Shown here in pieces: positions 1 through 64,000 of a stretch of 64,000 bases of DNA. Source of the stretch: a virus; the IMG/VR virus record IMGVR_UViG_3300042516_004698, positions 1-64,000 of that record. One strand, 5' to 3'. The notes beneath the pieces are model-generated. The model searched no databases and had not been told where the DNA came from. It saw nothing but the letters and a program-made list of their open reading frames with translations. How positions within the stretch are numbered: the stretch's first letter is position 1; the number at the start of each line of letters is the position of its first letter. Made by a program: the position numbers and the translations under genes.

Positions 1-12
1 AACACGGAGGTT
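1..12 (+). promoter_or_regulatory. Partial CsrA-type SD hairpin of the first gene
   Basis: The sequence AAC-ACGGAG-GTT presents the Shine-Dalgarno GGAGG (6-10) in a hexaloop closed by a C-G pair. Three base pairs are visible before the window edge cuts it off. It has the same loop as the sites at 12351 and 12952. Confidence 0.4.
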
Positions 13-16
13 AGTG

Positions 17-763
17 ATGGCTATTGTAAATTCAGAGCTGCTGCGGCTCGCCAAAGAACGTTTTAGCAAGTCGGCTGTCGTCATGAACCCGGCCGTTGAT
101 CCTAACGCCGCTGCCGGCGCTGCTGGAATGCCGCCGGCAGATCCCGCTATGGGCGGAGCCCCGCCGCAAGATCCTGCAATGGCCGGCGCTCCCCCGGTTG
201 ACCCAGCTATGGCAGCCGTCGCCGGTCCGCCTATGGGCGGCGGCATGGGCGCTCCTGCGCCAGCACCGGCGCCTGCGCCTGCCGCACCGGCCGCGCCTGC
301 GCAGCAGAAGCTGAAACCTGAACAAATGATGCAGATGATTGATTATCGTCTGTATAACATGCAGCAGCAGCTTACCGCGATCATGAACGCAATGGGTGTG
401 CAGCTCCCGCCCGAAGCCATCGTGCTGCCACCGGGCTCGACCTCTGCACCGCCAGCCGAACAGGCGCTTCCCGGCGGTACCGGCGCACCACCCGCGGCCC
501 CTGCCCCGGCTGGCGACCCCGCTGCAGCTCAATTACCGCAAGACGTTTACGCCGGGGCTGATCCGGCGCAAACCGGCGGGGCCGTAGCGCCTATTCCGCC
601 AACAAAGGCCGCGTGGTGGCAGCTCGCTGACGCGCCGAAAGCTGCGTCATATATCGGCGACCCCGTTCCCGCGAACAACGAAGCCGAGCAGCCAATTAAT
701 CTGCAAGTTTCAGCCGGAGCCGCTTCGGCGTTACTGCGGAGCCTGACGCAAAATGCGCGTTAA
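17..763 (+). CDS. Pro/Ala/Met-rich protein of unknown function
   Basis: I chose the ATG at 17 because GGAGG at 6-10 lies 6 nt upstream; the in-frame GTG at 14 is too close. The 248-aa product has a short N-terminal helix and then low-complexity sequence with repeated D-P-A-M-x-G-A-P-P units (residues about 30-70). A helical stretch around residues 95-125 (KPEQMMQMIDYRL...MQQQL) may oligomerise, and the rest is again Pro/Ala-rich. No enzyme motif is visible. It starts a tightly packed run leading into the RNA-polymerase-like gene; its last bases overlap the next start codon. A virion or head-associated accessory protein is plausible from position only. Confidence 0.6.
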   Translation: MAIVNSELLRLAKERFSKSAVVMNPAVDPNAAAGAAGMPPADPAMGGAPPQDPAMAGAPPVDPAMAAVAGPPMGGGMGAPAPAPAPAPAAPAAPAQQKLKPEQMMQMIDYRLYNMQQQLTAIMNAMGVQLPPEAIVLPPGSTSAPPAEQALPGGTGAPPAAPAPAGDPAAAQLPQDVYAGADPAQTGGAVAPIPPTKAAWWQLADAPKAASYIGDPVPANNEAEQPINLQVSAGAASALLRSLTQNAR

Positions 764-995
764 ATCGCAGCACTTCTTGCAGCCGACGGTAACTGCCGCG
801 CACAGCGTTATTCTTGAGGATAACGCCGGCAATATCATTTTCGTGGCTGTAGAAGGCGACGACCACAGCATTGTTACAGCCACAGCCGGCGACAAAGACT
901 TTGCTGGACTAGTAAAAGCGTTGGGAATCGACAAAACGACGATTGTGCGTGAAGTGAAGGTAAAATCAGTAGAAGAGATGTCGAGGTTGTTCTAA
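753..995 (+). CDS. Small conserved-looking hypothetical protein
   Basis: This is an 80-aa product of alternating beta strands (VILEDNAGNIIFVAVEGDD) with a C-terminal helix. The start ATG lies inside the end of the upstream gene, and the stop overlaps the next ATG in a TAATG arrangement, so the three genes are translationally coupled. I do not recognise the family. Confidence 0.65.
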   Translation: MRVKSQHFLQPTVTAAHSVILEDNAGNIIFVAVEGDDHSIVTATAGDKDFAGLVKALGIDKTTIVREVKVKSVEEMSRLF

Positions 996-2857
996 TGCTT
1001 AAAACAACACTGGGCCAATTACTGATTAATGACGCCTTACCGGCTGATCTCCAAGACTACAACCGCGTTCTGACAAAAAAGAACATGACGGCGCTGGCAA
1101 CGGAGATAGCAAAACGGTATCCGGACAAGTACCGCGATATTACAAAGCGGCTTCAAGACGTTGGGCGTGACACGTCATACACCACAAACGGGTTATCCGT
1201 CGGTCTTGACGCTATCAGACCAACGATATCCGCGCTTAAGAAGCAGCACGAGGTAAGACAGCGCTTACGTGGCATCCTTGCCGACCGCGCACTATCTGAT
1301 AAAGCGCGTAATCTCAAAATTCTCGAGATGACGTCGACAGCGCAAAAAGAACTTGTAGACAGCGTATACAAAGACGCTGAAGAGCAAGACAACCCGCTGT
1401 TCCATCAAGTGTCAGCCGGCATTAAAGGCAATAAATTCCAATTGAATAGCTTGCTTGGCGCAGACCTGCAATACGTCGATCACAAGAACGACCCGATCCC
1501 GATTCCTGTGATGCGGAGCTACAGTCAGGGCCTGCGTCCGGTAGAGTATTTCGCTGGAGCGTTCGGTACGCGCAAGGGGCTAATCGATTTAAAGACTGCG
1601 ACGTCTGATGCTGGCTTTTTCGCAAAGCAGCTTACGCAAATGAACCATCGGTTGCTCGTCACAAAAGACGATGATGACGACGTGCCAGACGAAGGTCGCG
1701 GGTATCCTACAGACGTTGACGACGTTGATAACGAAGGCGCGCTACTGGCGCGTGGTGTAGGGCCGTATAAGCGGAATACGATACTGACGCCGAAAATACT
1801 CAAAGACCTGAAAAACATGGGCATATCCGACATACTGGTGCGCAGCCCGACAGTAGGCGGCCCAGATGACGGCGGCGTATTTGCTAAAGACGTAGGTTAC
1901 CGCGAGAAAGATCGTTTACCGCCGATTGGCGACTATGTCGGAATTGCCGCGGCCCAAGCGCTCGCCGAACCAGTCACGCAGGCGCAGATCAGCTCTAAGC
2001 ACTCTGGCGGCGTTGGCGGAGCTGGATCTATTGCTGGCTTTAAAGCGCTAAACGCGCTTGTACAGGTTCCCGAGAAGTACCCGAACGGCGCTACGCACTC
2101 TACTGTTGACGGCACAGTGCAAGAAATACGCCCAGCTGCGCAAGGCGGCAATTACGTGACCGTTAATGGCGTAGATCATTACGTACCAACAGATGTCGCC
2201 ATTAACGTTAAAAAGGGCGACACGCTAGAAGCTGGCGATGTTGTGTCCGCTGGCATGCCAAGTCCGGGTGAGATCGTAAAGCACAAAGGCATCGGCGAGG
2301 GCCGGCGTTATTTCGTCCAAGCTATGCGGCAAGTAATGCAGAACAGCGGAATTACGGCGCATCGGCGGAATATCGAGCTTTTATCCCGCGGGCTAATCAA
2401 TCACGTGCGGCTTACAGACGAATACGGCGACTATGTTCCCGATGACGTAGTGCCGTATTCTGCGCTTGAGCGTACATGGCAGCCTAGAACGGGCAGCGTA
2501 CGCGGTAATCCAAAAGGTATGATGGGGCACTACCTCGAAAAGCCAGCACTGCATTACTCAATCGGTACAAAGATTGGTAAGTCTGTAGTAGACAATTTGA
2601 ACAAGTATGGCGTTAAGGACATCGAGGCCCATAAAGAGCCGCCACCGTTTGAGCCAGAAATGGTGCGCGGTATGGCGAATGTCGCGTCGGATCCTGACTG
2701 GATGACGCGCATGCTGGGCTCTTATCAACAAAAAAGCCTGCTGGGCGCTACTCATCGCGGCGGCGTCAGCGATACAGCCGGTACGAGTTTTGTACCAACG
2801 TTAGCGCGTGGTGAAACGTTTGGTTTAGGCGGCGCAACAAGTGGCTGGAAACCGTAA
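995..2857 (+). CDS. RNA polymerase beta prime, C-terminal half homologue
   Basis: The 620-aa protein aligns by eye with the C-terminal part of bacterial RpoC. Residues about 175-215 match the bridge helix (GLRPVEYF...GTRKGL against GLNVLQYF...GARKGL). Residues about 316-345 match the trigger loop region (GIAAAQALAEPVTQ against GVIAAQSIGEPGTQ), ending in a conserved His (H336, equivalent to E. coli H936). Residues about 405-480 match the later GDVVERGDVISDG...HIEVIVRQM region, and the C-terminus matches the RpoC tail. The trigger-loop Arg (E. coli R933) is Ser here, the Cys residues of the second zinc site are absent, and the large beta prime insertion is missing. The NADFDGD catalytic aspartates belong to the N-terminal half and are not in this window, so this would be one chain of a split multisubunit enzyme, as in phiKZ-like phages. 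Its place among head genes fits a virion-packaged polymerase (inference). Confidence 0.85.
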   Translation: MLKTTLGQLLINDALPADLQDYNRVLTKKNMTALATEIAKRYPDKYRDITKRLQDVGRDTSYTTNGLSVGLDAIRPTISALKKQHEVRQRLRGILADRALSDKARNLKILEMTSTAQKELVDSVYKDAEEQDNPLFHQVSAGIKGNKFQLNSLLGADLQYVDHKNDPIPIPVMRSYSQGLRPVEYFAGAFGTRKGLIDLKTATSDAGFFAKQLTQMNHRLLVTKDDDDDVPDEGRGYPTDVDDVDNEGALLARGVGPYKRNTILTPKILKDLKNMGISDILVRSPTVGGPDDGGVFAKDVGYREKDRLPPIGDYVGIAAAQALAEPVTQAQISSKHSGGVGGAGSIAGFKALNALVQVPEKYPNGATHSTVDGTVQEIRPAAQGGNYVTVNGVDHYVPTDVAINVKKGDTLEAGDVVSAGMPSPGEIVKHKGIGEGRRYFVQAMRQVMQNSGITAHRRNIELLSRGLINHVRLTDEYGDYVPDDVVPYSALERTWQPRTGSVRGNPKGMMGHYLEKPALHYSIGTKIGKSVVDNLNKYGVKDIEAHKEPPPFEPEMVRGMANVASDPDWMTRMLGSYQQKSLLGATHRGGVSDTAGTSFVPTLARGETFGLGGATSGWKP

Positions 2858-2876
2858 TTTCAAATAACAGTGGATT

Positions 2877-2926
2877 ATTGGGCGAAATCAAGGTAAATTA
2901 TCATTACCGAATAGTGTTCGCCCAAT
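2877..2926 (+). promoter_or_regulatory. Nested inverted repeats in an intergenic leader
   Basis: A perfect 10-bp inverted repeat (2877-2886 with 2917-2926) encloses an inner GGTAA/TTACC repeat (2892-2896 with 2904-2908) and an AT-rich promoter-like stretch (ATTACCGAATAGT at 2903). No T-run follows, so it does not look like an intrinsic terminator. It sits directly before the SD hairpin of the next gene. It could be an operator, an RNA processing site or an attenuator. Confidence 0.6.
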
Positions 2927-2928
2927 CA

Positions 2929-2944
2929 GCCGCATGGAGGTGGC
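2929..2944 (+). promoter_or_regulatory. CsrA-type SD hairpin
   Basis: GCCGC-ATGGAG-GTGGC folds as a 5-bp stem (one G-U pair) with the A-N-G-G-A motif and the SD GGAGG in a hexaloop closed by C-G. The GTG start follows at 2946. This is the canonical architecture of CsrA/RsmE sites, and the phage encodes a CsrA at 61160. Confidence 0.6.
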
Positions 2945-2945
2945 C

Positions 2946-5342
2946 GTGGCTACAAATTACAGCAAAAATGTGTCCAATAAGATCGACAAGCTGCGCAATT
3001 ACGCCCGCAATGGCGTAAAAGCTGCGGCGTTGGGCGGCAAGGGCGACGACGTACCGTTTGAGCAGGCTTTCAGCAATCTCGCTCACGCGTACCTGCAAGA
3101 CAAGGCTCCCGGCCTGATGGATCACGAGATTGGCTTCCAGCTGCTCGACCGGAACGCTGAAAATACGAAGGCTGTCGGCGTATTTGCGTTTAAAGTCGGC
3201 TCGCTGTGGTTGTACGCGCCGATGTTCTTCTTAAACGGCGACCTGAAGGGCCACGAACTCCTGTATCTCAAGAATCAGGACATGTTCGTTCCGCTCAAGG
3301 AAAACTGGATTAACTATCTTGTTAACCGGAAGCCAAACATCCTCGGTCAAAATGTAGATCGCAACTTATCGCAATTAGGCCAGCGGCAGCCTGACTTTAC
3401 TCAGATGAGCCGCTCGCCGTCTAAGTTCGGTTCGGCCAAGCCGACGCTTAAGGAAATGGTCACAGCGGTCATGCCGGCCCTTGCCAAGACGGCCACCATG
3501 AATACAGCCCGCGCGCTCGAGGATATGGGCAAGCAGTTAAATCTTGCGCAGTTCTTGAAGGAAGCCAAGCTGACCACAATTGACTTTCTGGTCAAGAGCT
3601 GCCAGCACGCCCCGCAACTGGCGTCAGCGCTGGAGCAGTTCCACGGCTTGAGCATCGTTAAAGAAGCGATTGACGAAGCGACACGGCGTGAATCGGCTAC
3701 GAAGATTGCCAGCGTGCTGTCTGACGCACCGGCAGTGTCTCCGGCCGTTAAAGGGCTGCAGATTATCACGATCGGCGTGACAATGCAGACAAAGCTCCCG
3801 CCAGAGACGACGGAAGAAGATCAGGAAAAGCTGCTCCGTGACGGTGTGCTTATTCTCGATCAGCGCGACCGCGATAACGTCTCTATTCCGTATAACATTC
3901 AAGTTGAAAAAAAGCTGTTCAACCCCACCGAAAGCGGCCTGTACGAAATTCTCGTCAAGCCGGGTGACGTTGAGCGTTGCTACGTGGCTGTCTATCCGCA
4001 GGGCTCAACCAAGCGCGAAAAGATGGTAACAGTCGTCCGCGTAGACGGGCAGCCTGACTGGCTGAACACCCGCGCGGATCACGTGTTTGCGTTATCGCGC
4101 GTAGAGGGCGACGAGTTCACCAAGTGGTTTGACGCGCTGCCCGAGGCTAACAGTGTATCTGGCAAATCTTCGCGATACATGGCGATCAGCAAGAACGGCG
4201 ACACGACTGTACCTTTCCGCGTTTTGCGCGAGTACGGCACAAGCGGACAAGACACGGCTGTGTACGAAGTTCACATGGAAGATCACTGCAAGTACCGTAT
4301 GCCCGGCGACATTGCGGGCTGCTGCTACACAGATCCGCTGAACTACGACAAATACCGCGACGGCGTGCGTATTCACTTAAACGGCAAGAAGGGTTCAAAG
4401 CTGCGCGCTAGCGTGGGCGACGTTTATGTGCCGACAGGCTTTAAGTTGCTCAAGGTCAGCAAGGGCGAAGATGATACCGATTCGCCGGAAGGGCAGGACA
4501 GCTGCGGTTGCGGAGAAAGCAAGCAGCCGCCGTTAATGCCGGGAAGCTTGGCTGACGCCCAGCTTGAGCTTATGGGCAAGACTGCCGCATTGGTCGTGCG
4601 CCATAACGGCTCGACTATCGAAATTAATGACGGCGACCGTATTAGCGAAAAGCAGGCGCTGATTGCGCTGGTCGGCACACACGGCTTGCGTGAAGACGCC
4701 GCCCGCGAAGTGCTGAAGCAGGCGTCAGTAAAGAAGCGCTTTGAGTGCCGTGTTAAGTACGCAGCGCCATACGGCGCGCCGATGATGATTAATGATGCGC
4801 CCGGTGCTCCGTCGATGCCTGAGCCTGTTATGGGCGGCGAGACGGTGCTTAACACTACGACACCGACACAGCTCGGTATCGATCAAGGCGTACCGGTTCC
4901 GGGTATGAGCGCCATGCGGACAGACCGCTCGGTGTATAACCCGAACCCGATGTACGACTCGACCCCGATGAGCCGGATGGGCGATAAAGATCTGCAGTCC
5001 GTGCTCGACGCTGCTAACTCCGGTCAACGCGAAGTATTTGATACCGCCATGATTGGCAGCATGCTCCGCGCCGTCCGAGACGACTCGCTGGTCGACCGCT
5101 ACATGGGCGAGCTGACTAAGGGACTCGATAAGCTTGGTCGCATTTTATTCATGTTCTACTGGCACGGTGACCGGTTTGCTGATCGTTACGGCAAGTCGGA
5201 TATGCCGGAACTGGAAGACTCGCTGCGCAACGCTTTTGAGATGCTTGGCGACGTAATTCTCTTCCTCAAGCAGAAGACTATCGAGCCGTATCCGGATACT
5301 GCGGCGCAAGACGTGGATCTTGGCGCTGTCGCAAATTCTTAA
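2946..5342 (+). CDS. Large putative virion protein, function unknown
   Basis: I chose the GTG at 2946 (product starting V-A-T-N-Y-S) because GGAGG ends 5 nt before it; the in-frame ATG at 2934 has no SD and lies inside the hairpin loop. The product is 798-799 aa. The N-terminal third is mixed alpha/beta with aromatic-rich strands (GVFAFKVGSLWLYAPMFF). The middle is helical (residues about 170-260), followed by beta-rich domains. A Cys cluster (CGCGES) lies near residue 520, a Pro/Met-rich linker near 620-680, and a helical C-terminus. It lies between the beta prime fragment and head genes. No domain is recognised; a structural or injected protein is plausible. Confidence 0.6.
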   Translation: MATNYSKNVSNKIDKLRNYARNGVKAAALGGKGDDVPFEQAFSNLAHAYLQDKAPGLMDHEIGFQLLDRNAENTKAVGVFAFKVGSLWLYAPMFFLNGDLKGHELLYLKNQDMFVPLKENWINYLVNRKPNILGQNVDRNLSQLGQRQPDFTQMSRSPSKFGSAKPTLKEMVTAVMPALAKTATMNTARALEDMGKQLNLAQFLKEAKLTTIDFLVKSCQHAPQLASALEQFHGLSIVKEAIDEATRRESATKIASVLSDAPAVSPAVKGLQIITIGVTMQTKLPPETTEEDQEKLLRDGVLILDQRDRDNVSIPYNIQVEKKLFNPTESGLYEILVKPGDVERCYVAVYPQGSTKREKMVTVVRVDGQPDWLNTRADHVFALSRVEGDEFTKWFDALPEANSVSGKSSRYMAISKNGDTTVPFRVLREYGTSGQDTAVYEVHMEDHCKYRMPGDIAGCCYTDPLNYDKYRDGVRIHLNGKKGSKLRASVGDVYVPTGFKLLKVSKGEDDTDSPEGQDSCGCGESKQPPLMPGSLADAQLELMGKTAALVVRHNGSTIEINDGDRISEKQALIALVGTHGLREDAAREVLKQASVKKRFECRVKYAAPYGAPMMINDAPGAPSMPEPVMGGETVLNTTTPTQLGIDQGVPVPGMSAMRTDRSVYNPNPMYDSTPMSRMGDKDLQSVLDAANSGQREVFDTAMIGSMLRAVRDDSLVDRYMGELTKGLDKLGRILFMFYWHGDRFADRYGKSDMPELEDSLRNAFEMLGDVILFLKQKTIEPYPDTAAQDVDLGAVANS

Positions 5343-5352
5343 TAGGTGAAAC

Positions 5353-5748
5353 ATGGCTAGCACTATTTGGTCGGGCGAAACAACGTTTTCGGCGACGAGC
5401 GGCAGCGAAACAACGGTGACGCTTAATGTACCGCACCGCGGGATTATTCGCGGCTACAGTTTGTCGCAGACTAGTGGCGCGAATGCGGGGGCAGCCGCGG
5501 CGTTATACACAAGCAATCAAGCTACAGCGCCTAACAGCGAACTGCCGGCCGAGGCGTTTCACGTTCTTGATATTACGCTGCCAACCGCGGCGAAGATTGA
5601 CAACCACAGCCTCAGCGTGGCTTACGTGAATCGTGACGGTACGCCAACAAACGGCAAGCGGTACCTGTATTTAAAGATTACGCCAGCGGGTTCCGGCGCT
5701 AAAAATTTTGTGTTCTCGATAACCGTCGAAACGCCAATGCTGCGGTGA
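5353..5748 (+). CDS. Small beta-rich putative structural protein
   Basis: This 131-aa product is Ser/Thr/Gly/Ala-rich and predicted all-beta, with alternating hydrophobic strands (SETTVTLNVPHRGIIRGYSL) and a final strand FVFSITVET. A decoration or accessory virion protein is likely from composition and location. The ribosome binding site is weak (AGGTGA), suggesting coupling to the upstream gene 11 nt away. I do not recognise a family. Confidence 0.65.
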   Translation: MASTIWSGETTFSATSGSETTVTLNVPHRGIIRGYSLSQTSGANAGAAAALYTSNQATAPNSELPAEAFHVLDITLPTAAKIDNHSLSVAYVNRDGTPTNGKRYLYLKITPAGSGAKNFVFSITVETPMLR

Positions 5749-5763
5749 TTGCACAGTTATACA

Positions 5764-6693
5764 ATGCTTCAAGCGCTAAAAGACAACCCGCGGCGTGCTC
5801 CAAACTGGCGGTGGCTCCGGGCTGTGCAAATAGACACCGGCGGGCCTCGTGCCTCCAAGGCCATCGACGGCTCCGCCGGTTTTACGTGGATTCGGCGCGC
5901 TAGCCGGTTAAAGCGCCGGCACGCACTTGTAGCCAATCGCCCGAACGACATCTATTCGCTTGTCAGGATGGATAAAGACTTGTTCTGGGCGCACTCGATG
6001 TGGGCCGATGACAAAGCCCCGACACGCTGGGCAATTGAAGCCAGAATCCTTGCCGGCGAAACAGACGAGGAAATCGCTAAGAAGGTCGGGTGCGAGCCGG
6101 GCGTGATCAGCGCCTACGAAGCCGTTTTCTTCGACGTTCGCGAAAAGCTGGCGCATCAAGAATACGTCGTAAACGTCGTTATGGCCGACGCTGTAACGCG
6201 CGGCCTCACCGAGCGCCAGTACGACCTTCTCTGGAAAATGTTCGGCTACAAGGGCGGCGGTCACGTGCTCGACGCCATGATCAGCAAATTCACGGATATC
6301 AAACGGCCTGAAAAGTCTGATGATGTCTCAGCCTTTTTCCAAGAATCGGCTATTAACTCGATGCGCCACAAAGCGGCTGTGGCTGCGTTCACCGTACCGA
6401 TTAATACGCATACCCAGCTCCTGCTTCTAGACGCCTACGTTAAATACGTGGAAATCGAACGGACTACGGAAAACGCTAGTAAAGCCAGTACAAATATTGT
6501 GCAAAATATCGGCACGATGCTCTCGTCGCTACCGTTCAAAATTGGCACAAAACTGGATTCCGAGGGTGATAAAATGGTACCCTTTGATAATGGCGCCGCC
6601 GAATTACGTGGTGACGAATTAATGATTGTGGCTGCCGGCGGCAAGTTAACGAATCAACCCGCGCTAGAAAATTTACGGTTCCCGGGAGAATAA
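5764..6693 (+). CDS. Helix-turn-helix protein of unknown role
   Basis: I prefer the ATG at 5764 over an in-frame TTG at 5749; neither has a strong SD. The 309-aa product is basic at the N-terminus (RRAPNWRWLR...RRASRLKRRH). Residues about 98-120 (GETDEEIAKKVGCEPGVIS) have the spacing of a helix-turn-helix. The remainder is helical, with a Gly-rich turn (GYKGGGHVLDAM). It could be a DNA-binding regulator or a packaging-associated protein such as a small-terminase-like factor. Its position between virion genes does not decide. The next gene starts 4 nt after its stop. Confidence 0.6.
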   Translation: MLQALKDNPRRAPNWRWLRAVQIDTGGPRASKAIDGSAGFTWIRRASRLKRRHALVANRPNDIYSLVRMDKDLFWAHSMWADDKAPTRWAIEARILAGETDEEIAKKVGCEPGVISAYEAVFFDVREKLAHQEYVVNVVMADAVTRGLTERQYDLLWKMFGYKGGGHVLDAMISKFTDIKRPEKSDDVSAFFQESAINSMRHKAAVAAFTVPINTHTQLLLLDAYVKYVEIERTTENASKASTNIVQNIGTMLSSLPFKIGTKLDSEGDKMVPFDNGAAELRGDELMIVAAGGKLTNQPALENLRFPGE

Positions 6694-6696
6694 CGC

Positions 6697-8025
6697 ATGC
6701 GCCAATTAAGCAAACAAGCAGAAGCGAAACTGCTCACGGCAATTGAAAAAGCCGCCGAGCGTGTTAACGCTGGCGATGAGCCAAACGCCGCGATCATAAA
6801 AATCGCGTCGGATGAGAACATGCCGGCGGGGCACGTGCAGCTGATGGTGCACGCCTACAACACCGGCCGCACCACGACGCAGCGCGAGAAGGGCGCGTCG
6901 ACAACCGAGAAGTCGGCTGATTTCAAGCTGGCCGACGGCGACGCGATTCTCGAGGCGCTGTTTCCAAAAGAAGTTAAGACAGCGGCAGAAATGGTTAAAG
7001 CCGCTGCGGTTTCGACAGAATACGCCGTGCCGCCAACCGACTTTATTGCGCGCCGGTACGGCGGCATGCAGAAAGCGGCCTCGGCAACTGTGGCGCTTCC
7101 AGAAAAGACATGGACGCCGCCGCCACGTGACGAGCACGCGGCTGCCATGCGCGCTAACAGCGAGAAAATCGCTACCAAGCGCGCAGAAGAAGAGCTGCGG
7201 CGGCAAGCTACTGCGGCGTACGGCAAAGCAGCCAGCGCCATGGAGCAGCTGCACGAGTATTTCCGGCGCCCCGGCAATATGGCGTTTCAAGACGCTGTAC
7301 GCGAGACCGGCTTACGGCACGGCGATGCGGCAGTCAGCGTGCTGAAAAAAGTTGCGGCGGTTTATCCGCATATCGAAAAGCAGGCTGCAACCGGCAAGCA
7401 CGTATTCGGCCAATGCGAGCCGTGCGAACTGGCGCAGAACGTTCTGTCGGCAGTTGAAGACTATAACGCGGCCCAGCAGCGCGTACCGGTTAAGACAGCG
7501 GCGGCCAAAAAGGCTGAGCCTGCCACCATTACCGGTTCAGTGCTTTACAACCCGCTCGAGGAGTCACTCGAATTAAAAAAAGCTGATGCGTTGCCGTCAT
7601 TTCCGGCGGGCCCACTGTCGGCAACGCGTATGCTTGGGCAGACAATGTTTGAGGGTGGTAGCAGTTATGTTAAATCGCCCGACCAGATGCGCGGCGAAGC
7701 TTTTCAAGACATCACAGATCCTGACCACGACCGAAAGCTGCGCAATATTCGCGCGCAAGGCGTTCTAGCTGACCTTGTAACAAACGACCCTGTAATCTCC
7801 GGCCACGATCCGCGCGAAGTGGCTACAGCGTTTAATGAGCTTGCCGAAGTCGCGCCAAACTTCATGGACTCTGGTGCAACGGTGCAGGCGTTATTGCGCA
7901 AGCGCTTAGAAGCCGGCCAGCTCGCTGACTTCGATATCAAGCAGCTGATGGATATGGAAAAGCTGCGCGCCGAAAAGCAGAAAGCAATTGTGCAGACACA
8001 AGAAACCGAGCGCGGTTTAATTTAA
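6697..8025 (+). CDS. Lys/Ala-rich helical putative virion protein
   Basis: The 442-aa product is mainly helical, with many K-A-A steps (KTAAEMVKAAAV, KTAAAKKAEP) and long amphipathic segments, and a C-terminal coiled coil rich in Lys/Glu (LMDMEKLRAEKQKAI). One C-x-x-C pair (CEPC, residues about 240) is present. No catalytic motif is visible. Such Lys/Ala repeats also occur in the neighbouring gene products and may mark internal head or scaffold-interacting proteins; this is inference from composition. Confidence 0.6.
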   Translation: MRQLSKQAEAKLLTAIEKAAERVNAGDEPNAAIIKIASDENMPAGHVQLMVHAYNTGRTTTQREKGASTTEKSADFKLADGDAILEALFPKEVKTAAEMVKAAAVSTEYAVPPTDFIARRYGGMQKAASATVALPEKTWTPPPRDEHAAAMRANSEKIATKRAEEELRRQATAAYGKAASAMEQLHEYFRRPGNMAFQDAVRETGLRHGDAAVSVLKKVAAVYPHIEKQAATGKHVFGQCEPCELAQNVLSAVEDYNAAQQRVPVKTAAAKKAEPATITGSVLYNPLEESLELKKADALPSFPAGPLSATRMLGQTMFEGGSSYVKSPDQMRGEAFQDITDPDHDRKLRNIRAQGVLADLVTNDPVISGHDPREVATAFNELAEVAPNFMDSGATVQALLRKRLEAGQLADFDIKQLMDMEKLRAEKQKAIVQTQETERGLI

Positions 8026-8035
8026 GGAATACAGC

Positions 8036-9031
8036 ATGCACGACCAGTTAGCTGAAAAATTTTCTGAGCTGTTTGCCAAGTGCGCTGCCACGGGCGACAC
8101 AGCAGAGCTGCGTAAAGAAGCCGCCGCGCACAACTTAGTTAAAGAAGCTGTCAACCCGTTACTGGCTGGCGCTATTGGCGCAGTTGGCGGCGGCGGTGCC
8201 GGATATCTCGGCACTGAAAAGAAAAAGAACAAGATGCGCAACGCGCTTTACGGCGCATTAACCGGCGGCCTCGGGTCAGCGGGTGGCGCGTTGCTTCTAA
8301 ACTCCGCGCCCGGTCTTGCCGCCGCGACCGGCCTTGCGCCTGTGAACTCCGCAGACCCGCCTATCGCCCGAGGGCCAGACGGCAAGCCTATTCCGCCGCC
8401 TATGCAGCGTTACGACAAGAACACGCCGGGCAACCCGCTCACCGCCGTCCGGGCTAAGGCCGACGCTCTCGGCGCGATAGGCGGCGCAACATTCGCAAAC
8501 GGTCTGCTGAAGCGTGTGTTCCCAAATTTAGGGCGCGGTGGCGAACTTCAGCGGCTGATCGCTGACGCCGCTAAGAACCCGGGCAAATATAAAGATGCGC
8601 CGTATCTAGCTGGCCTCAAACAATTTTTCGGTGATCCGGCTAAGTACACAGCCGCGCTGCCGCGAGCTGACGCGCCCGCGGCGGCAAGAATTACAGATAC
8701 CGGCTCACTCAGCACGAACCGTCTAAGCTCAGAAGCCGACCGCAATAACATGAGGCGCGCCTTGGGCCGCATATTGAACGTTACGCCAGCGAATAGCGGC
8801 ACGCCAGCGCAAGGTGTTCCCGGCAGGAAAGGCTATAAGCCAGCGAAGCCGCCAACTGGCGGAACCGCTGTAGACACGTTGCTGGGAGATTTAAACAACA
8901 ACAGAGCCGGTGGTCGCCGACGATGGGCAGCACGTGGCGCGGGTGGCTTGCTCGGGGGCGTGGGCACTGATTTGCTTATTCGTGCGCTGCAAAACGCAAT
9001 TACCAGCGGCGTTACGCCGCAGCAAAAATAA
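8036..9031 (+). CDS. Glycine-zipper membrane-active protein candidate
   Basis: The 331-aa product opens with a helical segment. Residues about 40-110 then hold two Gly/Ala-rich hydrophobic stretches (LLAGAIGAVGGGGAGYLG and ALTGGLGSAGGALLL) separated by a KKKNKMR linker, which is the pattern of glycine-zipper membrane insertion. A third Gly-rich stretch lies at the C-terminus (GAGGLLGGVGTDLLIRAL). Between them is a Pro/Asn/Ala-rich soluble region. It may be a virion protein acting on a membrane during DNA entry. SD AAGGA precedes the ATG. Confidence 0.55.
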   Translation: MHDQLAEKFSELFAKCAATGDTAELRKEAAAHNLVKEAVNPLLAGAIGAVGGGGAGYLGTEKKKNKMRNALYGALTGGLGSAGGALLLNSAPGLAAATGLAPVNSADPPIARGPDGKPIPPPMQRYDKNTPGNPLTAVRAKADALGAIGGATFANGLLKRVFPNLGRGGELQRLIADAAKNPGKYKDAPYLAGLKQFFGDPAKYTAALPRADAPAAARITDTGSLSTNRLSSEADRNNMRRALGRILNVTPANSGTPAQGVPGRKGYKPAKPPTGGTAVDTLLGDLNNNRAGGRRRWAARGAGGLLGGVGTDLLIRALQNAITSGVTPQQK

Positions 9032-9042
9032 AGGAATAGCGT

Positions 9043-10518
9043 ATGAGCATGATCAAAGTCATTCAGCCGCAGTCGCAAGACTTCAGCGAACCGGTTGCCG
9101 CCCTTATCAAAGTCTCGAGCCGCGGCATCATCGGCAACGACAAGACCGATTTAATTAAGCGCGCCGGTGCTGAATTTGCCAGCAAACTGCACAACATCAA
9201 ATTCGCAAAAGATGAAGTTCCTGTGCACCTTATCGCGATTGGCGCTACAGAAGATTACGGCCCCAATCGTAACGGTGACGGTTTCAAGCGCGCCTGCTGC
9301 GAACAGTATCATGACACGTTTGTAAAGCACGCCCGATTTTATCGCGACCATTTGAACAAGAACCCGGCCAAGAGTTACGGTCTTGTAAAAGCGTCCGCGT
9401 ATCACGAGCCGATGAAGCGCATTGAACTACTCTGCGCGCTGAACGCTACAAAAGAAGCCGCAGAGCGTAACGGCGGACTTGTTGCCGATAAAGAACTCGA
9501 GAAGCTGGCTAATGGCGACGACATCGGCGTTTCTATGGCGTGCACAATTCCGTTTGACGTCTGCAGCCATTGCGGTAACAAAGCCCGTACCCGCGCCGAA
9601 TATTGCGATGACGCCAGCAACGGCGGTCACTGCAAAGCTGGCGGTTTAAAGCACAATCTCGGTAAGGTTGCACATGACGGCAGTGTACTTCATGCCGATA
9701 ATCCGAATCCGCGGTTTTTTGATATCTCTCACGTATTCCGCCCAGCTGATCGTATCGCATACATCTCCGGTACGTTCGATAAGGCCGCTAGCCACGAAAC
9801 TGTGTCAGGCGCAGAACTGGCTGAGCGCATGGGTGTTTCAGCTCCGTCTGCTTTTGGTATCGATAGCGGCGTATCTGACCGTGTACGCGCGCAGGTTGTT
9901 GCGCTGGAAAAGCTCTCAGCCGCCGAGCAATTAAGTCACTCTGAGCGTATTTGGACGCATGTTGCTTTAGCTGAATCAAGCGCAGTTCAGCCACCGTTAT
10001 CAGCGCAGGAGCTCGGCAATATCAAGATCGCCGAGGCTGTTCGCGCGTTAACCGACGCCGGCGTAATCCTGTCGCTTAAAGACTTCTTAACTCTCACCGT
10101 TAAGTCCGCCGAGGCCGAACTGGTACGGGCGGTTAGTTCTGCACTGCCGGGTGTGTTTACTAAAATTGCTGAAGAGCAGGATTTGCTTTCAACTTTAGAA
10201 CAAAATGCTTATAATCCTGCTTATACGGCAACACAGCATACGCGTATCTGGGCGGAGAAAGTCGCCGCTACGCGAAGCACGTTACCGGAGAACACCGAAA
10301 AGCGCGCTTATTTAGCCGCAATTCGCACGGCACAATCCGAACAACCCACGGTAACAACACACACAACAAAAACTGCTGCGACTAATAATCCAGCTGCAAC
10401 TAGTCTTGCGCGGCACTACGCTATGTATAAAATCGCAGCGTACGCCGAGTTTATGAAAAAATATGACGGTGATGGGTTGACAGCACCGTATTGTGTTATG
10501 CAGAATTATGTAATGTAA
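9043..10518 (+). CDS. Putative prohead (capsid maturation) protease
   Basis: The 491-aa protein carries an N-terminal signature GATEDYGPNRNGDGF near residue 70. A His-containing segment HARFYRDH (H96 and H103) follows, and then D-I-G-V-S-M-A with S164, the arrangement expected of a herpes/HK97-type prohead protease with a G-V-S-M nucleophile. Residues about 170-197 contain C-x-x-C-G-N ... C ... C, probably a small zinc-binding insertion. The C-terminal half is helical and may be a scaffold-like extension. Protease, scaffold, decoration protein and capsid protein following in order is the classic head module, which supports the call. Which His is catalytic I cannot tell. Confidence 0.75.
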   Translation: MSMIKVIQPQSQDFSEPVAALIKVSSRGIIGNDKTDLIKRAGAEFASKLHNIKFAKDEVPVHLIAIGATEDYGPNRNGDGFKRACCEQYHDTFVKHARFYRDHLNKNPAKSYGLVKASAYHEPMKRIELLCALNATKEAAERNGGLVADKELEKLANGDDIGVSMACTIPFDVCSHCGNKARTRAEYCDDASNGGHCKAGGLKHNLGKVAHDGSVLHADNPNPRFFDISHVFRPADRIAYISGTFDKAASHETVSGAELAERMGVSAPSAFGIDSGVSDRVRAQVVALEKLSAAEQLSHSERIWTHVALAESSAVQPPLSAQELGNIKIAEAVRALTDAGVILSLKDFLTLTVKSAEAELVRAVSSALPGVFTKIAEEQDLLSTLEQNAYNPAYTATQHTRIWAEKVAATRSTLPENTEKRAYLAAIRTAQSEQPTVTTHTTKTAATNNPAATSLARHYAMYKIAAYAEFMKKYDGDGLTAPYCVMQNYVM

Positions 10519-10522
10519 ACAA

Positions 10523-10541
10523 CGCCGACACGATGTTGGCG
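10523..10541 (+). other. Intergenic hairpin
   Basis: CGCCGACA-CGA-TGTTGGCG forms an 8-bp stem (one G-U pair) with a triloop, just upstream of the SD of the scaffold-like gene. There is no T-run. An mRNA stabiliser or processing site is possible. Confidence 0.45.
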
Positions 10542-10557
10542 CACAAAGGAGATAACT

Positions 10558-11862
10558 ATGGCACGGACGCCTCGCTCACTGTTTGCGCAACTGAACGCGC
10601 TTGCTGAAGAAATTTCGCAGAATGCTGAAAAGGTCGCGGCTGCAAAGTCTGCGTCCCCCGTGCCCGCCGATCCGGGCGGTTATCAGGGCGCTTCATCGCA
10701 CCCGAGCGCGCATGTTGATAACAATGTGCAGAAGGCGACGACCGGTTCGCGCGCTTCGGAATACGAAGCCGACGTTAAGAAGCAGCAGGGCGCGCTTGCC
10801 GTCGACAACACCCCCGAGCTTTCGCAAGAAGGCCGGCAGGACGACGTGCAGCTGAACATCGGCACCAACGCCGCTGCGACTGGCGAAGACCCGTCCGCTG
10901 AAAAAGATTACAAGGGCACGAAGGACGATCCGGGCACCACGCATCCGGCCAAGGCCAACGACGGCGAGAAGTACAGCTCGGTCACGTTCAAGCAGGCTCA
11001 CGCCAAGTGCAGCGATCTCGGCAACGAAATCCTTGCCGACCTGATTAACTTCGGCACCTCGGCTGTCGAAGAAAAGGCCGCTGGTATGCCGGACTTTATC
11101 CAGAAGAAGATCGACGCAAAAAAAGACAAGTCCAAGGGCGAGCTTAAAGGCGACCAGCACAAGCTGGACGTAGACGGCGATGGCGATATTGAGGGTTCAG
11201 ACCTTAAGAATCTTCGTGAGGGCAAAGAAGCCGCCTTTAGCGCTGGTTACGAGCTCGCCGCTGCGCTTGGTTTAGACAAGCAAGCCGCTGAGGCCAGTGT
11301 CCGGGACGTGTGCGCTAACACGCTGCGCGAAGCTGACGAGATGGCCGACCTGTTCGTCGGTTTCTACACGGCGAAGACGGCTGGTGCCGACCCGACTGAA
11401 GAAGCCGCCGAAGGTGAAGACCACAGCGCGGAAGGCGATAGTCAGTCTGGCGAAGCCGCTCCTGATATGGGCGGTGAAATGGCCGGGGCGCCCAGTGTTG
11501 AAGATATGATGGGCGGAGCTGGCGGTGGTGAGATGGGCGCTGCTCCCGGCGGCGAGCCGAGCGAAGAAGAAGCCCTGCAAGAGCTGGCGATGGCGCTGCA
11601 AGAGCTGGGCATATCCCCTGAAGAGCTGATGGCTGGCTTAGCCGGCGGCGGTGGTGAAATGGGCGGGATGCCGCCAGAAGGCATGCCGCCAGAAGCCGGT
11701 GCCCCGAAAATGGCCGCAGCGCGAGAGCTGCAAATGATTGGAAACGCCGTAGCTAATTTCAAGCGCGCCGGTGGTTTTCAGATCAAAGAGGCGCGCACCA
11801 AGCGGTCGCGTCAACTGCGTGACATTATGAAGGCCCACGTCCGCGAGCTCACAAGTCGTTGA
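10558..11862 (+). CDS. Scaffold-like acidic protein with EF-hand
   Basis: The 434-aa product is acidic and low in complexity in its first 120 residues. Residues about 204-216 form a textbook EF-hand loop, DVDGDGDIEGSDL (Asp at positions 1, 3, 5 and 12). A helical stretch follows, then a Gly/Met/Glu-rich region (residues 280-390), and a short very basic C-terminal helix (KEARTKRSRQLRDIMKAHV). An acidic, Pro/Gly-rich body with a basic C-terminal capsid-binding helix, encoded between protease and capsid protein, is typical of scaffolding proteins. The calcium site is unusual for that role. Its SD is AAGGAG. Confidence 0.6.
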   Translation: MARTPRSLFAQLNALAEEISQNAEKVAAAKSASPVPADPGGYQGASSHPSAHVDNNVQKATTGSRASEYEADVKKQQGALAVDNTPELSQEGRQDDVQLNIGTNAAATGEDPSAEKDYKGTKDDPGTTHPAKANDGEKYSSVTFKQAHAKCSDLGNEILADLINFGTSAVEEKAAGMPDFIQKKIDAKKDKSKGELKGDQHKLDVDGDGDIEGSDLKNLREGKEAAFSAGYELAAALGLDKQAAEASVRDVCANTLREADEMADLFVGFYTAKTAGADPTEEAAEGEDHSAEGDSQSGEAAPDMGGEMAGAPSVEDMMGGAGGGEMGAAPGGEPSEEEALQELAMALQELGISPEELMAGLAGGGGEMGGMPPEGMPPEAGAPKMAAARELQMIGNAVANFKRAGGFQIKEARTKRSRQLRDIMKAHVRELTSR

Positions 11863-11866
11863 ATTT

Positions 11867-11878
11867 AAACGGAGGTTT
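11867..11878 (+). promoter_or_regulatory. Short SD-loop hairpin
   Basis: AAAC-GGAG-GTTT can form a 4-bp stem placing the SD in a tetraloop 2 nt before the ATG at 11881. It resembles the CsrA-type sites downstream but lacks the C-G-closed hexaloop, so I rate it lower. Confidence 0.3.
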
Positions 11879-11880
11879 CC

Positions 11881-12306
11881 ATGTCCGATAAGAACGTTTT
11901 AGTCCAGAAGATCATCGACTACATCGGCTTTTCTGATGTTGCGATGAGCAAAGCGGCCGAAGTCCTCAAGACTCGCGAGTCGCAGCACGAGAAGATTGCT
12001 TCTCTGATTCCGGAGGCTGTGAAAGCTTGTGTTGAACACGAGCGCATCGAGCCGCATCAGAAGGAAGCACTGGCTGCTGCCCTGCAGGATCCGGTCCGCG
12101 CGATCGAGCTTGTTGTGAAGTTAGCGTCACACCGCAACGCGGCCGAGATGGCCCGTATCGGCGCGCCGACAACGACACAGAAGACGGCTGGATACGACCC
12201 GAACAATAGCGTCACAAGCTCGTACGTGGGCGCTCGTGACGGCAAGCTCCGGGCCTCGGACATTAAGTTGTTCACGGGCCTTGGGCTGAATCCGCCCACA
12301 AACTGA
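11881..12306 (+). CDS. Small helical head-module protein, unknown
   Basis: This 141-aa product is helical for its first 110 residues and ends in a polar tail (NSVTSSYVGARDGKLRASD). The ATG has a strong ACGGAGG SD. It lies between the scaffold-like and decoration-like genes, so an accessory capsid-assembly role is likely, but I do not recognise the family. Confidence 0.65.
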   Translation: MSDKNVLVQKIIDYIGFSDVAMSKAAEVLKTRESQHEKIASLIPEAVKACVEHERIEPHQKEALAAALQDPVRAIELVVKLASHRNAAEMARIGAPTTTQKTAGYDPNNSVTSSYVGARDGKLRASDIKLFTGLGLNPPTN

Positions 12307-12326
12307 TTGAGAGATTCTTTACTACG

Positions 12327-12343
12327 AAGTGCGTGGCGCACTT
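12327..12343 (+). other. Intergenic hairpin before the decoration gene
   Basis: AAGTGCG-TGG-CGCACTT is a perfect 7-bp stem with a triloop. It lies 24 nt upstream of a second, SD-bearing hairpin, giving this leader two consecutive structured elements. No T-run follows. Confidence 0.45.
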
Positions 12344-12350
12344 TAAACCC

Positions 12351-12368
12351 TAAGACACGGAGGTCTTA
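12351..12368 (+). promoter_or_regulatory. CsrA-type SD hairpin of the decoration gene
   Basis: TAAGAC-ACGGAG-GTCTTA is a perfect 6-bp stem with hexaloop ACGGAG closed by C-G; the SD GGAGG (12359-12363) sits in and just beside the loop. This is the form of a high-affinity CsrA/RsmE operator (A-N-G-G-A in a hexaloop). Confidence 0.7.
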
Positions 12369-12371
12369 ACT

Positions 12372-12932
12372 ATGGCAGCTCCCGATCTTCCCTTCGAACA
12401 CGCCGTTGATATCAAAAAGGGCTGGTTCGACATGGCGTCGCTCGACTACTCGGCCAAGCTGGGTACAGTCGGCTACACCCTCCCGCGCGGCCGCGTGGTG
12501 CACCTTGAGCACGTAAACGGCGCAGAAGTTTTTCTGCCCGGCGTACGCGCTACTGACGTCGCTATCTTCCTGCTTAATGGCGCTAACGATGCCGACGTTT
12601 CAAACGACGGCACCACAGCTTCGGGCAAGTTTGTGCAGCAGGCGATCTCGCCGAGCGGCAAGCTGTCCGGCGTAGTGGCCACAGGCGGTTACGAGATCGA
12701 CTCGACAGAGTTCGTCTCAAACCGGTCTTACGTTGCCGGCGATCTTCTCACGGCCCCCCTCGGTGCTGCCTCCGGCAACGCCGCGACCGGTGGCGTGCTG
12801 ACCAACGCCAGCGTCACTCAGTTTGTCACACCGGTGGTCGGTGTGGTGTCCAGCGGTAAACACACCAACCACAACGGCGTCAGCACGCTCTCCTTCTGGA
12901 GCGTGTGGCTTCCCGGCGCGGTACCCGGCTGA
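12372..12932 (+). CDS. Putative capsid decoration protein
   Basis: The 186-aa product is predicted all-beta, rich in Gly, Val, Ser and Thr, with a compact strand pattern (GRVVHLEHVNGAEVFLP). It is encoded immediately before the capsid gene with a very strong SD, implying high expression. Head decoration or stabilisation proteins commonly occupy this slot between protease/scaffold and capsid genes. There is no diagnostic motif, so the call rests on position, size and fold type. Confidence 0.6.
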   Translation: MAAPDLPFEHAVDIKKGWFDMASLDYSAKLGTVGYTLPRGRVVHLEHVNGAEVFLPGVRATDVAIFLLNGANDADVSNDGTTASGKFVQQAISPSGKLSGVVATGGYEIDSTEFVSNRSYVAGDLLTAPLGAASGNAATGGVLTNASVTQFVTPVVGVVSSGKHTNHNGVSTLSFWSVWLPGAVPG

Positions 12933-12951
12933 AACTAACCCTTAACTATCA

Positions 12952-12967
12952 GGAACACGGAGGTTCC
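12952..12967 (+). promoter_or_regulatory. CsrA-type SD hairpin of the capsid gene
   Basis: GGAAC-ACGGAG-GTTCC is a perfect 5-bp stem with the same ACGGAG hexaloop as the site 600 bp upstream but a different, compensating stem. SD GGAGG (12959-12963) lies 6 nt before the ATG. Confidence 0.7.
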
Positions 12968-12969
12968 AA

Positions 12970-13896
12970 ATGCCTACACAGTCAGAAATCCAACTGCTCA
13001 ACGAAACACTGTTTGAGCAGCTCGACACTCCCGGCATGCAGAAGCAGGCCATCGACGCGGTTAACGACTTCACGCGCACCAAGATGCGTGAAGACGGGTT
13101 CTACCGGCGGATTATGCCGCCGCTGACAATCACCAACGACGAGCTCGACCGTCAGGTTGACACTGACAAGCCCGTCAAGATTGTCGATAAGGAACCCGAT
13201 TCCCCGGCTGCCGTGTCGATCCCGTTTGCCACGCTGCCCGTTAACTTTTACATCCGTGGCCCGCGTTACCGCGTCATGTTTGACCGGATCGTGTCGCCCC
13301 GCGCTGTGAAGGACGTCGACGAACTGCGCACCTACGTCATGGACATCCGGCAGGTTCTGTCGGACAACATGATCAAGGACATGCTCGCCGAAGAAGACGG
13401 AAAGTTCATGGCCGCGATCAACGCTGTGCTCCCGACTGCGGGCGCCCCGGCTGTTGGCTCGGGCGAAGTTCAATACGAGGAGATCTACGGTGGTATCACC
13501 CGCGAAACGCTGGTTGACGCCCTCAAGATCATGCCGCGTACGGCTTCGCACTTCGAGGTTGAGACTTGCCTCGTGAATAACCTCACGATCAAGGAGCTCC
13601 TCAAGTTCGGTCGCGACGAAATGGGTGGTGACTTCTCGCAAGACATCATCAAGAACGGCTGGGCGGAAACCAACTTCCTGAATTGCCGCTGGATCGTGAC
13701 GATCAAGACGGGCCTTGTCCCCACGGACAGCCTGTTCATGTTCGCCTCGCCCAAGTTCATCGGCAAGAACTACGAGCTCGAGCCCACCACGATGTACATC
13801 CGTCGTGAAGCTTACATGCTCGAGTATTTTGCCTATGAGACGACAGGCGGCTCGTTCGGCCATACGAACGGTCTGGCCCGCGTCGATTTCAAGTGA
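12970..13896 (+). CDS. Putative major capsid protein
   Basis: The 308-aa product has the length and segment order of an HK97-fold capsid protein. An N-terminal helical arm is followed by an extended E-loop-like beta region (residues about 60-105, PVNFYIRGPRYRVMFDRIVSP). A long spine-helix candidate (DELRTYVMDIRQVLSDNMIKDMLAEEDGKF) follows, and later A-domain-like strands with a final beta region. It follows protease, scaffold and decoration candidates, has the strongest type of SD in the window, and shows clean high-expression codon usage. A long reading frame on the opposite strand is a composition artefact. No sequence database search was possible, so the fold assignment is by pattern and context. 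Confidence 0.75.
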   Translation: MPTQSEIQLLNETLFEQLDTPGMQKQAIDAVNDFTRTKMREDGFYRRIMPPLTITNDELDRQVDTDKPVKIVDKEPDSPAAVSIPFATLPVNFYIRGPRYRVMFDRIVSPRAVKDVDELRTYVMDIRQVLSDNMIKDMLAEEDGKFMAAINAVLPTAGAPAVGSGEVQYEEIYGGITRETLVDALKIMPRTASHFEVETCLVNNLTIKELLKFGRDEMGGDFSQDIIKNGWAETNFLNCRWIVTIKTGLVPTDSLFMFASPKFIGKNYELEPTTMYIRREAYMLEYFAYETTGGSFGHTNGLARVDFK

Positions 13897-13927
13897 TAAC
13901 AACGTTTAACTTTCAAGGAGCACAGAC

Positions 13928-14311
13928 ATGGATCAGGTAAAGCAGGCGGCCGAGCAGGGTTATGCCACACTCGTGGCGGAACTTGCCGCGCCGTACTTTT
14001 TCGAGAAGCTTTCAGCGCACGGCATCTCGCCGCGCAATGAGGACGAGGCCGCAGAAATGTGGTCGGCCGCCCAGAAGCTTCATGTGCTCTATACAGCCGA
14101 GCAGCACAAGGCTGCCGCTGTACAGACCTCAAAGCTGGCTAGCGCCAACGAGCAGCTCGACGCTGTTCTTGTCGCCGCTGGCTTGGCCGGGTCTGAGAAG
14201 GTTGCGGCTTTTAATCAAGCGGCGGACGTCGCTGCGGCTCAGCCCAACATCGCCGACGCGGTGTTGAAGCTGCAAGCCGCTGCGGCGATCGCGCTGCAAA
14301 ACGCTAGCTAA
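13928..14311 (+). CDS. Small Ala-rich helical protein
   Basis: This is a 127-aa helical, Ala/Gln-rich product starting MDQVKQAAEQGYATL. The SD is AAGGAG. It follows the capsid gene by 31 nt and is probably co-transcribed. No family is recognised; a head-completion accessory or minor virion role is possible. Confidence 0.6.
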   Translation: MDQVKQAAEQGYATLVAELAAPYFFEKLSAHGISPRNEDEAAEMWSAAQKLHVLYTAEQHKAAAVQTSKLASANEQLDAVLVAAGLAGSEKVAAFNQAADVAAAQPNIADAVLKLQAAAAIALQNAS

Positions 14312-14329
14312 CTAATCTAGGAGCTTTTC

Positions 14330-14722
14330 ATGCCAAACACGACAACGGATCTCTATACGACTGTAAAGAACGTTTCTGGGACAACCCAGACGTTCGGGTT
14401 TCTTGGTAAGCACGGCAAGCGACTCGCGAACAACGAAACCTATTCGGTTCGTGGGGATCTTGTCGGCGCTCTCGGCGCAGAACGCAGCACACGGCGTTTC
14501 GCTGCTCTTGAGCGGGCGCTTGTTAACGGCGCTCTGACTATTGTAAAGTCTCCGTCGGTGTACTTGCTGAGCGAAACTGGTGGCAACACCCGCGAGCTTG
14601 GTATGGCGTCGACCAATGAGCTGGGCACAACGGTTCCGTCGTTTGCCGGCGGCGGTGACTTCATCGAGGGCGACCTGAACACTAATGACGTAGCGAGCTC
14701 TAGCAGCTCTAGCGCCCCCTGA
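14330..14722 (+). CDS. Small protein with C-terminal serine run
   Basis: The 130-aa beta-rich product (VSGTTQTFGFLGKHGKRLANNETYSVRGDL) resembles small head or neck accessory proteins in size and strand pattern. It ends ASSSSSSAP, the shortest instance of the poly-serine feature that recurs in seven products of this window. It is the last gene before a terminator. Confidence 0.6.
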   Translation: MPNTTTDLYTTVKNVSGTTQTFGFLGKHGKRLANNETYSVRGDLVGALGAERSTRRFAALERALVNGALTIVKSPSVYLLSETGGNTRELGMASTNELGTTVPSFAGGGDFIEGDLNTNDVASSSSSSAP

Positions 14723-14728
14723 GTTTAA

Positions 14729-14787
14729 TTATCGCGATTCATCGTGATAAGATAAGGGCTGGCCTCCGGGCCAGCCCTTAATCTTTT
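14729..14787 (+). terminator. Rho-independent terminator after the head module
   Basis: A weaker hairpin (TTATCGCG/CGTGATAA) is followed by a strong 11-bp stem, AAGGGCTGGCC-TCCG-GGCCAGCCCTT (14754-14779), and then AATCTTTT. It separates the capsid operon from the neck genes. Confidence 0.85.
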
Positions 14788-14804
14788 ACATAGCGAGCTA
14801 AAAC

Positions 14805-15812
14805 ATGGTTGTAATTGCTACGCCGAATGCTCCGCCGCCAGAACCTTGCTGCGATACGGATACCGGAACGCCGCCGACGCCAGCCGCTGTGCCGTTTGCC
14901 GGCCAGAGCGTGATCAGCGCGCCAATATCTGCCGTCAGCGGTCAGCCTATTTTGTCTCGTATGCGGGCTGTGTCGCTCACACAGGGCCAGACAACGACAA
15001 TAGAGTGGCAGTTGCACGACAAAGACGGCGCCCCAATTAATTTAACGTCATTGGGTTTTACGAATAATTCGACGTCGTCCGGGCCGTTTCAAATCGTAAT
15101 GCGGATAAAAGAACAGGTAGCGCTCGGTATTGGCAACTACGGTCCGCTGCAGGTACCCGCCACTGTAAAAACAGCGGCTACCGGTATTGTGACAGTGGCG
15201 ATGACCGCGAATCTGACGCAACTGCCGGGAGTGTATTACGGCGAAATGGCGCTGATAGACACATCAAATCCGAACGTGTCGTCGAAAATGATTTTTTCGA
15301 ACACGTTTTCAGTGATTATTTCACGGAGTACGTTCGGTAACTCTACGCCGGGCGGTCCGCCGTCTATGGCAGAAATCCGATTGCATTTACGAGATAGCGC
15401 GCCCGGCGAGAGCTTTTTGCTCGACCACCTGATGTTTGACGACGCGGAAATCGCGCTGGCTATTACCCGGCCTATTCAATACTGGAACGAGATCCCCCCG
15501 CCGATCGCTACTTTTACAACGCAAGACTTCCCGTACAGGTATCACTGGCTTGAAGGTATTTGCGCCAATCTGTTCTTTATGGTTGCTGAGCAGTTCCGTA
15601 GAAACCAGTTGAGCTACTCGGCTGCAGGTATCGCGCTCGATGACCAGAACAAAGAGCCCAATTATGAGCGTGCCGGCCAAATGCGGTGGCAGGCGTACAG
15701 AGAGTGGGTGCGCGCGCAAAAAGCCTCGCTCAACCTTGAGGGCGGCTACGGCGAAGTCGGCTCGCTCTACCAATATGGCGTTTACTCGTCCGGTATTCGG
15801 TCTCGGTACTAG
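14805..15812 (+). CDS. Putative neck/connector protein with Ig-like N-terminus
   Basis: In this 335-aa product, residues about 50-180 form a beta domain starting VSLTQGQTTTIEWQLHDKDG, reminiscent of the BppU/Ig-like N-domain of baseplate proteins. Residues about 190-335 are mainly helical (AEIRLHLRDSAPGESFLLDHLMFDDAEIALA), with aromatic-rich segments, typical of head-tail connector or adaptor proteins. It lies at the head-tail boundary. No convincing SD is present. The specific role is inferred from position. Confidence 0.5.
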   Translation: MVVIATPNAPPPEPCCDTDTGTPPTPAAVPFAGQSVISAPISAVSGQPILSRMRAVSLTQGQTTTIEWQLHDKDGAPINLTSLGFTNNSTSSGPFQIVMRIKEQVALGIGNYGPLQVPATVKTAATGIVTVAMTANLTQLPGVYYGEMALIDTSNPNVSSKMIFSNTFSVIISRSTFGNSTPGGPPSMAEIRLHLRDSAPGESFLLDHLMFDDAEIALAITRPIQYWNEIPPPIATFTTQDFPYRYHWLEGICANLFFMVAEQFRRNQLSYSAAGIALDDQNKEPNYERAGQMRWQAYREWVRAQKASLNLEGGYGEVGSLYQYGVYSSGIRSRY

Positions 15813-15823
15813 GCGCTAAAAAT

Positions 15824-15882
15824 CCGTTAAAAATGCGGCATATTAAATAGTGGTGTTTGCTACTATTTGCCCGATTTAACGG
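15824..15882 (+). promoter_or_regulatory. Promoter-like leader with nested inverted repeats
   Basis: The stretch GCGGCATATTAAATAGT (15835-15851) recurs with one change at 58888, at the same distance from a start codon. Around it, CCGTTAAA (15824-15831) pairs with TTTAACGG (15875-15882, running into the SD), and AAATAGT (15845-15851) pairs with ACTATTT (15862-15868). A phage promoter whose transcript leader is structured is the simplest reading. Confidence 0.55.
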
Positions 15883-15890
15883 AGGTATCG

Positions 15891-16325
15891 GTGATCAAAA
15901 CAAGCGCTGTCGACATGGCGCTCGCGCAGATTGTGAAAATGCGTGAGCACGATCGGCTGAATTCGGAAAGTTTTAATTTATACGAGGAGCTACTCGCGTT
16001 ACATCACGCCCGCGGTGGCTCTGGAGACGAGCTGCCCGATAAGGCATACTCAGAATTGGCCCGGATGATTGCGGCTATATTGCTGGATATGGGCAACAGC
16101 GCTAATACAAAGTTTGCCGCGCTGCTCACGTTTATCCGTGATTTGCCCGACGATACCGCGGCGAGTGCGGAAACGGTAGACAAGCTGAAAGACACGGCGC
16201 TCGAGGCGGCTGATAGTTACTTGTTTACGTTAAGCATGTGCAAGGCGTCTCTCGCTGACGCGGATTACAAGTATCTTGCCGAGGTCGCTATTGACGCTAA
16301 CAAGGACGCGTTGCAGGCCTCGTAA
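15891..16325 (+). CDS. Small helical protein of unknown function
   Basis: I chose the GTG at 15891 because GGAGGT (15881-15886) lies 4 nt upstream; the in-frame TTG at 15867 falls inside the leader. The 144-aa product is helical (MALAQIVKMREHDRLNSESFNLYEELLALHHA). The gene has its own promoter-like leader and its own terminator, so it is a monocistronic unit among neck genes. The SD also lies in the loop of a CCGAT/ATCGG stem (15871-15875 with 15887-15891). Confidence 0.6.
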   Translation: MIKTSAVDMALAQIVKMREHDRLNSESFNLYEELLALHHARGGSGDELPDKAYSELARMIAAILLDMGNSANTKFAALLTFIRDLPDDTAASAETVDKLKDTALEAADSYLFTLSMCKASLADADYKYLAEVAIDANKDALQAS

Positions 16326-16344
16326 CAATTTCACTGGTTAATTT

Positions 16345-16378
16345 GGGGCGCCCGTAAGCGCGTGCGCCCCTTTTTTTT
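16345..16378 (+). terminator. Rho-independent terminator
   Basis: GGGGCGC (16345-16351) pairs with GCGCCCC (16364-16370) and is followed by eight T residues. This is a textbook intrinsic terminator 20 nt after the preceding stop codon. Confidence 0.9.
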
Positions 16379-16417
16379 AGCTATCAGCGCAGCCATAATG
16401 AATGGGCGAGAATAACT

Positions 16418-17644
16418 ATGTCACTACAGAAAACATACCCGTTTCGACGTGTTTCCGTAGATCACATGATTTACGGGACGACGCGCGTGTGGTGGCAGCT
16501 CGAGCCAACGTTTAATGACCCGGGTCCGTATGTATTCCAGCTGCAGGTTGGCCGTACAGGGCTGCAAGAAGCCGACGACTGGCGCAATCTCGGGGCGCCG
16601 GTAATTAACGGCTATCATACGTTTGACAATAAACGCCACAACGTCGGCACTGTTTGGACAGCTCATTATCGATTAACGCTTACTACACCTAACGGTTATT
16701 ACGTGTCGCCGGCTTCGCCAAGCACCGGCGAGCTGTCAGAGCAAGATTGGCTGCTGTCTCGAGAAATTATCCGCAAAGAGCAGTTGCGAAGTAGAAAACT
16801 AGCTGTCGGCGGTTATTTAATTAAAGCGTTCCGTTACGGTGCGCCATGCCCCCGCTGCCGCGACAAATTAACTGAAGAGTCTGGCGACACTGATTGCCCG
16901 GTATGCTACGGCACAGCGCTTGAAAACGGCTACCACCCTGCTTTACCGTTACAGTGCTGGGACTTGAGCTTGCAGACTATCGACGAAAACAGCGACGCCA
17001 ACCTACGCGGCACAACAAGAGAAAACGCCGTAGTTACCGCGCGCGTAATAGGCTTCCCGGCGCTGAATTACCGCGATATCTGGGTAAACGGCACGAGCGA
17101 CGAGCGGTGGGTAGTGCAAGCTGTTAAGTCTGCCGCAGCTGTACGCGGGCTACCAATCGTATATGAAGTGCAGATGGAGCTTATCCCGCTTAGTAGTGTT
17201 GTGTACTACATACCGCTATCGTCAGCCGAATCGGGCCCGGCGATTCCGCTGCCGAGTGTGGGTGACGGGTGCGCGGTCGTGGGGCCAGCTTACGACGGGC
17301 TAGATTTACGTTATTTAACATCGCTGAATACGCCAGTTGCGGGCGCGCGGGTTTACGCATTTAAAAAAGCCGACGCTGACCGCGGTTTCCCCGATTACCC
17401 GCCGCGGCATTTAGCTGTTGCCGCTACAACGACAGATGCTGCAGGCTCTTGGGTCGCTAACTTAAGGCTAGACCCCGGCGACTACGTGCTGCTATACGAG
17501 AAGCTCAACGAATTTGGGCCAGACACCAAGGCAGTTAAAGTTTTAGAGCCTGTGTGCTACCCCACTAGTTCGTCGTCATCGTCATGTGCGCCAAAACCAC
17601 CCATTGGGCCCGTCCGCCAAGTTAACACATTTTGGGATATATGA
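16418..17644 (+). CDS. Neck-region protein with zinc ribbon and C-terminal beta domain
   Basis: The 408-aa product begins with beta-rich, Trp-rich sequence (TTRVWWQLEPTF). Residues about 142-167 contain CPRC ... CPVC, a likely structural zinc ribbon, in a context (YGAPCPRCRDKLTEESGDTDC) seen in phage neck proteins. Residues about 290-380 look like a carboxypeptidase-regulatory/SpaA-type beta sandwich (PVAGARVYAFKK...AGSWVANLRLDPGDYVLLYE). A serine run (residues 383-389) precedes a Pro-rich tail. Position suggests a head-tail joining protein. Confidence 0.55.
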   Translation: MSLQKTYPFRRVSVDHMIYGTTRVWWQLEPTFNDPGPYVFQLQVGRTGLQEADDWRNLGAPVINGYHTFDNKRHNVGTVWTAHYRLTLTTPNGYYVSPASPSTGELSEQDWLLSREIIRKEQLRSRKLAVGGYLIKAFRYGAPCPRCRDKLTEESGDTDCPVCYGTALENGYHPALPLQCWDLSLQTIDENSDANLRGTTRENAVVTARVIGFPALNYRDIWVNGTSDERWVVQAVKSAAAVRGLPIVYEVQMELIPLSSVVYYIPLSSAESGPAIPLPSVGDGCAVVGPAYDGLDLRYLTSLNTPVAGARVYAFKKADADRGFPDYPPRHLAVAATTTDAAGSWVANLRLDPGDYVLLYEKLNEFGPDTKAVKVLEPVCYPTSSSSSSCAPKPPIGPVRQVNTFWDI

Positions 17645-17796
17645 TGCAGCCCGATAAATTGCGGCTTAACGCCCAAATTGAGATGCGCGCTAAGCCACTA
17701 AAGACGCTACCGCAAATATCAATTACGCCCGAATTACCGAAAACAGATTCGCTACGTAGGTACCTTAAAGATGTCGCACGAAAATCAGAGCAATGA
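17641..17796 (+). CDS. Possible 51-aa overlapping gene
   Basis: An ATG-ATG start overlaps the TGA of the upstream gene, and the reading frame runs 51 codons to a TGA lying 26 nt inside the next gene. It exactly fills the otherwise empty 126 nt between them. The product is basic (LRLNAQIEMRAKPLKTLPQ). I do not recognise it; coupling to the upstream stop would explain the absence of a clear SD. Confidence 0.45.
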   Translation: MMQPDKLRLNAQIEMRAKPLKTLPQISITPELPKTDSLRRYLKDVARKSEQ

Positions 17797-18463
17797 CTGC
17801 CCGGTAACCCCAGAACCGGAAAACCGTGTTCAGAAGGTGAGCTCGCTGTGTTCGTACGGCACCCGCCCGCACGTCATGACCGGTTTACTGCGCCAACTGC
17901 TTATTCAGCACTTTACGGATCCCAATAACGTCGAAGATGAACTGTTACGGCAGAAATTTTTAGAGGTTGGAGGGTGGAAGCAGAACGAAAACGGACTGAA
18001 TGACGGCGGTATTTTAATCGAAAGTATCACGCGCTGGCTGCCGAGCGACGAAGACAAGCGCCCGGCTGTTCTTATTAAACGTAACGACTGGTCATGGAAC
18101 CGAATAGGTATCGGCGACGCGGCTGGTAGTGACTACACGTCCGGCTCCAGCAGTTACCTTGGTTTGTGGCAGGGAAGCCATACGTTATACTGTTTATCGT
18201 TAACAGGTCTCGAAACTGAGCTGTTGGCAATCGAAGTCGTCAGATTTTTGCAGCATTTTGGCCCGTGGATTCGAGATCAAATGGACCTGAAAAGGTTCAT
18301 GATCACACAAGTGGGCGGAATAAGTGAAATTAAAGAGGTGGTGCAGGGTTATGCCGTCCCTGTTACCGTGACATACGTTGCCGAGGAGTCTTGGACGCTC
18401 CAGCCGTATGCGCCGCGTTTGAAGCGGATTGTCCTAAAGGCGTCAGAATTATTTACTTGCTGA
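17771..18463 (+). CDS. Putative neck or tail-terminator protein
   Basis: The 230-aa product lies directly before the sheath gene, the usual place of tail-terminator/completion proteins. It contains a helix-rich N-terminus (MTGLLRQLLIQHF) and a beta core with a Gly/Ser loop (GDAAGSDYTSGSSSYLG). A helix then strand pattern follows (LETELLAIEVVRFLQHFGPWIRDQM...VTVTYVAEESWTLQP) that resembles tail-terminator folds. Sequence alone does not prove this. Confidence 0.5.
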   Translation: MSHENQSNDCPVTPEPENRVQKVSSLCSYGTRPHVMTGLLRQLLIQHFTDPNNVEDELLRQKFLEVGGWKQNENGLNDGGILIESITRWLPSDEDKRPAVLIKRNDWSWNRIGIGDAAGSDYTSGSSSYLGLWQGSHTLYCLSLTGLETELLAIEVVRFLQHFGPWIRDQMDLKRFMITQVGGISEIKEVVQGYAVPVTVTYVAEESWTLQPYAPRLKRIVLKASELFTC

Positions 18464-18514
18464 CTACGGATTTAAAATCAAATACCGGGTGTTTTATTTG
18501 CAGTTACCGTTTTT

Positions 18515-18520
18515 TATACT
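18515..18520 (+). promoter_or_regulatory. Candidate -10 element before the sheath gene
   Basis: TATACT in a T-rich context is followed by GTGAATAGCC, in a 107-nt intergenic gap before the highly expressed sheath gene. No good -35 box at 17 nt spacing is seen. The GAATAG part resembles the candidate phage promoter elements at 2903, 15835 and 58888. Confidence 0.35.
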
Positions 18521-18570
18521 GTGAATAGCCACCAACCGATCAACGCTTTACGGCATGGAGAGTTTTAACT

Positions 18571-21537
18571 ATGGCATACGTTAAACCGCAAGTTCTTGTT
18601 TTCCAAGAATTCACAATTGTACCGACAGAAATCACTGAGCCGCTGCGCGCCCACATCTCGGGCCCTCACGCTGTGCTCCATCGGTATAACAACTCGGACG
18701 AGAAGGCGCTGATGCGCGTCGGCGTGTATAACCCCGCGGTCGACACCGCCTACGCGTGGCCGCAGCGGCTTGCAGGCTCGCGTATCGATGCGGATTATGT
18801 CAAGCTCTACGCCGATGACGCGCTGCTCCGTTACTACGAAGACACAATTAGCGATTTGGCTACAACCACACGGCCTGTCAAGCAAAAATCTAACTGGATC
18901 GAGTCTGTTGCTGGCAGCGGACCGAACGCTACAGCTATACATTACCGCGTAAACGGCGGCTTCAATCGCAGCGGCGTGTTCAAGGATCGTGACGTCAAGG
19001 TCGGCGACATCGTGTATCTGCGTTCTGTCGCCGACGATGTCAACTGCACCGAGACGACGCTGTGGACAAGTGTTGCTGGCTTTGCGAGCACCACGATCCC
19101 GTCAGAGATCGAAAACGCGACTGCCGACATCAATAACGCGGAATCAACTACTGCCGGTAGTTCTTCTGTCAAACTTGCCGGCGCGGTTAACCGAGTGCGA
19201 ATTGCCTCCGTAAATGCCGCCGACTATAGCGGCGTGGAAGACGGCGCGATAACAGAGGTGTACACCGTCGAGGTTGTTACGAGCTCAATCAGCGGCTGTA
19301 ACTCAGCTCGGCTGCGTGTGCGATCTGCCAGCAAACGTGACGATGTCGCGGAGGTGACGCCGGCAGCTTTCGGTAGCGAAACCGTCATCGGCACCCGCGG
19401 GCTGAAAGTTACGTTTGCGAACGCGGTTTTAGGCGCGCCGAATTCCAATACGTTCACCGCCGGCGTTGCGGTTGACACGTTTGTGATTGGTCAAAAATGG
19501 CAGATCACGGTGTCGCAAACTTTCGCTGAAGTAATCGCTATCTCAAACAACGAGAACAGCGTCGTCGCGGGCTCGTACACGGGCGACAAGAACGATACTT
19601 ACATCATCGAATGCACCAAGGGCGGATACGTCGAAGAAGGTGGCACGAACTTCCCGCATATTGTTGTGCGCACAGCCAAGGGTTTGGACTTTTCCGGCCC
19701 GTTTGAGGTTGTGAATTCGGGTGTTTTGGCCGGTGACTTTTTCCCGATTGGTTCGCACGGTGTGGCGGTAGCGTTTGCTACGGTTAGCCCAAGCAGCTCA
19801 AGCTCCAGCAGCTCAAGCGCGGGCAGCTCTGGCACGAGCTTTGTGCCGGTTGCGTCAATGCGCAAGGGCGACAAGTGGTACATCAAGGTCGTATCGAGCA
19901 AGGCTGGCCCGGTTAACCAACTGATTCTCCGCGACGACCTTCCAACAGCGATGCGAGCTGTTGTTACTATGAACGGCTCCACCGAAGTTGTTACGTATCC
20001 GGCTCTGGATATCCGCTTGTTCATCAAGTCTGATATTGAGATCACAGAAAACCGGGTCGGGTTTGCTCCACTCGTTAACTACACGAAGGAAGATACGCAG
20101 ATCGTTGTGAAGGCTGGCGCCATAGCTTATCACCCGGAATGGACGCTGGCCGGTGTCGAGCAGCCTTTGCCTGTTACTGCCGGCACGCTTTATGTGCAAT
20201 ACCGCGAGTGGTTGAGCGAGCTGTGCGATGAGGTCAACTCTATCGCCTCTGTGGCCGATCTTGATCAAATCCGCGGGCAGCTGGATCCTGATAACCCGTT
20301 AAAGTGGGGCGTGTACAAGGCGCTGTCAAACACGCTCGGCACTGTTGTTAAGTACACCGCTGTATGCGAACCCGACGATCTCGACAGCTGGGTGCAGGTG
20401 CTCGAGCGCATCAAGGGTCGCGACGACCTTTATAACCTCGTTCCGCTCACGTTTGATACGCGCGTGCACAATCTGTTCGCGGCGCACATCGGCGGCGAGT
20501 CGAACGAGATTCAGAACAACTGGAAGGCAGGTTTCTTCGGTATCCAAAGCCGCAACAGAAAAATGCTGGTGGGTGAAGGCGCGCCAATTGCTGGCGTGGC
20601 AGGCAACGAAATCGCGGAACCGGTACTTGCCACAATCAGCGACGACACCGCGGCGACTGGCGACCAGTACACGCTGCTGCAGGTGCCGAACGGTGTCGGT
20701 TACTTCATCACAAACGACGTGCAGCCCGGCGACCTTGTGCGGTATTCGTACACGGTAGACGGTTTCGGTGCGACCAAGTACTCCGAGTACGTCGTAGACG
20801 AGGTACTCTCAGAAAGCTCATTGCGGCTGTATTCCGGCACGGACACGGCTATTACAACGCCGCAACGTGTTGAGATTTGGCACAACATGAACCGGAACGA
20901 AATGGCTGATGATATCGCTGAGCGCGCAGGCGCTATGTCGAATCGTCGCGTGTGCGCCGTGTGGCCGGATCAGGTTGGCTCGGCAGGTACGCTGCAGCCC
21001 GGTTACTTCCTCGCCGCCGCCCTTGCGGGGCTGGCGTCGAGCGTGGTGCCGCATCAGGGTCTGACCAACGTAGAAGTGGCCGGCTTTGACGACTACACAA
21101 GGTCATACAAGATGTTTAACGAAACGCAGCTCAATCGTATGGCCGCAGCGGGCGTCTGGATTGTCACCGAAGATCGCGATGGCACGCCGTATAATCGACA
21201 CGCCCTCACGACCGACAACCTCGACCTTAATAGGCGTGAGGAGATGATTCGGCGCAACGTCGACTCAATCTCTTACCTGTTCCTGCGCCGCCTGCGTCCG
21301 TACATCGGCCGCACTAACGCGACGCCGTTAATGGTCACCTACCTGAGCAGCCGTGTATCCGAAGTAATTGATTTCCTCAAAAATAACGGCTACACGCAAG
21401 AGCTCGGGTCGCAGTTAATCGACGGCTCAATCCGAGTATTGCGTATACACCCGCTGTTAAAAGATCGCATTGAAATTGTGCTCGATTTAGTGGTGCCAGC
21501 GCCGCTGAACAACATTGAGCTGCACTTAGTGGTGTAA
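18571..21537 (+). CDS. Tail sheath protein
   Basis: This is a 988-aa product whose C-terminal 200 residues have the hallmark of contractile tail sheath proteins: the handle-like helical/beta region (NRREEMIRRNVDSISYLFLRRLRPYIGR, then VIDFLKNNGY, then IRVLRIHPLLKDRIEIVLDLVVP). The N-terminal region is beta-rich with several inserted domains, making it long for the family. A serine run (residues about 407-417) sits between two inserted beta domains, an unusual location for a linker in a sheath. The tube gene follows directly. SD ATGGAGAG is present. Confidence 0.85.
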   Translation: MAYVKPQVLVFQEFTIVPTEITEPLRAHISGPHAVLHRYNNSDEKALMRVGVYNPAVDTAYAWPQRLAGSRIDADYVKLYADDALLRYYEDTISDLATTTRPVKQKSNWIESVAGSGPNATAIHYRVNGGFNRSGVFKDRDVKVGDIVYLRSVADDVNCTETTLWTSVAGFASTTIPSEIENATADINNAESTTAGSSSVKLAGAVNRVRIASVNAADYSGVEDGAITEVYTVEVVTSSISGCNSARLRVRSASKRDDVAEVTPAAFGSETVIGTRGLKVTFANAVLGAPNSNTFTAGVAVDTFVIGQKWQITVSQTFAEVIAISNNENSVVAGSYTGDKNDTYIIECTKGGYVEEGGTNFPHIVVRTAKGLDFSGPFEVVNSGVLAGDFFPIGSHGVAVAFATVSPSSSSSSSSSAGSSGTSFVPVASMRKGDKWYIKVVSSKAGPVNQLILRDDLPTAMRAVVTMNGSTEVVTYPALDIRLFIKSDIEITENRVGFAPLVNYTKEDTQIVVKAGAIAYHPEWTLAGVEQPLPVTAGTLYVQYREWLSELCDEVNSIASVADLDQIRGQLDPDNPLKWGVYKALSNTLGTVVKYTAVCEPDDLDSWVQVLERIKGRDDLYNLVPLTFDTRVHNLFAAHIGGESNEIQNNWKAGFFGIQSRNRKMLVGEGAPIAGVAGNEIAEPVLATISDDTAATGDQYTLLQVPNGVGYFITNDVQPGDLVRYSYTVDGFGATKYSEYVVDEVLSESSLRLYSGTDTAITTPQRVEIWHNMNRNEMADDIAERAGAMSNRRVCAVWPDQVGSAGTLQPGYFLAAALAGLASSVVPHQGLTNVEVAGFDDYTRSYKMFNETQLNRMAAAGVWIVTEDRDGTPYNRHALTTDNLDLNRREEMIRRNVDSISYLFLRRLRPYIGRTNATPLMVTYLSSRVSEVIDFLKNNGYTQELGSQLIDGSIRVLRIHPLLKDRIEIVLDLVVPAPLNNIELHLVV

Positions 21538-21557
21538 ATTTAAAACGGAGTTAACAC

Positions 21558-22085
21558 ATGGCAAAAGCAAGAGCAAACATTTTCGAGAACACAGACCAGA
21601 CAATCGGCGGCGCTTTTACCGCCGAGAACTGCTCGCTGCAACTCGGTGACGCGCCATCAACAGGCGCGGTGGTGCAGCGTGTGAATTTCACCATCAACAG
21701 GCCTATTAACTTCATTTACGAGCTGGGCACAAAAGGCGCGCCGCAGAACGTTTATTACGTAGGCGGCCGTCGACAGGGGCAGGCGCAGTTTGAGCGTATT
21801 GTGGGCGGTTCGAACGCTTTCAAGACGTTTGTTGATGACTACGGCCCGTTGTGCGAAAAGCCCGGTAAGAACATCATACTGACGGCTCACGGCGGTTGCG
21901 CGATTACGGCGCGGGGCGCGGCGGGGGCAGCGCTTAACGCAGATGGCGGCGTGACGTATACGTTAAAAACACCGAAGATCACCACGCTTGGTGTTAGCGT
22001 ATCTGCGCAAGATATTGTGATTATGGAAAATGTCGGTATGGTGTTTTTGGATCTGCTCTACGAAGTAGCCAAAGCCGGCGCATAA
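21558..22085 (+). CDS. Tail tube protein
   Basis: The 175-aa product has the size and strand pattern of contractile-phage tube proteins: a beta strand with FTINRPINFIYELG, a Gly-rich loop, a helix (AQFERIVGGSNAFKTFVDDYG), and a final IVIMENVGMVFLDLLYEV strand. It lies directly downstream of the sheath gene, the invariant order in myoviruses. The SD is ACGGAG. Confidence 0.85.
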   Translation: MAKARANIFENTDQTIGGAFTAENCSLQLGDAPSTGAVVQRVNFTINRPINFIYELGTKGAPQNVYYVGGRRQGQAQFERIVGGSNAFKTFVDDYGPLCEKPGKNIILTAHGGCAITARGAAGAALNADGGVTYTLKTPKITTLGVSVSAQDIVIMENVGMVFLDLLYEVAKAGA

Positions 22086-22109
22086 GTTGATAATTACGTA
22101 CTACCAATT

Positions 22110-22198
22110 AAGCAGCGGTTGCGCAAAACGCAGCCGCTGCTTATGGTATTGGGTGGCAACACCCGGGGCTTTATGCCCATAACCTCACCGATTGGTGG
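22110..22198 (+). promoter_or_regulatory. Four-hairpin structured leader of the spike gene
   Basis: Four consecutive stems occur: AAGCAGCGG.../...GCCGCTGCTT (22110-22142, 14 bp with one G-U); GGGTG-GCAA-CACCC (22151-22164, GNRA-type loop); GGGC-TTTAT-GCCC (22166-22178); and CACC-GATT-GGTG (22186-22197). The last pairs the SD (GGTGG) of the gene starting at 22205. The first may act as a factor-dependent or weak terminator after the tube gene. Confidence 0.6.
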
Positions 22199-22204
22199 AC
22201 ATAA

Positions 22205-25099
22205 ATGGGCGCAGAAAATAGCGGCCACAGTGTAAATCTGCAGCCATCTAAAACGCTGTCAGCGCTTGTCGACCCGACAGCCGACGTGCGTAGGCTGGAA
22301 GCTCGCGTTGACGCGCCCACAGCCACAAATGCGCACACGGCCAATTTAACGCCGACAGCAGACCCGCGCATCCGCGGTCCGGCATACGCTACCAGCCTAA
22401 ATAACGGCGGTAATATCTGCGTCGGCGAGATTATAGACTGCGCAGTTGTAGCGAATTGTTACCGTGTAAATGTCGAGCGGTTAAAAACGCCTATGATGGC
22501 GGCCGCTTTATCGGCGACAAGTCAGTCTCCGATTGGCGCCACGGACATCAGTACATTCACGCCCGGCACGAGCGTATTGCTGTATGTTCACAATGATTTG
22601 CCGCACGCGCTTATTCTAGGCGCAGTGCCGCCCGTCGCTATACGCGGCAAGGAGTCTATTCACGATTTTATCCATCAGGCTTCTCGCAACCGGGTCGACG
22701 ACGCGCATAAGCAGTATTTAAAGTTCGCTGATGGCGGCGGTGTGGTTAACTGGAGCACATGGCGACCGTTTGACAGCACGAATGCGGGCGAATGGGGCGC
22801 AATAACCACCACTGGCCTGAAAATCACGCTAGACGATTTCATGGTGCAGATGGCTGTAAACGAATTTACCGGCGTATTCGGCTTTTATCACGATCAGCTA
22901 TTACGTATCGGCGGCTACAACCTGCAGACATGGACGGCAGGGCACGAGCGCGACGCCTACATGGATCAGGCGGAATATAACGACACGCAGGGCTACTCGC
23001 CGTATCCGTGGGAAGCTATAGGCTCGCTAGAGCCGGGTCAGGATACAATCCAGACCTACGACGCAAACGCGGTTATGATGGCCAAGGGCAGGCCGTATTA
23101 CGGAAGCTGGGAAAACAAATACGAAAACCAGCAACCATTTCACAGAACGCAAAACTTTTACGGTTACTACGGACAAGGCCGTCGAACCGTAGTATGCGCA
23201 CCGCCGACAGGCCAAACGTGGTGGACTTATAAGTTCACAGGCAGCGGAGATGCGCCCGATCCGTACGAGTCCACCGCGCAGAGTAAACTGTCCGGCACAC
23301 GTACCGCGTCGAAGGGTAGCGCTAAGCCGACGCAAGACGACGAACAACCGCCAATCGGTTTATCAGAAGACAACACCGGACTGGACGGCCGACGGTTTAT
23401 CGCGTCGGCAAAAGGTATTACGCTAACTAAGCGATTATTGCTACCTGTACCTGCGCGCATTCGCCGACCGGAAGACGGTAATGGAGATACGCAAGATAAC
23501 TATAAGTTTGCCGGCAAATACGGCGGCGGGGGCGAGCACACAATCACGGGCGATCTGGAAGCCACCGATAAGCATCCGCATTTGCAACGAGCCGCTGGTG
23601 TGTTAGACCTGCATGGTTACTTATTTAACTACGCCGGCCTGCACCCGTTTCACTGGCACGCAAAAGACTACAAGACATGGGAGCAGAGCGAGCTTGAGCA
23701 CGCGCAGTATAACCACGTGGTGCCGAACTACAGCTCGCTCAAGGGTTCGATGTACTTACAAGAACCCGGGCACCAATCGATCAAAATTGACCACCGCTAC
23801 AACACGCAAAACTTCTATCCCAGCGAATCGTTTATTTCGCTGCTCGAGGACGGTGGCATAGTTATTGGCGACGGCTATGGCGCTGAAATACGTATGACAG
23901 CCGGTTGCGTCACTATCTCAGCCCCCGGCGACGTCTGGCTCAAACCCGGCCGTAACGCGCAAGTCTGGGCCGGCCGTGACTGCATTGTCCGCGCGGATAA
24001 GACAATCGATATGTCCGCGACTGAAGAGAACGTGCGCATAAAGGCCGAAAAGAACGTCATGATTTTCGCCGGCAACGAGGAGTCAAAAGAGCTCGGCGGG
24101 GTACTGATTGAAAGCCGCGCGCAAGCGCCTATCTATAACTTTGACACACCGGGCGATGGCGTCGTATTTGGCGGGATCGTACTGAAAGCCAAAAAGGCTG
24201 AGATCGTCGGGCTGTCGAAGAACATCTACCTGCGCACTGTTGGCGGCAAAGAGGGTTTGGACGACGTGCCGGTTGGTAATATCATGATCGACGCCAACCG
24301 CGGTGAGGGCGCGATTATGACGCGAGCAAAAAATATCTATCACTATATCGAAGACATCAAGGGCAAGATTTTTCACGCGTTCCGAGATGATCCGCCATCA
24401 AAAGTTAAAGTTGTGAGCGCATTCGGGAAAAATAACACTTACTTAAACGGTCCTCTTTATACCGACGGCCCGATTGTCGCAGACGGTCAGACCTCTGCCT
24501 TTTCGTTCATGGCGCGTAATAACATCTTCATTAACAAGGGCCACATCTTCACGAAAAACGGCGGGCCGGCTTTACCGTGTCCGGAAGGTAGCGAGTGCGG
24601 CGACGATGTGAACTCTATTGTTGAAGCCGTTAAAGACATGATAAATAAAGAACTACCAAAAACGCTGCAGCAGATATACGACGAAAAATATGTGCCGCTG
24701 TTGTACGAAGAGCGCAAGCCCGGCGAAAAGAAAACAATGCGGGATATCGAATTCAGTTTTCGCAGAGACGAGGATTACCGCGTAGACGAGTTTGAACTGT
24801 TTGAAGACCGCTGGCAGCAGATGGCGCGTCTTGCCGGGCAGGAAATGGATAAGTGGGAGGAAAAACCAGTCAAGGTTGCGTCAGGCACAGAAACTTGGCC
24901 GTTCCCGGGTAAAGCAAAACTTGTAGACGAGCAAGTATTTGTCACGCAAGACTTCACGATTGTCGAGGCGAGCGGCGGCAACTTTCGCGACAAGGACCGT
25001 GGCTCTGGCGGTAGCAGTCTTGCCGGTCCGTACAAAGAACCGAAGCTAGGCGAACCGAAGCGAGAAACGATTAAGGATAAGTACCTCATCATCAAATAG
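22205..25099 (+). CDS. Baseplate spike protein (VgrG/gp5-like)
   Basis: The 964-aa product combines a small OB-like beta domain (residues about 70-140, VGEIIDCAVVANCYRVNVER and TSVLLYVHNDLPHALILGAVP) with a long middle region. A triple-beta-helix type repeat region follows (residues about 560-690), with regularly spaced V/I-x-I-x-A-x repeats (CVTISAPGDVWLKPGRNAQ, CIVRADKTIDMSA, VRIKAEKNVMIFAG). This OB plus beta-helix architecture is that of T4 gp5/VgrG spikes. The middle is rich in Trp, Tyr and His (HPFHWHAKDYKTW). The C-terminus is charged and helical. It sits after the tube and before the chaperone genes. No lysozyme domain is evident. Confidence 0.7.
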   Translation: MGAENSGHSVNLQPSKTLSALVDPTADVRRLEARVDAPTATNAHTANLTPTADPRIRGPAYATSLNNGGNICVGEIIDCAVVANCYRVNVERLKTPMMAAALSATSQSPIGATDISTFTPGTSVLLYVHNDLPHALILGAVPPVAIRGKESIHDFIHQASRNRVDDAHKQYLKFADGGGVVNWSTWRPFDSTNAGEWGAITTTGLKITLDDFMVQMAVNEFTGVFGFYHDQLLRIGGYNLQTWTAGHERDAYMDQAEYNDTQGYSPYPWEAIGSLEPGQDTIQTYDANAVMMAKGRPYYGSWENKYENQQPFHRTQNFYGYYGQGRRTVVCAPPTGQTWWTYKFTGSGDAPDPYESTAQSKLSGTRTASKGSAKPTQDDEQPPIGLSEDNTGLDGRRFIASAKGITLTKRLLLPVPARIRRPEDGNGDTQDNYKFAGKYGGGGEHTITGDLEATDKHPHLQRAAGVLDLHGYLFNYAGLHPFHWHAKDYKTWEQSELEHAQYNHVVPNYSSLKGSMYLQEPGHQSIKIDHRYNTQNFYPSESFISLLEDGGIVIGDGYGAEIRMTAGCVTISAPGDVWLKPGRNAQVWAGRDCIVRADKTIDMSATEENVRIKAEKNVMIFAGNEESKELGGVLIESRAQAPIYNFDTPGDGVVFGGIVLKAKKAEIVGLSKNIYLRTVGGKEGLDDVPVGNIMIDANRGEGAIMTRAKNIYHYIEDIKGKIFHAFRDDPPSKVKVVSAFGKNNTYLNGPLYTDGPIVADGQTSAFSFMARNNIFINKGHIFTKNGGPALPCPEGSECGDDVNSIVEAVKDMINKELPKTLQQIYDEKYVPLLYEERKPGEKKTMRDIEFSFRRDEDYRVDEFELFEDRWQQMARLAGQEMDKWEEKPVKVASGTETWPFPGKAKLVDEQVFVTQDFTIVEASGGNFRDKDRGSGGSSLAGPYKEPKLGEPKRETIKDKYLIIK

Positions 25100-25107
25100 G
25101 AACCTAT

Positions 25108-26154
25108 ATGAGCAAGGACGGCTCGGGGCAGTACGTTTCGGAATTTACAAAAAAGACTCTGCTGCAATTTGACTGGCAGCCCGGCGAACCGCTGCCTGTA
25201 AATCTTGGTGACGTATTGGCTGAGATTAAAGAACGCACGCCGCCCAGCCAAGTGCCGGGTTTATTCGTCGACATCGCTAATATGACGGCTGAAGACATTG
25301 CACTAGTTAAAACTACGCTGGCCGACGCGAAGACAGAAATCGAAAACGAGAAGCGGCAGCAAGAGCTTGACCGTAAAACTGCTGGGCTCGGCGAGAGCGC
25401 GCGGCAGTTATATGCGAAACTGACTGCACCGGACACGCCCGCCGCCACGCAGATTATCGATGACCGAAAAACAGTTCCGCAGCTTCCTGCGACGCCCGAA
25501 CCGCCCCCAGCTGCGTCAGAATCAACGCCAGAGCCGGTAAAAGAAGAAGAACCGGAAATAAACCTGAAGGATCCGCTGACAGAACCACCGGAACCGCTAG
25601 TAGAAAAAAAAGATGTTCCACCGCCGTTCTGTCCCCGCTGCAGCTGGGACATGCGCCGCGAGTTCGACGTCGAAGTCACGGACGCGGATAAAGAAGCGTT
25701 TATAGCCGTCACTCTCGGGAACGAGCGGTTTAAGAAAACATTTGAGCTGATGGGCGGCAAATACAAAGTGCAGTTTCGCAGCTTGCTGGCCGAAGAAAAC
25801 ACGATCATTCACCACCAGCTGCTTATCGATCAGCGCGACAATCACTTTTTAAGCGACACTGAGTGGTTCCTGCGCATGTTTGAGTACCGGCTCGCCTGCG
25901 CTATGGCAGATGTCACCGTAGACGGACGGCTAGTAGCGGCTATTCCCGAGCTCGAGACTGTTTCTGATAAAACAGAACTGCCGAATAAAGGCGACGACCC
26001 GAAAAAGCCCGCTGTTGTCAGATTGCGTGAATATGCGCTTGTCGGCGTGCTCCGCAACGAGGTCACGCGGCGGCTGGTCGGAAACCAATTCCGCATGTTC
26101 CAGCGGTTTTGCGAAACACTGGAGGCGATGGCGGTAGAGCCAAATTTTTGGTGA
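25108..26154 (+). CDS. Tail assembly chaperone, first frame (gpG-like)
   Basis: The 348-aa product is helical at the N-terminus, has a Pro/Glu-rich linker (residues about 110-170), a CPRC zinc-knuckle motif (residues about 174-177), and a helical C-terminal domain (LRMFEYRLACAMADV). It lies between the tube/spike genes and the tape measure gene, the classic place of tail assembly chaperones. Two codons before its stop is a perfect slippery heptamer A-AAT-TTT (26142-26148). Slipping by -1 fuses residue 347 to the overlapping downstream frame. The CPRC motif is unusual for lambda-type chaperones. Confidence 0.7.
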   Translation: MSKDGSGQYVSEFTKKTLLQFDWQPGEPLPVNLGDVLAEIKERTPPSQVPGLFVDIANMTAEDIALVKTTLADAKTEIENEKRQQELDRKTAGLGESARQLYAKLTAPDTPAATQIIDDRKTVPQLPATPEPPPAASESTPEPVKEEEPEINLKDPLTEPPEPLVEKKDVPPPFCPRCSWDMRREFDVEVTDADKEAFIAVTLGNERFKKTFELMGGKYKVQFRSLLAEENTIIHHQLLIDQRDNHFLSDTEWFLRMFEYRLACAMADVTVDGRLVAAIPELETVSDKTELPNKGDDPKKPAVVRLREYALVGVLRNEVTRRLVGNQFRMFQRFCETLEAMAVEPNFW

Positions 26155-26192
26155 GGGATCGTGCGGCGGCGTTTATGGTGCGCGCCGCCGCA
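26142..26192 (+). promoter_or_regulatory. Programmed -1 ribosomal frameshift signal
   Basis: The heptamer A-AAT-TTT (26142-26148) fits X-XXY-YYZ in the reading frame of the upstream gene. A perfect 10-bp GC stem TGCGGCGGCG/CGCCGCCGCA (26162-26171 with 26183-26192, loop 11 nt) begins 13 nt downstream, a candidate stimulatory structure. A -1 slip continues as TTG-GTG-AGG into the 139-codon extension. Confidence 0.8.
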
Positions 26193-26567
26193 ACGGGAGC
26201 GTTTAATTACGCGAACGCCGATCCCTATGACAGCCAGTGGCGCCTGCGGCACTTATTGGTCATACGTGAGGTAACACGGCAGGCAAACGAAAGCCTGTTA
26301 ACGGCCGCGCATAATTACTGGTGCGCGTACGTATCCCACAGCAATTTGGACGCTGACAGCTGGGCAAACGCCAAAGAACACGCGGCAGATACGCTAACTG
26401 ATATCCAGAGCAACCTTTTCCCGTGGATTAAGACCGAGGAAAACAAATCCAAAAAAGATACAATAGACGCTAAATACGGCGATTTAATTGCCAGCTATCG
26501 CCGGCTGGTAGCAAGCAAGGCCGCCAAGGCAGCAGAGCAACCACCAAAACCACCCGGAAACGAATAA
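26148..26567 (+). CDS. Tail assembly chaperone, -1 frame extension (gpT-like)
   Basis: This 139-residue extension is reached by -1 slippage at 26142-26148; the fusion would be about 486 aa. It has no plausible start of its own: the in-frame TTG and GTG codons lack an SD, and the ATG at 26175 lies in the hairpin loop. The sequence is helical and Trp/Lys/Ala-rich (NYWCAYVSHSNLDADSWANAK) and ends in a Pro/Lys tail (AAEQPPKPPGNE). It ends one base before the tape measure ATG. The arrangement matches lambda gpG/gpGT logic. Confidence 0.75.
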   Translation: MVRDRAAAFMVRAAATGAFNYANADPYDSQWRLRHLLVIREVTRQANESLLTAAHNYWCAYVSHSNLDADSWANAKEHAADTLTDIQSNLFPWIKTEENKSKKDTIDAKYGDLIASYRRLVASKAAKAAEQPPKPPGNE

Positions 26568-26568
26568 C

Positions 26569-29500
26569 ATGAGTCAATTCGGCATTCCGGGGTACGCGAC
26601 GCAGCCTCAAATATCAGGCATGCCGGGCCCGAACTACGCGCCGTTCGGCCAGATGGGCAATCCGGGCCTCGACATGATGCTGTCGACCTTCGCCGCGCCG
26701 ATGCTGCAGACGTTTATGGGCGGAAAATTCCTCCCGCAGCAGTTTCCGGCGCAGGGGCTTTTAGACCAAATGGTATCGGCCAAATGGCAGCAGGCGTCCC
26801 GGGCGAATTTAGGGCAAGCGCAATCTGTAGACCAGCAGGCGATTTACCGCAAGATGGTCGGCATGCGCAGCCAGTTCACCGACAAGCCGATGACGGAGCT
26901 ACAAGAATCGCATTTAAACACGTTTGCTAGCGTTGTGAGTAATCCAGCCGCGATGGGCATGTTTGAGATGGCCCTCGGCGCCCAGAACACCGAAGACCTG
27001 TTTTTCGGGCGGCGCGGCAGCGCTACACGGCTTGCCAGCGCCGTGAACCGCATCGGTTTTTCACGGTCGGACTCTATAACCGGCAAAGACCGTATGAGCG
27101 AGGATTCTCTTAAGGCGTTCTCGTCAGATATTTACAGTAATTTGTACGGCCCTGACGCTGATCTGAATGACGTCTCAGGGTTCTCTGCAGGCCGCGTAGG
27201 CGACATTATGACGGACTTGGCGCAGCGCAAGCTGCTGCCAGCCAGTATGAGCAAATTAACCGCCAGAGAGCGTCGTACGGCGTTTCAGGAGGCCGGCGGG
27301 GCTAGTATGACGTTTTCAGAAAACGCGGCGGACGATCAGGCTATTAAAAACGCCATGGGCCGCGGCGAGAGCATTGAAAACATAACAAAACTAACCGGCG
27401 GGGCAGAAGCAGTACGAAAAGTAGACGCTACACGCGTGTCTAATTCAATTAAGGGCTACACAGACGCGCTTGGCGCCGTACGCGAGATATTTGGCGACAA
27501 CGGTATGACAAACGCTCCAATGCAGCAGCTTTTAGCCGCCATGGAAGGTCTGACGCAAAATTCAATGTCGTCGATGTCGCCGGGGAAGATTGAAAACGTA
27601 ATGCGGCGCACGCAAATGGCTTCCCGTGACGCAGGCGTGAGTTTAGAGGCGCTGATGGGCCTGTCTGCGCGTGGCGGGGCCTTGGCGCAGCAATACGGCT
27701 TAGCTCCCGAGCTGGCCAGCGGCAGCGTTATAACTGCGATGGAGCAAAGCAAGGCCATGGAAGATACAGGGCGCTTCACGCCAGCGTTCGGCCGGATGGA
27801 TCCCAATAAAGCAGCGTTGACTGTTTTAGATCAGTCAATGCGCGCTGACGCCTCGCCGGTCGGCAGGTATCTCGCGGTGGCCAGCCGGCTAATGGCCGAA
27901 AGCGGCGGCAAAGGTAAGTTCGCGGGCAGTAACATGGCCAAAATGGTCGAGGCTATGCAACGCGGTGAAACTTCGTATTACGACGAAACAGAAAAACGCA
28001 GCGTTAACATATACGAAGAGTTCGGCCGCGATCCAGATAAAATTATGCGCCGTATGCTGCAAGAAACCGGGACGTCGGTCGATAGGTTTGGCGCGCTTTA
28101 CCGCGATAAGAATACGCAAGAGTTTCAGATTGCTGGCGCAGCACGTAGCGCGCAAGCAGAAGGGCTTAAGTCAAAGCTCGGCGGTTATCTTGCGAGTCAA
28201 ACAGGCATTGCGGAGCGTATCGGCGGCGGCTTAGACGAGGCGCAACGTGGCGCGCTTAGTCAGCAGATTGGCAAAGGATTGTCTACAGCGCTTATCGACG
28301 ACGTTAATCACACAATGGACCCGCAAGAGCGTTTAGCGGTATTAAAAAACGCGTTCAACCAGTCAGCCATTAATTACGCCCGCCAGCACCTCGGCGAAGG
28401 GGCGAGCGCCGACGAAGTAATGGCGTACGCGCAGACAATATCGAAAACCGGTAAAGACAATATCATGGGCTTCAAGACCGACGAGGATCTTGAAGAGTTT
28501 TTATCGACGCGGCAAGCAAACGCGGGCACATTCACAGACCGCAAATACGGGCAAAATATAGAAGCAATGCGGCAAACGTATAACGCGCGGACACTTGCGG
28601 AAGGACAGAATCGCACCCGGCGAAATATTAATCGAGCGGGCATGAGCGACAGGATGCGGCTCGATGACGGCAGTAATTTATTTCAGCGCTTTTCCGACAT
28701 GCTTGGCGGTAAAGGCAGCGGCACGGCATTAGAGCAGGTACTCGGCGCTATCGACTCTAAAGACATGCAAGCCAAATTAATGGAAGGCGTCACAGGCGGT
28801 AAAGCCGGGCTCGAGGCGGCGTTTGATGACATCAAGACTGCGTACTCTGCCGGCACAGTCGACACCGAAAAAGAGAAAAATGATCTTATCGCGTCTACGA
28901 CGAACAGCAACTTCAGCAAAGTTGCTGAACAGTTCACGGGAACAGACGCCGAGAAGGAATTTAAAAACAAAACACGTTACATGAAAGACGCGGAGGTCGC
29001 AAAGGCGCTGGATAAAGCGACTAATACCAACAATATTAAAGACGTTGTAGCTATTTACAAACGCTACAACCAAGATCTTTCGCAAGCAGAAGCCGAGGCT
29101 ATATTCGCAGATCCGGCAAAACGACAACAAGCAATGGCGCAGCTGTCGCAGATTGACGGCATACAAGCTGAGTTTGAGAAGCGGGGAATCAAAACAGAGA
29201 TCGGCGCGGACGTAATGACGCAAGCGCAGCTCACCAGAATAACTAAAAATACAGACGCATTCGGTAAGGACGTGGATAGGAACCGTGTTACTGGGCTTAT
29301 GAAGCTTGCGGAAGGGTGGGACAAGGGTGACGCGAAAGGCAAGAACGTACTCGCTGCCTATGGCGTGACAAAAGACGACGCCGCGCTTACCAAAGCCATG
29401 GACGCGTTCATGGATAAATCTGGCAATATCGACGCGGTGTCTGCGCGCTTAAAACAGCTCGGAATAGACGACGCGCAAATCCAAAAGATTGTTGCTACTA

Positions 29501-30108
29501 CAGAGTTCTCTCGCAACGTTAACGACCAAGGCGGGTTTAGAGATAACGGCGGCGGCGCAAAAGCTGAAGAGGTAGCGGGTAGAGCGGGTAGACAAACGGC
29601 TTTTGAAAAAGCTGTGAAAGAAGACCGCGTTAAAGGCAGTATGGCTGATTTAGTTAGGCGCCAACAAAAGGGCGAAAAGCTTAGTGACGAAGAAAAAAAA
29701 GCGCTAAAAGATTTTTACTCGTCTGAAGACAAATTTGATGCGGGACTGAAAAAAGAAGATTCAGGCAAAGCCGGCGACGCGTCATCAGAAATAACACGCA
29801 CGCAAATTAAAAAAGAAGCTCAAGCGTTAACCGACAAAGCCACTTCCGCCGCTGACCCGACGGGGATAGGCGCGGCTGTGTCATCAGCTATCGGGCCGGC
29901 AATAGCTGACGCGTTTAAGACAGCTATTTCTGAGCTCGCTAAGCTGGCCGGGCCCGGCAAAGAACTAGTAGTAACAGGTTCGCTCTCGCTTGTCGGCCTC
30001 GACAAGGTAATAGCCGACCTGACAGGTAAACCACAAGTAGAAGCCACTCCCGCAGGTCCGCCTACGGTCGCGCCGGGCAATTCGCGCTTTGGCGCTACAC
30101 AGATGTAA
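26569..30108 (+). CDS. Tape measure protein
   Basis: The 1179-aa product is almost wholly helical after a Pro/Gly/Met-rich N-terminus (residues 1-60). It is rich in Ala, Gln, Lys and Asp, with long regular helices (IEKVMRRTQMASRDAGVSLEAL-like stretches) and a hydrophobic C-terminal segment (residues about 1110-1150, AAVSSAIGPAIADAFKTAI). It is encoded immediately after the frameshifted chaperone pair. At roughly 0.15 nm per residue, a tail of about 175 nm would be expected (rule of thumb, not measured). No peptidase or lysozyme motif is visible. Confidence 0.8.
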   Translation: MSQFGIPGYATQPQISGMPGPNYAPFGQMGNPGLDMMLSTFAAPMLQTFMGGKFLPQQFPAQGLLDQMVSAKWQQASRANLGQAQSVDQQAIYRKMVGMRSQFTDKPMTELQESHLNTFASVVSNPAAMGMFEMALGAQNTEDLFFGRRGSATRLASAVNRIGFSRSDSITGKDRMSEDSLKAFSSDIYSNLYGPDADLNDVSGFSAGRVGDIMTDLAQRKLLPASMSKLTARERRTAFQEAGGASMTFSENAADDQAIKNAMGRGESIENITKLTGGAEAVRKVDATRVSNSIKGYTDALGAVREIFGDNGMTNAPMQQLLAAMEGLTQNSMSSMSPGKIENVMRRTQMASRDAGVSLEALMGLSARGGALAQQYGLAPELASGSVITAMEQSKAMEDTGRFTPAFGRMDPNKAALTVLDQSMRADASPVGRYLAVASRLMAESGGKGKFAGSNMAKMVEAMQRGETSYYDETEKRSVNIYEEFGRDPDKIMRRMLQETGTSVDRFGALYRDKNTQEFQIAGAARSAQAEGLKSKLGGYLASQTGIAERIGGGLDEAQRGALSQQIGKGLSTALIDDVNHTMDPQERLAVLKNAFNQSAINYARQHLGEGASADEVMAYAQTISKTGKDNIMGFKTDEDLEEFLSTRQANAGTFTDRKYGQNIEAMRQTYNARTLAEGQNRTRRNINRAGMSDRMRLDDGSNLFQRFSDMLGGKGSGTALEQVLGAIDSKDMQAKLMEGVTGGKAGLEAAFDDIKTAYSAGTVDTEKEKNDLIASTTNSNFSKVAEQFTGTDAEKEFKNKTRYMKDAEVAKALDKATNTNNIKDVVAIYKRYNQDLSQAEAEAIFADPAKRQQAMAQLSQIDGIQAEFEKRGIKTEIGADVMTQAQLTRITKNTDAFGKDVDRNRVTGLMKLAEGWDKGDAKGKNVLAAYGVTKDDAALTKAMDAFMDKSGNIDAVSARLKQLGIDDAQIQKIVATTEFSRNVNDQGGFRDNGGGAKAEEVAGRAGRQTAFEKAVKEDRVKGSMADLVRRQQKGEKLSDEEKKALKDFYSSEDKFDAGLKKEDSGKAGDASSEITRTQIKKEAQALTDKATSAADPTGIGAAVSSAIGPAIADAFKTAISELAKLAGPGKELVVTGSLSLVGLDKVIADLTGKPQVEATPAGPPTVAPGNSRFGATQM

Positions 30109-30122
30109 TACGGAACTCAACT

Positions 30123-30830
30123 ATGTCAATATTTGGAAGCGACAGCGCGGGAAGCGTAGTTCGCGTCACGGCAAACCCGGACGTCAACGACGTTATTGTT
30201 ATACGTGTCGACAACTTCGAAGATAGCGCAATGTTCAATGTGCCGGTTACAGGCTACACGCTCGAGTTAAGCACAAATCATCAATTTTTACACACGCTTG
30301 ATGAGTTTATTTACGCGTTTGCGTTTGGCGACCGAATCGGCGAGCTGACGCTCACGGGCATCGCGTTTACTGCTCCCGCGTGCTCGGCGGCCGGCGCCGG
30401 CGGTTTTGCGCAAAGAAATATAACGGACGAGGTAAAACAGGAAAATGTTTACGAGTTTTACTTAGCCAACAAATTCTCGCGGTCATTGCGCCCGACCAAA
30501 ATTCAAATTGGCGGCAGTAAAGTGCAGCTTGTCGGGTTTTTAACTGGTATGCGTATGGAGGTACCCAACCCGCAGTTGCCTATCATGCAGTGGGCTTTGC
30601 GCTTCAATGTCGTCGTAGACCCGGGCGGCACTGCAACGACAGCTAGTTCGGGGGGCGGGGGAGGTGGAACTGGCCGCAGCGGGGGCACCGGCGGCAACAC
30701 GCGCCCCGGCCCGGGTCAAGGCCGGTTAAACCCGAACAACCCATCCGGCTGGGACGTGGTTGACGATTTTCTTGATACGTTTGTTAATACGGCAACTGGC
30801 GTACTTACTGACACGTTTTTAGGCGACTAA
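30123..30830 (+). CDS. Baseplate/tube-proximal protein candidate
   Basis: This is a 235-aa product with a beta-rich body (VIVIRVDNFEDSAMFNVPVTGYTLELS...IGELTLTGIAF). A Gly/Ser/Arg/Pro low-complexity stretch (residues about 172-205) and a short C-terminal helix (WDVVDDFLDTFVNTATGVL) follow. Between tape measure and hub genes, contractile systems usually encode tube-initiator or hub-adapter proteins, which is my best guess. The stop overlaps the next start (TAATGA). Confidence 0.5.
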   Translation: MSIFGSDSAGSVVRVTANPDVNDVIVIRVDNFEDSAMFNVPVTGYTLELSTNHQFLHTLDEFIYAFAFGDRIGELTLTGIAFTAPACSAAGAGGFAQRNITDEVKQENVYEFYLANKFSRSLRPTKIQIGGSKVQLVGFLTGMRMEVPNPQLPIMQWALRFNVVVDPGGTATTASSGGGGGGTGRSGGTGGNTRPGPGQGRLNPNNPSGWDVVDDFLDTFVNTATGVLTDTFLGD

Positions 30831-31822
30831 TGATAAACCACGCACGCACATTACTACTAAACGTCGACTCGCGCACATACATGCCCGATGTGCTCGGGGA
30901 AGAGTACATACCGGCCTATCAGGCGGCTGCGCTGCCAACGTATCTAACCACTGCGCGCAAACTGCTGCTTGGATCTGCGCCTGACCGCGTGTTCCTAAAC
31001 TTTCGTACGCAAGAGCTGTTGAGCTTTATTCATCGCACAGAGCTAGCCGAATTTGTGTACGCGCTTGATCCACGTGTGACGTATTGGCCAAAACCGCAGT
31101 CTGAATTTTTTCGCGCGAAGACGACAATCACAACGCTAAAGACAGTTGGAACAGACGAGTCGCGGCTGTACATAAACGGCGTGCTCAAACCAGACAACAG
31201 CAAAGGGCGCGCGTTTAAAGAATACACCGTAAAACTCATCAATAATACGACAGCGTCCGCAACTGTCGAAATAGTTAGCGATAACGGCGCCGCTGTTGAT
31301 ACGCAAATAATAGAGTGGCTAGCTACGACTCCGGATACCGCCGGCGCCGACGTAACGTTTACGGGTATGTCTAATCAAATTGCGTTACCTAATACTGAGC
31401 TTACGCTGCAGCTGGTGGCCGGGAATCTCAACTTGAACATATTGGCGTTTGAAGATTTTGTAAACACAGTTGCAGAGACCGGGCTTGTATTCAGCAACAT
31501 AGCTTTAGAAAAAGGTGTAGACCCAATGGCGCTACGCGCCGCCCCGCCCGTGTTAAAAGTAGTTGAAGATCGTGTCGTGCTGGCTGAGTGGCTGCTGCAA
31601 CTTTACGCAAAACCTGACAGCGCGATATCTGCTTGCCTGCCTCGTCTAGACTTTCTAGGCGAGCCGTTTTATCTTGAGCTATTCGGCGTGGGTAATACAG
31701 TTGAGCCGTACGCTACGTTTAAAAATATTTGGTTCAACCACCCAAGCGCCGCGTATCGCCTTGCGGTGTTTACGTTAGCCGTAATCTACCGTACAAACGA
31801 GCTGAGGTTACAAAATGGCTAA
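30830..31822 (+). CDS. Baseplate protein of unknown specific role
   Basis: The 330-aa product starts MINHARTLLLNV and is mixed alpha/beta with a beta-sandwich-like middle (EYTVKLINNTTASATVEIVSDNG). The last 100 residues are helical (VVLAEWLLQLYAKPDSA). It overlaps the hub gene by 8 nt, so it is translationally coupled to it. Position within the baseplate operon suggests a wedge or hub-peripheral protein; no family is recognised. Confidence 0.5.
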   Translation: MINHARTLLLNVDSRTYMPDVLGEEYIPAYQAAALPTYLTTARKLLLGSAPDRVFLNFRTQELLSFIHRTELAEFVYALDPRVTYWPKPQSEFFRAKTTITTLKTVGTDESRLYINGVLKPDNSKGRAFKEYTVKLINNTTASATVEIVSDNGAAVDTQIIEWLATTPDTAGADVTFTGMSNQIALPNTELTLQLVAGNLNLNILAFEDFVNTVAETGLVFSNIALEKGVDPMALRAAPPVLKVVEDRVVLAEWLLQLYAKPDSAISACLPRLDFLGEPFYLELFGVGNTVEPYATFKNIWFNHPSAAYRLAVFTLAVIYRTNELRLQNG

Positions 31823-33545
31823 AGAACCGTACGTATCAGCAAAATTCAAAGTCTGGGCGATATTTACAACCGACTCCGGCGAGATTGTGTTTAACGACGT
31901 TGTAGCCGTTTCGGCTTCTTTTGCCTTAAACACAATCCCTACGGCGTCGCTTGTGGTCGCGGTTGGAACGAATGCTATTACAAACGAGCCGGCCACTATT
32001 CACGCAGCGCAATCACGCATTAAACCGCGCGACAAGGTTATTGTTAAGTTGCAGGTTACGCACGGCGCTGGGGACAACACAAAATTTCCAAACGGCACGT
32101 ACACAATATTTGACGGATTTTTTGTCGGTATCGGCTACCAACGATCACACAATCAAGCCAATTTTGTGCTGAACCTAACGCACTGGCTCGATGATTTGAA
32201 TAATTCGTCAGCCGTTAACGGTAACTGGTTTCCGAGCGTTCCGTTTGATTACGCGCAATCGGCTGTGTACGACAAAATCGCTAGCGCAGACGCATACGCC
32301 CCGAACCCGACAGTTGCAGCAGATTTTGCAACGCCGGAGTTTGTGCAAGAAGATTTGTGGGAGAGCGTGATAAAAAAACTGTTCGTCCGTCTTGCTGGTA
32401 TGTCTGGCGGGTTGGTCGCAGAATCGAACCGCAATGCTGTTACAAATTCTGCCGCATTAGCCGCGCTTGACCGCATGCCCGGTGACGGTATCGCGTACTA
32501 CAAAAAACTGGGGTTTAAAATAAAAGCGATCGGCGGAGAAAATCTAGCTGATTCTTTCGGCAAATATTTTACCAAAACCATCGGGACGTCGTTTGCGCAA
32601 AATACATTTTGGGCAAAACTAGTGGCTGAGTACTCCTCACAGTTCTTTTTCTCTGTTTCGCCAGCCGTTAGTTGGGCGATGCCTATTCCGTTCTGCGCCG
32701 GTTTACGCTGGGCCGCCGGCGGGAAAGAAATTAAATCAGATGAATACAATTACGCCAACTTTAACGCAAACACGCCACAGCTGATACGCTCGGTAGAGAT
32801 CGCGTATGCTGCCACGGAAATGAACGGCTTGCCGATGCCCCCACCTAACGATGACGACGTCGATCCGCCGCGTTCTTTTTTCTACCCGTGCGGTATATAC
32901 CCGCCAGCTACAGCCGATGCGCGAGGCAGAAAACAACCGGACAGGGGGCTGCGTCTATTTAAAATGCCGCCAAACTGGGCGGAGAATATCGACGGCAGCT
33001 CATTAGTGGCGCTGTCGGGGACGACTGACGCCGCCGCTACAACGGACTCCGGCGGTGATGACGCGGGTAAAAGCCGCCCAGCTGGCGTAAAGAGCGCGTC
33101 GGCCGCAGCAGACGCGACCTTGCCGTCTGTGCATCTATTCGCGCAACACTGGTATGTAACGGAGGTGTTGCAGCAGAGGTACGGTGAGTTGTCAGGAGCG
33201 CTGCGGTTTGACATCGCGCCCGGCAGCATCGTTAAAATTAGAACCCCTGCCCGCGATACAGCGCTAAACAACCCAACCGCTGATCCGGATGAAGAGCATG
33301 TTGTGGCGTCAGTTATATCAGTGTCATACGTTATTAACGCAGAACGGGCTACCGCCGGTACATCGTTTGCAATAGCGCACACTAAAATAAAGAGCGAGTT
33401 GCAGCCAGACTCTATTTATGCCGTAGACACGCCGCCGTTGTATAAAGAAGCGTGGCACGGCGGCCCGCTTGCAGTCATGGACACGGCGCCCGCAGGTGTC
33501 GGTGACACTAATGTAAGCATTCCAGACAGCACAACGATAGTCTGA
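31815..33545 (+). CDS. Baseplate hub protein (gp27/gpD-like)
   Basis: In this 576-aa product, residues about 5-115 have the beta-barrel pattern of the hub domain shared by T4 gp27, gpD and VgrG. It comprises SFALNTIPTASLVVAVG, PRDKVIVKLQV, then TYTIFDGFFVGIGYQ and NFVLNLTHWLDDL. A second barrel is likely around residues 240-330, and the C-terminal part (HLFAQHWYVTEVLQQRYGELSGALRFDIAPGS) resembles the second hub barrel. Residues 385-430 are a low-complexity linker. It precedes wedge genes, as expected. Confidence 0.65.
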   Translation: MAKEPYVSAKFKVWAIFTTDSGEIVFNDVVAVSASFALNTIPTASLVVAVGTNAITNEPATIHAAQSRIKPRDKVIVKLQVTHGAGDNTKFPNGTYTIFDGFFVGIGYQRSHNQANFVLNLTHWLDDLNNSSAVNGNWFPSVPFDYAQSAVYDKIASADAYAPNPTVAADFATPEFVQEDLWESVIKKLFVRLAGMSGGLVAESNRNAVTNSAALAALDRMPGDGIAYYKKLGFKIKAIGGENLADSFGKYFTKTIGTSFAQNTFWAKLVAEYSSQFFFSVSPAVSWAMPIPFCAGLRWAAGGKEIKSDEYNYANFNANTPQLIRSVEIAYAATEMNGLPMPPPNDDDVDPPRSFFYPCGIYPPATADARGRKQPDRGLRLFKMPPNWAENIDGSSLVALSGTTDAAATTDSGGDDAGKSRPAGVKSASAAADATLPSVHLFAQHWYVTEVLQQRYGELSGALRFDIAPGSIVKIRTPARDTALNNPTADPDEEHVVASVISVSYVINAERATAGTSFAIAHTKIKSELQPDSIYAVDTPPLYKEAWHGGPLAVMDTAPAGVGDTNVSIPDSTTIV

Positions 33546-33553
33546 GGTCAATA

Positions 33554-34348
33554 ATGGCAGCACAACAAAAGCAAATTACGTCAATCCTCGGCGATACGCC
33601 AGCGCCGTTTTCGCAGCAGCACCACACCGGGGTGGAGAATGATTTTGCTAGCACACACCAGATGTGGCAAAAAAATCAAACACCCGCTATGAACACAAAG
33701 ATGCTCGCGGCTATACAACCTACTATCGATACGGCTGTATCTAGCTACGTCGGTCAAAATCCGTCGGCGGCGCTCAAAACACGAGCAAAACTGATGGCGC
33801 TGAAAGCCATGCAAAACTTTGATCCTGCGCGTGGCAATGTACGTACGCACTTACTTTCGCAGATGCAGAGTTTGCGCAGATTATCAGCACAAGAGCAAAA
33901 CATTATCGGTGTACCTGAGCAGGTCGGCCTAGACTACCAACACTTGGCCGAAGCTGAACGCGAATTGCAGGACAGCCTAAGCCGCGATCCGTCAGACGAT
34001 GAAATAGCAAACGCCACAGGTCTGTCAGTACGCCGTATCAATAAAATACGCGCGTTTCATAAGCCGATTGCCGAGGGATCCACGATTATTGAGAACGAGG
34101 ATGACTATTCAGACGGCGGAGTAGCGAGTAAAGTGCCGGGCCAAACAAATGCGCAAGATGCGTGGATGGATTTTGTGTACGGTGACTTAACGCCAACAAA
34201 TAAGCTAATTATGGACATGTCGCTTGGCCGCAATGGGCGCCGCAAGGCAAGCGTACAAGAGATAGCGCAACGGCTCAATGTCACGCCGGGCGCAGTCAGT
34301 CAGCGGGCGGCAAAAATTCAAGCAATGCTAAACAAAAACGCACTTTAG
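33554..34348 (+). CDS. Sigma-70-like factor
   Basis: The 264-aa protein has sigma-70 family segments in order. Residues about 60-115 resemble region 2 (AKLMALKAMQNFDPARGNVRT, compare FDPERGxxFxTY). Residues about 130-165 resemble region 3 (RELQDSLSRDPSDDEIANATGLS, a classic region 3 helix-turn-helix). Residues about 205-262 form a region 4 helix-turn-helix (KASVQEIAQRLNVTPGAVSQ). Region 2 is degenerate and the N-terminal 45 residues are Gln-rich. It would bind the host polymerase, or the phage polymerase whose beta prime fragment is encoded at 995. Location inside the baseplate operon means late synthesis, and possibly packaging. The start has only a weak SD. Confidence 0.75.
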   Translation: MAAQQKQITSILGDTPAPFSQQHHTGVENDFASTHQMWQKNQTPAMNTKMLAAIQPTIDTAVSSYVGQNPSAALKTRAKLMALKAMQNFDPARGNVRTHLLSQMQSLRRLSAQEQNIIGVPEQVGLDYQHLAEAERELQDSLSRDPSDDEIANATGLSVRRINKIRAFHKPIAEGSTIIENEDDYSDGGVASKVPGQTNAQDAWMDFVYGDLTPTNKLIMDMSLGRNGRRKASVQEIAQRLNVTPGAVSQRAAKIQAMLNKNAL

Positions 34349-34356
34349 GAATAAAC

Positions 34357-34860
34357 ATGGGACACGGCGTAGTAAAAAGTAAGCTGATCGATTCGTTTAA
34401 GCAGCGCATTGCCGACTTAGAAAACAAAGCGCGCGAACAGAGCGATTATTTCCGCAGGCACGGGACTACGCGTCCATGGCACACGCCAGACGCGATGGCC
34501 GACCGCGATCTTCTAGACGTACCGGCGCTGCACGAACCTGCATGGAACCGCGACGACGCTAACAGAATTTATGCTCAGGACGTGTTGGCAGCTACAGCAG
34601 AGAATAAAGCCGGAACGCAAGGCGACATTATTGCATTAAAGCGCCAAATTGACTTTATGGCTGCAGAAGAACGTGCGTGGCGCGCGCGGCACGCGTCGTT
34701 TGCGCGGTGTGCGGCGCACGCCCACGGGCGGTTAGACGGCCACGGGGCGCCAAACGCGGGCGTATTTTCACGCGTACAGACTGCCGCCGATAACGCGCGG
34801 CTGCGCGGTCAATCTTCAAGGCGCGTCGATCCGAGCTTGTCCGCCGAATACGTCGCGTAG
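34357..34860 (+). CDS. Helical protein of unknown function
   Basis: The 167-aa product starts with an amphipathic coiled-coil-like helix (KLIDSFKQRIADLENKAREQSDYF) and is rich in Ala, Arg and His. It lies between the sigma-like gene and the gp25-like gene with 8-10 nt spacing. There is no recognisable domain; a small baseplate assembly factor is possible. Confidence 0.55.
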   Translation: MGHGVVKSKLIDSFKQRIADLENKAREQSDYFRRHGTTRPWHTPDAMADRDLLDVPALHEPAWNRDDANRIYAQDVLAATAENKAGTQGDIIALKRQIDFMAAEERAWRARHASFARCAAHAHGRLDGHGAPNAGVFSRVQTAADNARLRGQSSRRVDPSLSAEYVA

Positions 34861-34870
34861 TGAGGGAAAC

Positions 34871-35350
34871 ATGGCACTAATCGATTACGCAAACCGCAAA
34901 TACGACTTTTTAGCGTTGCAGAATATCCGGCCGTTCAACGAGACGTTGCTTGGATTAGAACTAGCAACACCAAAAAATAGCGGGCAAATAGCAACCGGAC
35001 CGCAGAAACTTGTCCAGCGCTGGTTACTTGAATTTTTAACTGAGCTCGGCTCCATGCCCGGCCTGCCAAACCGCGGCACGAACTTTATGACGCTCGTACG
35101 GCAGGGCCGATTAAGGACAGAAACTGCAGTGTTGTCGGCATTTAATTTTGCTGCCTATGACGCGCGCGTGAATCTTATCAAAGAAGAAGACGACACGTGG
35201 GTCGACGACGAGCGTATCGGCTCGGCCGACTTGCTTTCAATAGCGTTTCTTCCCGGATACGCGCAAATAAAGTTTACGCTATCGAGCCGAGCCGGCTCCA
35301 CACGAGCTATAATCTTACCAGTGGCTACATTACCCAAAAACTTGACGTGA
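34871..35350 (+). CDS. Baseplate wedge protein (gp25-like)
   Basis: The 159-aa product has the size and position of the T4 gp25/P2 gpW-like wedge protein directly before the gpJ-like gene. It shows a helix-turn pattern (TGPQKLVQRWLLEFLTELGSMPGLPNRGTNFM) matching the gp25 region where a multi-residue helix is followed by a Gly-containing turn. It then shows a helix and terminal beta strands (AQIKFTLSSRAGSTRAIILP). SD GAGGGA precedes the ATG. Confidence 0.7.
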   Translation: MALIDYANRKYDFLALQNIRPFNETLLGLELATPKNSGQIATGPQKLVQRWLLEFLTELGSMPGLPNRGTNFMTLVRQGRLRTETAVLSAFNFAAYDARVNLIKEEDDTWVDDERIGSADLLSIAFLPGYAQIKFTLSSRAGSTRAIILPVATLPKNLT

Positions 35351-35354
35351 TATT

Positions 35355-37034
35355 ATGAGCCTACAGATAACGAGTTTTACCGAGTTAGATAACACGCGTG
35401 TGCAGGAATTATTAACGCTGTTTTCTACATGGATGAAAGAGCGGCACCCAGAGGTAGAGCTGTCACGCGGCGTATTTCACGACCTTGTGCTGTACTTTAA
35501 CAGCGTGCTGAACGCGGCTGTACAAGAGAACATAAGCCGCGTTATGCAAAGCAACAGCTTATTGGCTATCACGCAGAACCCGAGCCTGTCTGATAGCACG
35601 CTTGTCGACAAGGTTTTGTCTAATTTCAACCTGACCCGTGAAACAGGCACAAGCGCCACCGGCGAGGTAGTCGTTATTGTTAATCAAGCTGTCCCCACGC
35701 AGATTAGCCTAAACACAAAACTTGTTGCAAACGGTGTTACCTTTTATCCGGCGCGCACGTTCGTCGGCATTCCTCCCGGGCAAGACGCCACGGCAACAAA
35801 CGCCCGCGCGATGGTTGCCGGCGGCAACGGCACTTACGCGTTTAAGATAACCGTTTTCGCAGATAGTGCTGGAACAGCCGGCAATATTCCGCGCGGTACA
35901 AAGCTCATTCCTGACGTCGTACCGAGCAACGTAGCCGACACATACGCTGCTGCTGACTTCACTAAGGGCGTAGATCCGCCGACAAACGCGGAATATATCA
36001 CAAAACTACCTGACGGACTTTCAGCTAAAACAATTGGCGGCAAAAAGGCGTTCACAGCCCTTATCCGCGCCCAGCCAGATTTCCAAAACATTCGCCATTT
36101 GTCTGTCGTCGGTTTTGGCGACGCGGAACAGATGCGAGACCAGCACGGTTTATTCCCGGTCTCTGGCGGCGGGCGAGTGGATATCTACACGCAGACGCAC
36201 GAAATAGCGCAGCACACCGATAACTTTTTAACCGCTACGTATATTGGCCCTGCCGCTCCCGGCGATCAAACAGCCGGAACAGTCTGGCAAATCGCTATAG
36301 ACCGCGATCAGGCGCCGGGTTTTTACGCTATCACACGTATTGCCAAAATTAATGATACGCAAAACTCGGGTTATGCGATCAGAACAGCTGTACCCGGTTA
36401 TAGGCTAGCTGCAGCTACGGGCGCAGCGGTCAGCGACTATCTTCCAGACATCCAAACGCTGGAGGAAAGCGCGTTTACCCGGTACAAAACACTGACTGTA
36501 CAGTTTGTTGACGTAGACACCATGCCGGGCAGTCTTGTGCCGCGGCAAAGCACTGTTGACTACAGCGTCACAACAGTTGGCATGCCGTTGATTGGGCAGC
36601 TACAGGATTTTCTTGCCAGCAAAGACATCCGATGCCGCACAGCTGACGTGCTCGTAAAGGCAGCTATCCCGTGCTTTACTAGTATTGCGTTCAAAATCAG
36701 GCGGGCAGCTAACGAAGTAAACCCCGATTTTGCGGCTATCAAAGAAGCCATTGTGACAGCTATTTCCAAGATAGGCTTTGCTGGGCAGTTGTCTGCTTCT
36801 GTAATTAGCAGTGTCGCGCATCAGTTTCTGACGGGTACGCAGTCTGTCGGCAGTATAGACATGTTCGGGAAAATTCTGCGGCCGGATGGGCAAGTTGTGT
36901 ACATTCGCGATGGCGCGCGCATTGTTGTGCCTGACGATCCGACGCACATGGTCAGCGCGAAGACAGTTGTATTTCTGACCTCCGTAGACGACATCGAAAT
37001 TGCGCCCGAAATCATATCGAGTTACGGCGACTGA
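35355..37034 (+). CDS. Baseplate wedge protein (gpJ/gp6-like)
   Basis: The 559-aa product shows the family pattern. An N-terminal helical region is followed by the beta domain (TGEVVVIVNQAVPTQISLNTKLVANGVTFYPA) characteristic of Baseplate_J proteins. A variable middle comes next, and a C-terminal alpha/beta region (DVLVKAAIPCFTSIAFKIRRA...AIKEAIVTAISKIGFAGQLSASVISSVAHQFL) equivalent to the wedge dimerisation domain. It follows the gp25-like gene by 4 nt, the conserved order of contractile injection systems. Confidence 0.85.
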   Translation: MSLQITSFTELDNTRVQELLTLFSTWMKERHPEVELSRGVFHDLVLYFNSVLNAAVQENISRVMQSNSLLAITQNPSLSDSTLVDKVLSNFNLTRETGTSATGEVVVIVNQAVPTQISLNTKLVANGVTFYPARTFVGIPPGQDATATNARAMVAGGNGTYAFKITVFADSAGTAGNIPRGTKLIPDVVPSNVADTYAAADFTKGVDPPTNAEYITKLPDGLSAKTIGGKKAFTALIRAQPDFQNIRHLSVVGFGDAEQMRDQHGLFPVSGGGRVDIYTQTHEIAQHTDNFLTATYIGPAAPGDQTAGTVWQIAIDRDQAPGFYAITRIAKINDTQNSGYAIRTAVPGYRLAAATGAAVSDYLPDIQTLEESAFTRYKTLTVQFVDVDTMPGSLVPRQSTVDYSVTTVGMPLIGQLQDFLASKDIRCRTADVLVKAAIPCFTSIAFKIRRAANEVNPDFAAIKEAIVTAISKIGFAGQLSASVISSVAHQFLTGTQSVGSIDMFGKILRPDGQVVYIRDGARIVVPDDPTHMVSAKTVVFLTSVDDIEIAPEIISSYGD

Positions 37035-37046
37035 CTGGCGGCATAA

Positions 37047-38633
37047 ATGCAAAAATTCACTTACCCACAATCAGACCTAGACAACGGCACAGCTTTGCTT
37101 CGTGTGCTTGGTAGTTTCTGGGCTAGCACGTTCACAGGCCGCGATCAGCTGCGGTCGTACACTACGGGCATAGCTACAGGTGCCGAGCAAATTCAGCGGA
37201 ATTTGCTGGAAACTGTGGCGGCATTGAGCCGGTTTGAGATACCAATATTTCATACCGAAAATTGGTATCCGATTGTTCTACGAAAAAGCCAAGTCAATTT
37301 AACCTCCGCTAATAACTACAAATTTGACACTGACAACCTGCAATTTGGTACTGGCCCGGCTATAACATTTAACGCGCTAGCCAGCCGTGATTTTTACGCG
37401 TTCGCGGCCCCGGCACGATTAGTCGACGCTGCGCACATATTTGATAGGCTGCTGTTTCCGACATTCGCGCTCATTGGCGGCGTAGACTTTTTAGTTGACA
37501 CGGAAAATCAGGTTATTGTTTTCACGCAAAATCCGTTCGATAATGAAAACGTTGTTCGGTATCCGGTGTACGTAGACGACGTGCTTACGGACGAAGAGAT
37601 TACGCTGTGGGCGTTCAAAGCTGATTTTGACTATCAGTACGTATTCAGACAATTTGCGTACGCGCTCGGCATTCAGCTTAAAAGCGCAGAAACCAGCAAA
37701 GCATTCGTTAACGCGATATTTGACGGACTACTTGCCGGTGGCGCATCAGCCGGCGTATTTGAAGCTGCGCTGTCGGCCGTTCTCGATGTGCCGCTCGTTA
37801 AAGAAGACGGCGAGGTGGTCGAGGTAGTGGAGCTCGACGGTAGAGGTTTACTTATCGTCACTAGTAAGCACGTATACCGGTTTTCGAGGTCCGCGTTAGC
37901 GTTAGTCACTGTCGGCCAAGAGGTAAACGCCGGTGATCGCCTTGTTGACGTGCTCGAGATTATCGACCTCAATCGCGGCGAGGTGCCAGATAATTTAACG
38001 GCGCTCGCGCTGGATCAGGGTCTCACGGCAGCCTGTTACTACAGCGACCTGATCTTCGAGAATCGCGACGTGCCGCTGCGTGTCGACTCATCACACCCTA
38101 GCGGCTATACGTACGTCGACTTTCCGCTCGCCGGGTTCCCAGCCGACGTCAGGCATTTTTTTGACGAAATGCATATACGAGGGATCGCGCAAATTCAGCC
38201 CCCGCCGCCCGAGTGCGACACGACGAGTAAACGCAAAACAGGCACGCTAGCGCGTATTCTTGACCGGCGCACAAAACCAATAGACGAGCCAGTAGCGGAC
38301 GACCTGCCGGCTACGATAAATCCGCTCAAGTTTTTGGCGGCAAATGTGCTCAGGAATCACACATTTATTGCAATTATCCGCGTATCCGGATTGGGGGAAA
38401 ATCACTTAGGACTGTACAATATTCGTCATATCCGGCAATTGCTGCCACCGTATGCCGGTGTGTTCATCCTGTATAATTTAGACGGCAAAAGCGACGTTAT
38501 TTCCGGCGAATTTGACGTACAGGCCACCGTAACTCAATTTAAAGGCGCCGAACCGCTTTCAGACAGCGTAGCTTCCGAACTCGTAAGCGATCGCGGCGTT
38601 ATCGTCCGCACAATATCCGGTACCTGCCAATAG
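37047..38633 (+). CDS. Baseplate wedge-associated protein (gpI/gp7-like position)
   Basis: The 528-aa product starts with a helix-rich segment (ALLRVLGSFWASTF...GAEQIQRNLLETVAALSRFEIPIFH). A beta domain with a small hairpin module follows (VVEVVELDGRGLLIVTSKHVYRF), and then a C-terminal region ending in beta strands. By position after gpJ it should be the protein linking wedge to fibres (gpI/gp7 functional slot), but the sequence is not diagnostic. Confidence 0.5.
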   Translation: MQKFTYPQSDLDNGTALLRVLGSFWASTFTGRDQLRSYTTGIATGAEQIQRNLLETVAALSRFEIPIFHTENWYPIVLRKSQVNLTSANNYKFDTDNLQFGTGPAITFNALASRDFYAFAAPARLVDAAHIFDRLLFPTFALIGGVDFLVDTENQVIVFTQNPFDNENVVRYPVYVDDVLTDEEITLWAFKADFDYQYVFRQFAYALGIQLKSAETSKAFVNAIFDGLLAGGASAGVFEAALSAVLDVPLVKEDGEVVEVVELDGRGLLIVTSKHVYRFSRSALALVTVGQEVNAGDRLVDVLEIIDLNRGEVPDNLTALALDQGLTAACYYSDLIFENRDVPLRVDSSHPSGYTYVDFPLAGFPADVRHFFDEMHIRGIAQIQPPPPECDTTSKRKTGTLARILDRRTKPIDEPVADDLPATINPLKFLAANVLRNHTFIAIIRVSGLGENHLGLYNIRHIRQLLPPYAGVFILYNLDGKSDVISGEFDVQATVTQFKGAEPLSDSVASELVSDRGVIVRTISGTCQ

Positions 38634-38642
38634 GAATTTGTT

Positions 38643-39278
38643 ATGCCAGCCGACTCAGTTAACGCAAACGGTTCCGGTATTCGGGGGCACGTCACGGTAT
38701 GGCGTATCGACGAAAAGACGGGCATCCGTACGCCGATCGCCGAAAAAGCCAACCAAATTCAAGTCAGCTGGGGGCATATCGCCGCAAAGCAGCTCGGCTT
38801 CCGGCACCAGCCGGATCGCCCCGATTACTTTATCTCCGGCATGTACTTCGAGTACGAAAACCAGTTTAACCCTGAGCAGAACGTTACGGTAACCAGTTTT
38901 GACCGCACGCTTGGACTGCCTTACTACAACTCACTGGCGTCGAACCAGCTTCGTGATTTCCTGCGCGTACCGTTGCGGCTTGAGCCGTCGCTGTCTGTCG
39001 CTGGCTCAAGCCTCGGCGCGGCGGTGTTAACGGCGGCTGCGCAAAGCAATCAGCTGACGTTTTTTGCGCAAACGGCCGGGAGCGCCGGCGTGCACGGAAA
39101 ACAGTTTAGTCATCTTGCCAACAGTAAAGTGTATTCGGCCGCTCTTGTCGCCATGCCTGTGTTTGACGACCGCACCCGCGACGTAATTTTTGCGCGGATT
39201 AATTTCGGCACCAGCGATCAAACGGCTAAAGAGGCGTCATCGCAAATTGGCATTACGTGGGACATCGTATTTGAATAA
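38643..39278 (+). CDS. Baseplate or fibre-attachment protein candidate
   Basis: This is a 211-aa beta-rich product (GIRGHVTVWRIDEKTGIRTPI ... GMYFEYENQFNP). It lies between the wedge genes and the first fibre gene, a slot often used by wedge-tip or fibre-connector proteins. A Gln/Ala segment (LTAAAQSNQLTFFAQTAG) interrupts it. The SD is AGGA. No family is recognised. Confidence 0.5.
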   Translation: MPADSVNANGSGIRGHVTVWRIDEKTGIRTPIAEKANQIQVSWGHIAAKQLGFRHQPDRPDYFISGMYFEYENQFNPEQNVTVTSFDRTLGLPYYNSLASNQLRDFLRVPLRLEPSLSVAGSSLGAAVLTAAAQSNQLTFFAQTAGSAGVHGKQFSHLANSKVYSAALVAMPVFDDRTRDVIFARINFGTSDQTAKEASSQIGITWDIVFE

Positions 39279-39291
39279 TTAACGCCGCGGA

Positions 39292-39305
39292 GGACAAGGA
39301 TGTCC
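39292..39305 (+). promoter_or_regulatory. Near-consensus CsrA site over a start codon
   Basis: GGACAAGGATGTCC folds as a perfect 5-bp stem with AGGA at its tip (hexaloop AAGGAT closed by C-G). It matches 11 of 12 positions of the E. coli CsrA SELEX consensus RUACARGGAUGU (from published work, recalled). It contains the ATG start (39300) and overlaps the SD GGAGG (39289-39293). Confidence 0.7.
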
Positions 39306-41204
39306 AACAACTGGCTTTTTAATATCAGGCACATCGCGGCAGGCGAGCCCGTACAGGCAGAAGTTGTCGGTCGGCCGGATAAATCGCTTGAACAGCGTAC
39401 AGATTATCTGAAAGACCGGCTCGACGCGGCGGCGCTTGGGCGTGCGTTATTTGACGTAGACGCCACAATAGCGCCAGACGTGCTGGAGGGGCAGCCCGTG
39501 TTCTGGAACTACCAGACGCAGCGCTATGAGCGCGCTCTGGCGGCTGTAGAAAACGACGACGTTACGCAGACGCTCGTAGTACAGGCCTCGTCTGATTGTC
39601 TGGGGCTGCTGTACAGCAAGAAGTCGCCTACGCTCGGGGATATTGTGCTGCGCGGCATTGTTAAGCTCCCGGGGCTTACTAACGCTATAACCGGGCCAAT
39701 CACGGCCGGCCGCTATTACCTGTCGTCAGAGGCCCCGGGCAAACTGGTGAAGCAGCGCCCGCCTGCTACGGTCTCTGTGTGCTACGTGCAAGGCGCCAAG
39801 GACAGCTGCGCCGCTGATCCGTGGGTTGTGGTAATGCCACAAGTGCGCGACTTCCTTGAGGATCACATTCATTATCGTTTTGAACTGGTCACACGGGCTG
39901 CCGGCGTGCTCTCAACTGCGAACGGCAAAGTGAGCATCACCCAGCCAGACGCCACACTTCAGGGCTGGCTGCCGGCATCGCATGCGGTGTTTAACGGCAA
40001 AGCTCCGGCTGGCGCGGTATTCGGATACAACCTGTCAGCGCACCTGCAGCTGTCCCGTGTGTGGCCGCCGCAGCCTGTCAGCGCCGTAGCTATGCTTTGG
40101 GATAAAGGCCAGAACCTTGTAGGCGCGACTGAAATACCGCTTGGCCGAGAAGGCTTGGCCATATGCGACGCCAACGGTATCTGGTGGACGAGCGACTGCG
40201 TAGGCGACGTTCCGTGGGTTGCAGGCGTATCCAGCTCATCTTCATCTTCATCTTCATCTTCAAGCTCGAGCGCTAGTTTGAGCGCCGCGGCAGAGTGCCC
40301 GCGTGACGAGCGTATGCGCGTCATTGTCGTGTTTCTGCGCATGGTATTCGGTAATGATCGCAGCGTAGTCACGAGCTTGCAGGCCGGTCCCGGTAGCCCG
40401 ATCCGCGTAACTAATTGCGACGGGCTGGTTGCTAAAACTGGCGACCTCGAATTAAACCTCGATCTCAACTTAGCAATTAAACCGCCCGACCTTGATGGCG
40501 CGCGCGTACTCAAGCGAATTGAAGACGGGTATAAATTTCGGCAGGGGTGGGTAACCGAAGGCGTTGTGAGCGGCTCTGCGCCAATTGTTGTAACAAGCTA
40601 CCCAAGCAATCCAGTGGCGGCGCGTGCGCTTACCGCCGCCGAAAAAACAGGGTTGGGTTTTCCCGCAGAAGCGGACATAACGGCGCAGCGCGGCTTAGTC
40701 AAAATCTCGTTTAATGACGCGCTCGTCGAACGCGAACTGTCGCCGCAAATCATACGGCTATCGGACGCCGTGGAGCGGCTCTACAAAGACGTGCCGTATA
40801 TCGGGTTTCCATCCGGACAAGACTCGTTGGTGCGCGTCCGGTTTATTGTGCCAGCTGCCGGGCTTGGGTTGGGTCTGCAGGTTGTATTGCGCGCGCAGTT
40901 ACTCGGTCTCAGCACTGGCGCCTTACCAGAACTCGAAGTTACATATCGCAGATTGCCAAGACCCGCTGGCGCGCCGATCTCGCTTGTAGCCGTAGACGTA
41001 TCGCCGGCGTTGGCGTTTGCTTCAAATGTAGCCGTAACGGCAAACAACGTTGTGGAGATTGAAAGCGCGCCGTTTCCTGTTGCTGAGGGCGATACCGTAC
41101 TTGTTACCATGCGGCGTCGTTTAGTCGGCGGCGGCTCAGACGGATATCTCGGCGAGGTCGGTTTGTTGCGTTTATCTGGAATAGTCACCAATGTTGGGCC
41201 GTAA
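39300..41204 (+). CDS. Tail fibre / fibre-hub protein with poly-Ser linker
   Basis: In this 634-aa product, residues 1-60 (NIRHIAAGEPVQAEVVGRPD, KSLEQRTDYLKDRLDA) have the baseplate-attachment helix pattern common in long phage fibres. A beta-rich region with Pro/Gly turns follows. A serine run at residues about 311-324 separates this from a C-terminal beta-sandwich domain (residues 330-634, VRVRFIVPAAGLGLGLQVVLRAQ), possibly the receptor-binding or trimerisation part. The codons of the serine run are mainly TCT/TCA. Its RBS is a predicted CsrA target. Confidence 0.6.
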   Translation: MSNNWLFNIRHIAAGEPVQAEVVGRPDKSLEQRTDYLKDRLDAAALGRALFDVDATIAPDVLEGQPVFWNYQTQRYERALAAVENDDVTQTLVVQASSDCLGLLYSKKSPTLGDIVLRGIVKLPGLTNAITGPITAGRYYLSSEAPGKLVKQRPPATVSVCYVQGAKDSCAADPWVVVMPQVRDFLEDHIHYRFELVTRAAGVLSTANGKVSITQPDATLQGWLPASHAVFNGKAPAGAVFGYNLSAHLQLSRVWPPQPVSAVAMLWDKGQNLVGATEIPLGREGLAICDANGIWWTSDCVGDVPWVAGVSSSSSSSSSSSSSSASLSAAAECPRDERMRVIVVFLRMVFGNDRSVVTSLQAGPGSPIRVTNCDGLVAKTGDLELNLDLNLAIKPPDLDGARVLKRIEDGYKFRQGWVTEGVVSGSAPIVVTSYPSNPVAARALTAAEKTGLGFPAEADITAQRGLVKISFNDALVERELSPQIIRLSDAVERLYKDVPYIGFPSGQDSLVRVRFIVPAAGLGLGLQVVLRAQLLGLSTGALPELEVTYRRLPRPAGAPISLVAVDVSPALAFASNVAVTANNVVEIESAPFPVAEGDTVLVTMRRRLVGGGSDGYLGEVGLLRLSGIVTNVGP

Positions 41205-41206
41205 CA

Positions 41207-42157
41207 ATGCCACTCGGAAACTGGAACCTACAGTGGTTAAACCACAACTCGCAACGGTCGTATCCGCTAACGGAACGCGCGAGCAAGGTAGACGCTACGG
41301 GCACAATCCGTATTCCAGATAGCTTTATTGTTGCGCTGTATCTACCTGTTCACGTAACGTTAAACATTCAGCTCGATCAGTTTTACGTGAAAACGTTACT
41401 GATCTCGCCGATAGGCTACGCGATAGGCGTCGGATATTCCTCCGATAGCGGTGAAACGTTAGTGGCTAACGTAAGTATCACCAAGGCTACGCACCGACCG
41501 AATATGACTTACGCACTCGCCGGCGTAGACGATTTTGCTGATACCATCGGTCAAGTTGTGATCGGCAGCCTCGACGAAATCGATCAGCTGCCGGCCGGGC
41601 TGTACTCATTTACTTTCAGCGCCGGCGAGATCGAGTCCGACGCTATTCGCCCGATGTTGCGCGGAATATCGGCGCTGCGGGTTGTTAACGGTTCTGAAAA
41701 CAGTCCGCTGCTGTACGGCGACATCGAACTGCTTGCCGGCGCGAATATGCGAATTGATTACGCTATAAATACAAATACCGGCAATCCTAGGATAACGTTC
41801 AACGCTATTGCAAACACAGATCTGAATACCGTCTGCACGTGCGACGTTACCGAAAAGGGCGAGTGCATTCGCTGCATTAATGGGCTGTGTTCCGGCGACG
41901 GCGATTACAACATCGGCGGCGGTGATTGTATTAGTGTAGCGACGTCTTCTACCGGTATTCAGCTTGAAGACATTTGCGCGACGCCGTGCTGTGGTTGCGC
42001 AGAGCTTGACGCGCTTAAAACGCAAATAGACCGCTTCAGTGACGGCGTGACCACCATGCAGAATTTCGTGACGCGCTTGGGCTCCGAGGTTACGCAAATG
42101 AACCTCGTTGTTTTAGGTAGCCGCCTCGGCGACGCCGGTTGCAACACGTGCGGGTAA
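41207..42157 (+). CDS. Adhesin-family protein A (RYPL/INGL modules)
   Basis: The 316-aa product is one of five adjacent proteins sharing a short N-terminal module: an N/Q-rich strand, then a [RS]-x-YP-[LF] motif (SQRSYPL), then I-P-D-S-F-I-V. A C-terminal Cys-rich part has the motif INGLCSGDGDYNIGGGD and several C-x-x-C pairs (CTCDV, CIRCING, CCGCAEL), followed by a coiled-coil end (ALKTQIDRFSDGVTTMQNF). It is probably a tail-tip fibre or adhesin component. It starts 2 nt after the preceding stop. Confidence 0.5.
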   Translation: MPLGNWNLQWLNHNSQRSYPLTERASKVDATGTIRIPDSFIVALYLPVHVTLNIQLDQFYVKTLLISPIGYAIGVGYSSDSGETLVANVSITKATHRPNMTYALAGVDDFADTIGQVVIGSLDEIDQLPAGLYSFTFSAGEIESDAIRPMLRGISALRVVNGSENSPLLYGDIELLAGANMRIDYAINTNTGNPRITFNAIANTDLNTVCTCDVTEKGECIRCINGLCSGDGDYNIGGGDCISVATSSTGIQLEDICATPCCGCAELDALKTQIDRFSDGVTTMQNFVTRLGSEVTQMNLVVLGSRLGDAGCNTCG

Positions 42158-42160
42158 ACC

Positions 42161-43678
42161 ATGAGTTGCGACATAATATACACGCCAGACGGGCGCCGCG
42201 GGATAGGCGTGAACCAGCCGCAAAGCGGGCTGGATTATCCGCTTATTGCGCCGTCAGCTGATATTCAGTATCTGCTGGCTGACGTTTATCTGGCGTACGA
42301 AGACACGGCGCAAGAATTCAAGCACCCGTTGCGCATTAAATGGCTGTACGGCGTGGGTTGCGCTCCAAATACCGCGCCGTCATGGGCGCCAACGCCTACG
42401 CACGCCGCCGACGTTTTAATTGTCGATGCGGACGAGCGTACCGTGTTTAATTCGACAGCGCTCGGCGCGGATACAGGAATTGCGCGTTTTGCCACGTGGT
42501 GCTGGGGGTTGAAAAAAACTTCCAACAATTGCTTAAACGACTACGCATACCGGGCCTATGAGTGGATCAGCAACAAAGCTGTTTGCCGGCTAATTGTTTA
42601 TCAAACGTGGCCGCCATCCGCGGCTGACGCGGATTCTGACGCCGTGCGCGAATATCCGGTCAATCTAGCGCCGACGAACGCCACGTTAGACGAGCGCGCT
42701 GTATATAAGATGCCAAAACGCGTTACGTCGTTTATTCTGCCGGCCCTCAACAACATTAAACTTACCCGAACGGCTGCGGATTTTGCGGCGGGATTCAACA
42801 CAGCGCTAACGGCAGGCGACGAAGAAATACGAAATCTAAGAAAAACACGGCAAATAACGTTTAACGTCGAACCGGGCGCCGGGCTCGGGAAGTACGCTGA
42901 CTGTACGGATCCAGAGACGCCAATTTACCGGATTAACGGATTAACTGGACCGGACATACTGATAACCGCAGATAAGTGTTTGTGGATGCGTATCCCCACA
43001 GAGTTTAATGCCAACTCGACCGCGCTGATTCCAGTAAAACAAAATTCACACGCTACGCAAATAATAGGCAGTAACTGCCCGGCATGTTGCACGTGCGACG
43101 ATTATGTCGATCTCGCTAATTACATGAATGTTACGCGAGACCGCTACAAACAAATAGGCGGCGATGTGAGCGGCGTGCTGCTGGCGCACTCTAACAATAT
43201 TGAGCGCTGGGGTACGCAACGCGAGTGTCGTGTGCGCACGCCTATTAAAACATGTATGACGGCGCAACGCTGCCCGTTTATGGATGTAATTGTGCAGTAT
43301 TGCAATTTATGTGAAAAATGTGCTGAAAATGTGACATTAAATTTGGCGTTTACCGCGCCCGGAAATTCCGCCACAATAGCGTGCGGCTATACGACTGTAA
43401 CAAATAAAGAAATAAAAGGCGGGTTGTACCAGCTTGGCGGCGGTTGGCCTAACTACACAGCGAATCTCGGTAAGGTTGATGCCGGAAACTCTGCTAGCGT
43501 AACGTTTAGGCTGGAATTTGCGAACTCTTCGCCAACAGCTGTCGGCTTAACTGCTACAGGAACAACAAAGACAGGGCCGATTCTAGCTGGGTGCGCCGCA
43601 GGTCTAGATCCAGCTGCCGCAAATATAACAAAATCACTCTATTGCGATAGCGCTGGTAATACCGTCCCTGTGTGCTAA
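42161..43678 (+). CDS. Adhesin-family protein B, Cys-rich
   Basis: This is a 505-aa product with 25-30 cysteines, many in C-x-x-C pairs (NCPACCTCDD, YCNLCEKCAEN). An N-terminal GLDYPL motif resembles the YP-[LF] module of its neighbours, and an INGLTGPDILITADK module lies near residue 260. The C-terminal 110 residues form an all-beta sandwich (VTLNLAFTAPGNSATIACGY). It lies in the adhesin gene cluster, so tail-tip location is likely. The cysteines may be zinc ligands or form disulfides outside the cell. Confidence 0.5.
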   Translation: MSCDIIYTPDGRRGIGVNQPQSGLDYPLIAPSADIQYLLADVYLAYEDTAQEFKHPLRIKWLYGVGCAPNTAPSWAPTPTHAADVLIVDADERTVFNSTALGADTGIARFATWCWGLKKTSNNCLNDYAYRAYEWISNKAVCRLIVYQTWPPSAADADSDAVREYPVNLAPTNATLDERAVYKMPKRVTSFILPALNNIKLTRTAADFAAGFNTALTAGDEEIRNLRKTRQITFNVEPGAGLGKYADCTDPETPIYRINGLTGPDILITADKCLWMRIPTEFNANSTALIPVKQNSHATQIIGSNCPACCTCDDYVDLANYMNVTRDRYKQIGGDVSGVLLAHSNNIERWGTQRECRVRTPIKTCMTAQRCPFMDVIVQYCNLCEKCAENVTLNLAFTAPGNSATIACGYTTVTNKEIKGGLYQLGGGWPNYTANLGKVDAGNSASVTFRLEFANSSPTAVGLTATGTTKTGPILAGCAAGLDPAAANITKSLYCDSAGNTVPVC

Positions 43679-43684
43679 TAAATC

Positions 43685-46600
43685 ATGCCTGTACGTAATC
43701 AAAATTGGTACGATCTGCAAGCTGGTAGGCGCTACCCGCTTGACGATCTCAGCACCGGTTTAGACGATGCTGGCGCATTTATTGACGACAGCATCCTAGT
43801 CGATTGCCACATACGCTTTCCAAATAATCTCGGCGCGGTGGCTTTTGTGCAGGCCATCACGGTATCCAATACGCTTGTTACCGTGCTTATTGGTACGGCT
43901 GACGCAGCGCACACGCAGAGCAGCATACGCACAATAGCGGCCGTAAATATTGCGAAGCCGGCGCAGCTGAATAAAAACTACCCGATAACCGCGCTTATTC
44001 CGGGCGTCGCCGGTTGGGTAGTTTTCGGCGCAGGCATTAAAAATGATTTCATAGCGCGATACGCGACGCCTGCTCAATCACTTATATTGCCGCGATGCGC
44101 CCGGCCTTACCGCCCGTTACCCATTCCGACAATCGGCAAAGTTAACTTAGCTACAGCACTCAGCGGCATTGTGGATCTGGACGTTGTAGCGCCAATTGTG
44201 GCCGAGCGAAAAACAATAACGATCGCTGGTAAAGTTGTTGCCGCTATTGAGTTTCGATTAGACGGCAATTTAACGAACGTAGAGTACAATCCGTACGAAT
44301 ACTTTTTGGGTGAGTGCGGACAGCGGCCAGAGAGCGGCACGTGCCCGAAGCAACCCATCGAAACAATCAACGGCGTAACACCCGATTGCGATGGCAACAT
44401 CACAATTATCGGCGACGGTATAAGTGTTTACCCGTTCGTCCCCGGCGGCGGAATAGGGATCGACATACCGCTCGGGCTGGCCGATATCTGCGATAAAAAA
44501 AGATACGAGCCGCCGCGGCAAGGTTCTGATGTGTGTATAAGCTCGTCAAGCAGCCTCGGCAGCAATCCGCCTGTCATCGGGTCATCTTCGTCGAGCGCTG
44601 GTATTGTTGTCCCGCCGTCGTCCAGCTCTAGCTCCTCTACAGCTTCAGCGGCGAGTCAGTCGCTCGGCAGTTTACCGTTTTGCCAGCCATTTACAGGAAA
44701 TATGGCTGAGTTGCTGGCTACAGTATCCGGGCGGTTCACAGCCAGAACGCAACAATCCCCGGAAAAATGTACTGGGCTCAGCTCCGCGTCAATAGCCGGG
44801 CAAGTAGCGCAAATGCGCATGACGCCAGCCGAACTACCTCGCGAGCAATTCGCAGCGGGCGTTAATTCCGCAAATTTCAATAATTGCGCTATTTGGGACG
44901 GTCTGATTGGTAATCTTACTACTGTTGGAAGTAATGGCGGACCCAGCGCATACGGAACTTTTGATCAAACGGGAAACCTACGTCAGTGGTACGACTTCGC
45001 GGGTAATCTCTCGATTCGCGGAATTAAAGGCGGCACGTGGTCTAACAACGATGCGTTCTTCTTGACATCCGCCCCGAGCAGCTTCAGCGAACCGGGAGCT
45101 GCGGACGCATCCATCGGTTTTCGTGTCGCAAGTTCTTTTTCTACGCCTAACCCTTTAAATTTTTCTAACTTCGTGTCTGTTGGCGACATTAATAACACCG
45201 CTGATACTGGTGGCGCAGTAGGCCTCGGTAGTGTAGATTACGCTTACGCTATAGGAAAATATAACGTTACCAATAGTGAATATGTAGAATTTTTAAATGC
45301 TGTCGCCGCAACTGACACGTACGCGCTTTACAATGTTAGTATGGCAGCCGCTCGTGGCGGTATCACTAGGTCGGGCGTTAGTGGCGGGTTTTTCTACACC
45401 GTAAAAACTAATTACGGCAACAAGCCGGTCAACTGGGTGAGTTGGTATGACTGCGCACGGTATTGTAATTGGCTGCACAATGGAAAACCCACTGGACTGC
45501 AAAACAACAGCACGACCGAGGACGGCGCTTATACTTTAAATGGCGTAACTACTGGAAACGCTGTCGTCAAGAACGCCGGAGCAAAATACCACGTCCCAAC
45601 AGAAAATGAATGGTACAAGGCAGCCTATTACAAAGGCGGCGGAACCAATGCTGGTTATTGGCAATATGCAACACAAAGCAACATTGCTCCAACCTGCGTT
45701 AGCGCAAATAGCGTAGGCGATGGGCTTGCCGTACCTAGCTCCAGCTCTAGTAGCTCCAGCTCCAGCAGTCGGTCAAGCTCCAGCTCCAGAAGCTCTAGTA
45801 GCTCTAGCTCCAGTAGCTCGTCGCCGCGGCCTAATGCGGTGTCAAATATTACAGCTACTACAACAAGCGCGACAACAGTATTGCTGACGTGGTTTTCAAA
45901 TAACCCTGACTGGCAATATTTTTCTGTGTCTTTTTCACAGGTAGCGCCAGCAGGCGGTGGCGGTATATATTATCTAGGTCCGCCTAATTTTCCCGGATCA
46001 AGCAATATAAGATCGTGGACGCTGCCGGGTGTTGTAAGCAGTTATCGCTATCAAGTTACAATTACACCGCGGGCAAACGCCACCACTAGCGCCGCGGCCG
46101 TGGGGCCATCTGATTCGATTACGTTCACAGCGGCGTACAATTCCAGCTCGAGTAGTAGCTCTAGTTCGCTGTCTAGCTCAAGCTCTAGCAGCAGCTCAAA
46201 TTCAGTTAGCTCGTCAAGTTCCAGCTCTAGCAGCAGCTCAAATTCAGTTAGCTCGTCAAGTTCCAGCTCTAGCAGCAGCTCAAATTCAGTTAGCTCGTCA
46301 AGTTCCAGCTCTAGTAGCTTGTCTAGTTCAAGTTCTGTGTCTAGCTCAAGCTCCAGCTCCCGCTCCAGTTCAAGCTCTAACTCCAGCTCGAGCTCCCGCT
46401 CTAGTTCAAGCTCCAGCTCAAGATCAAGCTCTAGCTCAAGATCAAGCTCCAGCTCCCGCTCCAGCTCAAGCTCCAGTTCAAGCTCCAGCTCCCGCTCCAG
46501 CTCAAGCTCAAGCTCCAGTTCAAGCTCAAGCTCCCGCTCCAGTTCAAGCTCAAGCTCCAGTTCAAGCTCAAGCTCCAGCTCTAATTCAAGCTCTAGCTCA

Positions 46601-47371
46601 AGTTCAAGCTCAAGCTCTAATTCAAGCTCTAGCTCAAGTTCAAGCTCAAGTTCCAGCTCCAACAGTTTGTCTAGTTCCAGCTCAGAAATCCCATCTAGCG
46701 CGATCAGCCAATCGAGCTCCGACAGCTTGTCTAGCTCAAGCTCTAGTTCCAGCTCTAATTCACGCTCTAGCTCAAGCTCCAGCTCTAATTCACGCTCTAG
46801 CTCAAGCTCCAGCAGCCGATCAAGCTCCAGCTCAAGCAGTCGGCGCGCTATTACACAATTAAATCAGGTTATATACGCATCAGACGACGTATTTGCGACA
46901 AATATCGCCGTTCTGAAAAATTACCCGACAGATTGGGCCGCAAATAAACGCATATCGACCGAGTTTAAAATTGCGCCGGGCATCACAAATAATGCCGGCC
47001 TCGTATTCAATTATTTACCGCCAACAACGCTTACTGGCGCGCCCACCTATCTTGTCGCCGCTGTCGATGCTGATCGCGGCACGTTTATGTTGCTGCGCTA
47101 TAACGGCTCCACTTTCGTTGCGGAGTACACATTAGCGTTGTCCGCAGCGAATTTTGTGTTCGACGCTACGCAATGGCATAAAATAACAGTTACGCCTGTT
47201 ATTGCCGACGGCGTATCCGGCGTAACTGTGCACTGTACGCTTGCTGATAGCGCCGGCAATCAGCAAGTTGCGTTCAGTGTATCAGTGGCTAATTACGGCG
47301 CACCGATTGGCACCAGCGGAATATTTGCTGATCGGGCGTACACTTATTTCAATAATTTAACGGTTGAGTGA
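43685..47371 (+). CDS. Multidomain adhesin: FGE-like, FnIII, poly-Ser, LamG-like
   Basis: In this 1228-aa product, residues 1-230 carry the RRYPL N-module and an INGVTPDCDGNITI module. Residues about 382-484 look like the C-terminal half of an FGE-sulfatase/C-type-lectin-like domain (VGSNGGPSAYGTFDQTGNLRQW ends the first core, and IGFRVAS closes it). Residues about 495-683 look like the N-terminal half of the same domain type (KYNVTNSEYVEFLNAVAATD, KPVNWVSWYDCARYCNWLHNG, PTENEWYKAAYYKGGG). The halves are therefore in reversed order. Residues 716-817 are FnIII-like, 818-1053 are mostly serine, and 1054-1228 are a concanavalin/LamG-like beta sandwich. It is a probable receptor-binding protein. 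Confidence 0.65.
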   Translation: MPVRNQNWYDLQAGRRYPLDDLSTGLDDAGAFIDDSILVDCHIRFPNNLGAVAFVQAITVSNTLVTVLIGTADAAHTQSSIRTIAAVNIAKPAQLNKNYPITALIPGVAGWVVFGAGIKNDFIARYATPAQSLILPRCARPYRPLPIPTIGKVNLATALSGIVDLDVVAPIVAERKTITIAGKVVAAIEFRLDGNLTNVEYNPYEYFLGECGQRPESGTCPKQPIETINGVTPDCDGNITIIGDGISVYPFVPGGGIGIDIPLGLADICDKKRYEPPRQGSDVCISSSSSLGSNPPVIGSSSSSAGIVVPPSSSSSSSTASAASQSLGSLPFCQPFTGNMAELLATVSGRFTARTQQSPEKCTGLSSASIAGQVAQMRMTPAELPREQFAAGVNSANFNNCAIWDGLIGNLTTVGSNGGPSAYGTFDQTGNLRQWYDFAGNLSIRGIKGGTWSNNDAFFLTSAPSSFSEPGAADASIGFRVASSFSTPNPLNFSNFVSVGDINNTADTGGAVGLGSVDYAYAIGKYNVTNSEYVEFLNAVAATDTYALYNVSMAAARGGITRSGVSGGFFYTVKTNYGNKPVNWVSWYDCARYCNWLHNGKPTGLQNNSTTEDGAYTLNGVTTGNAVVKNAGAKYHVPTENEWYKAAYYKGGGTNAGYWQYATQSNIAPTCVSANSVGDGLAVPSSSSSSSSSSSRSSSSSRSSSSSSSSSSSPRPNAVSNITATTTSATTVLLTWFSNNPDWQYFSVSFSQVAPAGGGGIYYLGPPNFPGSSNIRSWTLPGVVSSYRYQVTITPRANATTSAAAVGPSDSITFTAAYNSSSSSSSSSLSSSSSSSSSNSVSSSSSSSSSSSNSVSSSSSSSSSSSNSVSSSSSSSSSLSSSSSVSSSSSSSRSSSSSNSSSSSRSSSSSSSRSSSSSRSSSSSRSSSSSSSSSSSRSSSSSSSSSSSSSRSSSSSSSSSSSSSSSNSSSSSSSSSSSNSSSSSSSSSSSSSNSLSSSSSEIPSSAISQSSSDSLSSSSSSSSSNSRSSSSSSSNSRSSSSSSSRSSSSSSSRRAITQLNQVIYASDDVFATNIAVLKNYPTDWAANKRISTEFKIAPGITNNAGLVFNYLPPTTLTGAPTYLVAAVDADRGTFMLLRYNGSTFVAEYTLALSAANFVFDATQWHKITVTPVIADGVSGVTVHCTLADSAGNQQVAFSVSVANYGAPIGTSGIFADRAYTYFNNLTVE
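46138..46845 (+). repeat. Poly-serine-coding hexanucleotide and 42-bp repeats
   Basis: About 236 residues, mostly Ser, are encoded by alternating AGY and TCN codons, giving an AGCTCN-like 6-nt periodicity. Three identical 42-bp copies (14 codons, containing N-S-V) lie in tandem at 46187-46228, 46229-46270 and 46271-46312, indicating recent slippage or unequal recombination. Occasional Arg, Asn, Leu and Val codons break the runs. Confidence 0.9.
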
Positions 47372-47374
47372 CGT

Positions 47375-48169
47375 ATGAGCGGCGCACGCATAATATTCCC
47401 AGAATTCCGCGACGAGCAGAGTGACTCCCGGTATCCGTTTACAGACACGGCTACACTGACGGCTAACTCCGGTGTAGAGCTACCACGTGACACTTTTATT
47501 GACGCCGCTGTCTACGCAATAGACGCGGTTGCGCCACTGTATATTTCTAGTATCTCCGTTACAGCTAGCGCCGCAACTATTGCTATAAGCGACGAAACAG
47601 GCGACGTTGTTTGCTCTACCGCCTATACGCCGCTGGACCCGCCCGACTCCGGCGAACTGTCTCTCGTCGACAATTACGGCCGTCCGGCTGGCATGCTTCT
47701 GTCGTCGCGCGAGCGTTTAGCGCTAATAGGTGGATGGGAACCAATCACACACGTATTTACGCAAGACGCGACAGAGTTTGTGGCCGGTGTTGCGTATCCG
47801 GCGCAGGAACCCGGCGTGCGCGGCTTAACACTAGCCGCCGACACAGCAGATCTGATCACGGCTGATATCTGGCTCGTAGGCCGCGACGGCATTGTGTTAC
47901 GCGCAGATCCGCCAAACTCCAACGTTATTCGCGTAGATATCGTTGGCGTGCCGTTATTTAAACGTATGGAGTGCCTTGACGGCACGCTGCAGCCGATAGG
48001 CACGTTTGTGCCTAAAACATTTTTGCGGACTGTAAACGGCTACGGACCTGACCAGTTCGGTAACTTTAATATCACAGTAGCGGCCAAAGCCAGTGACGCG
48101 ACTATTTTGCGTATTTATCCAGAAAATGACGTAATCAAAATTACCGCGGCTGGATCAAAGGTGCTGTAA
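47375..48169 (+). CDS. Adhesin-family protein C
   Basis: The 264-aa product has the shared N-module (DSRYPFTDTATL then LPRDTFIDAAVY). A beta-rich middle follows, and then a C-terminal VNGYGPDQFGNFNITVAAK module homologous to the ING modules of its neighbours. It is predicted all-beta. It starts 3 nt after the large adhesin and its stop overlaps the next ATG (TAATG), so the family is one translational unit. It is a probable tail-tip component. Confidence 0.5.
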   Translation: MSGARIIFPEFRDEQSDSRYPFTDTATLTANSGVELPRDTFIDAAVYAIDAVAPLYISSISVTASAATIAISDETGDVVCSTAYTPLDPPDSGELSLVDNYGRPAGMLLSSRERLALIGGWEPITHVFTQDATEFVAGVAYPAQEPGVRGLTLAADTADLITADIWLVGRDGIVLRADPPNSNVIRVDIVGVPLFKRMECLDGTLQPIGTFVPKTFLRTVNGYGPDQFGNFNITVAAKASDATILRIYPENDVIKITAAGSKVL

Positions 48170-49128
48170 TGCCTCGCGCTGGTTTTTACAACGACAACGA
48201 GTACCGGCAATATCCATTTGTATTTGCCAAGCCCGACAGTTTACCTACAGATTTAATTGTAGATTGCGGGTTCATTATGGGTCTCGACAGCGGCTTCGAC
48301 GCGGCGGAGCACTTTGTTTATTTACACCAAATCAGGAAAACCAGCACGCAAATTGAATGCGAATTTCGCACAACCGCGCCGAATGCCGCAAATTCGGCCA
48401 TAGTATTTAAACGCGATTTTGACGCAGAAGAGTGGAGCACAGAATTTGTAGCGGCCGCGCCATCCGGCGCCGATTGCGCCGCCGAACCGTTATGGGAAGG
48501 ATTCATGGTGTCTGGCGTTATGGCCACTACTGTGGCGCTGCTTCCTGCTAACGGTAATGTAAATTTCGTCACTGTCACGCCGTTCACCGCCAACCGTGTC
48601 GTGGAGCCTGCGCGTGTGCAGTCATTGGTTAAAACGTATTTACGATCCGTTAGCTTAGGTAATTATCCTCGTATTATCGCGCCACCCTGTGTCGATGGGC
48701 AACCGGGGATCGTTGCTCCGTCGGACGAGATAATTGTTAACGCAACTTGCCTGAAAGGCCATATACGCTTTAAACCCGGGTTTAATTGCGCAATTAGGCA
48801 ATACGATTCCGCCAATAGAATCACAATAGCCGCGCAAAAAGGCGCAAATACAAACGACGACCCGACAGGCGAACGCTGCCAGTTCGGGAGTGAAATTAAA
48901 CTGTACGCAGACGAGCAGCCCCCGATAATTAACGTATCAACAGGCGCCCGTAGTAAGTTTTTAAGTGGCGGGCCTGCGTGCGATGAGGTTATTACCGGAA
49001 TCAATGGATTAGGCGCGCCAGATGTTAAAATTGTGGGCGGCGCCGGTATTCAGGTTGTCGTAGATCCGGATAACGATCACACTATTAAATTGAAGATCGC
49101 CACAAATCTTTTGACAGAAAACTGTTAG
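48169..49128 (+). CDS. Adhesin-family protein D
   Basis: The 319-aa product starts GFYNDNEYRQYPFVFA, the YP-[LF] N-module, with TDLIVDCGF following. The middle is beta-rich. Residues about 280-319 carry INGLGAPDVKIVGGAGIQV followed by strands, the shared C-terminal ING module. Four neighbouring genes carry recognisable versions of the same modules, so the cluster probably grew by duplication and divergence. Confidence 0.5.
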   Translation: MPRAGFYNDNEYRQYPFVFAKPDSLPTDLIVDCGFIMGLDSGFDAAEHFVYLHQIRKTSTQIECEFRTTAPNAANSAIVFKRDFDAEEWSTEFVAAAPSGADCAAEPLWEGFMVSGVMATTVALLPANGNVNFVTVTPFTANRVVEPARVQSLVKTYLRSVSLGNYPRIIAPPCVDGQPGIVAPSDEIIVNATCLKGHIRFKPGFNCAIRQYDSANRITIAAQKGANTNDDPTGERCQFGSEIKLYADEQPPIINVSTGARSKFLSGGPACDEVITGINGLGAPDVKIVGGAGIQVVVDPDNDHTIKLKIATNLLTENC

Positions 49129-49141
49129 CGGCATTGCAGTT

Positions 49142-52100
49142 ATGTCTGAACCACTCTTCACAAATGAATGCATACCGAATCCGCCGCCGAAGGTAGATTT
49201 CAGGTTTATCGACGTATGCGATATTCCGCCTCCACCGCCGCCTATCTACGACTGCCCGGCGCCGACTTGTCCGCCGTACGATAAACCACCGCCATGCCCC
49301 GAGATAACTCCGGGCAAAACGACTATAACGGTCACGCCAGCACGCGCTGGTTGCCCGCCGCCAACAACACCAACAGGCGGCAAACTTACCGTAACAAAAA
49401 GCGAAGACTGCGCGTTTGAAATAGGCCTAGATCTCACGCTCGTCGTGCCGGAACCGCCGTGTCCGAATATACGGGGCGGTAGCGTTAATGTGACGTCTGG
49501 ATACGCCGGTTGCGTGCCGGGCGAAGGCGGAAAAGTCACAGTTACGCCGCGCCCACCGCCCTGCCCCGATTCAGGCGCAGCGTGTGAGTTCGACATTGAT
49601 GTCGACATCGTAGTGCCGGTACCAATCCCGCCGTGCCCAACAATTAGCGGTAAGCGCGTTACCGTAACTACTGGCTATGGTGACTGCGGCCAAGGCTCCG
49701 GTGGAAAAGTCACAGTGACGCCGCGGCAGAGCACGAACTGCGAAGGCGGTAACTGCGAATTTGATATTGATGTCGATATCGAAGTGCCGTTACCTACGCC
49801 ACCGTGTCCGAATATTACCGGCGGCCGTGTTAATGTAAAGTCTAGCTATGCCGGCTGCCTAACCGACGGCAGCAAAATGTCGGTTCGGCAACCAGTTAGA
49901 CAAGAATGTGATGGCACAGGCTGCGATTTTGAAATCGATCTCGATATCGAAGTGCCGATCCCAACGCCGCCGTGTCCAAACGTTATTTCGTCATACAGAA
50001 CGGTCAGAACCGGCGAAGGCCCGAGTTTAACTACGCGTGTCGAGTCGCGTCCTGATTGCGAAGACGGCAATAATTGCGATATCTACATGGATATCGTGTT
50101 TCCAGAACCGCCGAAACAACCATGCGTTCCGGTTTTTGCGCCCGGAAGCATCACCGTCAGAGAAGCAGATAACCCATCATCAAATAACCAGTTTTTAATT
50201 GAACGCGTACAAAATCCAAACAAACCAGAAGAGTGCACGTATCGTCCGTTTGGCTACATTCAAATACCAAAAATACCGAATATACCGGAGTGGGTAAAAA
50301 ATACGCCCAAAGCGCCGTGTATCCCGACAATCACAGGCGGCGAAATAACCGGAAATAAGGTTAAGGGCAAAATAACGGTGGCTGCACCCACGCCGCCAGA
50401 AGAGCCAGAAGAGCCAAGCAACAATTGCGTCGGCAGCTGTTGGATATTAAATCAAGAGCCGTTTAACATAAATACAGCAGACCCGTTTGGGCCAGTAAAT
50501 ACTGATGTCTGGGGTACTTGCTACCCAATGGGCGCATTTGCGGCAGTTACTGACGAACGATCATGCAAACAATTTGGCGGTACGTACTTTTCAGGTAATG
50601 ATTGCAAGGCTTGTCCGCCGCCACCACCGCAGCCGACGACGCCAACAGTACCTAAACCGTGCAGCGAACTGCAAATCAGCGCGGAGCTTGAGTTAGAAAT
50701 ACCAGAGCCGTGCGTACCTAGATTTACCAAAGGTAAAGTTAACGTATCTTATCAAAAACAAGGCGGCGGTGAGATTACAGTTAATGACTCAACCAGCTGC
50801 AATAGTTGTTACTACCCAGAAAACTCTACTGGAGCAATTCTGGCCGCGGCTGGGCAGGTTGGTGTAAGCGTAGCGCCAGCGGTGTGCGTTGTAGCCGACG
50901 ATAACTTCAGCGCTGACAACTCCACAATGTGCGAGCAGCGTGGCGGCACATGTTTCCCGGGTCCAGACTGCTCGAATAGCTGCAAAGATCTTGAAATATC
51001 TGCCTACGTATACGTGCCGCCTAATTGTCCGGAATTTGAAGACGGCACGATCACAAAAAAAAGCAGCGGCGGCGAAACGTCAACATCTGGCGACAGCGCG
51101 TCAGAAATAGGAACAATAAAAATAACGCCGGCCGGTATCTCGACCCGTACAAATGAAAGCGGCGATGAAGAAACACGCTGTAGATTCGCTATCGCTGCCG
51201 AACTTGATCTTGATGCGATCGGCGCTGGCGGCGGCGGAAAAGATTGCGTTCCCGAAGGCGGCGACATTTCTGTTACTGAAGCCAAAAAAGGCGAAAAGTC
51301 TGGCGGCAAGATTCGCATCGAGACAGAAGCAGACGACAAAGAAGGCTGGTGCAAACAGGCAGGTGATTGCTCACCCGGTTACACGAAAAGCATGTGCCGT
51401 GACGCCGGCGGAGAGTGGTTTCCGACTGAGGGGTGTAGCAAACCGTCGTGCGGTTACACAATCGCAGCCGATATCACTTTACCTACATTAGAAATTGAAT
51501 TTGAGCCGGCTGCGAATGTCGAGCTCGAGCCGATCGAGTGCGATCAGCCAGCCACCATTTCCGCAAATGTTGTTAAAGGGGAAGACGGTAAATACAAAAT
51601 TGAACTTAGCGGTTCGTACCCTGATTGCAGCGCATGCTGTCCGGTTGAAACAGAAGCCGGGATCGGGCCACGGCGGGCAGGGATGCGCCGACTCGGTCTG
51701 ATGACTGCGCCCGCAGATTTGCCACGGCTCTCCGTTTCGTCTAACGGCTACTACACAGGCGATGTACTTGTTATTAATTTAACGTTTACAGACTTTGTGC
51801 AGGTTGTTGATTCGTCTGTAAAATTGGTTATAGATTTAAACTCGCCGGTGGTGGGAAGTAGTACATCAAGCGGGACAAGTTCTTCCGCGACTTCCGGCGA
51901 ATTACCAAATTTGCGCTACGCCGACCTAGAAACAACTAGTGGCGGTAGAACCAGAAAACTTACGTTTACGTACACAATTCAAACAGACGATTTTAGCACC
52001 GGAATTAGAGTGCTACGGCTCACCGACGAATCAACGCCATATTACGCGGCACTTGCGAATAAAGCCGGCAAAAAGCTCGTCAGGCCGTTTACACCGATTA

Positions 52101-55100
52101 GCGCTGACATTTGCATCAATGCCGGTTGCGGATCGTCTAGCTCTAGTTCGAGCTCTAGCTCTAATTCAAGCTCAAGCTCTAGTTCAAGCGCGCGGTCTAG
52201 TTCAAGTAGTTCGAGCAGCCAATCGAGCTCAAGCAGTCGGTCAAGCTCGAGTAGCGTGTCTAGTTCTAGCAGTCGGTCAAGCTCAAGTAGCTTGTCTAGC
52301 TCAAGTAGCCGGTCAAGCTCAAGTAGCTTGTCTAGCTCAAGTAGCCGGTCAAGCTCTAGCAGCTTGTCTAGTTCGAGCAGCTTGTCTAGTTCTAGCAGCC
52401 GGTCAAGCTCAAGTAGCTTGTCTAGTTCTAGCAGTCGGTCAAGCTCAAGTAGCGTGTCTAGTTCTAGCAGCCGGTCAAGCTCAAGTAGCCGGTCAAGCTC
52501 TAGCAGCCGGTCAAGCTCTAGCAGTTCTTCCAGCTCAAGCAGTCAATCAAGCTCAAGCAGTCAATCAAGCTCAAGTAGCCGGTCAAGCTCAAGTAGCCGG
52601 TCAAGCTCTAGCAGCCGGTCAAGCTCTAGCAGTTCTTCTAGCTCAAGTAGTCAATCAAGCTCAAGTAGCTTGTCTAGTTCTAGCAGTCAATCAAGCTCAA
52701 GTAGCTTGTCTAGTTCTAGCAGCTTGTCTAGCTCTAGTAGCCGGTCAAGCTCGAGTAGCGTGTCTAGTTCGAGTAGCTTAAGCAGTTCTTCCAGCTCAAG
52801 CAGTTCAGACAGTTCGAGTAGTTCGCGCAGCTCCTCCAGCTCAAGCAGTCAATCAAGCTCAAGTAGCTTGTCTAGCTCTAGTAGCCGGTCAAGCTCGAGT
52901 AGTTCTTCCAGCTCAAGCAGCTCAAGTAGTTCAAGTAGTTCGTCTAGCTCGCGTAGTTCAAGTAGTTCGCGCAGCTCTTCCAGCTCAAGTAGTTCGAGTA
53001 GTTCGAGTAGTTCGAGTAGTTCAAGTAGTTCAAGTAGTTCCAGCTCGCGCTCGAGTAGTTCCAGTTCTTTTGCGCCAAGCGATATACAACTTTCTAACAA
53101 CAATGTTTTAGAGAACCGACCAGTTGGAACAGTTGTCGGTACAATTTTTTCTGTTTATGCCGGTACTCGCGGTTCGGCCAACTTTACGCTAGTCACGGGA
53201 ACCGGCAGTACAAACAATGCATCGTTTAAAATAGTAAATAATGAACTGCAAACAAATGCAGTGTTTGACTACGAAACAAAAAATAGCTACTCAGTCCGTA
53301 TACGCGCGACAGAGCCGAACAATGCCGCGCTGTACGCTGAAAAAGCGTTCAATATTGCCGTGCTCAACGCCGTCGAGGTGCCCGGCCCTCCGCAGGGTCT
53401 CGTTGCCGATCAACATGCTCGATGCGTTGATTTGAAATGGTCTATATCGCTAGATACTGGCGGCGGTACGATTACAGAATACATTATTGAGCGGTCAGAA
53501 AACGGCAGCACGTGGACCGAAGTTACCAGAGTTTCCGCTTCAACGCCGCTCGGCGGGCCGCGATACGACTTCGCCGAAAGTCTAACGCTAGATATCCGTA
53601 AACCGTACACTTTTCGCGTTGCTGCCGTAAACGAAGCGGGACGCGGGGCCAACAGTAATATTGCTGGACCTGTTACGCTTTGCCCGTGCGACGCCGATGT
53701 TGACGGCGGTGCAGGCGGCGCGGCGCCGCAACCGAACGATACATGCGGCTCGTGCGCAACAGACGGCGGTACGGCGAACGCTGGTTTTACCGGCGCCGCC
53801 GGCGAGTGCCAAGAACAGCGCAAATCGTCGAGCTCTAGCTCGCTTATCGCGACAGCGTTTAAAGTCTGCACCGACCTCGGCGACTGCTTGGCGTTTGTGG
53901 GTATCGGGACGCCTATTCCAGACTGCACAACTTGCCCAACGCCCTGCGCGGCTACAGTGTTGGCAAGCGGTAATTGCGAATATGATGTTCCGCGCTTGAA
54001 CGTTAGAAACGGTCTTGGCGGGCGTGTCTCCACGTACACCGGCCCCACTAAGACCGCAGGCTATAGCGGCAGCATTACGGTCAGCTGCAATAACGGAGCG
54101 CTTACAACCACAAACGTTACGTGCGTAGAAAACAACTGCACAGCGCAACGCTATGCGCCAATAAATCAAGCGTGCGCGTACGACATTCCGGCTATGACTG
54201 CTGGGCAGACGCTGACAATAAATACAAACACAGCCGGTTACAGCGGTCAAATAACAGCCGTATGCAGCGCTGGTAAGCTTACGTTTACGCAAACGACTAC
54301 CTGCACAGAATTACCGTGCGCCTACACAACTTTCACAAGCCCAGCCGGTTGCGTATTTGCTAACCCGCAAGGAGCCGGTGTTCAAGTGCAGAGTCCGTGG
54401 ACGGGCGCGGCGGTTCTCATTCAAAATACGCGCGTCGGCTACACAGGCCAGCCGTACTCAGGCTCCGCAACCGCGACGTGCTTGCGTGGCGTAATGAGTT
54501 TTACAGATGTCGTATGCAACTCAAACTGCTTAGGCGCAAATACAACACACGGCACGTGCACATTTACAACTGGCGACGCTACTACATACGTATTGAACCA
54601 TAATGCAGTGCGTGATTACGTTTCAACAAATCCCCCCAGCGTTGTAAGCGGCACAGCCACCGCTATTTGCAATAACGGAACAACGCAATGGCAAGCGCAG
54701 TCATGCACTGGCGCACCTGCAGCGCCTGTACTCTCAGCTACCGGGGGCGATACCTTGGTGAACGCTACTTGGACGCAAGGCGGAGACGGCGGCGCGCCGT
54801 TAAATCGTTTTGAATTACGCTATGCGACGTTGCCTACCTTCGTGGGCGGCGGCACGCTGGTTCGCGCCCCCGGCGACAGAGCCGCCGCGTTAAACAATTT
54901 AACTAACTACGCAACTTATTACCTGTCGATTCGCGCGGTCAATAACGCTGGTTTTACGAGTCCGTGGAGCAACACGGTAGCCGTTACGCCGTGTGGCGAA
55001 CCGCAGCCTGCAGCGCTAATCAGCGCGGCAATGCTCAACACCGGTGTAACCATAAGGTACACATGCCCGCCAGCGCTGCCAGCCGGTATTCCAGTACCGA

Positions 55101-57205
55101 CGCTTACAGCAGAACGCAGCACCGATAATGGCGCAACTTGGACAACGTATGCGGCACTACCTTACGCTGCTGGTGCCACATTAGATCAGACCACAACCAC
55201 AGGATTTAATGGTAGTGTGCGTAACGCAATACGTATACGCACGACTATTGCGGGTTGCGGCACGTCTGTTAGCGCTGATGTAAAAATTGCAGTAAATATT
55301 CCGTGCACGCCGGGCGCTGCCACGGCGACCCTCGCGGCCTCGTGCTCTGGCGCGCTTAACGTCAGCTGGACAGCGCCGGCCGTTGGCGCTACGTGCGGGC
55401 CTGTGACAGGTTATCGGGTGCAGTGCTCTGGCGATAGCGGCGTAAATTGGGCAACAGATCCTGCGACATACACAGGCACGACAGGGCGTTTTTCTCCTGT
55501 ATATAACAGCTTGGCGTACCGTTGCCGCGCAATAGCGTTTAACGAAGCCGGTAACGGCCCCGCGGGCACGCATAGAAACTCCGTAGGCGTTGGCGTATCG
55601 ACCCCGCCCGGTTACGCGCCAGTTACGATTGGCGCAGCAACGAGCTCGACAATTTCGATTACGTGGCTAGCTGCCTTTGTCGGCACTGGAGTATACGCCA
55701 GACCCGTAACTAGCTACACAATTTACAGAAGAGCCGTCAGCAATAGAGCGCTAGAAACAACTGTAGCGACTGTCGGCAGTACCGTGCGGGCGTACACGTT
55801 TACAGGCCTTAGCCCAAATACGGCGTATGAGTTTAAAGTTGTAGCAACTAATCTGTGCGGCAACGGGCCGACCGACGGCTGGTCTGCCCCGGGCACTACA
55901 ACCAATCTGGTACCCAACGCGCCAGCCGGATTAACTGCAACACCAAGCGCGGCATGCGACGGGGCCGGCGCGGGTGGCGGAGTTATTTCACTGTCGTGGA
56001 CTGCTGCAACCTCTGGCGGCGGTCCGGCGGTTACAGGCTATACGCTTCAGCGCTCGTTAAATAACACGACTTGGACAACAATAACAACAACAGACCAAAA
56101 TACTACAGCGTATGTAGACTCGTCTGGGGTGCCCGGCACAACCTACTATTATCGCGTACTCGCCAACAGTACGAACGGCGCAAGTCCGGCAAGTAGTCCC
56201 GTCACAGCTGTAGCGCCCGCGACGACGCCAAGCGAACCGCAAAATTTTACAGCCACGCCTAGTAGCGGCAAAGCAACGCTAAGCTGGAGCGCACCGGCTG
56301 TGCGCGGAACGCCAACTGGTAGTTTACTGTATATCGTGTGGTACAAATTAACAACAAGTACAACGTGGATTAGTGGCGGCTCAGGTTTAACAGCGACGTC
56401 GTTAGAGCTCACTTTACAAAATAGCCAGAAATATGACGTCGCCGTGGCGGCAAAGAATGCAACGTGCGCAGACTACGGCGACTATGCCTATAATGAAGTC
56501 ACGCCGTTTAATCCAAATTGCACATGCGCCCCGCAGTCTTACAGCGTAAATGGTTGCCTGTTCGCCTTTCCGTCACAGGCGCGCAACACCCAGACCAGCG
56601 CGTTAAATAGCGCAAATAACTACTCCGGCGAAGCATACCGAACATGCGACGCGGTTTGCAATATGACAACAGCGCAAACATCTGTCACAGATAGCGCAAC
56701 ATGTGTCTTTAACGGCGTCACAACTACATACAACTGCGTAAACGGCTCGTGTAACGCAGTGTCCGGTTCTGGCGGTACGTACACAACGCTATCCGCATGC
56801 CAAAGCGCTTGCAGCGGCGGTGGCGGGACTAGCCCTTGTGCGCTTAGTCCAGTAACAAATATTAACGGGTGTACGTATCCGTTCGGCGGCACGTTATCCG
56901 CTAATACTTATTCCGGGTACGTCGCTACGACTACGTTCGGCAAAACAGGCTCCGCGCGCATGTACTGCAACGGAACGACAGGTGTCGCGACCTTTGACGC
57001 GGGCACTGCGACGTGCAACACCGATTCCGGCGAAGTGCGGAACGCGTGTACGTACATGTGGAGCAGTATCCCCGGCGGTGGCGGCCGGTACGAGTTGTTC
57101 AGCTCAGATTGCAGCAGCGGCTCGTGCCCGAGCACGATCAACACCACGGTGACCCCCGGGCAGCCATTTGGCACATTAGTAGGCCCGTTTCCGCGCTGCC
57201 AATAA
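49142..57205 (+). CDS. Giant Cys-rich, poly-Ser, FnIII-repeat adhesin
   Basis: The 2687-aa product has five parts. Residues 1-330 hold about four Pro/Cys modules of 65 aa (PPCPNI-x-GG-x-V-x-V ... C-x-F-D-I-D-V-D-I). Residues 330-860 hold further Cys-rich beta modules, with a thrice-repeated C-x(2-4)-GG-x-[FYW]-F-x-G-x-DC-like motif. Residues 855-997 are a beta sandwich. Residues 998-1310 are a serine spacer with period six. The rest is a cadherin-like domain (1312-1415), about seven FnIII-like domains interrupted by four Cys-rich repeats (about 1600-1855), and a Cys-rich end with a Kunitz-like-spaced CVNGSC ... CQSAC stretch. It is a probable long tail-tip fibre binding the host surface. No catalytic motif is seen. 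Confidence 0.65.
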   Translation: MSEPLFTNECIPNPPPKVDFRFIDVCDIPPPPPPIYDCPAPTCPPYDKPPPCPEITPGKTTITVTPARAGCPPPTTPTGGKLTVTKSEDCAFEIGLDLTLVVPEPPCPNIRGGSVNVTSGYAGCVPGEGGKVTVTPRPPPCPDSGAACEFDIDVDIVVPVPIPPCPTISGKRVTVTTGYGDCGQGSGGKVTVTPRQSTNCEGGNCEFDIDVDIEVPLPTPPCPNITGGRVNVKSSYAGCLTDGSKMSVRQPVRQECDGTGCDFEIDLDIEVPIPTPPCPNVISSYRTVRTGEGPSLTTRVESRPDCEDGNNCDIYMDIVFPEPPKQPCVPVFAPGSITVREADNPSSNNQFLIERVQNPNKPEECTYRPFGYIQIPKIPNIPEWVKNTPKAPCIPTITGGEITGNKVKGKITVAAPTPPEEPEEPSNNCVGSCWILNQEPFNINTADPFGPVNTDVWGTCYPMGAFAAVTDERSCKQFGGTYFSGNDCKACPPPPPQPTTPTVPKPCSELQISAELELEIPEPCVPRFTKGKVNVSYQKQGGGEITVNDSTSCNSCYYPENSTGAILAAAGQVGVSVAPAVCVVADDNFSADNSTMCEQRGGTCFPGPDCSNSCKDLEISAYVYVPPNCPEFEDGTITKKSSGGETSTSGDSASEIGTIKITPAGISTRTNESGDEETRCRFAIAAELDLDAIGAGGGGKDCVPEGGDISVTEAKKGEKSGGKIRIETEADDKEGWCKQAGDCSPGYTKSMCRDAGGEWFPTEGCSKPSCGYTIAADITLPTLEIEFEPAANVELEPIECDQPATISANVVKGEDGKYKIELSGSYPDCSACCPVETEAGIGPRRAGMRRLGLMTAPADLPRLSVSSNGYYTGDVLVINLTFTDFVQVVDSSVKLVIDLNSPVVGSSTSSGTSSSATSGELPNLRYADLETTSGGRTRKLTFTYTIQTDDFSTGIRVLRLTDESTPYYAALANKAGKKLVRPFTPISADICINAGCGSSSSSSSSSSNSSSSSSSSARSSSSSSSSQSSSSSRSSSSSVSSSSSRSSSSSLSSSSSRSSSSSLSSSSSRSSSSSLSSSSSLSSSSSRSSSSSLSSSSSRSSSSSVSSSSSRSSSSSRSSSSSRSSSSSSSSSSSQSSSSSQSSSSSRSSSSSRSSSSSRSSSSSSSSSSSQSSSSSLSSSSSQSSSSSLSSSSSLSSSSSRSSSSSVSSSSSLSSSSSSSSSDSSSSSRSSSSSSSQSSSSSLSSSSSRSSSSSSSSSSSSSSSSSSSSSRSSSSSRSSSSSSSSSSSSSSSSSSSSSSSSSRSSSSSSFAPSDIQLSNNNVLENRPVGTVVGTIFSVYAGTRGSANFTLVTGTGSTNNASFKIVNNELQTNAVFDYETKNSYSVRIRATEPNNAALYAEKAFNIAVLNAVEVPGPPQGLVADQHARCVDLKWSISLDTGGGTITEYIIERSENGSTWTEVTRVSASTPLGGPRYDFAESLTLDIRKPYTFRVAAVNEAGRGANSNIAGPVTLCPCDADVDGGAGGAAPQPNDTCGSCATDGGTANAGFTGAAGECQEQRKSSSSSSLIATAFKVCTDLGDCLAFVGIGTPIPDCTTCPTPCAATVLASGNCEYDVPRLNVRNGLGGRVSTYTGPTKTAGYSGSITVSCNNGALTTTNVTCVENNCTAQRYAPINQACAYDIPAMTAGQTLTINTNTAGYSGQITAVCSAGKLTFTQTTTCTELPCAYTTFTSPAGCVFANPQGAGVQVQSPWTGAAVLIQNTRVGYTGQPYSGSATATCLRGVMSFTDVVCNSNCLGANTTHGTCTFTTGDATTYVLNHNAVRDYVSTNPPSVVSGTATAICNNGTTQWQAQSCTGAPAAPVLSATGGDTLVNATWTQGGDGGAPLNRFELRYATLPTFVGGGTLVRAPGDRAAALNNLTNYATYYLSIRAVNNAGFTSPWSNTVAVTPCGEPQPAALISAAMLNTGVTIRYTCPPALPAGIPVPTLTAERSTDNGATWTTYAALPYAAGATLDQTTTTGFNGSVRNAIRIRTTIAGCGTSVSADVKIAVNIPCTPGAATATLAASCSGALNVSWTAPAVGATCGPVTGYRVQCSGDSGVNWATDPATYTGTTGRFSPVYNSLAYRCRAIAFNEAGNGPAGTHRNSVGVGVSTPPGYAPVTIGAATSSTISITWLAAFVGTGVYARPVTSYTIYRRAVSNRALETTVATVGSTVRAYTFTGLSPNTAYEFKVVATNLCGNGPTDGWSAPGTTTNLVPNAPAGLTATPSAACDGAGAGGGVISLSWTAATSGGGPAVTGYTLQRSLNNTTWTTITTTDQNTTAYVDSSGVPGTTYYYRVLANSTNGASPASSPVTAVAPATTPSEPQNFTATPSSGKATLSWSAPAVRGTPTGSLLYIVWYKLTTSTTWISGGSGLTATSLELTLQNSQKYDVAVAAKNATCADYGDYAYNEVTPFNPNCTCAPQSYSVNGCLFAFPSQARNTQTSALNSANNYSGEAYRTCDAVCNMTTAQTSVTDSATCVFNGVTTTYNCVNGSCNAVSGSGGTYTTLSACQSACSGGGGTSPCALSPVTNINGCTYPFGGTLSANTYSGYVATTTFGKTGSARMYCNGTTGVATFDAGTATCNTDSGEVRNACTYMWSSIPGGGGRYELFSSDCSSGSCPSTINTTVTPGQPFGTLVGPFPRCQ
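52135..53070 (+). repeat. S5X minisatellite coding a 312-residue serine spacer
   Basis: An 18-bp unit encodes five serines plus one X residue. X alternates among Arg (CGG), Leu (TTG), Val (GTG) and Gln (CAA), and turns to pure serine towards the 3' end. Higher-order blocks recur, for example R-V-R-L-R-L and R-R-R-S-Q-Q. Serine codons mix AGC, AGT, TCA and TCT. Confidence 0.9.
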
Positions 57206-57281
57206 AACCAAAGCAGTATTGCAATTTTGACTATATGCGCGCAAAATAATGCTGAGCAATTAACACGAAAGGCGCTGCAAA

Positions 57282-57950
57282 ATGAGTTGCGATTTTGAAA
57301 CCACTCCCTGCGCAATGCCCGGAAACTTTACGTGCAAAAAGTGCAAACTATGCGGTCACATGGTTGGGATGGCGGCCGCGGTAGCCGAGGCACAGTGGCC
57401 GCAAGTGCTAGCAAACATTAAAGCCGGCTGCGCGCACAACAAGACGCCGCAAGCGAGCCACACCGCAGAAGAACAGGCGCTAATAGATAGCGTACCGCAG
57501 CCCTCGCCGCCTATTACCGGAAAAACCTTCGGCGCCGTAGCCGCAAATGTGGGCGCCAATTTAGCCGGTATTCCGCCGGCGCCGGGGTATACGACCGCAC
57601 CGGCATATGTTGATCCTACGCTGGCGAACGTGCAAAATCCGTTTGAGATACCGCAGGACAATACGGGTCCGGGGTCGCAGCTAAAGAAGTTTTTAAGTAG
57701 AATTGGTATTACAGCTACGCCTACGTGTTCTTGTAACGCAAAGGCGCGTCATATGGATGCGATGGGCGTAGACTGGTGCGAGCAAAATGTTGATTTAATC
57801 GTAAGCTGGCTAAAGGAAGAAGCGCAAAAACGCGGTCTCCCGTTTATTGATTTAGCCGGGCGCGTGCTCGTAAATCGCGCAATAGCGGCCTCGCGAAAGG
57901 CGCACTCACACAAACTCAAGAAATTGAACATACCAAATGGACTGCAATAA
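57282..57950 (+). CDS. Zinc-ribbon protein with Cys-His helical C-domain
   Basis: In this 222-aa product, residues 9-24 contain C-x(6)-C-x-x-C-x-x-C (FTCKKCKLCGH), a probable zinc ribbon. Residues 60-135 are a Pro/Ala linker. Residues about 140-215 contain CSCNAKARHMDAMGVDWC followed by a helix (EQNVDLIVSWLKEEAQKRGLPFIDLAGRVLVNRAI), a compact Cys-containing helical domain I believe recurs in phage tail-region proteins. It overlaps the next gene by 14 nt. The function is unknown. Confidence 0.6.
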   Translation: MSCDFETTPCAMPGNFTCKKCKLCGHMVGMAAAVAEAQWPQVLANIKAGCAHNKTPQASHTAEEQALIDSVPQPSPPITGKTFGAVAANVGANLAGIPPAPGYTTAPAYVDPTLANVQNPFEIPQDNTGPGSQLKKFLSRIGITATPTCSCNAKARHMDAMGVDWCEQNVDLIVSWLKEEAQKRGLPFIDLAGRVLVNRAIAASRKAHSHKLKKLNIPNGLQ

Positions 57951-58560
57951 ATTACCGGCAGATAACGATATCGCCGCGTTAGATGACGCGCTCGGTGATA
58001 ATTTTGCCAACCAGCCTATGCCTATCATGGTGGGCGAGCTGTCGGCCTCGCGGCGTATTAAACTGACGTGGTCCGTTAGCCGTTATTACTACAACGGCAC
58101 CGACGGGCTTCGCGTGCGTATTGAGACGTCAGACGCGGTAGATATGCCCAACAAGATATTTGCGTACTTGCTGATGCCGCTGCAGCCGGGCGCCACAGAA
58201 CGCACAGGTGAGTTTAACCATGTATGCTCACCAAGCGATCTGGAAGAGTTCCCAGAAGACGAGCCGTTACCAGCTAAAAGGCCGGAGTGGTTTCGGCTGG
58301 CTTACGTAGACGTCGTACTGCGCTCACGCACAGAGGTGTACGCGTTTATTCGCGACACGGCGTCGGACGTCCACCAGCTCAAGCAATCACTCGACATAAC
58401 CGACCGTGTTTACCCAGCTGGCGAGCTTTGGATCGGGCCAAGACCGGCAGAAAGCAGCTCGTCTAGCTCGAGCAGCTCCAGCTCTTCGGGGCCTAGCAGT
58501 TCAAGCAGCTCAAGCTCTTCACGGTCTAGCAGTTCAAGCAGCTCTAGCGCACAGGTGTAA
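57937..58560 (+). CDS. Beta-rich protein with C-terminal serine-rich tail
   Basis: In this 207-aa product, residues 1-170 are a beta-rich domain (RRIKLTWSVSRYYYNGTDGLRVRIET). Residues 172-205 are almost only serine with single Gly-Pro and Arg breaks, ending AQV. The tail has no domain after it, unlike the linker-type serine runs, so it may itself be a functional or modified surface. It is probably a small virion protein. It overlaps the previous gene. Confidence 0.6.
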   Translation: MDCNKLPADNDIAALDDALGDNFANQPMPIMVGELSASRRIKLTWSVSRYYYNGTDGLRVRIETSDAVDMPNKIFAYLLMPLQPGATERTGEFNHVCSPSDLEEFPEDEPLPAKRPEWFRLAYVDVVLRSRTEVYAFIRDTASDVHQLKQSLDITDRVYPAGELWIGPRPAESSSSSSSSSSSSGPSSSSSSSSSRSSSSSSSSAQV

Positions 58561-58561
58561 T

Positions 58562-58867
58562 ATGCACGAAATAGTCGTTATTGAAGACAGCACGATTGCT
58601 AGCATGGTACGCGACCCTAGATTTACCGCAGCAATTCCTTGCCTGCAAAATCAGCAAGCAATTGTACAGCCGCAGTCTGGAGGCGGTTGTGGCACATGCG
58701 CGCGTAAACGCGAAGCCGCTCAACGGGCAGCGCTCGCGAATATCAAGATGTGCCTGTCAGGGCTCAGCCAAGACAAGAAGAACGAGTTAAAGCAGTTGCT
58801 CGACGCCAAACAGGTGAAAGTCGTTTTCGCCACTGTTTCTGGCCAGATCGCGACCACTACGTTCTGA
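58562..58867 (+). CDS. Small protein with C-x-x-C, unknown
   Basis: I start this gene at the ATG at 58562, directly after the preceding stop; a longer in-frame reading upstream merely crosses the serine repeat. The 101-aa product has a CGTC pair flanked by basic residues (GGGCGTCARKREAAQRAAL) and two helices (LSGLSQDKKNELKQLLDAK), ending in beta strands. No family is recognised. Confidence 0.6.
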   Translation: MHEIVVIEDSTIASMVRDPRFTAAIPCLQNQQAIVQPQSGGGCGTCARKREAAQRAALANIKMCLSGLSQDKKNELKQLLDAKQVKVVFATVSGQIATTTF

Positions 58868-58887
58868 GCTAAATTTTCCGCAAAATC

Positions 58888-58904
58888 GCGGCATATTAAG
58901 TAGT
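58888..58904 (+). promoter_or_regulatory. Promoter-like element, second copy
   Basis: GCGGCATATTAAGTAGT matches the element at 15835-15851 at 16 of 17 positions. Both lie 40 nt upstream of the start codon of a small gene with an ACGGAGG SD. The TATTAARTA core resembles a -10 or T4-late-type element and could be read by the phage sigma-like factor. Confidence 0.5.
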
Positions 58905-58944
58905 CCGTCTATTGTTATTGACGCTGCTTAGCCACGGAGGAGAT

Positions 58945-59169
58945 ATGCTCGCGCTCGAAGCTCAGACGATTCAACGGATTGACTTGATTGTCGAGAAGCA
59001 GTTGCCGGCCGCTAAACAGGCCTACCCGGAAAGCCAATTAAGGCAGTACCGGTGGATTCGCGATCGTATCCTCGAGGACGTTCCCGAGGATGAGGCCGGT
59101 CTAGTCGCCATGCAGTGCGACCACTATTTCTTTTGTCTGTGCCTGAATTCTGGTGCGGACATTGCTTGA
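58945..59169 (+). CDS. Small hypothetical protein
   Basis: I chose the ATG at 58945 with ACGGAGG 5 nt upstream; the in-frame TTG at 58912 lies in the leader. The 74-aa product is helical (QTIQRIDLIVEKQLPAAKQAYPESQLRQYRWIRDRIL) and ends with a Cys/Phe-rich strand (CDHYFFCLCLN). It has its own promoter-like element. The function is unknown. Confidence 0.6.
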   Translation: MLALEAQTIQRIDLIVEKQLPAAKQAYPESQLRQYRWIRDRILEDVPEDEAGLVAMQCDHYFFCLCLNSGADIA

Positions 59170-59191
59170 TTCACGCTAAGTGTCTAGGTTT

Positions 59192-59240
59192 GTACCGCGA
59201 CATTTGCACTTCTTTTATGATTTGCAAATTGTCGCGGTAC
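59192..59240 (+). other. 17-bp inverted repeat in an intergenic region
   Basis: GTACCGCGACATTTGCA (59192-59208) pairs with TGCAAAT-TGTCGCGGTAC (59223-59240) with a single unpaired base, forming a long stem with a 14-nt loop. No T-run follows, so an intrinsic terminator is unlikely. Candidates are an RNase III processing site, an operator or a recombination site. It lies 51 nt upstream of the next start. Confidence 0.75.
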
Positions 59241-59290
59241 AACAGACCCAGTCGTACCTATCAGGATTTTTCTTAGCTATTGGGAAGATT

Positions 59291-59764
59291 ATGGCCAAAA
59301 AGCACACGATTGAAAAACAGTCCCGACCAAGGCCGGCGTACGTCATGCCGGCGCCAAATGACGACATCGCTGCGTACGGCTGGGATCTCCGACAGATCCG
59401 GGAGCCAGACGCAAAAAGCGCTGACAAGAAAGACCCCGATAAGGGCAAGCCGATATTTAGCGCGCCACAGGAAACCCTGCGGACAATGGAACGCTACGGC
59501 TGCGACGCCCACTTTCTATGTCCTAAATACCTGCAGATTCTGCTCGATCACTCTGATGAGTTGCGCAAAGTAACCATGCAGGCGGCAGAGAATAAATACC
59601 GCGTCAGCGACATCGACGAGATCGAGGCGACGCTCAAGAAGATCTTTGAAGAGATTGTGCTACCAGATATCGTCAGTAACTTTAACCGGATAGCGCGCCC
59701 AATCGCGCAGTTTTATGCTGCACGATTGGCGCACATCCGGAAGTTCGGCAGCGAGCACGGCTAG
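59291..59764 (+). CDS. Hypothetical protein
   Basis: I start this gene at the ATG at 59291 (GGGAAG upstream); an in-frame GTG at 59180 would translate through the inverted repeat. The 157-aa product is basic at the N-terminus (MAKKHTIEKQSRPRP) and then helical (LKKIFEEIVLPDIVSNFNRIARPIAQFYAARLAHI). Its TAG stop shares the palindrome CTAG with the stop of a minus-strand gene. The function is unknown. Confidence 0.6.
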   Translation: MAKKHTIEKQSRPRPAYVMPAPNDDIAAYGWDLRQIREPDAKSADKKDPDKGKPIFSAPQETLRTMERYGCDAHFLCPKYLQILLDHSDELRKVTMQAAENKYRVSDIDEIEATLKKIFEEIVLPDIVSNFNRIARPIAQFYAARLAHIRKFGSEHG

Positions 59765-60036
59765 ATTGAGGCCAGCACTGTGAAGTCACGGCGGTAACCA
59801 TCTACGGGACCGCGCTTACCAAGCATGAGATCGTCATCGGTCTTACCCTCGGCGTCTACCGGGTACGGCCCGCTAGCGTTCGATACGCCCGGACGATGCA
59901 GCCCGTGTTCAGCTGCTTTCTGAATTACAGAATTTGAAGTTGCAGCCGACAGCAATTCCTCGATACTCTTACTGGCAACAACGAACTCAGCGCGACCGTT
60001 GGCAACCCGCGTTAAATCGTCAAGGATAGAAATCAT
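59761..60036 (-). CDS. Minus-strand small gene between two plus-strand genes
   Basis: The 91-aa product starts MISILDDLTRVANGRAEFVV. The start ATG (60036-60034) has a strong upstream GGAGG on its strand (plus-strand CCTCC at 60042-60046), which is why I choose it over a longer reading. It fills a region with no plus-strand gene. Its start overlaps the divergent ATG at 60035 by two bases, and its stop overlaps the convergent stop at 59762-59764. The product has a helical N-half and a polar tail (GPYPVDAEGKTDDDLMLGK). The family is unknown. Confidence 0.6.
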   Translation of the reverse strand: MISILDDLTRVANGRAEFVVASKSIEELLSAATSNSVIQKAAEHGLHRPGVSNASGPYPVDAEGKTDDDLMLGKRGPVDGYRRDFTVLASI

Positions 60037-60556
60037 GGAAACCTCCAAGGAAGAAAAACCGGTTACTTGGCGTATGGTAACCGAGACCGTAAAACTCAGC
60101 AAGTTGCAGTTACGCAATATCGTTAAATTAGCTAATCAACAATTACCCAATCCGGACGACGAAATACAGCCAGAATTGCTGATGTGCGTATTAACCGCAG
60201 ACATGCTTATGCGGTTGTCGTTTCTGTCTGCCGAGCAGCGCGAGCTTATTCTGAGCGAGTCAGCCTATGCTCGAAACGCGGGTATTTCTGAGTTCGCCCA
60301 GATAGTGTTTGCCGACGGGCAATACTGCACGTGGACCGAGAATACCGGATTTTTAAACCTCGAGACCGGGGAGACCTTAACCCAGATACCCGTCCCGCCT
60401 ATGGAGACTATTTCGTATAATCTGACTGAGCTGTATAGGCGCGGAAGACATCAAATAACAAAGCGGTATCATCATGGCAAACGACCCGATGCTCAAAGCG
60501 ATGTGGAAGAGCCCGCAGACGTTCGCGAGCGTTCTGCTGACGGTGTTTCTGGATAG
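60035..60556 (+). CDS. Hypothetical protein
   Basis: In this 173-aa product the ATG at 60035 is preceded by AAGGAT at a normal distance. Residues 1-110 are helical (LSKLQLRNIVKLANQQL...LLMCVLTADMLMRLSFLSAEQRELIL), with beta strands after, and the last 25 residues are charged. The final 83 nt overlap the next gene in another frame. No family is recognised. Confidence 0.6.
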   Translation: METSKEEKPVTWRMVTETVKLSKLQLRNIVKLANQQLPNPDDEIQPELLMCVLTADMLMRLSFLSAEQRELILSESAYARNAGISEFAQIVFADGQYCTWTENTGFLNLETGETLTQIPVPPMETISYNLTELYRRGRHQITKRYHHGKRPDAQSDVEEPADVRERSADGVSG

Positions 60557-61151
60557 GTTCGGGGTCGAGGGGCTCCAGTGGGATCCCGCCACAATTACGC
60601 TGGAGGTCGAAGAGGAGTTTGACGTCGACCTGCCGCAGGCGTCGTTAGACAAGCTTCTCGTGGCTATTAACATCGTCACATCGGACTCGTTCTACCGCAG
60701 CCTGCCCGATTTCGTAATGTTCTGCAACGTGCTCAGTGGTGACACCTACCGGCCAGACATGTTCGACCCGGCAGATAGCTCTGAAGTGGCGTGGGGGCTT
60801 ACAGAGGGGCTGCTGCTCTCGCCGCCTGAAGACGATCAGGACGGCCCTTTCAGCGACGAGATCAGAGCCTATATCGGAGCCGTGCTGGATCAGGAAGGCA
60901 TTATCAACGCGCCGGACGTGCTTAAGATCGCCCTGCGTAAAGCCAACGTGTCCGATGCGGCAAATGAGTTCTCAGACGACCCGGACATGTTCAACGCCGT
61001 CTACGACGTTGAGGCCGGGAAAGCTGCCGAGGTGGACGATATCATTCGAGCGAAGGTACAAATGCTGCTGGGGCAATTGCAGGCGCTCCAGCTGCGAAAC
61101 GGCGCTACTGGTGCCGTAGTTAAAACGCTTGCAGCGTCTCTTTCTAGATAG
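60474..61151 (+). CDS. Hypothetical helical protein
   Basis: The 225-aa product starts MANDPMLKAMWKSPQTFASVL. The first 125 residues are helical and rich in Asp/Phe/Leu (LPDFVMFCNVLSG). An acidic linker follows (SPPEDDQDGPF) and then another helical part. It overlaps the upstream gene, suggesting coupling, and lies 8 nt before csrA, so it is probably in the same transcript. No known domain is recognised. Confidence 0.6.
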   Translation: MANDPMLKAMWKSPQTFASVLLTVFLDRFGVEGLQWDPATITLEVEEEFDVDLPQASLDKLLVAINIVTSDSFYRSLPDFVMFCNVLSGDTYRPDMFDPADSSEVAWGLTEGLLLSPPEDDQDGPFSDEIRAYIGAVLDQEGIINAPDVLKIALRKANVSDAANEFSDDPDMFNAVYDVEAGKAAEVDDIIRAKVQMLLGQLQALQLRNGATGAVVKTLAASLSR

Positions 61152-61159
61152 GAAACAAC

Positions 61160-61375
61160 GTGCTTGTTTTAGCGCGAAAACGTGATGAGGTCATAATGAT
61201 CGGCGACAACATCAAGATCACAGTCGTCGAAATACTACCCCACGCCGTTAAAATCGGCATCGACGCTCCGGCCGAAACGACGATCGTACGTAAAGAGCTT
61301 ATCGCCAAGATGAAATTCGATCATCGGGCGCAACGGCCTAAAATCGGCAAAGATAACAAAGCAAATAAAGCTTAG
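61160..61375 (+). CDS. csrA: CsrA family RNA-binding regulator
   Basis: The 71-aa product aligns over its first 52 residues with bacterial CsrA/RsmA (MLVLARKRDEVIMIGDNIKI against [20 protein letters not shown] in E. coli). The RNA-contacting positions known for CsrA are kept: L4, R6, a basic residue at 7, and R44 in the IVRKE segment. The beta strand order and the IGIDAP core are intact, so a domain-swapped dimer should form. The C-terminal 18 residues are a basic extension. CsrA dimers bind A-N-G-G-A hairpin loops over ribosome binding sites and usually block translation. The gene starts with GTG behind AGGA. Candidate targets lie in this same genome (2929, 12351, 12952, 39292). Confidence 0.9.
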   Translation: MLVLARKRDEVIMIGDNIKITVVEILPHAVKIGIDAPAETTIVRKELIAKMKFDHRAQRPKIGKDNKANKA

Positions 61376-62574
61376 TCGTCTTCCTCAGCGGCATAGTCGA
61401 ACAGGGCTTCCAGCGATAACAAGCCCTGTTCGGCTTCGGGGCCGGTAATTGGCGACCCGGCGGACTTCTCGACCATCAGGCGATCGAGCATAGCCGCCAT
61501 CCCGCGGTCCAGCGTCGGCACAATAGCCGCCAGCTTATCTCGGTCGGTATAGACACCGCCGGCAGACACGGCGTCAGCAAAGTCGTCGCCCAGCACGTCG
61601 CGGAGGTCGTCAACGGCCAGCTTTTCCAGATCGGCAAGGTCGTACACGTTGCCAGTGGTCGTCTCCACGTGGCCCGACATAAAGTCGCGAGCTGCCTTTT
61701 CGGTAATCGCAAATAATACGTCTTCGGGGCGGTCCAGCCCGCCGTTCTCATAAAGGCGCTGGAGCTTGGTATCCCGGTCGAACTGGTCAACGATGCCGGC
61801 CAGTTTCAGCCGGAACTCCTCCCGGGCGGACTCGAGCGGGCTATTTTCGACCAGATCGGCCAGTTTAGCCATTTCGGCGCTCAGGGCCGCGTGGGAGCGC
61901 TTTACGAGCTGCGCACGGCCACGAATAAGCTCAGCGGCTACTTTGACGGCGCAAAGTCCACGACCGGCAGCGGCGTCCAGACAGCCCTCAGCGGCGCTTA
62001 TATCGGCTCCGTAGGCCGTAGCCTTGTCGAGGATCTTGTTGGCGATCTTATACCGGTCGGCAAACACGAACTCGTCGCGGTACTTGTGGAAATGCGCCGA
62101 GGCAAATTTAACTTCGGTCGCGTTCCGGAGCGGCCAATGGCGTTCTACCTCGCCGGAGTCAGCCCGCCATACAATTGCAAAATCCTCGTCGGGGAGGCTA
62201 TTTAAAGACGTGGTATTTGCGGCAGCCACCTTCTCGGTCACTTCCGTTACGGCTGTCGCAATGCCAAAATACCGGGCGGCAGAGACAATCCGCTCCTCGA
62301 TGGCCTCGGCGGTTTTGGTGTCGAACTCGGCCCGCTTCTCGGCAAACCAGAGGGCGGACATCCACGTGGCCGGGGCTGTGTGGCAAGGATAAAGCTTCTT
62401 GTGCGGCTCGGCGTATAAATGCCGCGCCATTTTCTCAGGATTCCCGTGCAGGCGCTCATGGTCGGCGCTTTTAACAAAATCAGGGGCAGGGTATAAAGAG
62501 AGCAGACGGTGAGTTTCGCGGCCACTGATATCGCGGGTGTGATCCAGAGTATTCATGACGTTATTTAGCTCCAT
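61372..62574 (-). CDS. Minus-strand hypothetical protein
   Basis: The 400-aa product starts at the ATG at 62574-62572; a second in-frame ATG (62556) is possible because GGAG lies upstream of it, though at a long 12-nt spacing. It is helical and acidic, with an aromatic N-terminal region (LYPCHTAPATWMSALWFAEKR) and a long charged helical body, ending FDYAAEEDD. Its TAA stop overlaps the csrA TAG stop by two bases in a convergent TTAG. It diverges from the primase-like gene. The function is unknown; the acidic C-terminus might be a binding tail. Confidence 0.65.
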   Translation of the reverse strand: MELNNVMNTLDHTRDISGRETHRLLSLYPAPDFVKSADHERLHGNPEKMARHLYAEPHKKLYPCHTAPATWMSALWFAEKRAEFDTKTAEAIEERIVSAARYFGIATAVTEVTEKVAAANTTSLNSLPDEDFAIVWRADSGEVERHWPLRNATEVKFASAHFHKYRDEFVFADRYKIANKILDKATAYGADISAAEGCLDAAAGRGLCAVKVAAELIRGRAQLVKRSHAALSAEMAKLADLVENSPLESAREEFRLKLAGIVDQFDRDTKLQRLYENGGLDRPEDVLFAITEKAARDFMSGHVETTTGNVYDLADLEKLAVDDLRDVLGDDFADAVSAGGVYTDRDKLAAIVPTLDRGMAAMLDRLMVEKSAGSPITGPEAEQGLLSLEALFDYAAEEDD

Positions 62575-62605
62575 TATCGGAAGACACAGTCACGTGAGTG
62601 CCCTA

Positions 62606-64000
62606 ATGATTATGGGCATTGCGGACGAAAATACGTCTTTTCCCGCCGTGCTGTCTTGTCCGTTTTGTGGCAAATCGACGTTGTATTGTTACGACGACAC
62701 AGCCCGAGAAGATATCTGGTTAGCCTGCGACACCTGCTCGGTTCATGGAAATATCATAACATTCGCAGCGCAGATCTGGAAGCTAAACCCGGTCCAAACG
62801 CTCGCCCGATTCGACGAAAAGGGGCTGTGCTCCCGCAAAAACGACGCTGACGAAGTTAGCCGGCTAGCCAAGACCATAGAACGTACGACGGCGGCCGAGA
62901 AGTTCTGGACGGCGGCCCGAAAACAGCTATGGGACCATGACGACGTAACCATAGCCTACAAATTGCGTGAATTAGGCGTATCCAACGAGATTCCGTGTGA
63001 AGGACTTGTCGGAGTGGCGCACCCAAAACAGGTCGACGAATTATGCGGGTCGGTGGCGAGAGCGTTTCCAACCAACTTCGCCAAGACGGCTGTTATCGTA
63101 TTTCCGTATTACGATCTGCCGCAACGACACAGCGGCTTTTTATTACTACAGCCCGGCGAAGATTTAACAACCCAGCGGGCATTTATTACGACAAGCCGGA
63201 GCGGGCGAGTTAAGACAGACGCAGGATACTATTTATTACAGACGGCTCTCCTGCCAGAAAATCCTGCGCTTAAGCATTCGTACTTTATTGTCGATGACCC
63301 GCTCTGGGCGCTCAAGGCGCAGACTACGCAACTGCGCCACGGCCATAGCCTGCTGCCCATCTGCGCCAGCTATGACGGCAAAGAAGCGTCTAGCTACAGC
63401 ATAAACCTGCTGCTGTTCCCGCACACCCGCCGGTTCTTCTCAAGCCGCGCTGTCACGCCAGCTTTGATTTCTCAAGCTGCCGCGGCGAGAGGATACGTCT
63501 GCACGCCACCAGACCGGCGCTCGCCATTGCCTGACATGCCGGCAAAAACCGTAGGCCGCCTTGCGAATATATGCCGATACGCAAAAACATGGCAGGACTC
63601 GCTTGAGCAGGTGTTTAAGACAAACAACGGACTGGCCGCCCAAGCGTTTGCCGCCGAGCTCAATATCGACCGAGATAAGCTGCAGCGCTTTCTACAAGAC
63701 CGTACGCCGCTGTCTCATGACGCAATCCAGCGCGTGCTTGAAAAAGTCGTACCGCATCACGGCGTCGACAACATCAAGTACCGCCCCAAGACCGTCATCG
63801 AGCGCGACAACAAGTGGTACACAACTACAGGCGAGCAACTCACAAACTGCACGCCAATCGTCACGAAGATCATTCATACCGACACAGAAGACAAATACTA
63901 CGAAGGCTATATACAGAAAGAAGACATCGCCTATCCGTTTTTTGAGCGCTCTACTGTAGTCGAACGTCTCGGCCTGTTGAATTACGCCACTCAGCACATG
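62606..64000 (+). CDS. Partial primase-like protein with N-terminal zinc ribbon
   Basis: An open frame runs to the window edge with no stop (465 codons visible from the ATG at 62606; a GTG at 62594 and an ATG at 62612 are alternative starts). Residues about 18-50 form C-P-F-C ... C-D-T-C followed by VHGNIITFAAQIW, the layout of a primase CHC2-type zinc-binding domain. Residues about 150-180 (AVIVFPYYDLPQRHSGFLLL) and later strand-helix segments (SYFIVDDPLWALKAQ) suggest a TOPRIM-like core, and FAAELNIDRDKLQRFLQDR looks like a helix-turn-helix. It probably continues as a primase-helicase beyond the window. It marks the change from virion genes to replication genes. Confidence 0.65.
   Translation, partial: MIMGIADENTSFPAVLSCPFCGKSTLYCYDDTAREDIWLACDTCSVHGNIITFAAQIWKLNPVQTLARFDEKGLCSRKNDADEVSRLAKTIERTTAAEKFWTAARKQLWDHDDVTIAYKLRELGVSNEIPCEGLVGVAHPKQVDELCGSVARAFPTNFAKTAVIVFPYYDLPQRHSGFLLLQPGEDLTTQRAFITTSRSGRVKTDAGYYLLQTALLPENPALKHSYFIVDDPLWALKAQTTQLRHGHSLLPICASYDGKEASSYSINLLLFPHTRRFFSSRAVTPALISQAAAARGYVCTPPDRRSPLPDMPAKTVGRLANICRYAKTWQDSLEQVFKTNNGLAAQAFAAELNIDRDKLQRFLQDRTPLSHDAIQRVLEKVVPHHGVDNIKYRPKTVIERDNKWYTTTGEQLTNCTPIVTKIIHTDTEDKYYEGYIQKEDIAYPFFERSTVVERLGLLNYATQHM

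Follow-up and report, generated by a model that had tools for sequence, protein, structure and literature searches.

Capsid-module leaders carry CsrA-type hairpins

The ribosome-binding sites (RBSs) of the major capsid gene and of the neighboring putative decoration gene in this phage are each enclosed in a short hairpin of the CsrA/RsmE type, and the phage encodes a CsrA of its own. We consider it likely that the hairpins belong to a set of CsrA/RsmE-type sites at the RBSs of the phage's own genes, where the phage CsrA would cover the Shine–Dalgarno (SD) sequence and limit translation of virion proteins. The window, 64,000 nucleotides long, is part of the 75,370-base virus record IMGVR_UViG_3300042516_004698. 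It represents a lineage of large phages among the IMG/VR contigs, the longest records of which reach about 190–226 kb. Among 50,697 phage records, the closest matches to its capsid protein share about 30% identity with it and come from Salmonella phage Arash and three Vibrio phages; the same protein used as query retrieved 64 related loci. The main features are as follows.

12351–12368, + strand: decoration-gene leader hairpin TAAGAC-ACGGAG-GTCTTA, with the ATG at 12372
12372–12932, + strand: 186-aa gene adjoining the major capsid gene, called "decoration" from position and size only
12952–12967, + strand: major-capsid leader hairpin GGAAC-ACGGAG-GTTCC, with the ATG at 12970
12970–13896, + strand: major capsid protein (MCP), 30% identical to the MCP annotated in Salmonella phage Arash (E=8e-31)
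61160–61375, + strand: csrA, GTG start, 71 aa, PF02599

Both hairpins, described in a first-pass annotation, are found at these coordinates and fold as drawn. Each overlaps the SD sequence of its gene, most of which sits inside the loop ACGGAG (12357–12362 in the decoration leader, holding GGAG(G), and 12957–12962 in the capsid leader). The loop is a hexaloop placed directly on the stem and closed by a C–G pair, the ANGGAX arrangement of high-affinity CsrA/RsmE sites (PMC4005645). The decoration and capsid hairpins have predicted energies of −4.4 and −4.8 kcal/mol alone and −5.4 and −6.3 kcal/mol with short flanks, and the decoration leader folded in a 52-nt context has a competing minimum free energy fold. 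The 186-aa protein gave no match in family, PDB and phage-record searches, and its fold prediction was uninformative (pLDDT 34).

The two hairpins had been judged non-accidental from the odds of five or six fixed pairs (4^5 and 4^6). This arithmetic omits the number of genes examined, but its conclusion survives a direct count: of the 34 GGA-bearing RBSs in the window's contig, 3 have this loop geometry on a stem of 5 bp or more, whereas 0.14 are expected once 3′ arms have been exchanged among genes (2000 shuffles, printed p of 0.0000).

Stems covary in related phages

Among close relatives, A[C/T]GGAG persists as the loop, and the stems vary by compensatory pairs. The capsid stem, for example, appears as GGAAC/GTTCC, AGAAC/GTTCT, GAAGAC/GTCTTT, GGAC/GTCC, and TTTC/GAAA. 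The near-invariant columns are C-ANGGAG-G, the core of a CsrA site, including the C and A that lie upstream of the SD sequence. The contrast first seen within the window, identical loops on stems that differ yet stay paired, is borne out by the compensatory changes of these relatives, whose homologous leaders keep the pairing.

The changes were placed on the capsid-gene tree with a custom implementation rather than R-scape, using loci whose register could be anchored, which left out some distant ones. The capsid stem shows 10 compensatory branches, whereas simulating the columns independently yields 1.5 and never reached 10 in 400 runs; the decoration stem shows 5 against 0.75, with 5 reached in 3 of 400. 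Independent pair counting agrees. In the capsid stem 92.8% of cells are paired, with 22 double changes against 5.6 after shuffling (0 of 500 shuffles), and in the decoration stem 80.3% are paired, with 15 double changes against 7.0. When the capsid register is slid by one column the score falls from 0.479 to 0.235 or less, every slid register being clearly worse. Five of the six proposed decoration pairs hold in this comparison, whereas the sixth, outermost pair is unsupported across relatives. The capsid stem is broken in one locus (L005) and lacking in the distant loci L040–L043 and L052, and distant relatives without a detected csrA have plain SD sequences before the MCP gene. Judged by this covariation, selection keeps the capsid and decoration sites.

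Hairpins are enriched at ribosome-binding sites

In this lineage, with heuristic gene calls, ANGGAG is flanked by a stem of 4 bp or more at 73 of 334 RBS sites (22%) versus 73 of 1987 sites elsewhere (3.7%; Fisher 1.6e-26, a pooled p-value that, like the others, overstates independence because the six closest genomes share ancestry). The distant genomes G033, G036, and G038 are each significant alone. In six control genomes the same motif with stem is found at 6 of 251 RBSs (2.4%) and 35 of 1935 sites elsewhere, which is not significant. Nine larger genomes carry 9–13 hairpins with an NN-GGA-N hexaloop, compared with 2–3.5 expected from swapped 3′ arms, and the window's contig carries 4, compared with 0.7.

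The phage encodes CsrA

The window's csrA product matches PF02599 at 61163–61312 with 73.4 bits, against a curated cut-off of 27 (E=1.5e-20), and its best PDB matches are all CsrA/RsmE proteins. Aligned with Escherichia coli CsrA and the phage relatives, it has L4, R6, and R44, which we take to be the RNA-contact residues of CsrA. Outside G015, G027, and G038, which the comparison left out, these residues are kept in nearly all relatives parsed.

The gene shares its strand with the MCP gene and lies 48 kb downstream of it, at the distal end of the structural block; across eight genomes the strand is likewise shared and the downstream distance is 44–56 kb. A csrA gene is present in 25 of the 50 records searched and in each of the 14 clade records that reach 190 kb or more; most csrA-negative records are shorter and may be fragments. 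All three genomes with terminal repeats (G009, G017, and G027), which are probably complete because of these repeats, contain csrA. The related phages G041, G042, and G043 (L069–L071, L093–L095) have two different csrA genes apiece, with little site enrichment in G041.

The likeness of the loop to CsrA/RsmE sites had been pointed out from the window sequence; the csrA gene and the larger set of candidate targets go beyond that description. Covariation, the ANGGAX hexaloop geometry, a bias toward A at the first loop position, and csrA in the same phage together argue for RBS hairpins of CsrA/RsmE type.

Further leader hairpins

Whole-genome scans followed by orthologue grouping added the following features in the window.

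1–12, + strand: AAC-ACGGAG-GTT leader hairpin of gene 17–763, clipped by the contig start
2929–2944, + strand: GCCGC-ATGGAG-GTGGC leader hairpin of a capsid-module gene of about 800 aa
2946–5342, + strand: the gene of about 800 aa, its start most likely the GTG at 2946
39292–39305, + strand: GGAC-AAGGAT-GTCC hairpin, at whose loop edge gene 39300–41204 has its start codon

The start of the ~800-aa gene in the open reading frame list, an ATG at 2934, falls within the hairpin loop. Pairing of 2–6 bp is found at this leader in all 11 genomes compared, with only 2–3 bp in two of them; 9 of the 11 have stems of 4 bp or more, and stem sequences differ. Family, PDB, and phage-record searches with the ~800-aa protein gave no match, and its fold prediction was uninformative (pLDDT 49). 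Orthologues of gene 17–763 have the stems CAAC/GTTG, TAAAC/GTTTA, and TGTTTAC/GTAAATA, and others are without a hairpin. The hairpin at 39292–39305 is present in the close relatives compared and appears in G038 as TGCC-AAGGAT-GGCA, a pairing that may reflect coding constraint.

Beyond the window, at contig position 65639 (L214), the hairpin CGTC-ACGGAG-GACG precedes a 147-aa gene. Relatives also bear such hairpins before the tail sheath gene, whose counterpart in the window has none, and before a gene of about 250 aa that was not found in the window. In G033 (L068), TCGA-AAGGAG-TCGA stands directly before csrA and is a possible autoregulatory site, a candidate in one lineage. The pairing AAAC-GGAG-GTTT at 11866–11877 (+ strand), before the third capsid-module gene, at 11881, was rejected as a site: it contains a strong SD sequence, but relatives do not keep its pairing. 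It serves as an internal negative comparison for the paired leaders.

Proposed mechanism and the ligand of the sites

In the mechanism that we propose, dimers of phage CsrA would bind the ANGGAG loops, and the bound protein would cover the SD sequence. By analogy with known CsrA targets, which are repressed when the protein masks the SD sequence, translation of the capsid and other virion proteins would thereby be restrained, possibly as a late-phase brake or as a control of stoichiometry. The phage protein, more than the CsrA of the host, would be the main ligand. The genomic data suggest that virion production of the phage itself, besides host genes, is under the control of phage CsrA. With somewhat less assurance, we favor the broader reading that phage CsrA is a virion-assembly regulator with a conserved regulon that comprises capsid, tail, and related genes, setting the timing or ratio of virion proteins through RBS occupancy; this regulon would possibly include csrA itself in the one lineage of G033.

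The closest competitor accepts the hairpins as CsrA sites and assigns them to host CsrA, which the late genes of the phage would sense or resist, while phage CsrA would serve host takeover, for instance suppression of CRISPR-Cas. Phage CsrA has indeed been proposed to manipulate hosts and to repress CRISPR-Cas (PMC8450108; PMC11879866), and CsrA is common among bacteria. Consistent with a host ligand, G032 keeps the MCP and decoration hairpins, with weak enrichment, although no csrA was detected in its 184 kb (possibly a fragment) even by relaxed tblastn. Hosts in Vibrio, Salmonella, and Xanthomonas generally have csrA, yet site enrichment is weak or absent in their phages, and in the site-rich clade no record of 190 kb or more lacks a phage csrA. 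We regard a host ligand as unlikely.

The presence of csrA alone does not predict sites, because several genomes deviate, G032 among them. G034, G041, and Xanthomonas phage PhiXhv-12, all in the control group, are large and csrA-positive with little or no site enrichment, and Vibrio phage D69, without csrA, has a weak excess over the arm-swap expectation (9 versus 3.7), with A at the first loop position in only 5 of 9. The correlation between csrA and sites is also confounded by ancestry, as it draws on a single lineage and a few distant others. We considered and rejected the sites as a general trait of csrA phages: PhiXhv-12, F116, PTXU04, Vibrio phage 1.232.O, and Vibrio phage 219E41.2 have no enrichment, unlike this lineage, power being low for small genomes and the scan of F116 and 219E41.2 covering just the first 50 kb of each. 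The pairing is characteristic of this lineage.

A second competitor dispenses with protein: the hairpins would display the SD sequence in the loop or shield the leader from RNases, so that abundant virion proteins are strongly translated. The SD sequence does lie largely in the loop, structural genes are among the targets, and the stems, at −3 to −7 kcal/mol, are modest in strength and melt easily. Against this role, consistent excess is confined to the CsrA hexaloop register; of twelve other loop registers tried, the sole exception, 3-GGA-2, amounts to that stem lacking the closing pair. Moreover, A occupies the first loop position at 92 of 100 sites with a hairpin and at 389 of 1039 others (37%; 7e-28). 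The ribosome does not require A at this position, and the SD sequence needs neither it nor the C–G closing pair, both of which are kept. The plain SD sequences that distant relatives without a detected csrA use before the same capsid gene also speak against this explanation, which we find quite improbable. A third view, that chance or common descent produced the pairing around a strong SD sequence, is very improbable: the relatives are similar and GGAGG is required anyway, but the view is contradicted by the tree-based and slid-register controls, by the nulls from arm swapping, and by independent stems in the leaders of several different genes.

Relation to known CsrA systems

CsrA sites and phage csrA genes are both already known; no paper among those searched describes a phage csrA with targets among the phage's own virion genes. 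Repression by CsrA/RsmE of hcnA in Pseudomonas, and of similar bacterial mRNAs, uses the same hexaloop on a short RBS stem (PMC4005645). Unlike in the hcnA type, the targets here are capsid and other phage genes, the regulator is likely phage-encoded, and no decoy sRNA was found: the window and G003 have no Rfam match to CsrB- or RsmX/Y/Z-like families, and an intergenic cluster of three GGA hairpins is absent across ten genomes. The Hag–FliW–CsrA system of Bacillus subtilis, in which CsrA binds the SD sequence of flagellin, an abundant self-assembling structural protein (PMC6529632), resembles the present case in the kind of target; there one gene is targeted, here several.

Phage-encoded csrA genes have been documented (PMC7366521), and suppression of CRISPR-Cas or manipulation of the host has been proposed as their role (PMC8450108). 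Knockdown of csrA in PTXU04 gave smaller plaques, and the role of csrA in the phage cycle was called untested in 2025 (PMC11879866). The CsrA/RsmA proteins of F116, DC1, PTXU04, and other phages are of the same family as the one described here, with host manipulation as their proposed role (PMC7366521, PMC8450108, PMC11879866). The titles and abstracts of open-licence PMC papers contained nothing relevant on phage CsrA acting on phage structural genes. The leading idea so far has been host manipulation or CRISPR suppression, and the sequence record of this lineage points to the phage's own capsid genes. If this is true, a protein-based layer of translational control would be added to virion assembly in large phages, parallel to the control of flagellin by CsrA.

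Other features of the lineage

Near the capsid module, the gene at 995–2857 contains an RNA polymerase beta′-type domain (PF04998, E=7e-23), which suggests a phage multisubunit RNA polymerase. The relative G003 (L098:19765–20000, L099:13660–13695, L104:2969–3043) has a tmRNA match and nine tRNA matches, and it also matches the abiF RNA and DUF3800-VIII RNA families.

Follow-up and report, generated by a model that had tools for sequence, protein, structure and literature searches.

The window, the whole 64,000-nt stretch analysed here (positions 1 to 64,000 of IMG/VR record IMGVR_UViG_3300042516_004698), belongs to a 75,370-bp virus contig (G000) that is itself a genome fragment. It carries an RNA polymerase Rpb1-type domain together with similarities to tail-sheath, baseplate-wedge and sigma-factor proteins, which point to a large myovirus. 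Named phages are remote: the sheath matches those of Salmonella phage Arash and Vibrio phages D69, D148 and D181 at 26–29%, and the RNA polymerase matches are likewise remote, Rpb1 domain 5 lying in a 620-aa ORF at 995–2857 with 25–28% identity to proteins from large phages of Salmonella and Vibrio. Across 50,697 phage records, no match was found to the N-terminus of the adhesin described below, to the N-terminus of ORF 43685–47371, or to ORFs 35355–37034 and 31815–33545. The adhesin ORF, its parts and the serine-rich tracts of other ORFs in the window are as follows:

45737..45823, + strand: 29-residue Ser linker between the FGE-sulfatase-like and FN3-like parts of ORF 43685–47371
46142..46840, + strand: Ser tract of 233 residues preceding the conserved C-terminal domain of ORF 43685–47371
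49142..57205, + strand: putative tail adhesin, 2,687-aa ORF, downstream of baseplate/tail genes
49142..50281, + strand: N-terminal Pro/Cys-rich repeat module of the adhesin, residues 1–380, conserved and matched in 43/43 related loci
51449..52129, + strand: all-beta domain(s) directly before the spacer, residues 770–996 (model pLDDT 60, low confidence)
52133..53068, + strand: polyserine spacer of 312 residues, 87% Ser, adhesin residues 998–1309
52220..52777, + strand: 31 in-register 18-bp units, X-TCN-AGY-TCN-AGY-AGY
52472..52687, + strand: duplicated six-unit (108-bp) block, unit order RRRSQQ / RRRSQL
53069..53386, + strand: cadherin-like domain directly after the spacer, residues 1310–1415 (tblastn similarity)
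55622..55873, + strand: top match among the four fibronectin type III stretches of the C-terminal half (PF00041, E 1.1e-39)
58453..58548, + strand: C-terminal Ser tail of 32 residues in ORF 57937–58560

The spacer consists of serine in 271 of its 312 residues, the others being 19 Arg, 10 Leu, 6 Gln and 3 Val, with Asn, Ala and Asp once each; elsewhere in the ORF, serine accounts for 188 of 2,375 residues. Successive non-serine residues are exactly six apart in 31 of 40 gaps, which bears out the first-pass annotation in its description of an S5X serine tract of 312 aa in a giant ORF, placed there two bases off (52135–53070 for 52133–53068). The period that it called strict holds within 52220–52777, where the X codons of the 31 core units are CGG (13), TTG (8), CAA (5), GTG (3) and TCT (2). 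Towards the two ends (∼87 bp at the start and ∼290 bp at the close) the register is looser, with serine runs of up to 25 residues, other spacings and eight non-serine residues outside the S5X register, so that strictness applies to about 60% of the tract. As this is a tandem repeat in a metagenomic contig, the exact number of copies may be a product of assembly. With 19 Arg against one acidic residue the chain is positive; in loci L449 and L020 the Ser tracts contain acidic residues or Gln instead, so the sign of the charge is not conserved among them. The +1 frame is also open over most of the tract (51939–52781; 1 stop in 312 codons), a mechanical consequence of the TCN–AGY alternation.

The tract lies between an all-beta model and a cadherin-like similarity. 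For the domain before it, Foldseek found nothing similar in PDB or BFVD at E 0.001. The part after it resembles a ‘cadherin domain containing protein’ of Rhizobium phage AF3 (tblastn, 36.9%, E 9e-6), has further relatives on viral contigs and received no Pfam call at E 0.001; the Pfam domains of the ORF are of FN3 type only. A single-sequence model of the tract region was uninformative (pLDDT 33).

A profile of the N-terminal module, built from five members, recovered 43 loci on IMG/VR contigs of up to 205 kb, several of them near-copies. By fixed window rules, the 43 adhesin ORFs contain a collagen-like Gly-X-Y stretch beyond the N-terminal module in 30 cases (as in G002), a Ser-rich stretch in three (L455, L456 and L457) and neither in ten, four of these ten being cut by a contig end; as ten relatives do without either, the stalk is not essential. 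The pre-tract domain was matched in 3 of the 43 loci, exactly those with a Ser-rich stretch, so the spacers of the Ser-rich adhesins are position-matched. After a shared ‘...PF(T/A)P...N(A/G)GC’ come the S5X tract in the window, 234 aa of nearly pure serine in G001 and a degenerate Ser/Thr/Gly/Pro sequence in G003/G004. Because the cadherin-like part was matched in none of the 43 loci and the pre-tract domain in only three, being in the same place as the collagen-like stretch is a matter of order only. In the adhesin homologue of L486, whose ORF is cut by the locus end, the collagen-like stretch runs to about 1,350 residues.

Polyserine linkers are reportedly treated in Howard et al. (2004). 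In Saccharophagus, Teredinibacter and Cellvibrio they are described as joining domains (PMC2699552, PMC2386152), and these linkers of Cellvibrionales enzymes are the closest functional likeness of the tract. Both are almost pure serine, the bacterial ones, which lie between folded domains, being given as 80–83% Ser (PMC2699552) and the tract, at 271/312, likewise exceeding ∼80%. Genes for Cellvibrionales-type linkers also share the codon pattern X-TCN-AGY-TCN-AGY-AGY with the tract; among bacteria we found it in 24 stretches, mostly in Cellvibrionales-type genomes, the rest including Clostridia, Sorangium and others. The two differ in length (a reported mean of 39–44 residues versus 312) and in the period-six Arg/Leu/Gln/Val punctuation, which is a feature of the tract. 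The bacterial linkers belong to secreted carbohydrate-active enzymes, whereas the tract sits in a phage protein in which we found FN3-type Pfam domains only and no hydrophobic, signal-like N-terminus.

The collagen-like stalks of phage side-tail proteins are described as semi-flexible connectors between globular domains (PMC3368898). Those of EPclA and EPclB, which according to the same source vary in length by repeat units, resemble the tract as long low-complexity connectors between the globular ends of tail adhesins. Collagen, however, is a trimeric triple helix with Gly in every third place, which polyserine cannot form, and the tract contains no Gly. In the literature sampled on phages, tail fibers and jumbo phages, no title describes a polyserine spacer in a phage.

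Fap1, GspB and SraP are bacterial serine-rich-repeat (SRR) glycoproteins, and proteins of this kind are built of alternating Ser-X dipeptides of the SASTSA type. The ORF shares with them the form of a large, here putative, adhesin with a very long Ser-rich region, a likeness to which the first-pass annotation had appealed in suggesting a glycosylated spacer and a search for glycosyltransferases. In the features tested the likeness goes no further: its 2,687 aa contain no LPxTG sorting motif (no LP.TG); its first 90 residues, rich in Pro and Cys, contain no hydrophobic signal core (best 15-mer only 0.34, Kyte–Doolittle); the tract, with its period of six, shows no SA/ST alternation (SA once, ST never); and the 75-kb fragment contains no GtfA/GtfB-type genes (0 matches to PF00534 and PF00535). 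We place the tract protein outside the SRR glycoprotein family.

That the serines are nevertheless O-glycosylated or otherwise modified, forming a rigid glycan brush that resists proteases, of the kind seen in bacterial SRR adhesins, appears improbable to us. The 271 serines in one candidate surface protein speak for it, as do GT4-type genes in the phage family, found in 11 of 14 relatives searched and in 2 of 5 other records. However, these 11 relatives have the largest records of the 14 (168–205 kb), ten of them with a collagen-like adhesin, whereas G028–G030 (100–120 kb), which have Ser-rich neighbour ORFs, lack a GT4 gene, and neither PF00534 nor PF00535 was matched in G000, G001 or G002, the first two being fragments. 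GT4 genes in the relatives do not track Ser tracts, and the data hold no link between the two. PF00534 is present in G003 and G005, where the GT4 gene lies near a thymidine kinase gene (G003:103809–106634, G005:107857–110696), accompanied in G003 by cytidine deaminase; this neighbourhood suggests a possible role in nucleotide or DNA modification. A glycosyltransferase adjoining the adhesin was considered for G003 and G005 and set aside, as the contig ends do not overlap and adjacency is unproven. Virion proteins, moreover, fold in the cytosol, outside the accessory-Sec route.

At the DNA level, the tract agrees with itself at an 18-bp shift with an identity of 0.70 (0.42 in shuffles, z 13) and at a 36-bp shift with 0.73 (0.44 in shuffles, z 14.5), as judged against 300 shuffles in which codons were permuted within each amino acid. 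Exact repeats of 62 bp (from 52469, at a 108-bp shift) and 47 bp (at a 36-bp shift) stand out against 60 shuffles in which none of at least 40 bp arose, and the X-residue block RRRSQ is present twice. Units with the same X codon tend to share synonymous codons as well (p 0.0002, 5,000 permutations), third-position differences amounting to 1.64 for same-X unit pairs versus 2.83 for other pairs, so units of one type share descent. Both the unit-wise amplification and the higher-order duplications proposed in the first-pass annotation are upheld by these results.

Across the Ser slots of the 31 units, all ten first and second codon positions are invariant (diversity 0.000) whereas all five third positions vary (0.40–0.62), a split with a site-level chance of 1/3003, the constancy being somewhat favoured because the 31-unit stretch was delimited by the register itself; the X slot, by contrast, is variable throughout its codon (0.57, 0.69 and 0.38 at the three positions). 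Invariant first and second positions beside variable third positions imply old tandem copying followed by selection for serine, and the resulting picture is one of old tandem copying, synonymous decay, selection keeping serine and newer block duplication. A neutral or selfish minisatellite, arising by DNA-level slippage and having no role at the protein level, would share the tandem units and recent block duplications, and G003 and G004, with 100% identity over 21,644 bp and 99.95% over 11,974 bp, do differ by a tandem-unit indel in their Ser-rich spacer. Yet the G003 contig ends inside the spacer, so that this indel may be an assembly collapse, and the codon-position test, with zero non-synonymous and abundant synonymous variation at the Ser slots, already disfavours such an origin, which we regard as highly improbable.

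Adjacent Ser pairs switch between the TCN and AGY classes in 171 of 230 cases (112.7 expected), with no run of three. Because a TCN–AGY exchange needs a non-Ser step, we take this class string to be a relic of the founding unit. Alternation as a general rule of polyserine genes was rejected, as tracts around each seed keep the class of the seed. In 12-codon seed scans (alternating, all-AGY and all-TCN, with at least 120 matches each), the seed fell within a Ser tract at 26 of 80, 21 of 80 and 19 of 78 loci, respectively, among the matches listed, and alternation outside the seed averaged 0.76, 0.01 and 0.05 in the 10, 4 and 4 tracts, among the matches listed, that were long enough to count. 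Translation of UCN codons is reported to slow in serine starvation (PMC3862929), and the class string may alternatively reflect tRNA supply.

On a tree of five flanking genes (43 rows, 34 of them different, comprising the window and 42 loci, L475 having no markers), the window pairs with L457 (SH-aLRT 99), beside L447, L450 and L451 (100). L455 and L456 fall in another part of the tree, which makes two changes necessary for the Ser adhesin. Ser tracts (at least 25 aa and at least 70% Ser, in loci reaching up to 10 kb each side, some cut) occur in L446, L447, L449, L451, L454, L457 and L484, mostly in ORFs other than the adhesin; the large collagen-type clade, 25 rows in all, shows none. The double placement on the tree, along with an N-terminus that is conserved and a C-terminus that changes across the junction, would suit repetitive DNA acting mainly as a recombination joint for swapping adhesin tips between phages, a role we think very unlikely, given that collagen-type relatives vary too and that the longest exact match between Ser tracts of the window is 17 bp (13–17 in synonymous-shuffled controls), so that no shared Ser tract serves as homology. 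Recombination between the tracts of the window was rejected on the same figure.

ORF 43685–47371 has an N-terminus conserved in 42 of the 44 sequences compared (the window plus 43 loci) and a C-terminal domain common to several relatives. Between these conserved ends, the window has an FGE-sulfatase-like domain (E 1.4e-15) and, on our reading of the sequence, an FN3-like part; its Ser linkers, 45, 61 and 264 residues long by a 50% rule, border domains absent from most relatives. The G001 counterpart holds other domains between short Ser linkers, and 37 of the 42 sequences that have the ORF contain no Ser stretch, the other five being the window, L457, L485, L486 and L488. Polyserine in this ORF accompanies domain borders. 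FGE-sulfatase-like folds are often targets of diversity-generating retroelements, a candidate that was rejected here, PF00078 (reverse transcriptase) being matched in 0 of 5 records. A gene like ORF 57937–58560, with a Ser tail of 40 residues, occurs in L007/G001. ORFs of relatives contain Ser stretches of other periods: S7Q in tandem units of period eight in L447, a near relative (downstream ORF starting at 13193), and the period-five SSSS[I/E/D] in L449 and SSSS[R/V] in L446. L020 (IMGVR_UViG_3300033141_003140), which gave no match to the adhesin N-terminus, has a 1,678-aa frame of which 1,179 residues form a Ser/Glu/Gln tract.

The tract is probably a disordered tether, one that lets the C-terminal tip reach out and move freely, and by analogy our best reading is an interdomain tether that would work like the Cellvibrionales polyserine linkers at about seven times their length. 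It would join a virion-proximal N-terminal module to a C-terminal tip of cadherin-like, FN3 and Cys-rich domains, as part of what is presumably a virion adhesin, with a flexible chain doing the job of the collagen-like rod in most related phages. The chain would have grown by tandem copying of the 18-bp unit and of larger blocks, selection holding five of six codons at serine while the sixth residue drifts, and the reach or freedom of the tip would be what is selected. As the matching protein of most relatives has a collagen-like rod, the chain looks like an exchangeable tether more than part of a bacterial-type adhesin coated with sugar. The earlier notion of a spacer agrees with its location between domains, the position-matched Ser stretches of G001 and G003/G004 and the collagen-like stretch in most other relatives; the first-pass annotation is thus confirmed in its observation and partly supported in its interpretation, the spacer half standing and the glycoprotein half not.

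The contour of the tract is ∼112 nm at 0.36 nm per residue, and as a free chain it would measure only ∼10–13 nm from end to end on average by a simple polymer estimate. The collagen stretches of relatives have a median of 352 residues (28 ORFs, leaving out two cut at the 3′ end), or ∼102 nm at the rise of 0.29 nm per residue given for collagen (PMC3368898). Polyserine and collagen would therefore be mechanically unequal, a slack line versus a rod. Serine-rich linkers are thought to be more flexible than proline-rich ones, with length mainly setting conformation (PMC10598543). A point against the tether is the presence of 10 Leu and 3 Val, which make the tract less purely hydrophilic than a plain linker needs. 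More tentatively, the adhesin stalk may have changed material, being a stiff collagen-like rod in most members and punctuated polyserine (S5X or near-pure S) in a few; chain length would then be a quickly evolving, unit-by-unit setting of tip reach and freedom, under measurable selection to stay serine.

The codon-position test shows how, from one sequence alone, a protein repeat under selection can be told apart from a minisatellite that drifts. For this phage family, one homologous adhesin gives a natural series of stalks, namely collagen-like, polyserine, degenerate Ser/Thr/Gly and none, which would let phage biologists test the effects of stiffness and length on adsorption.
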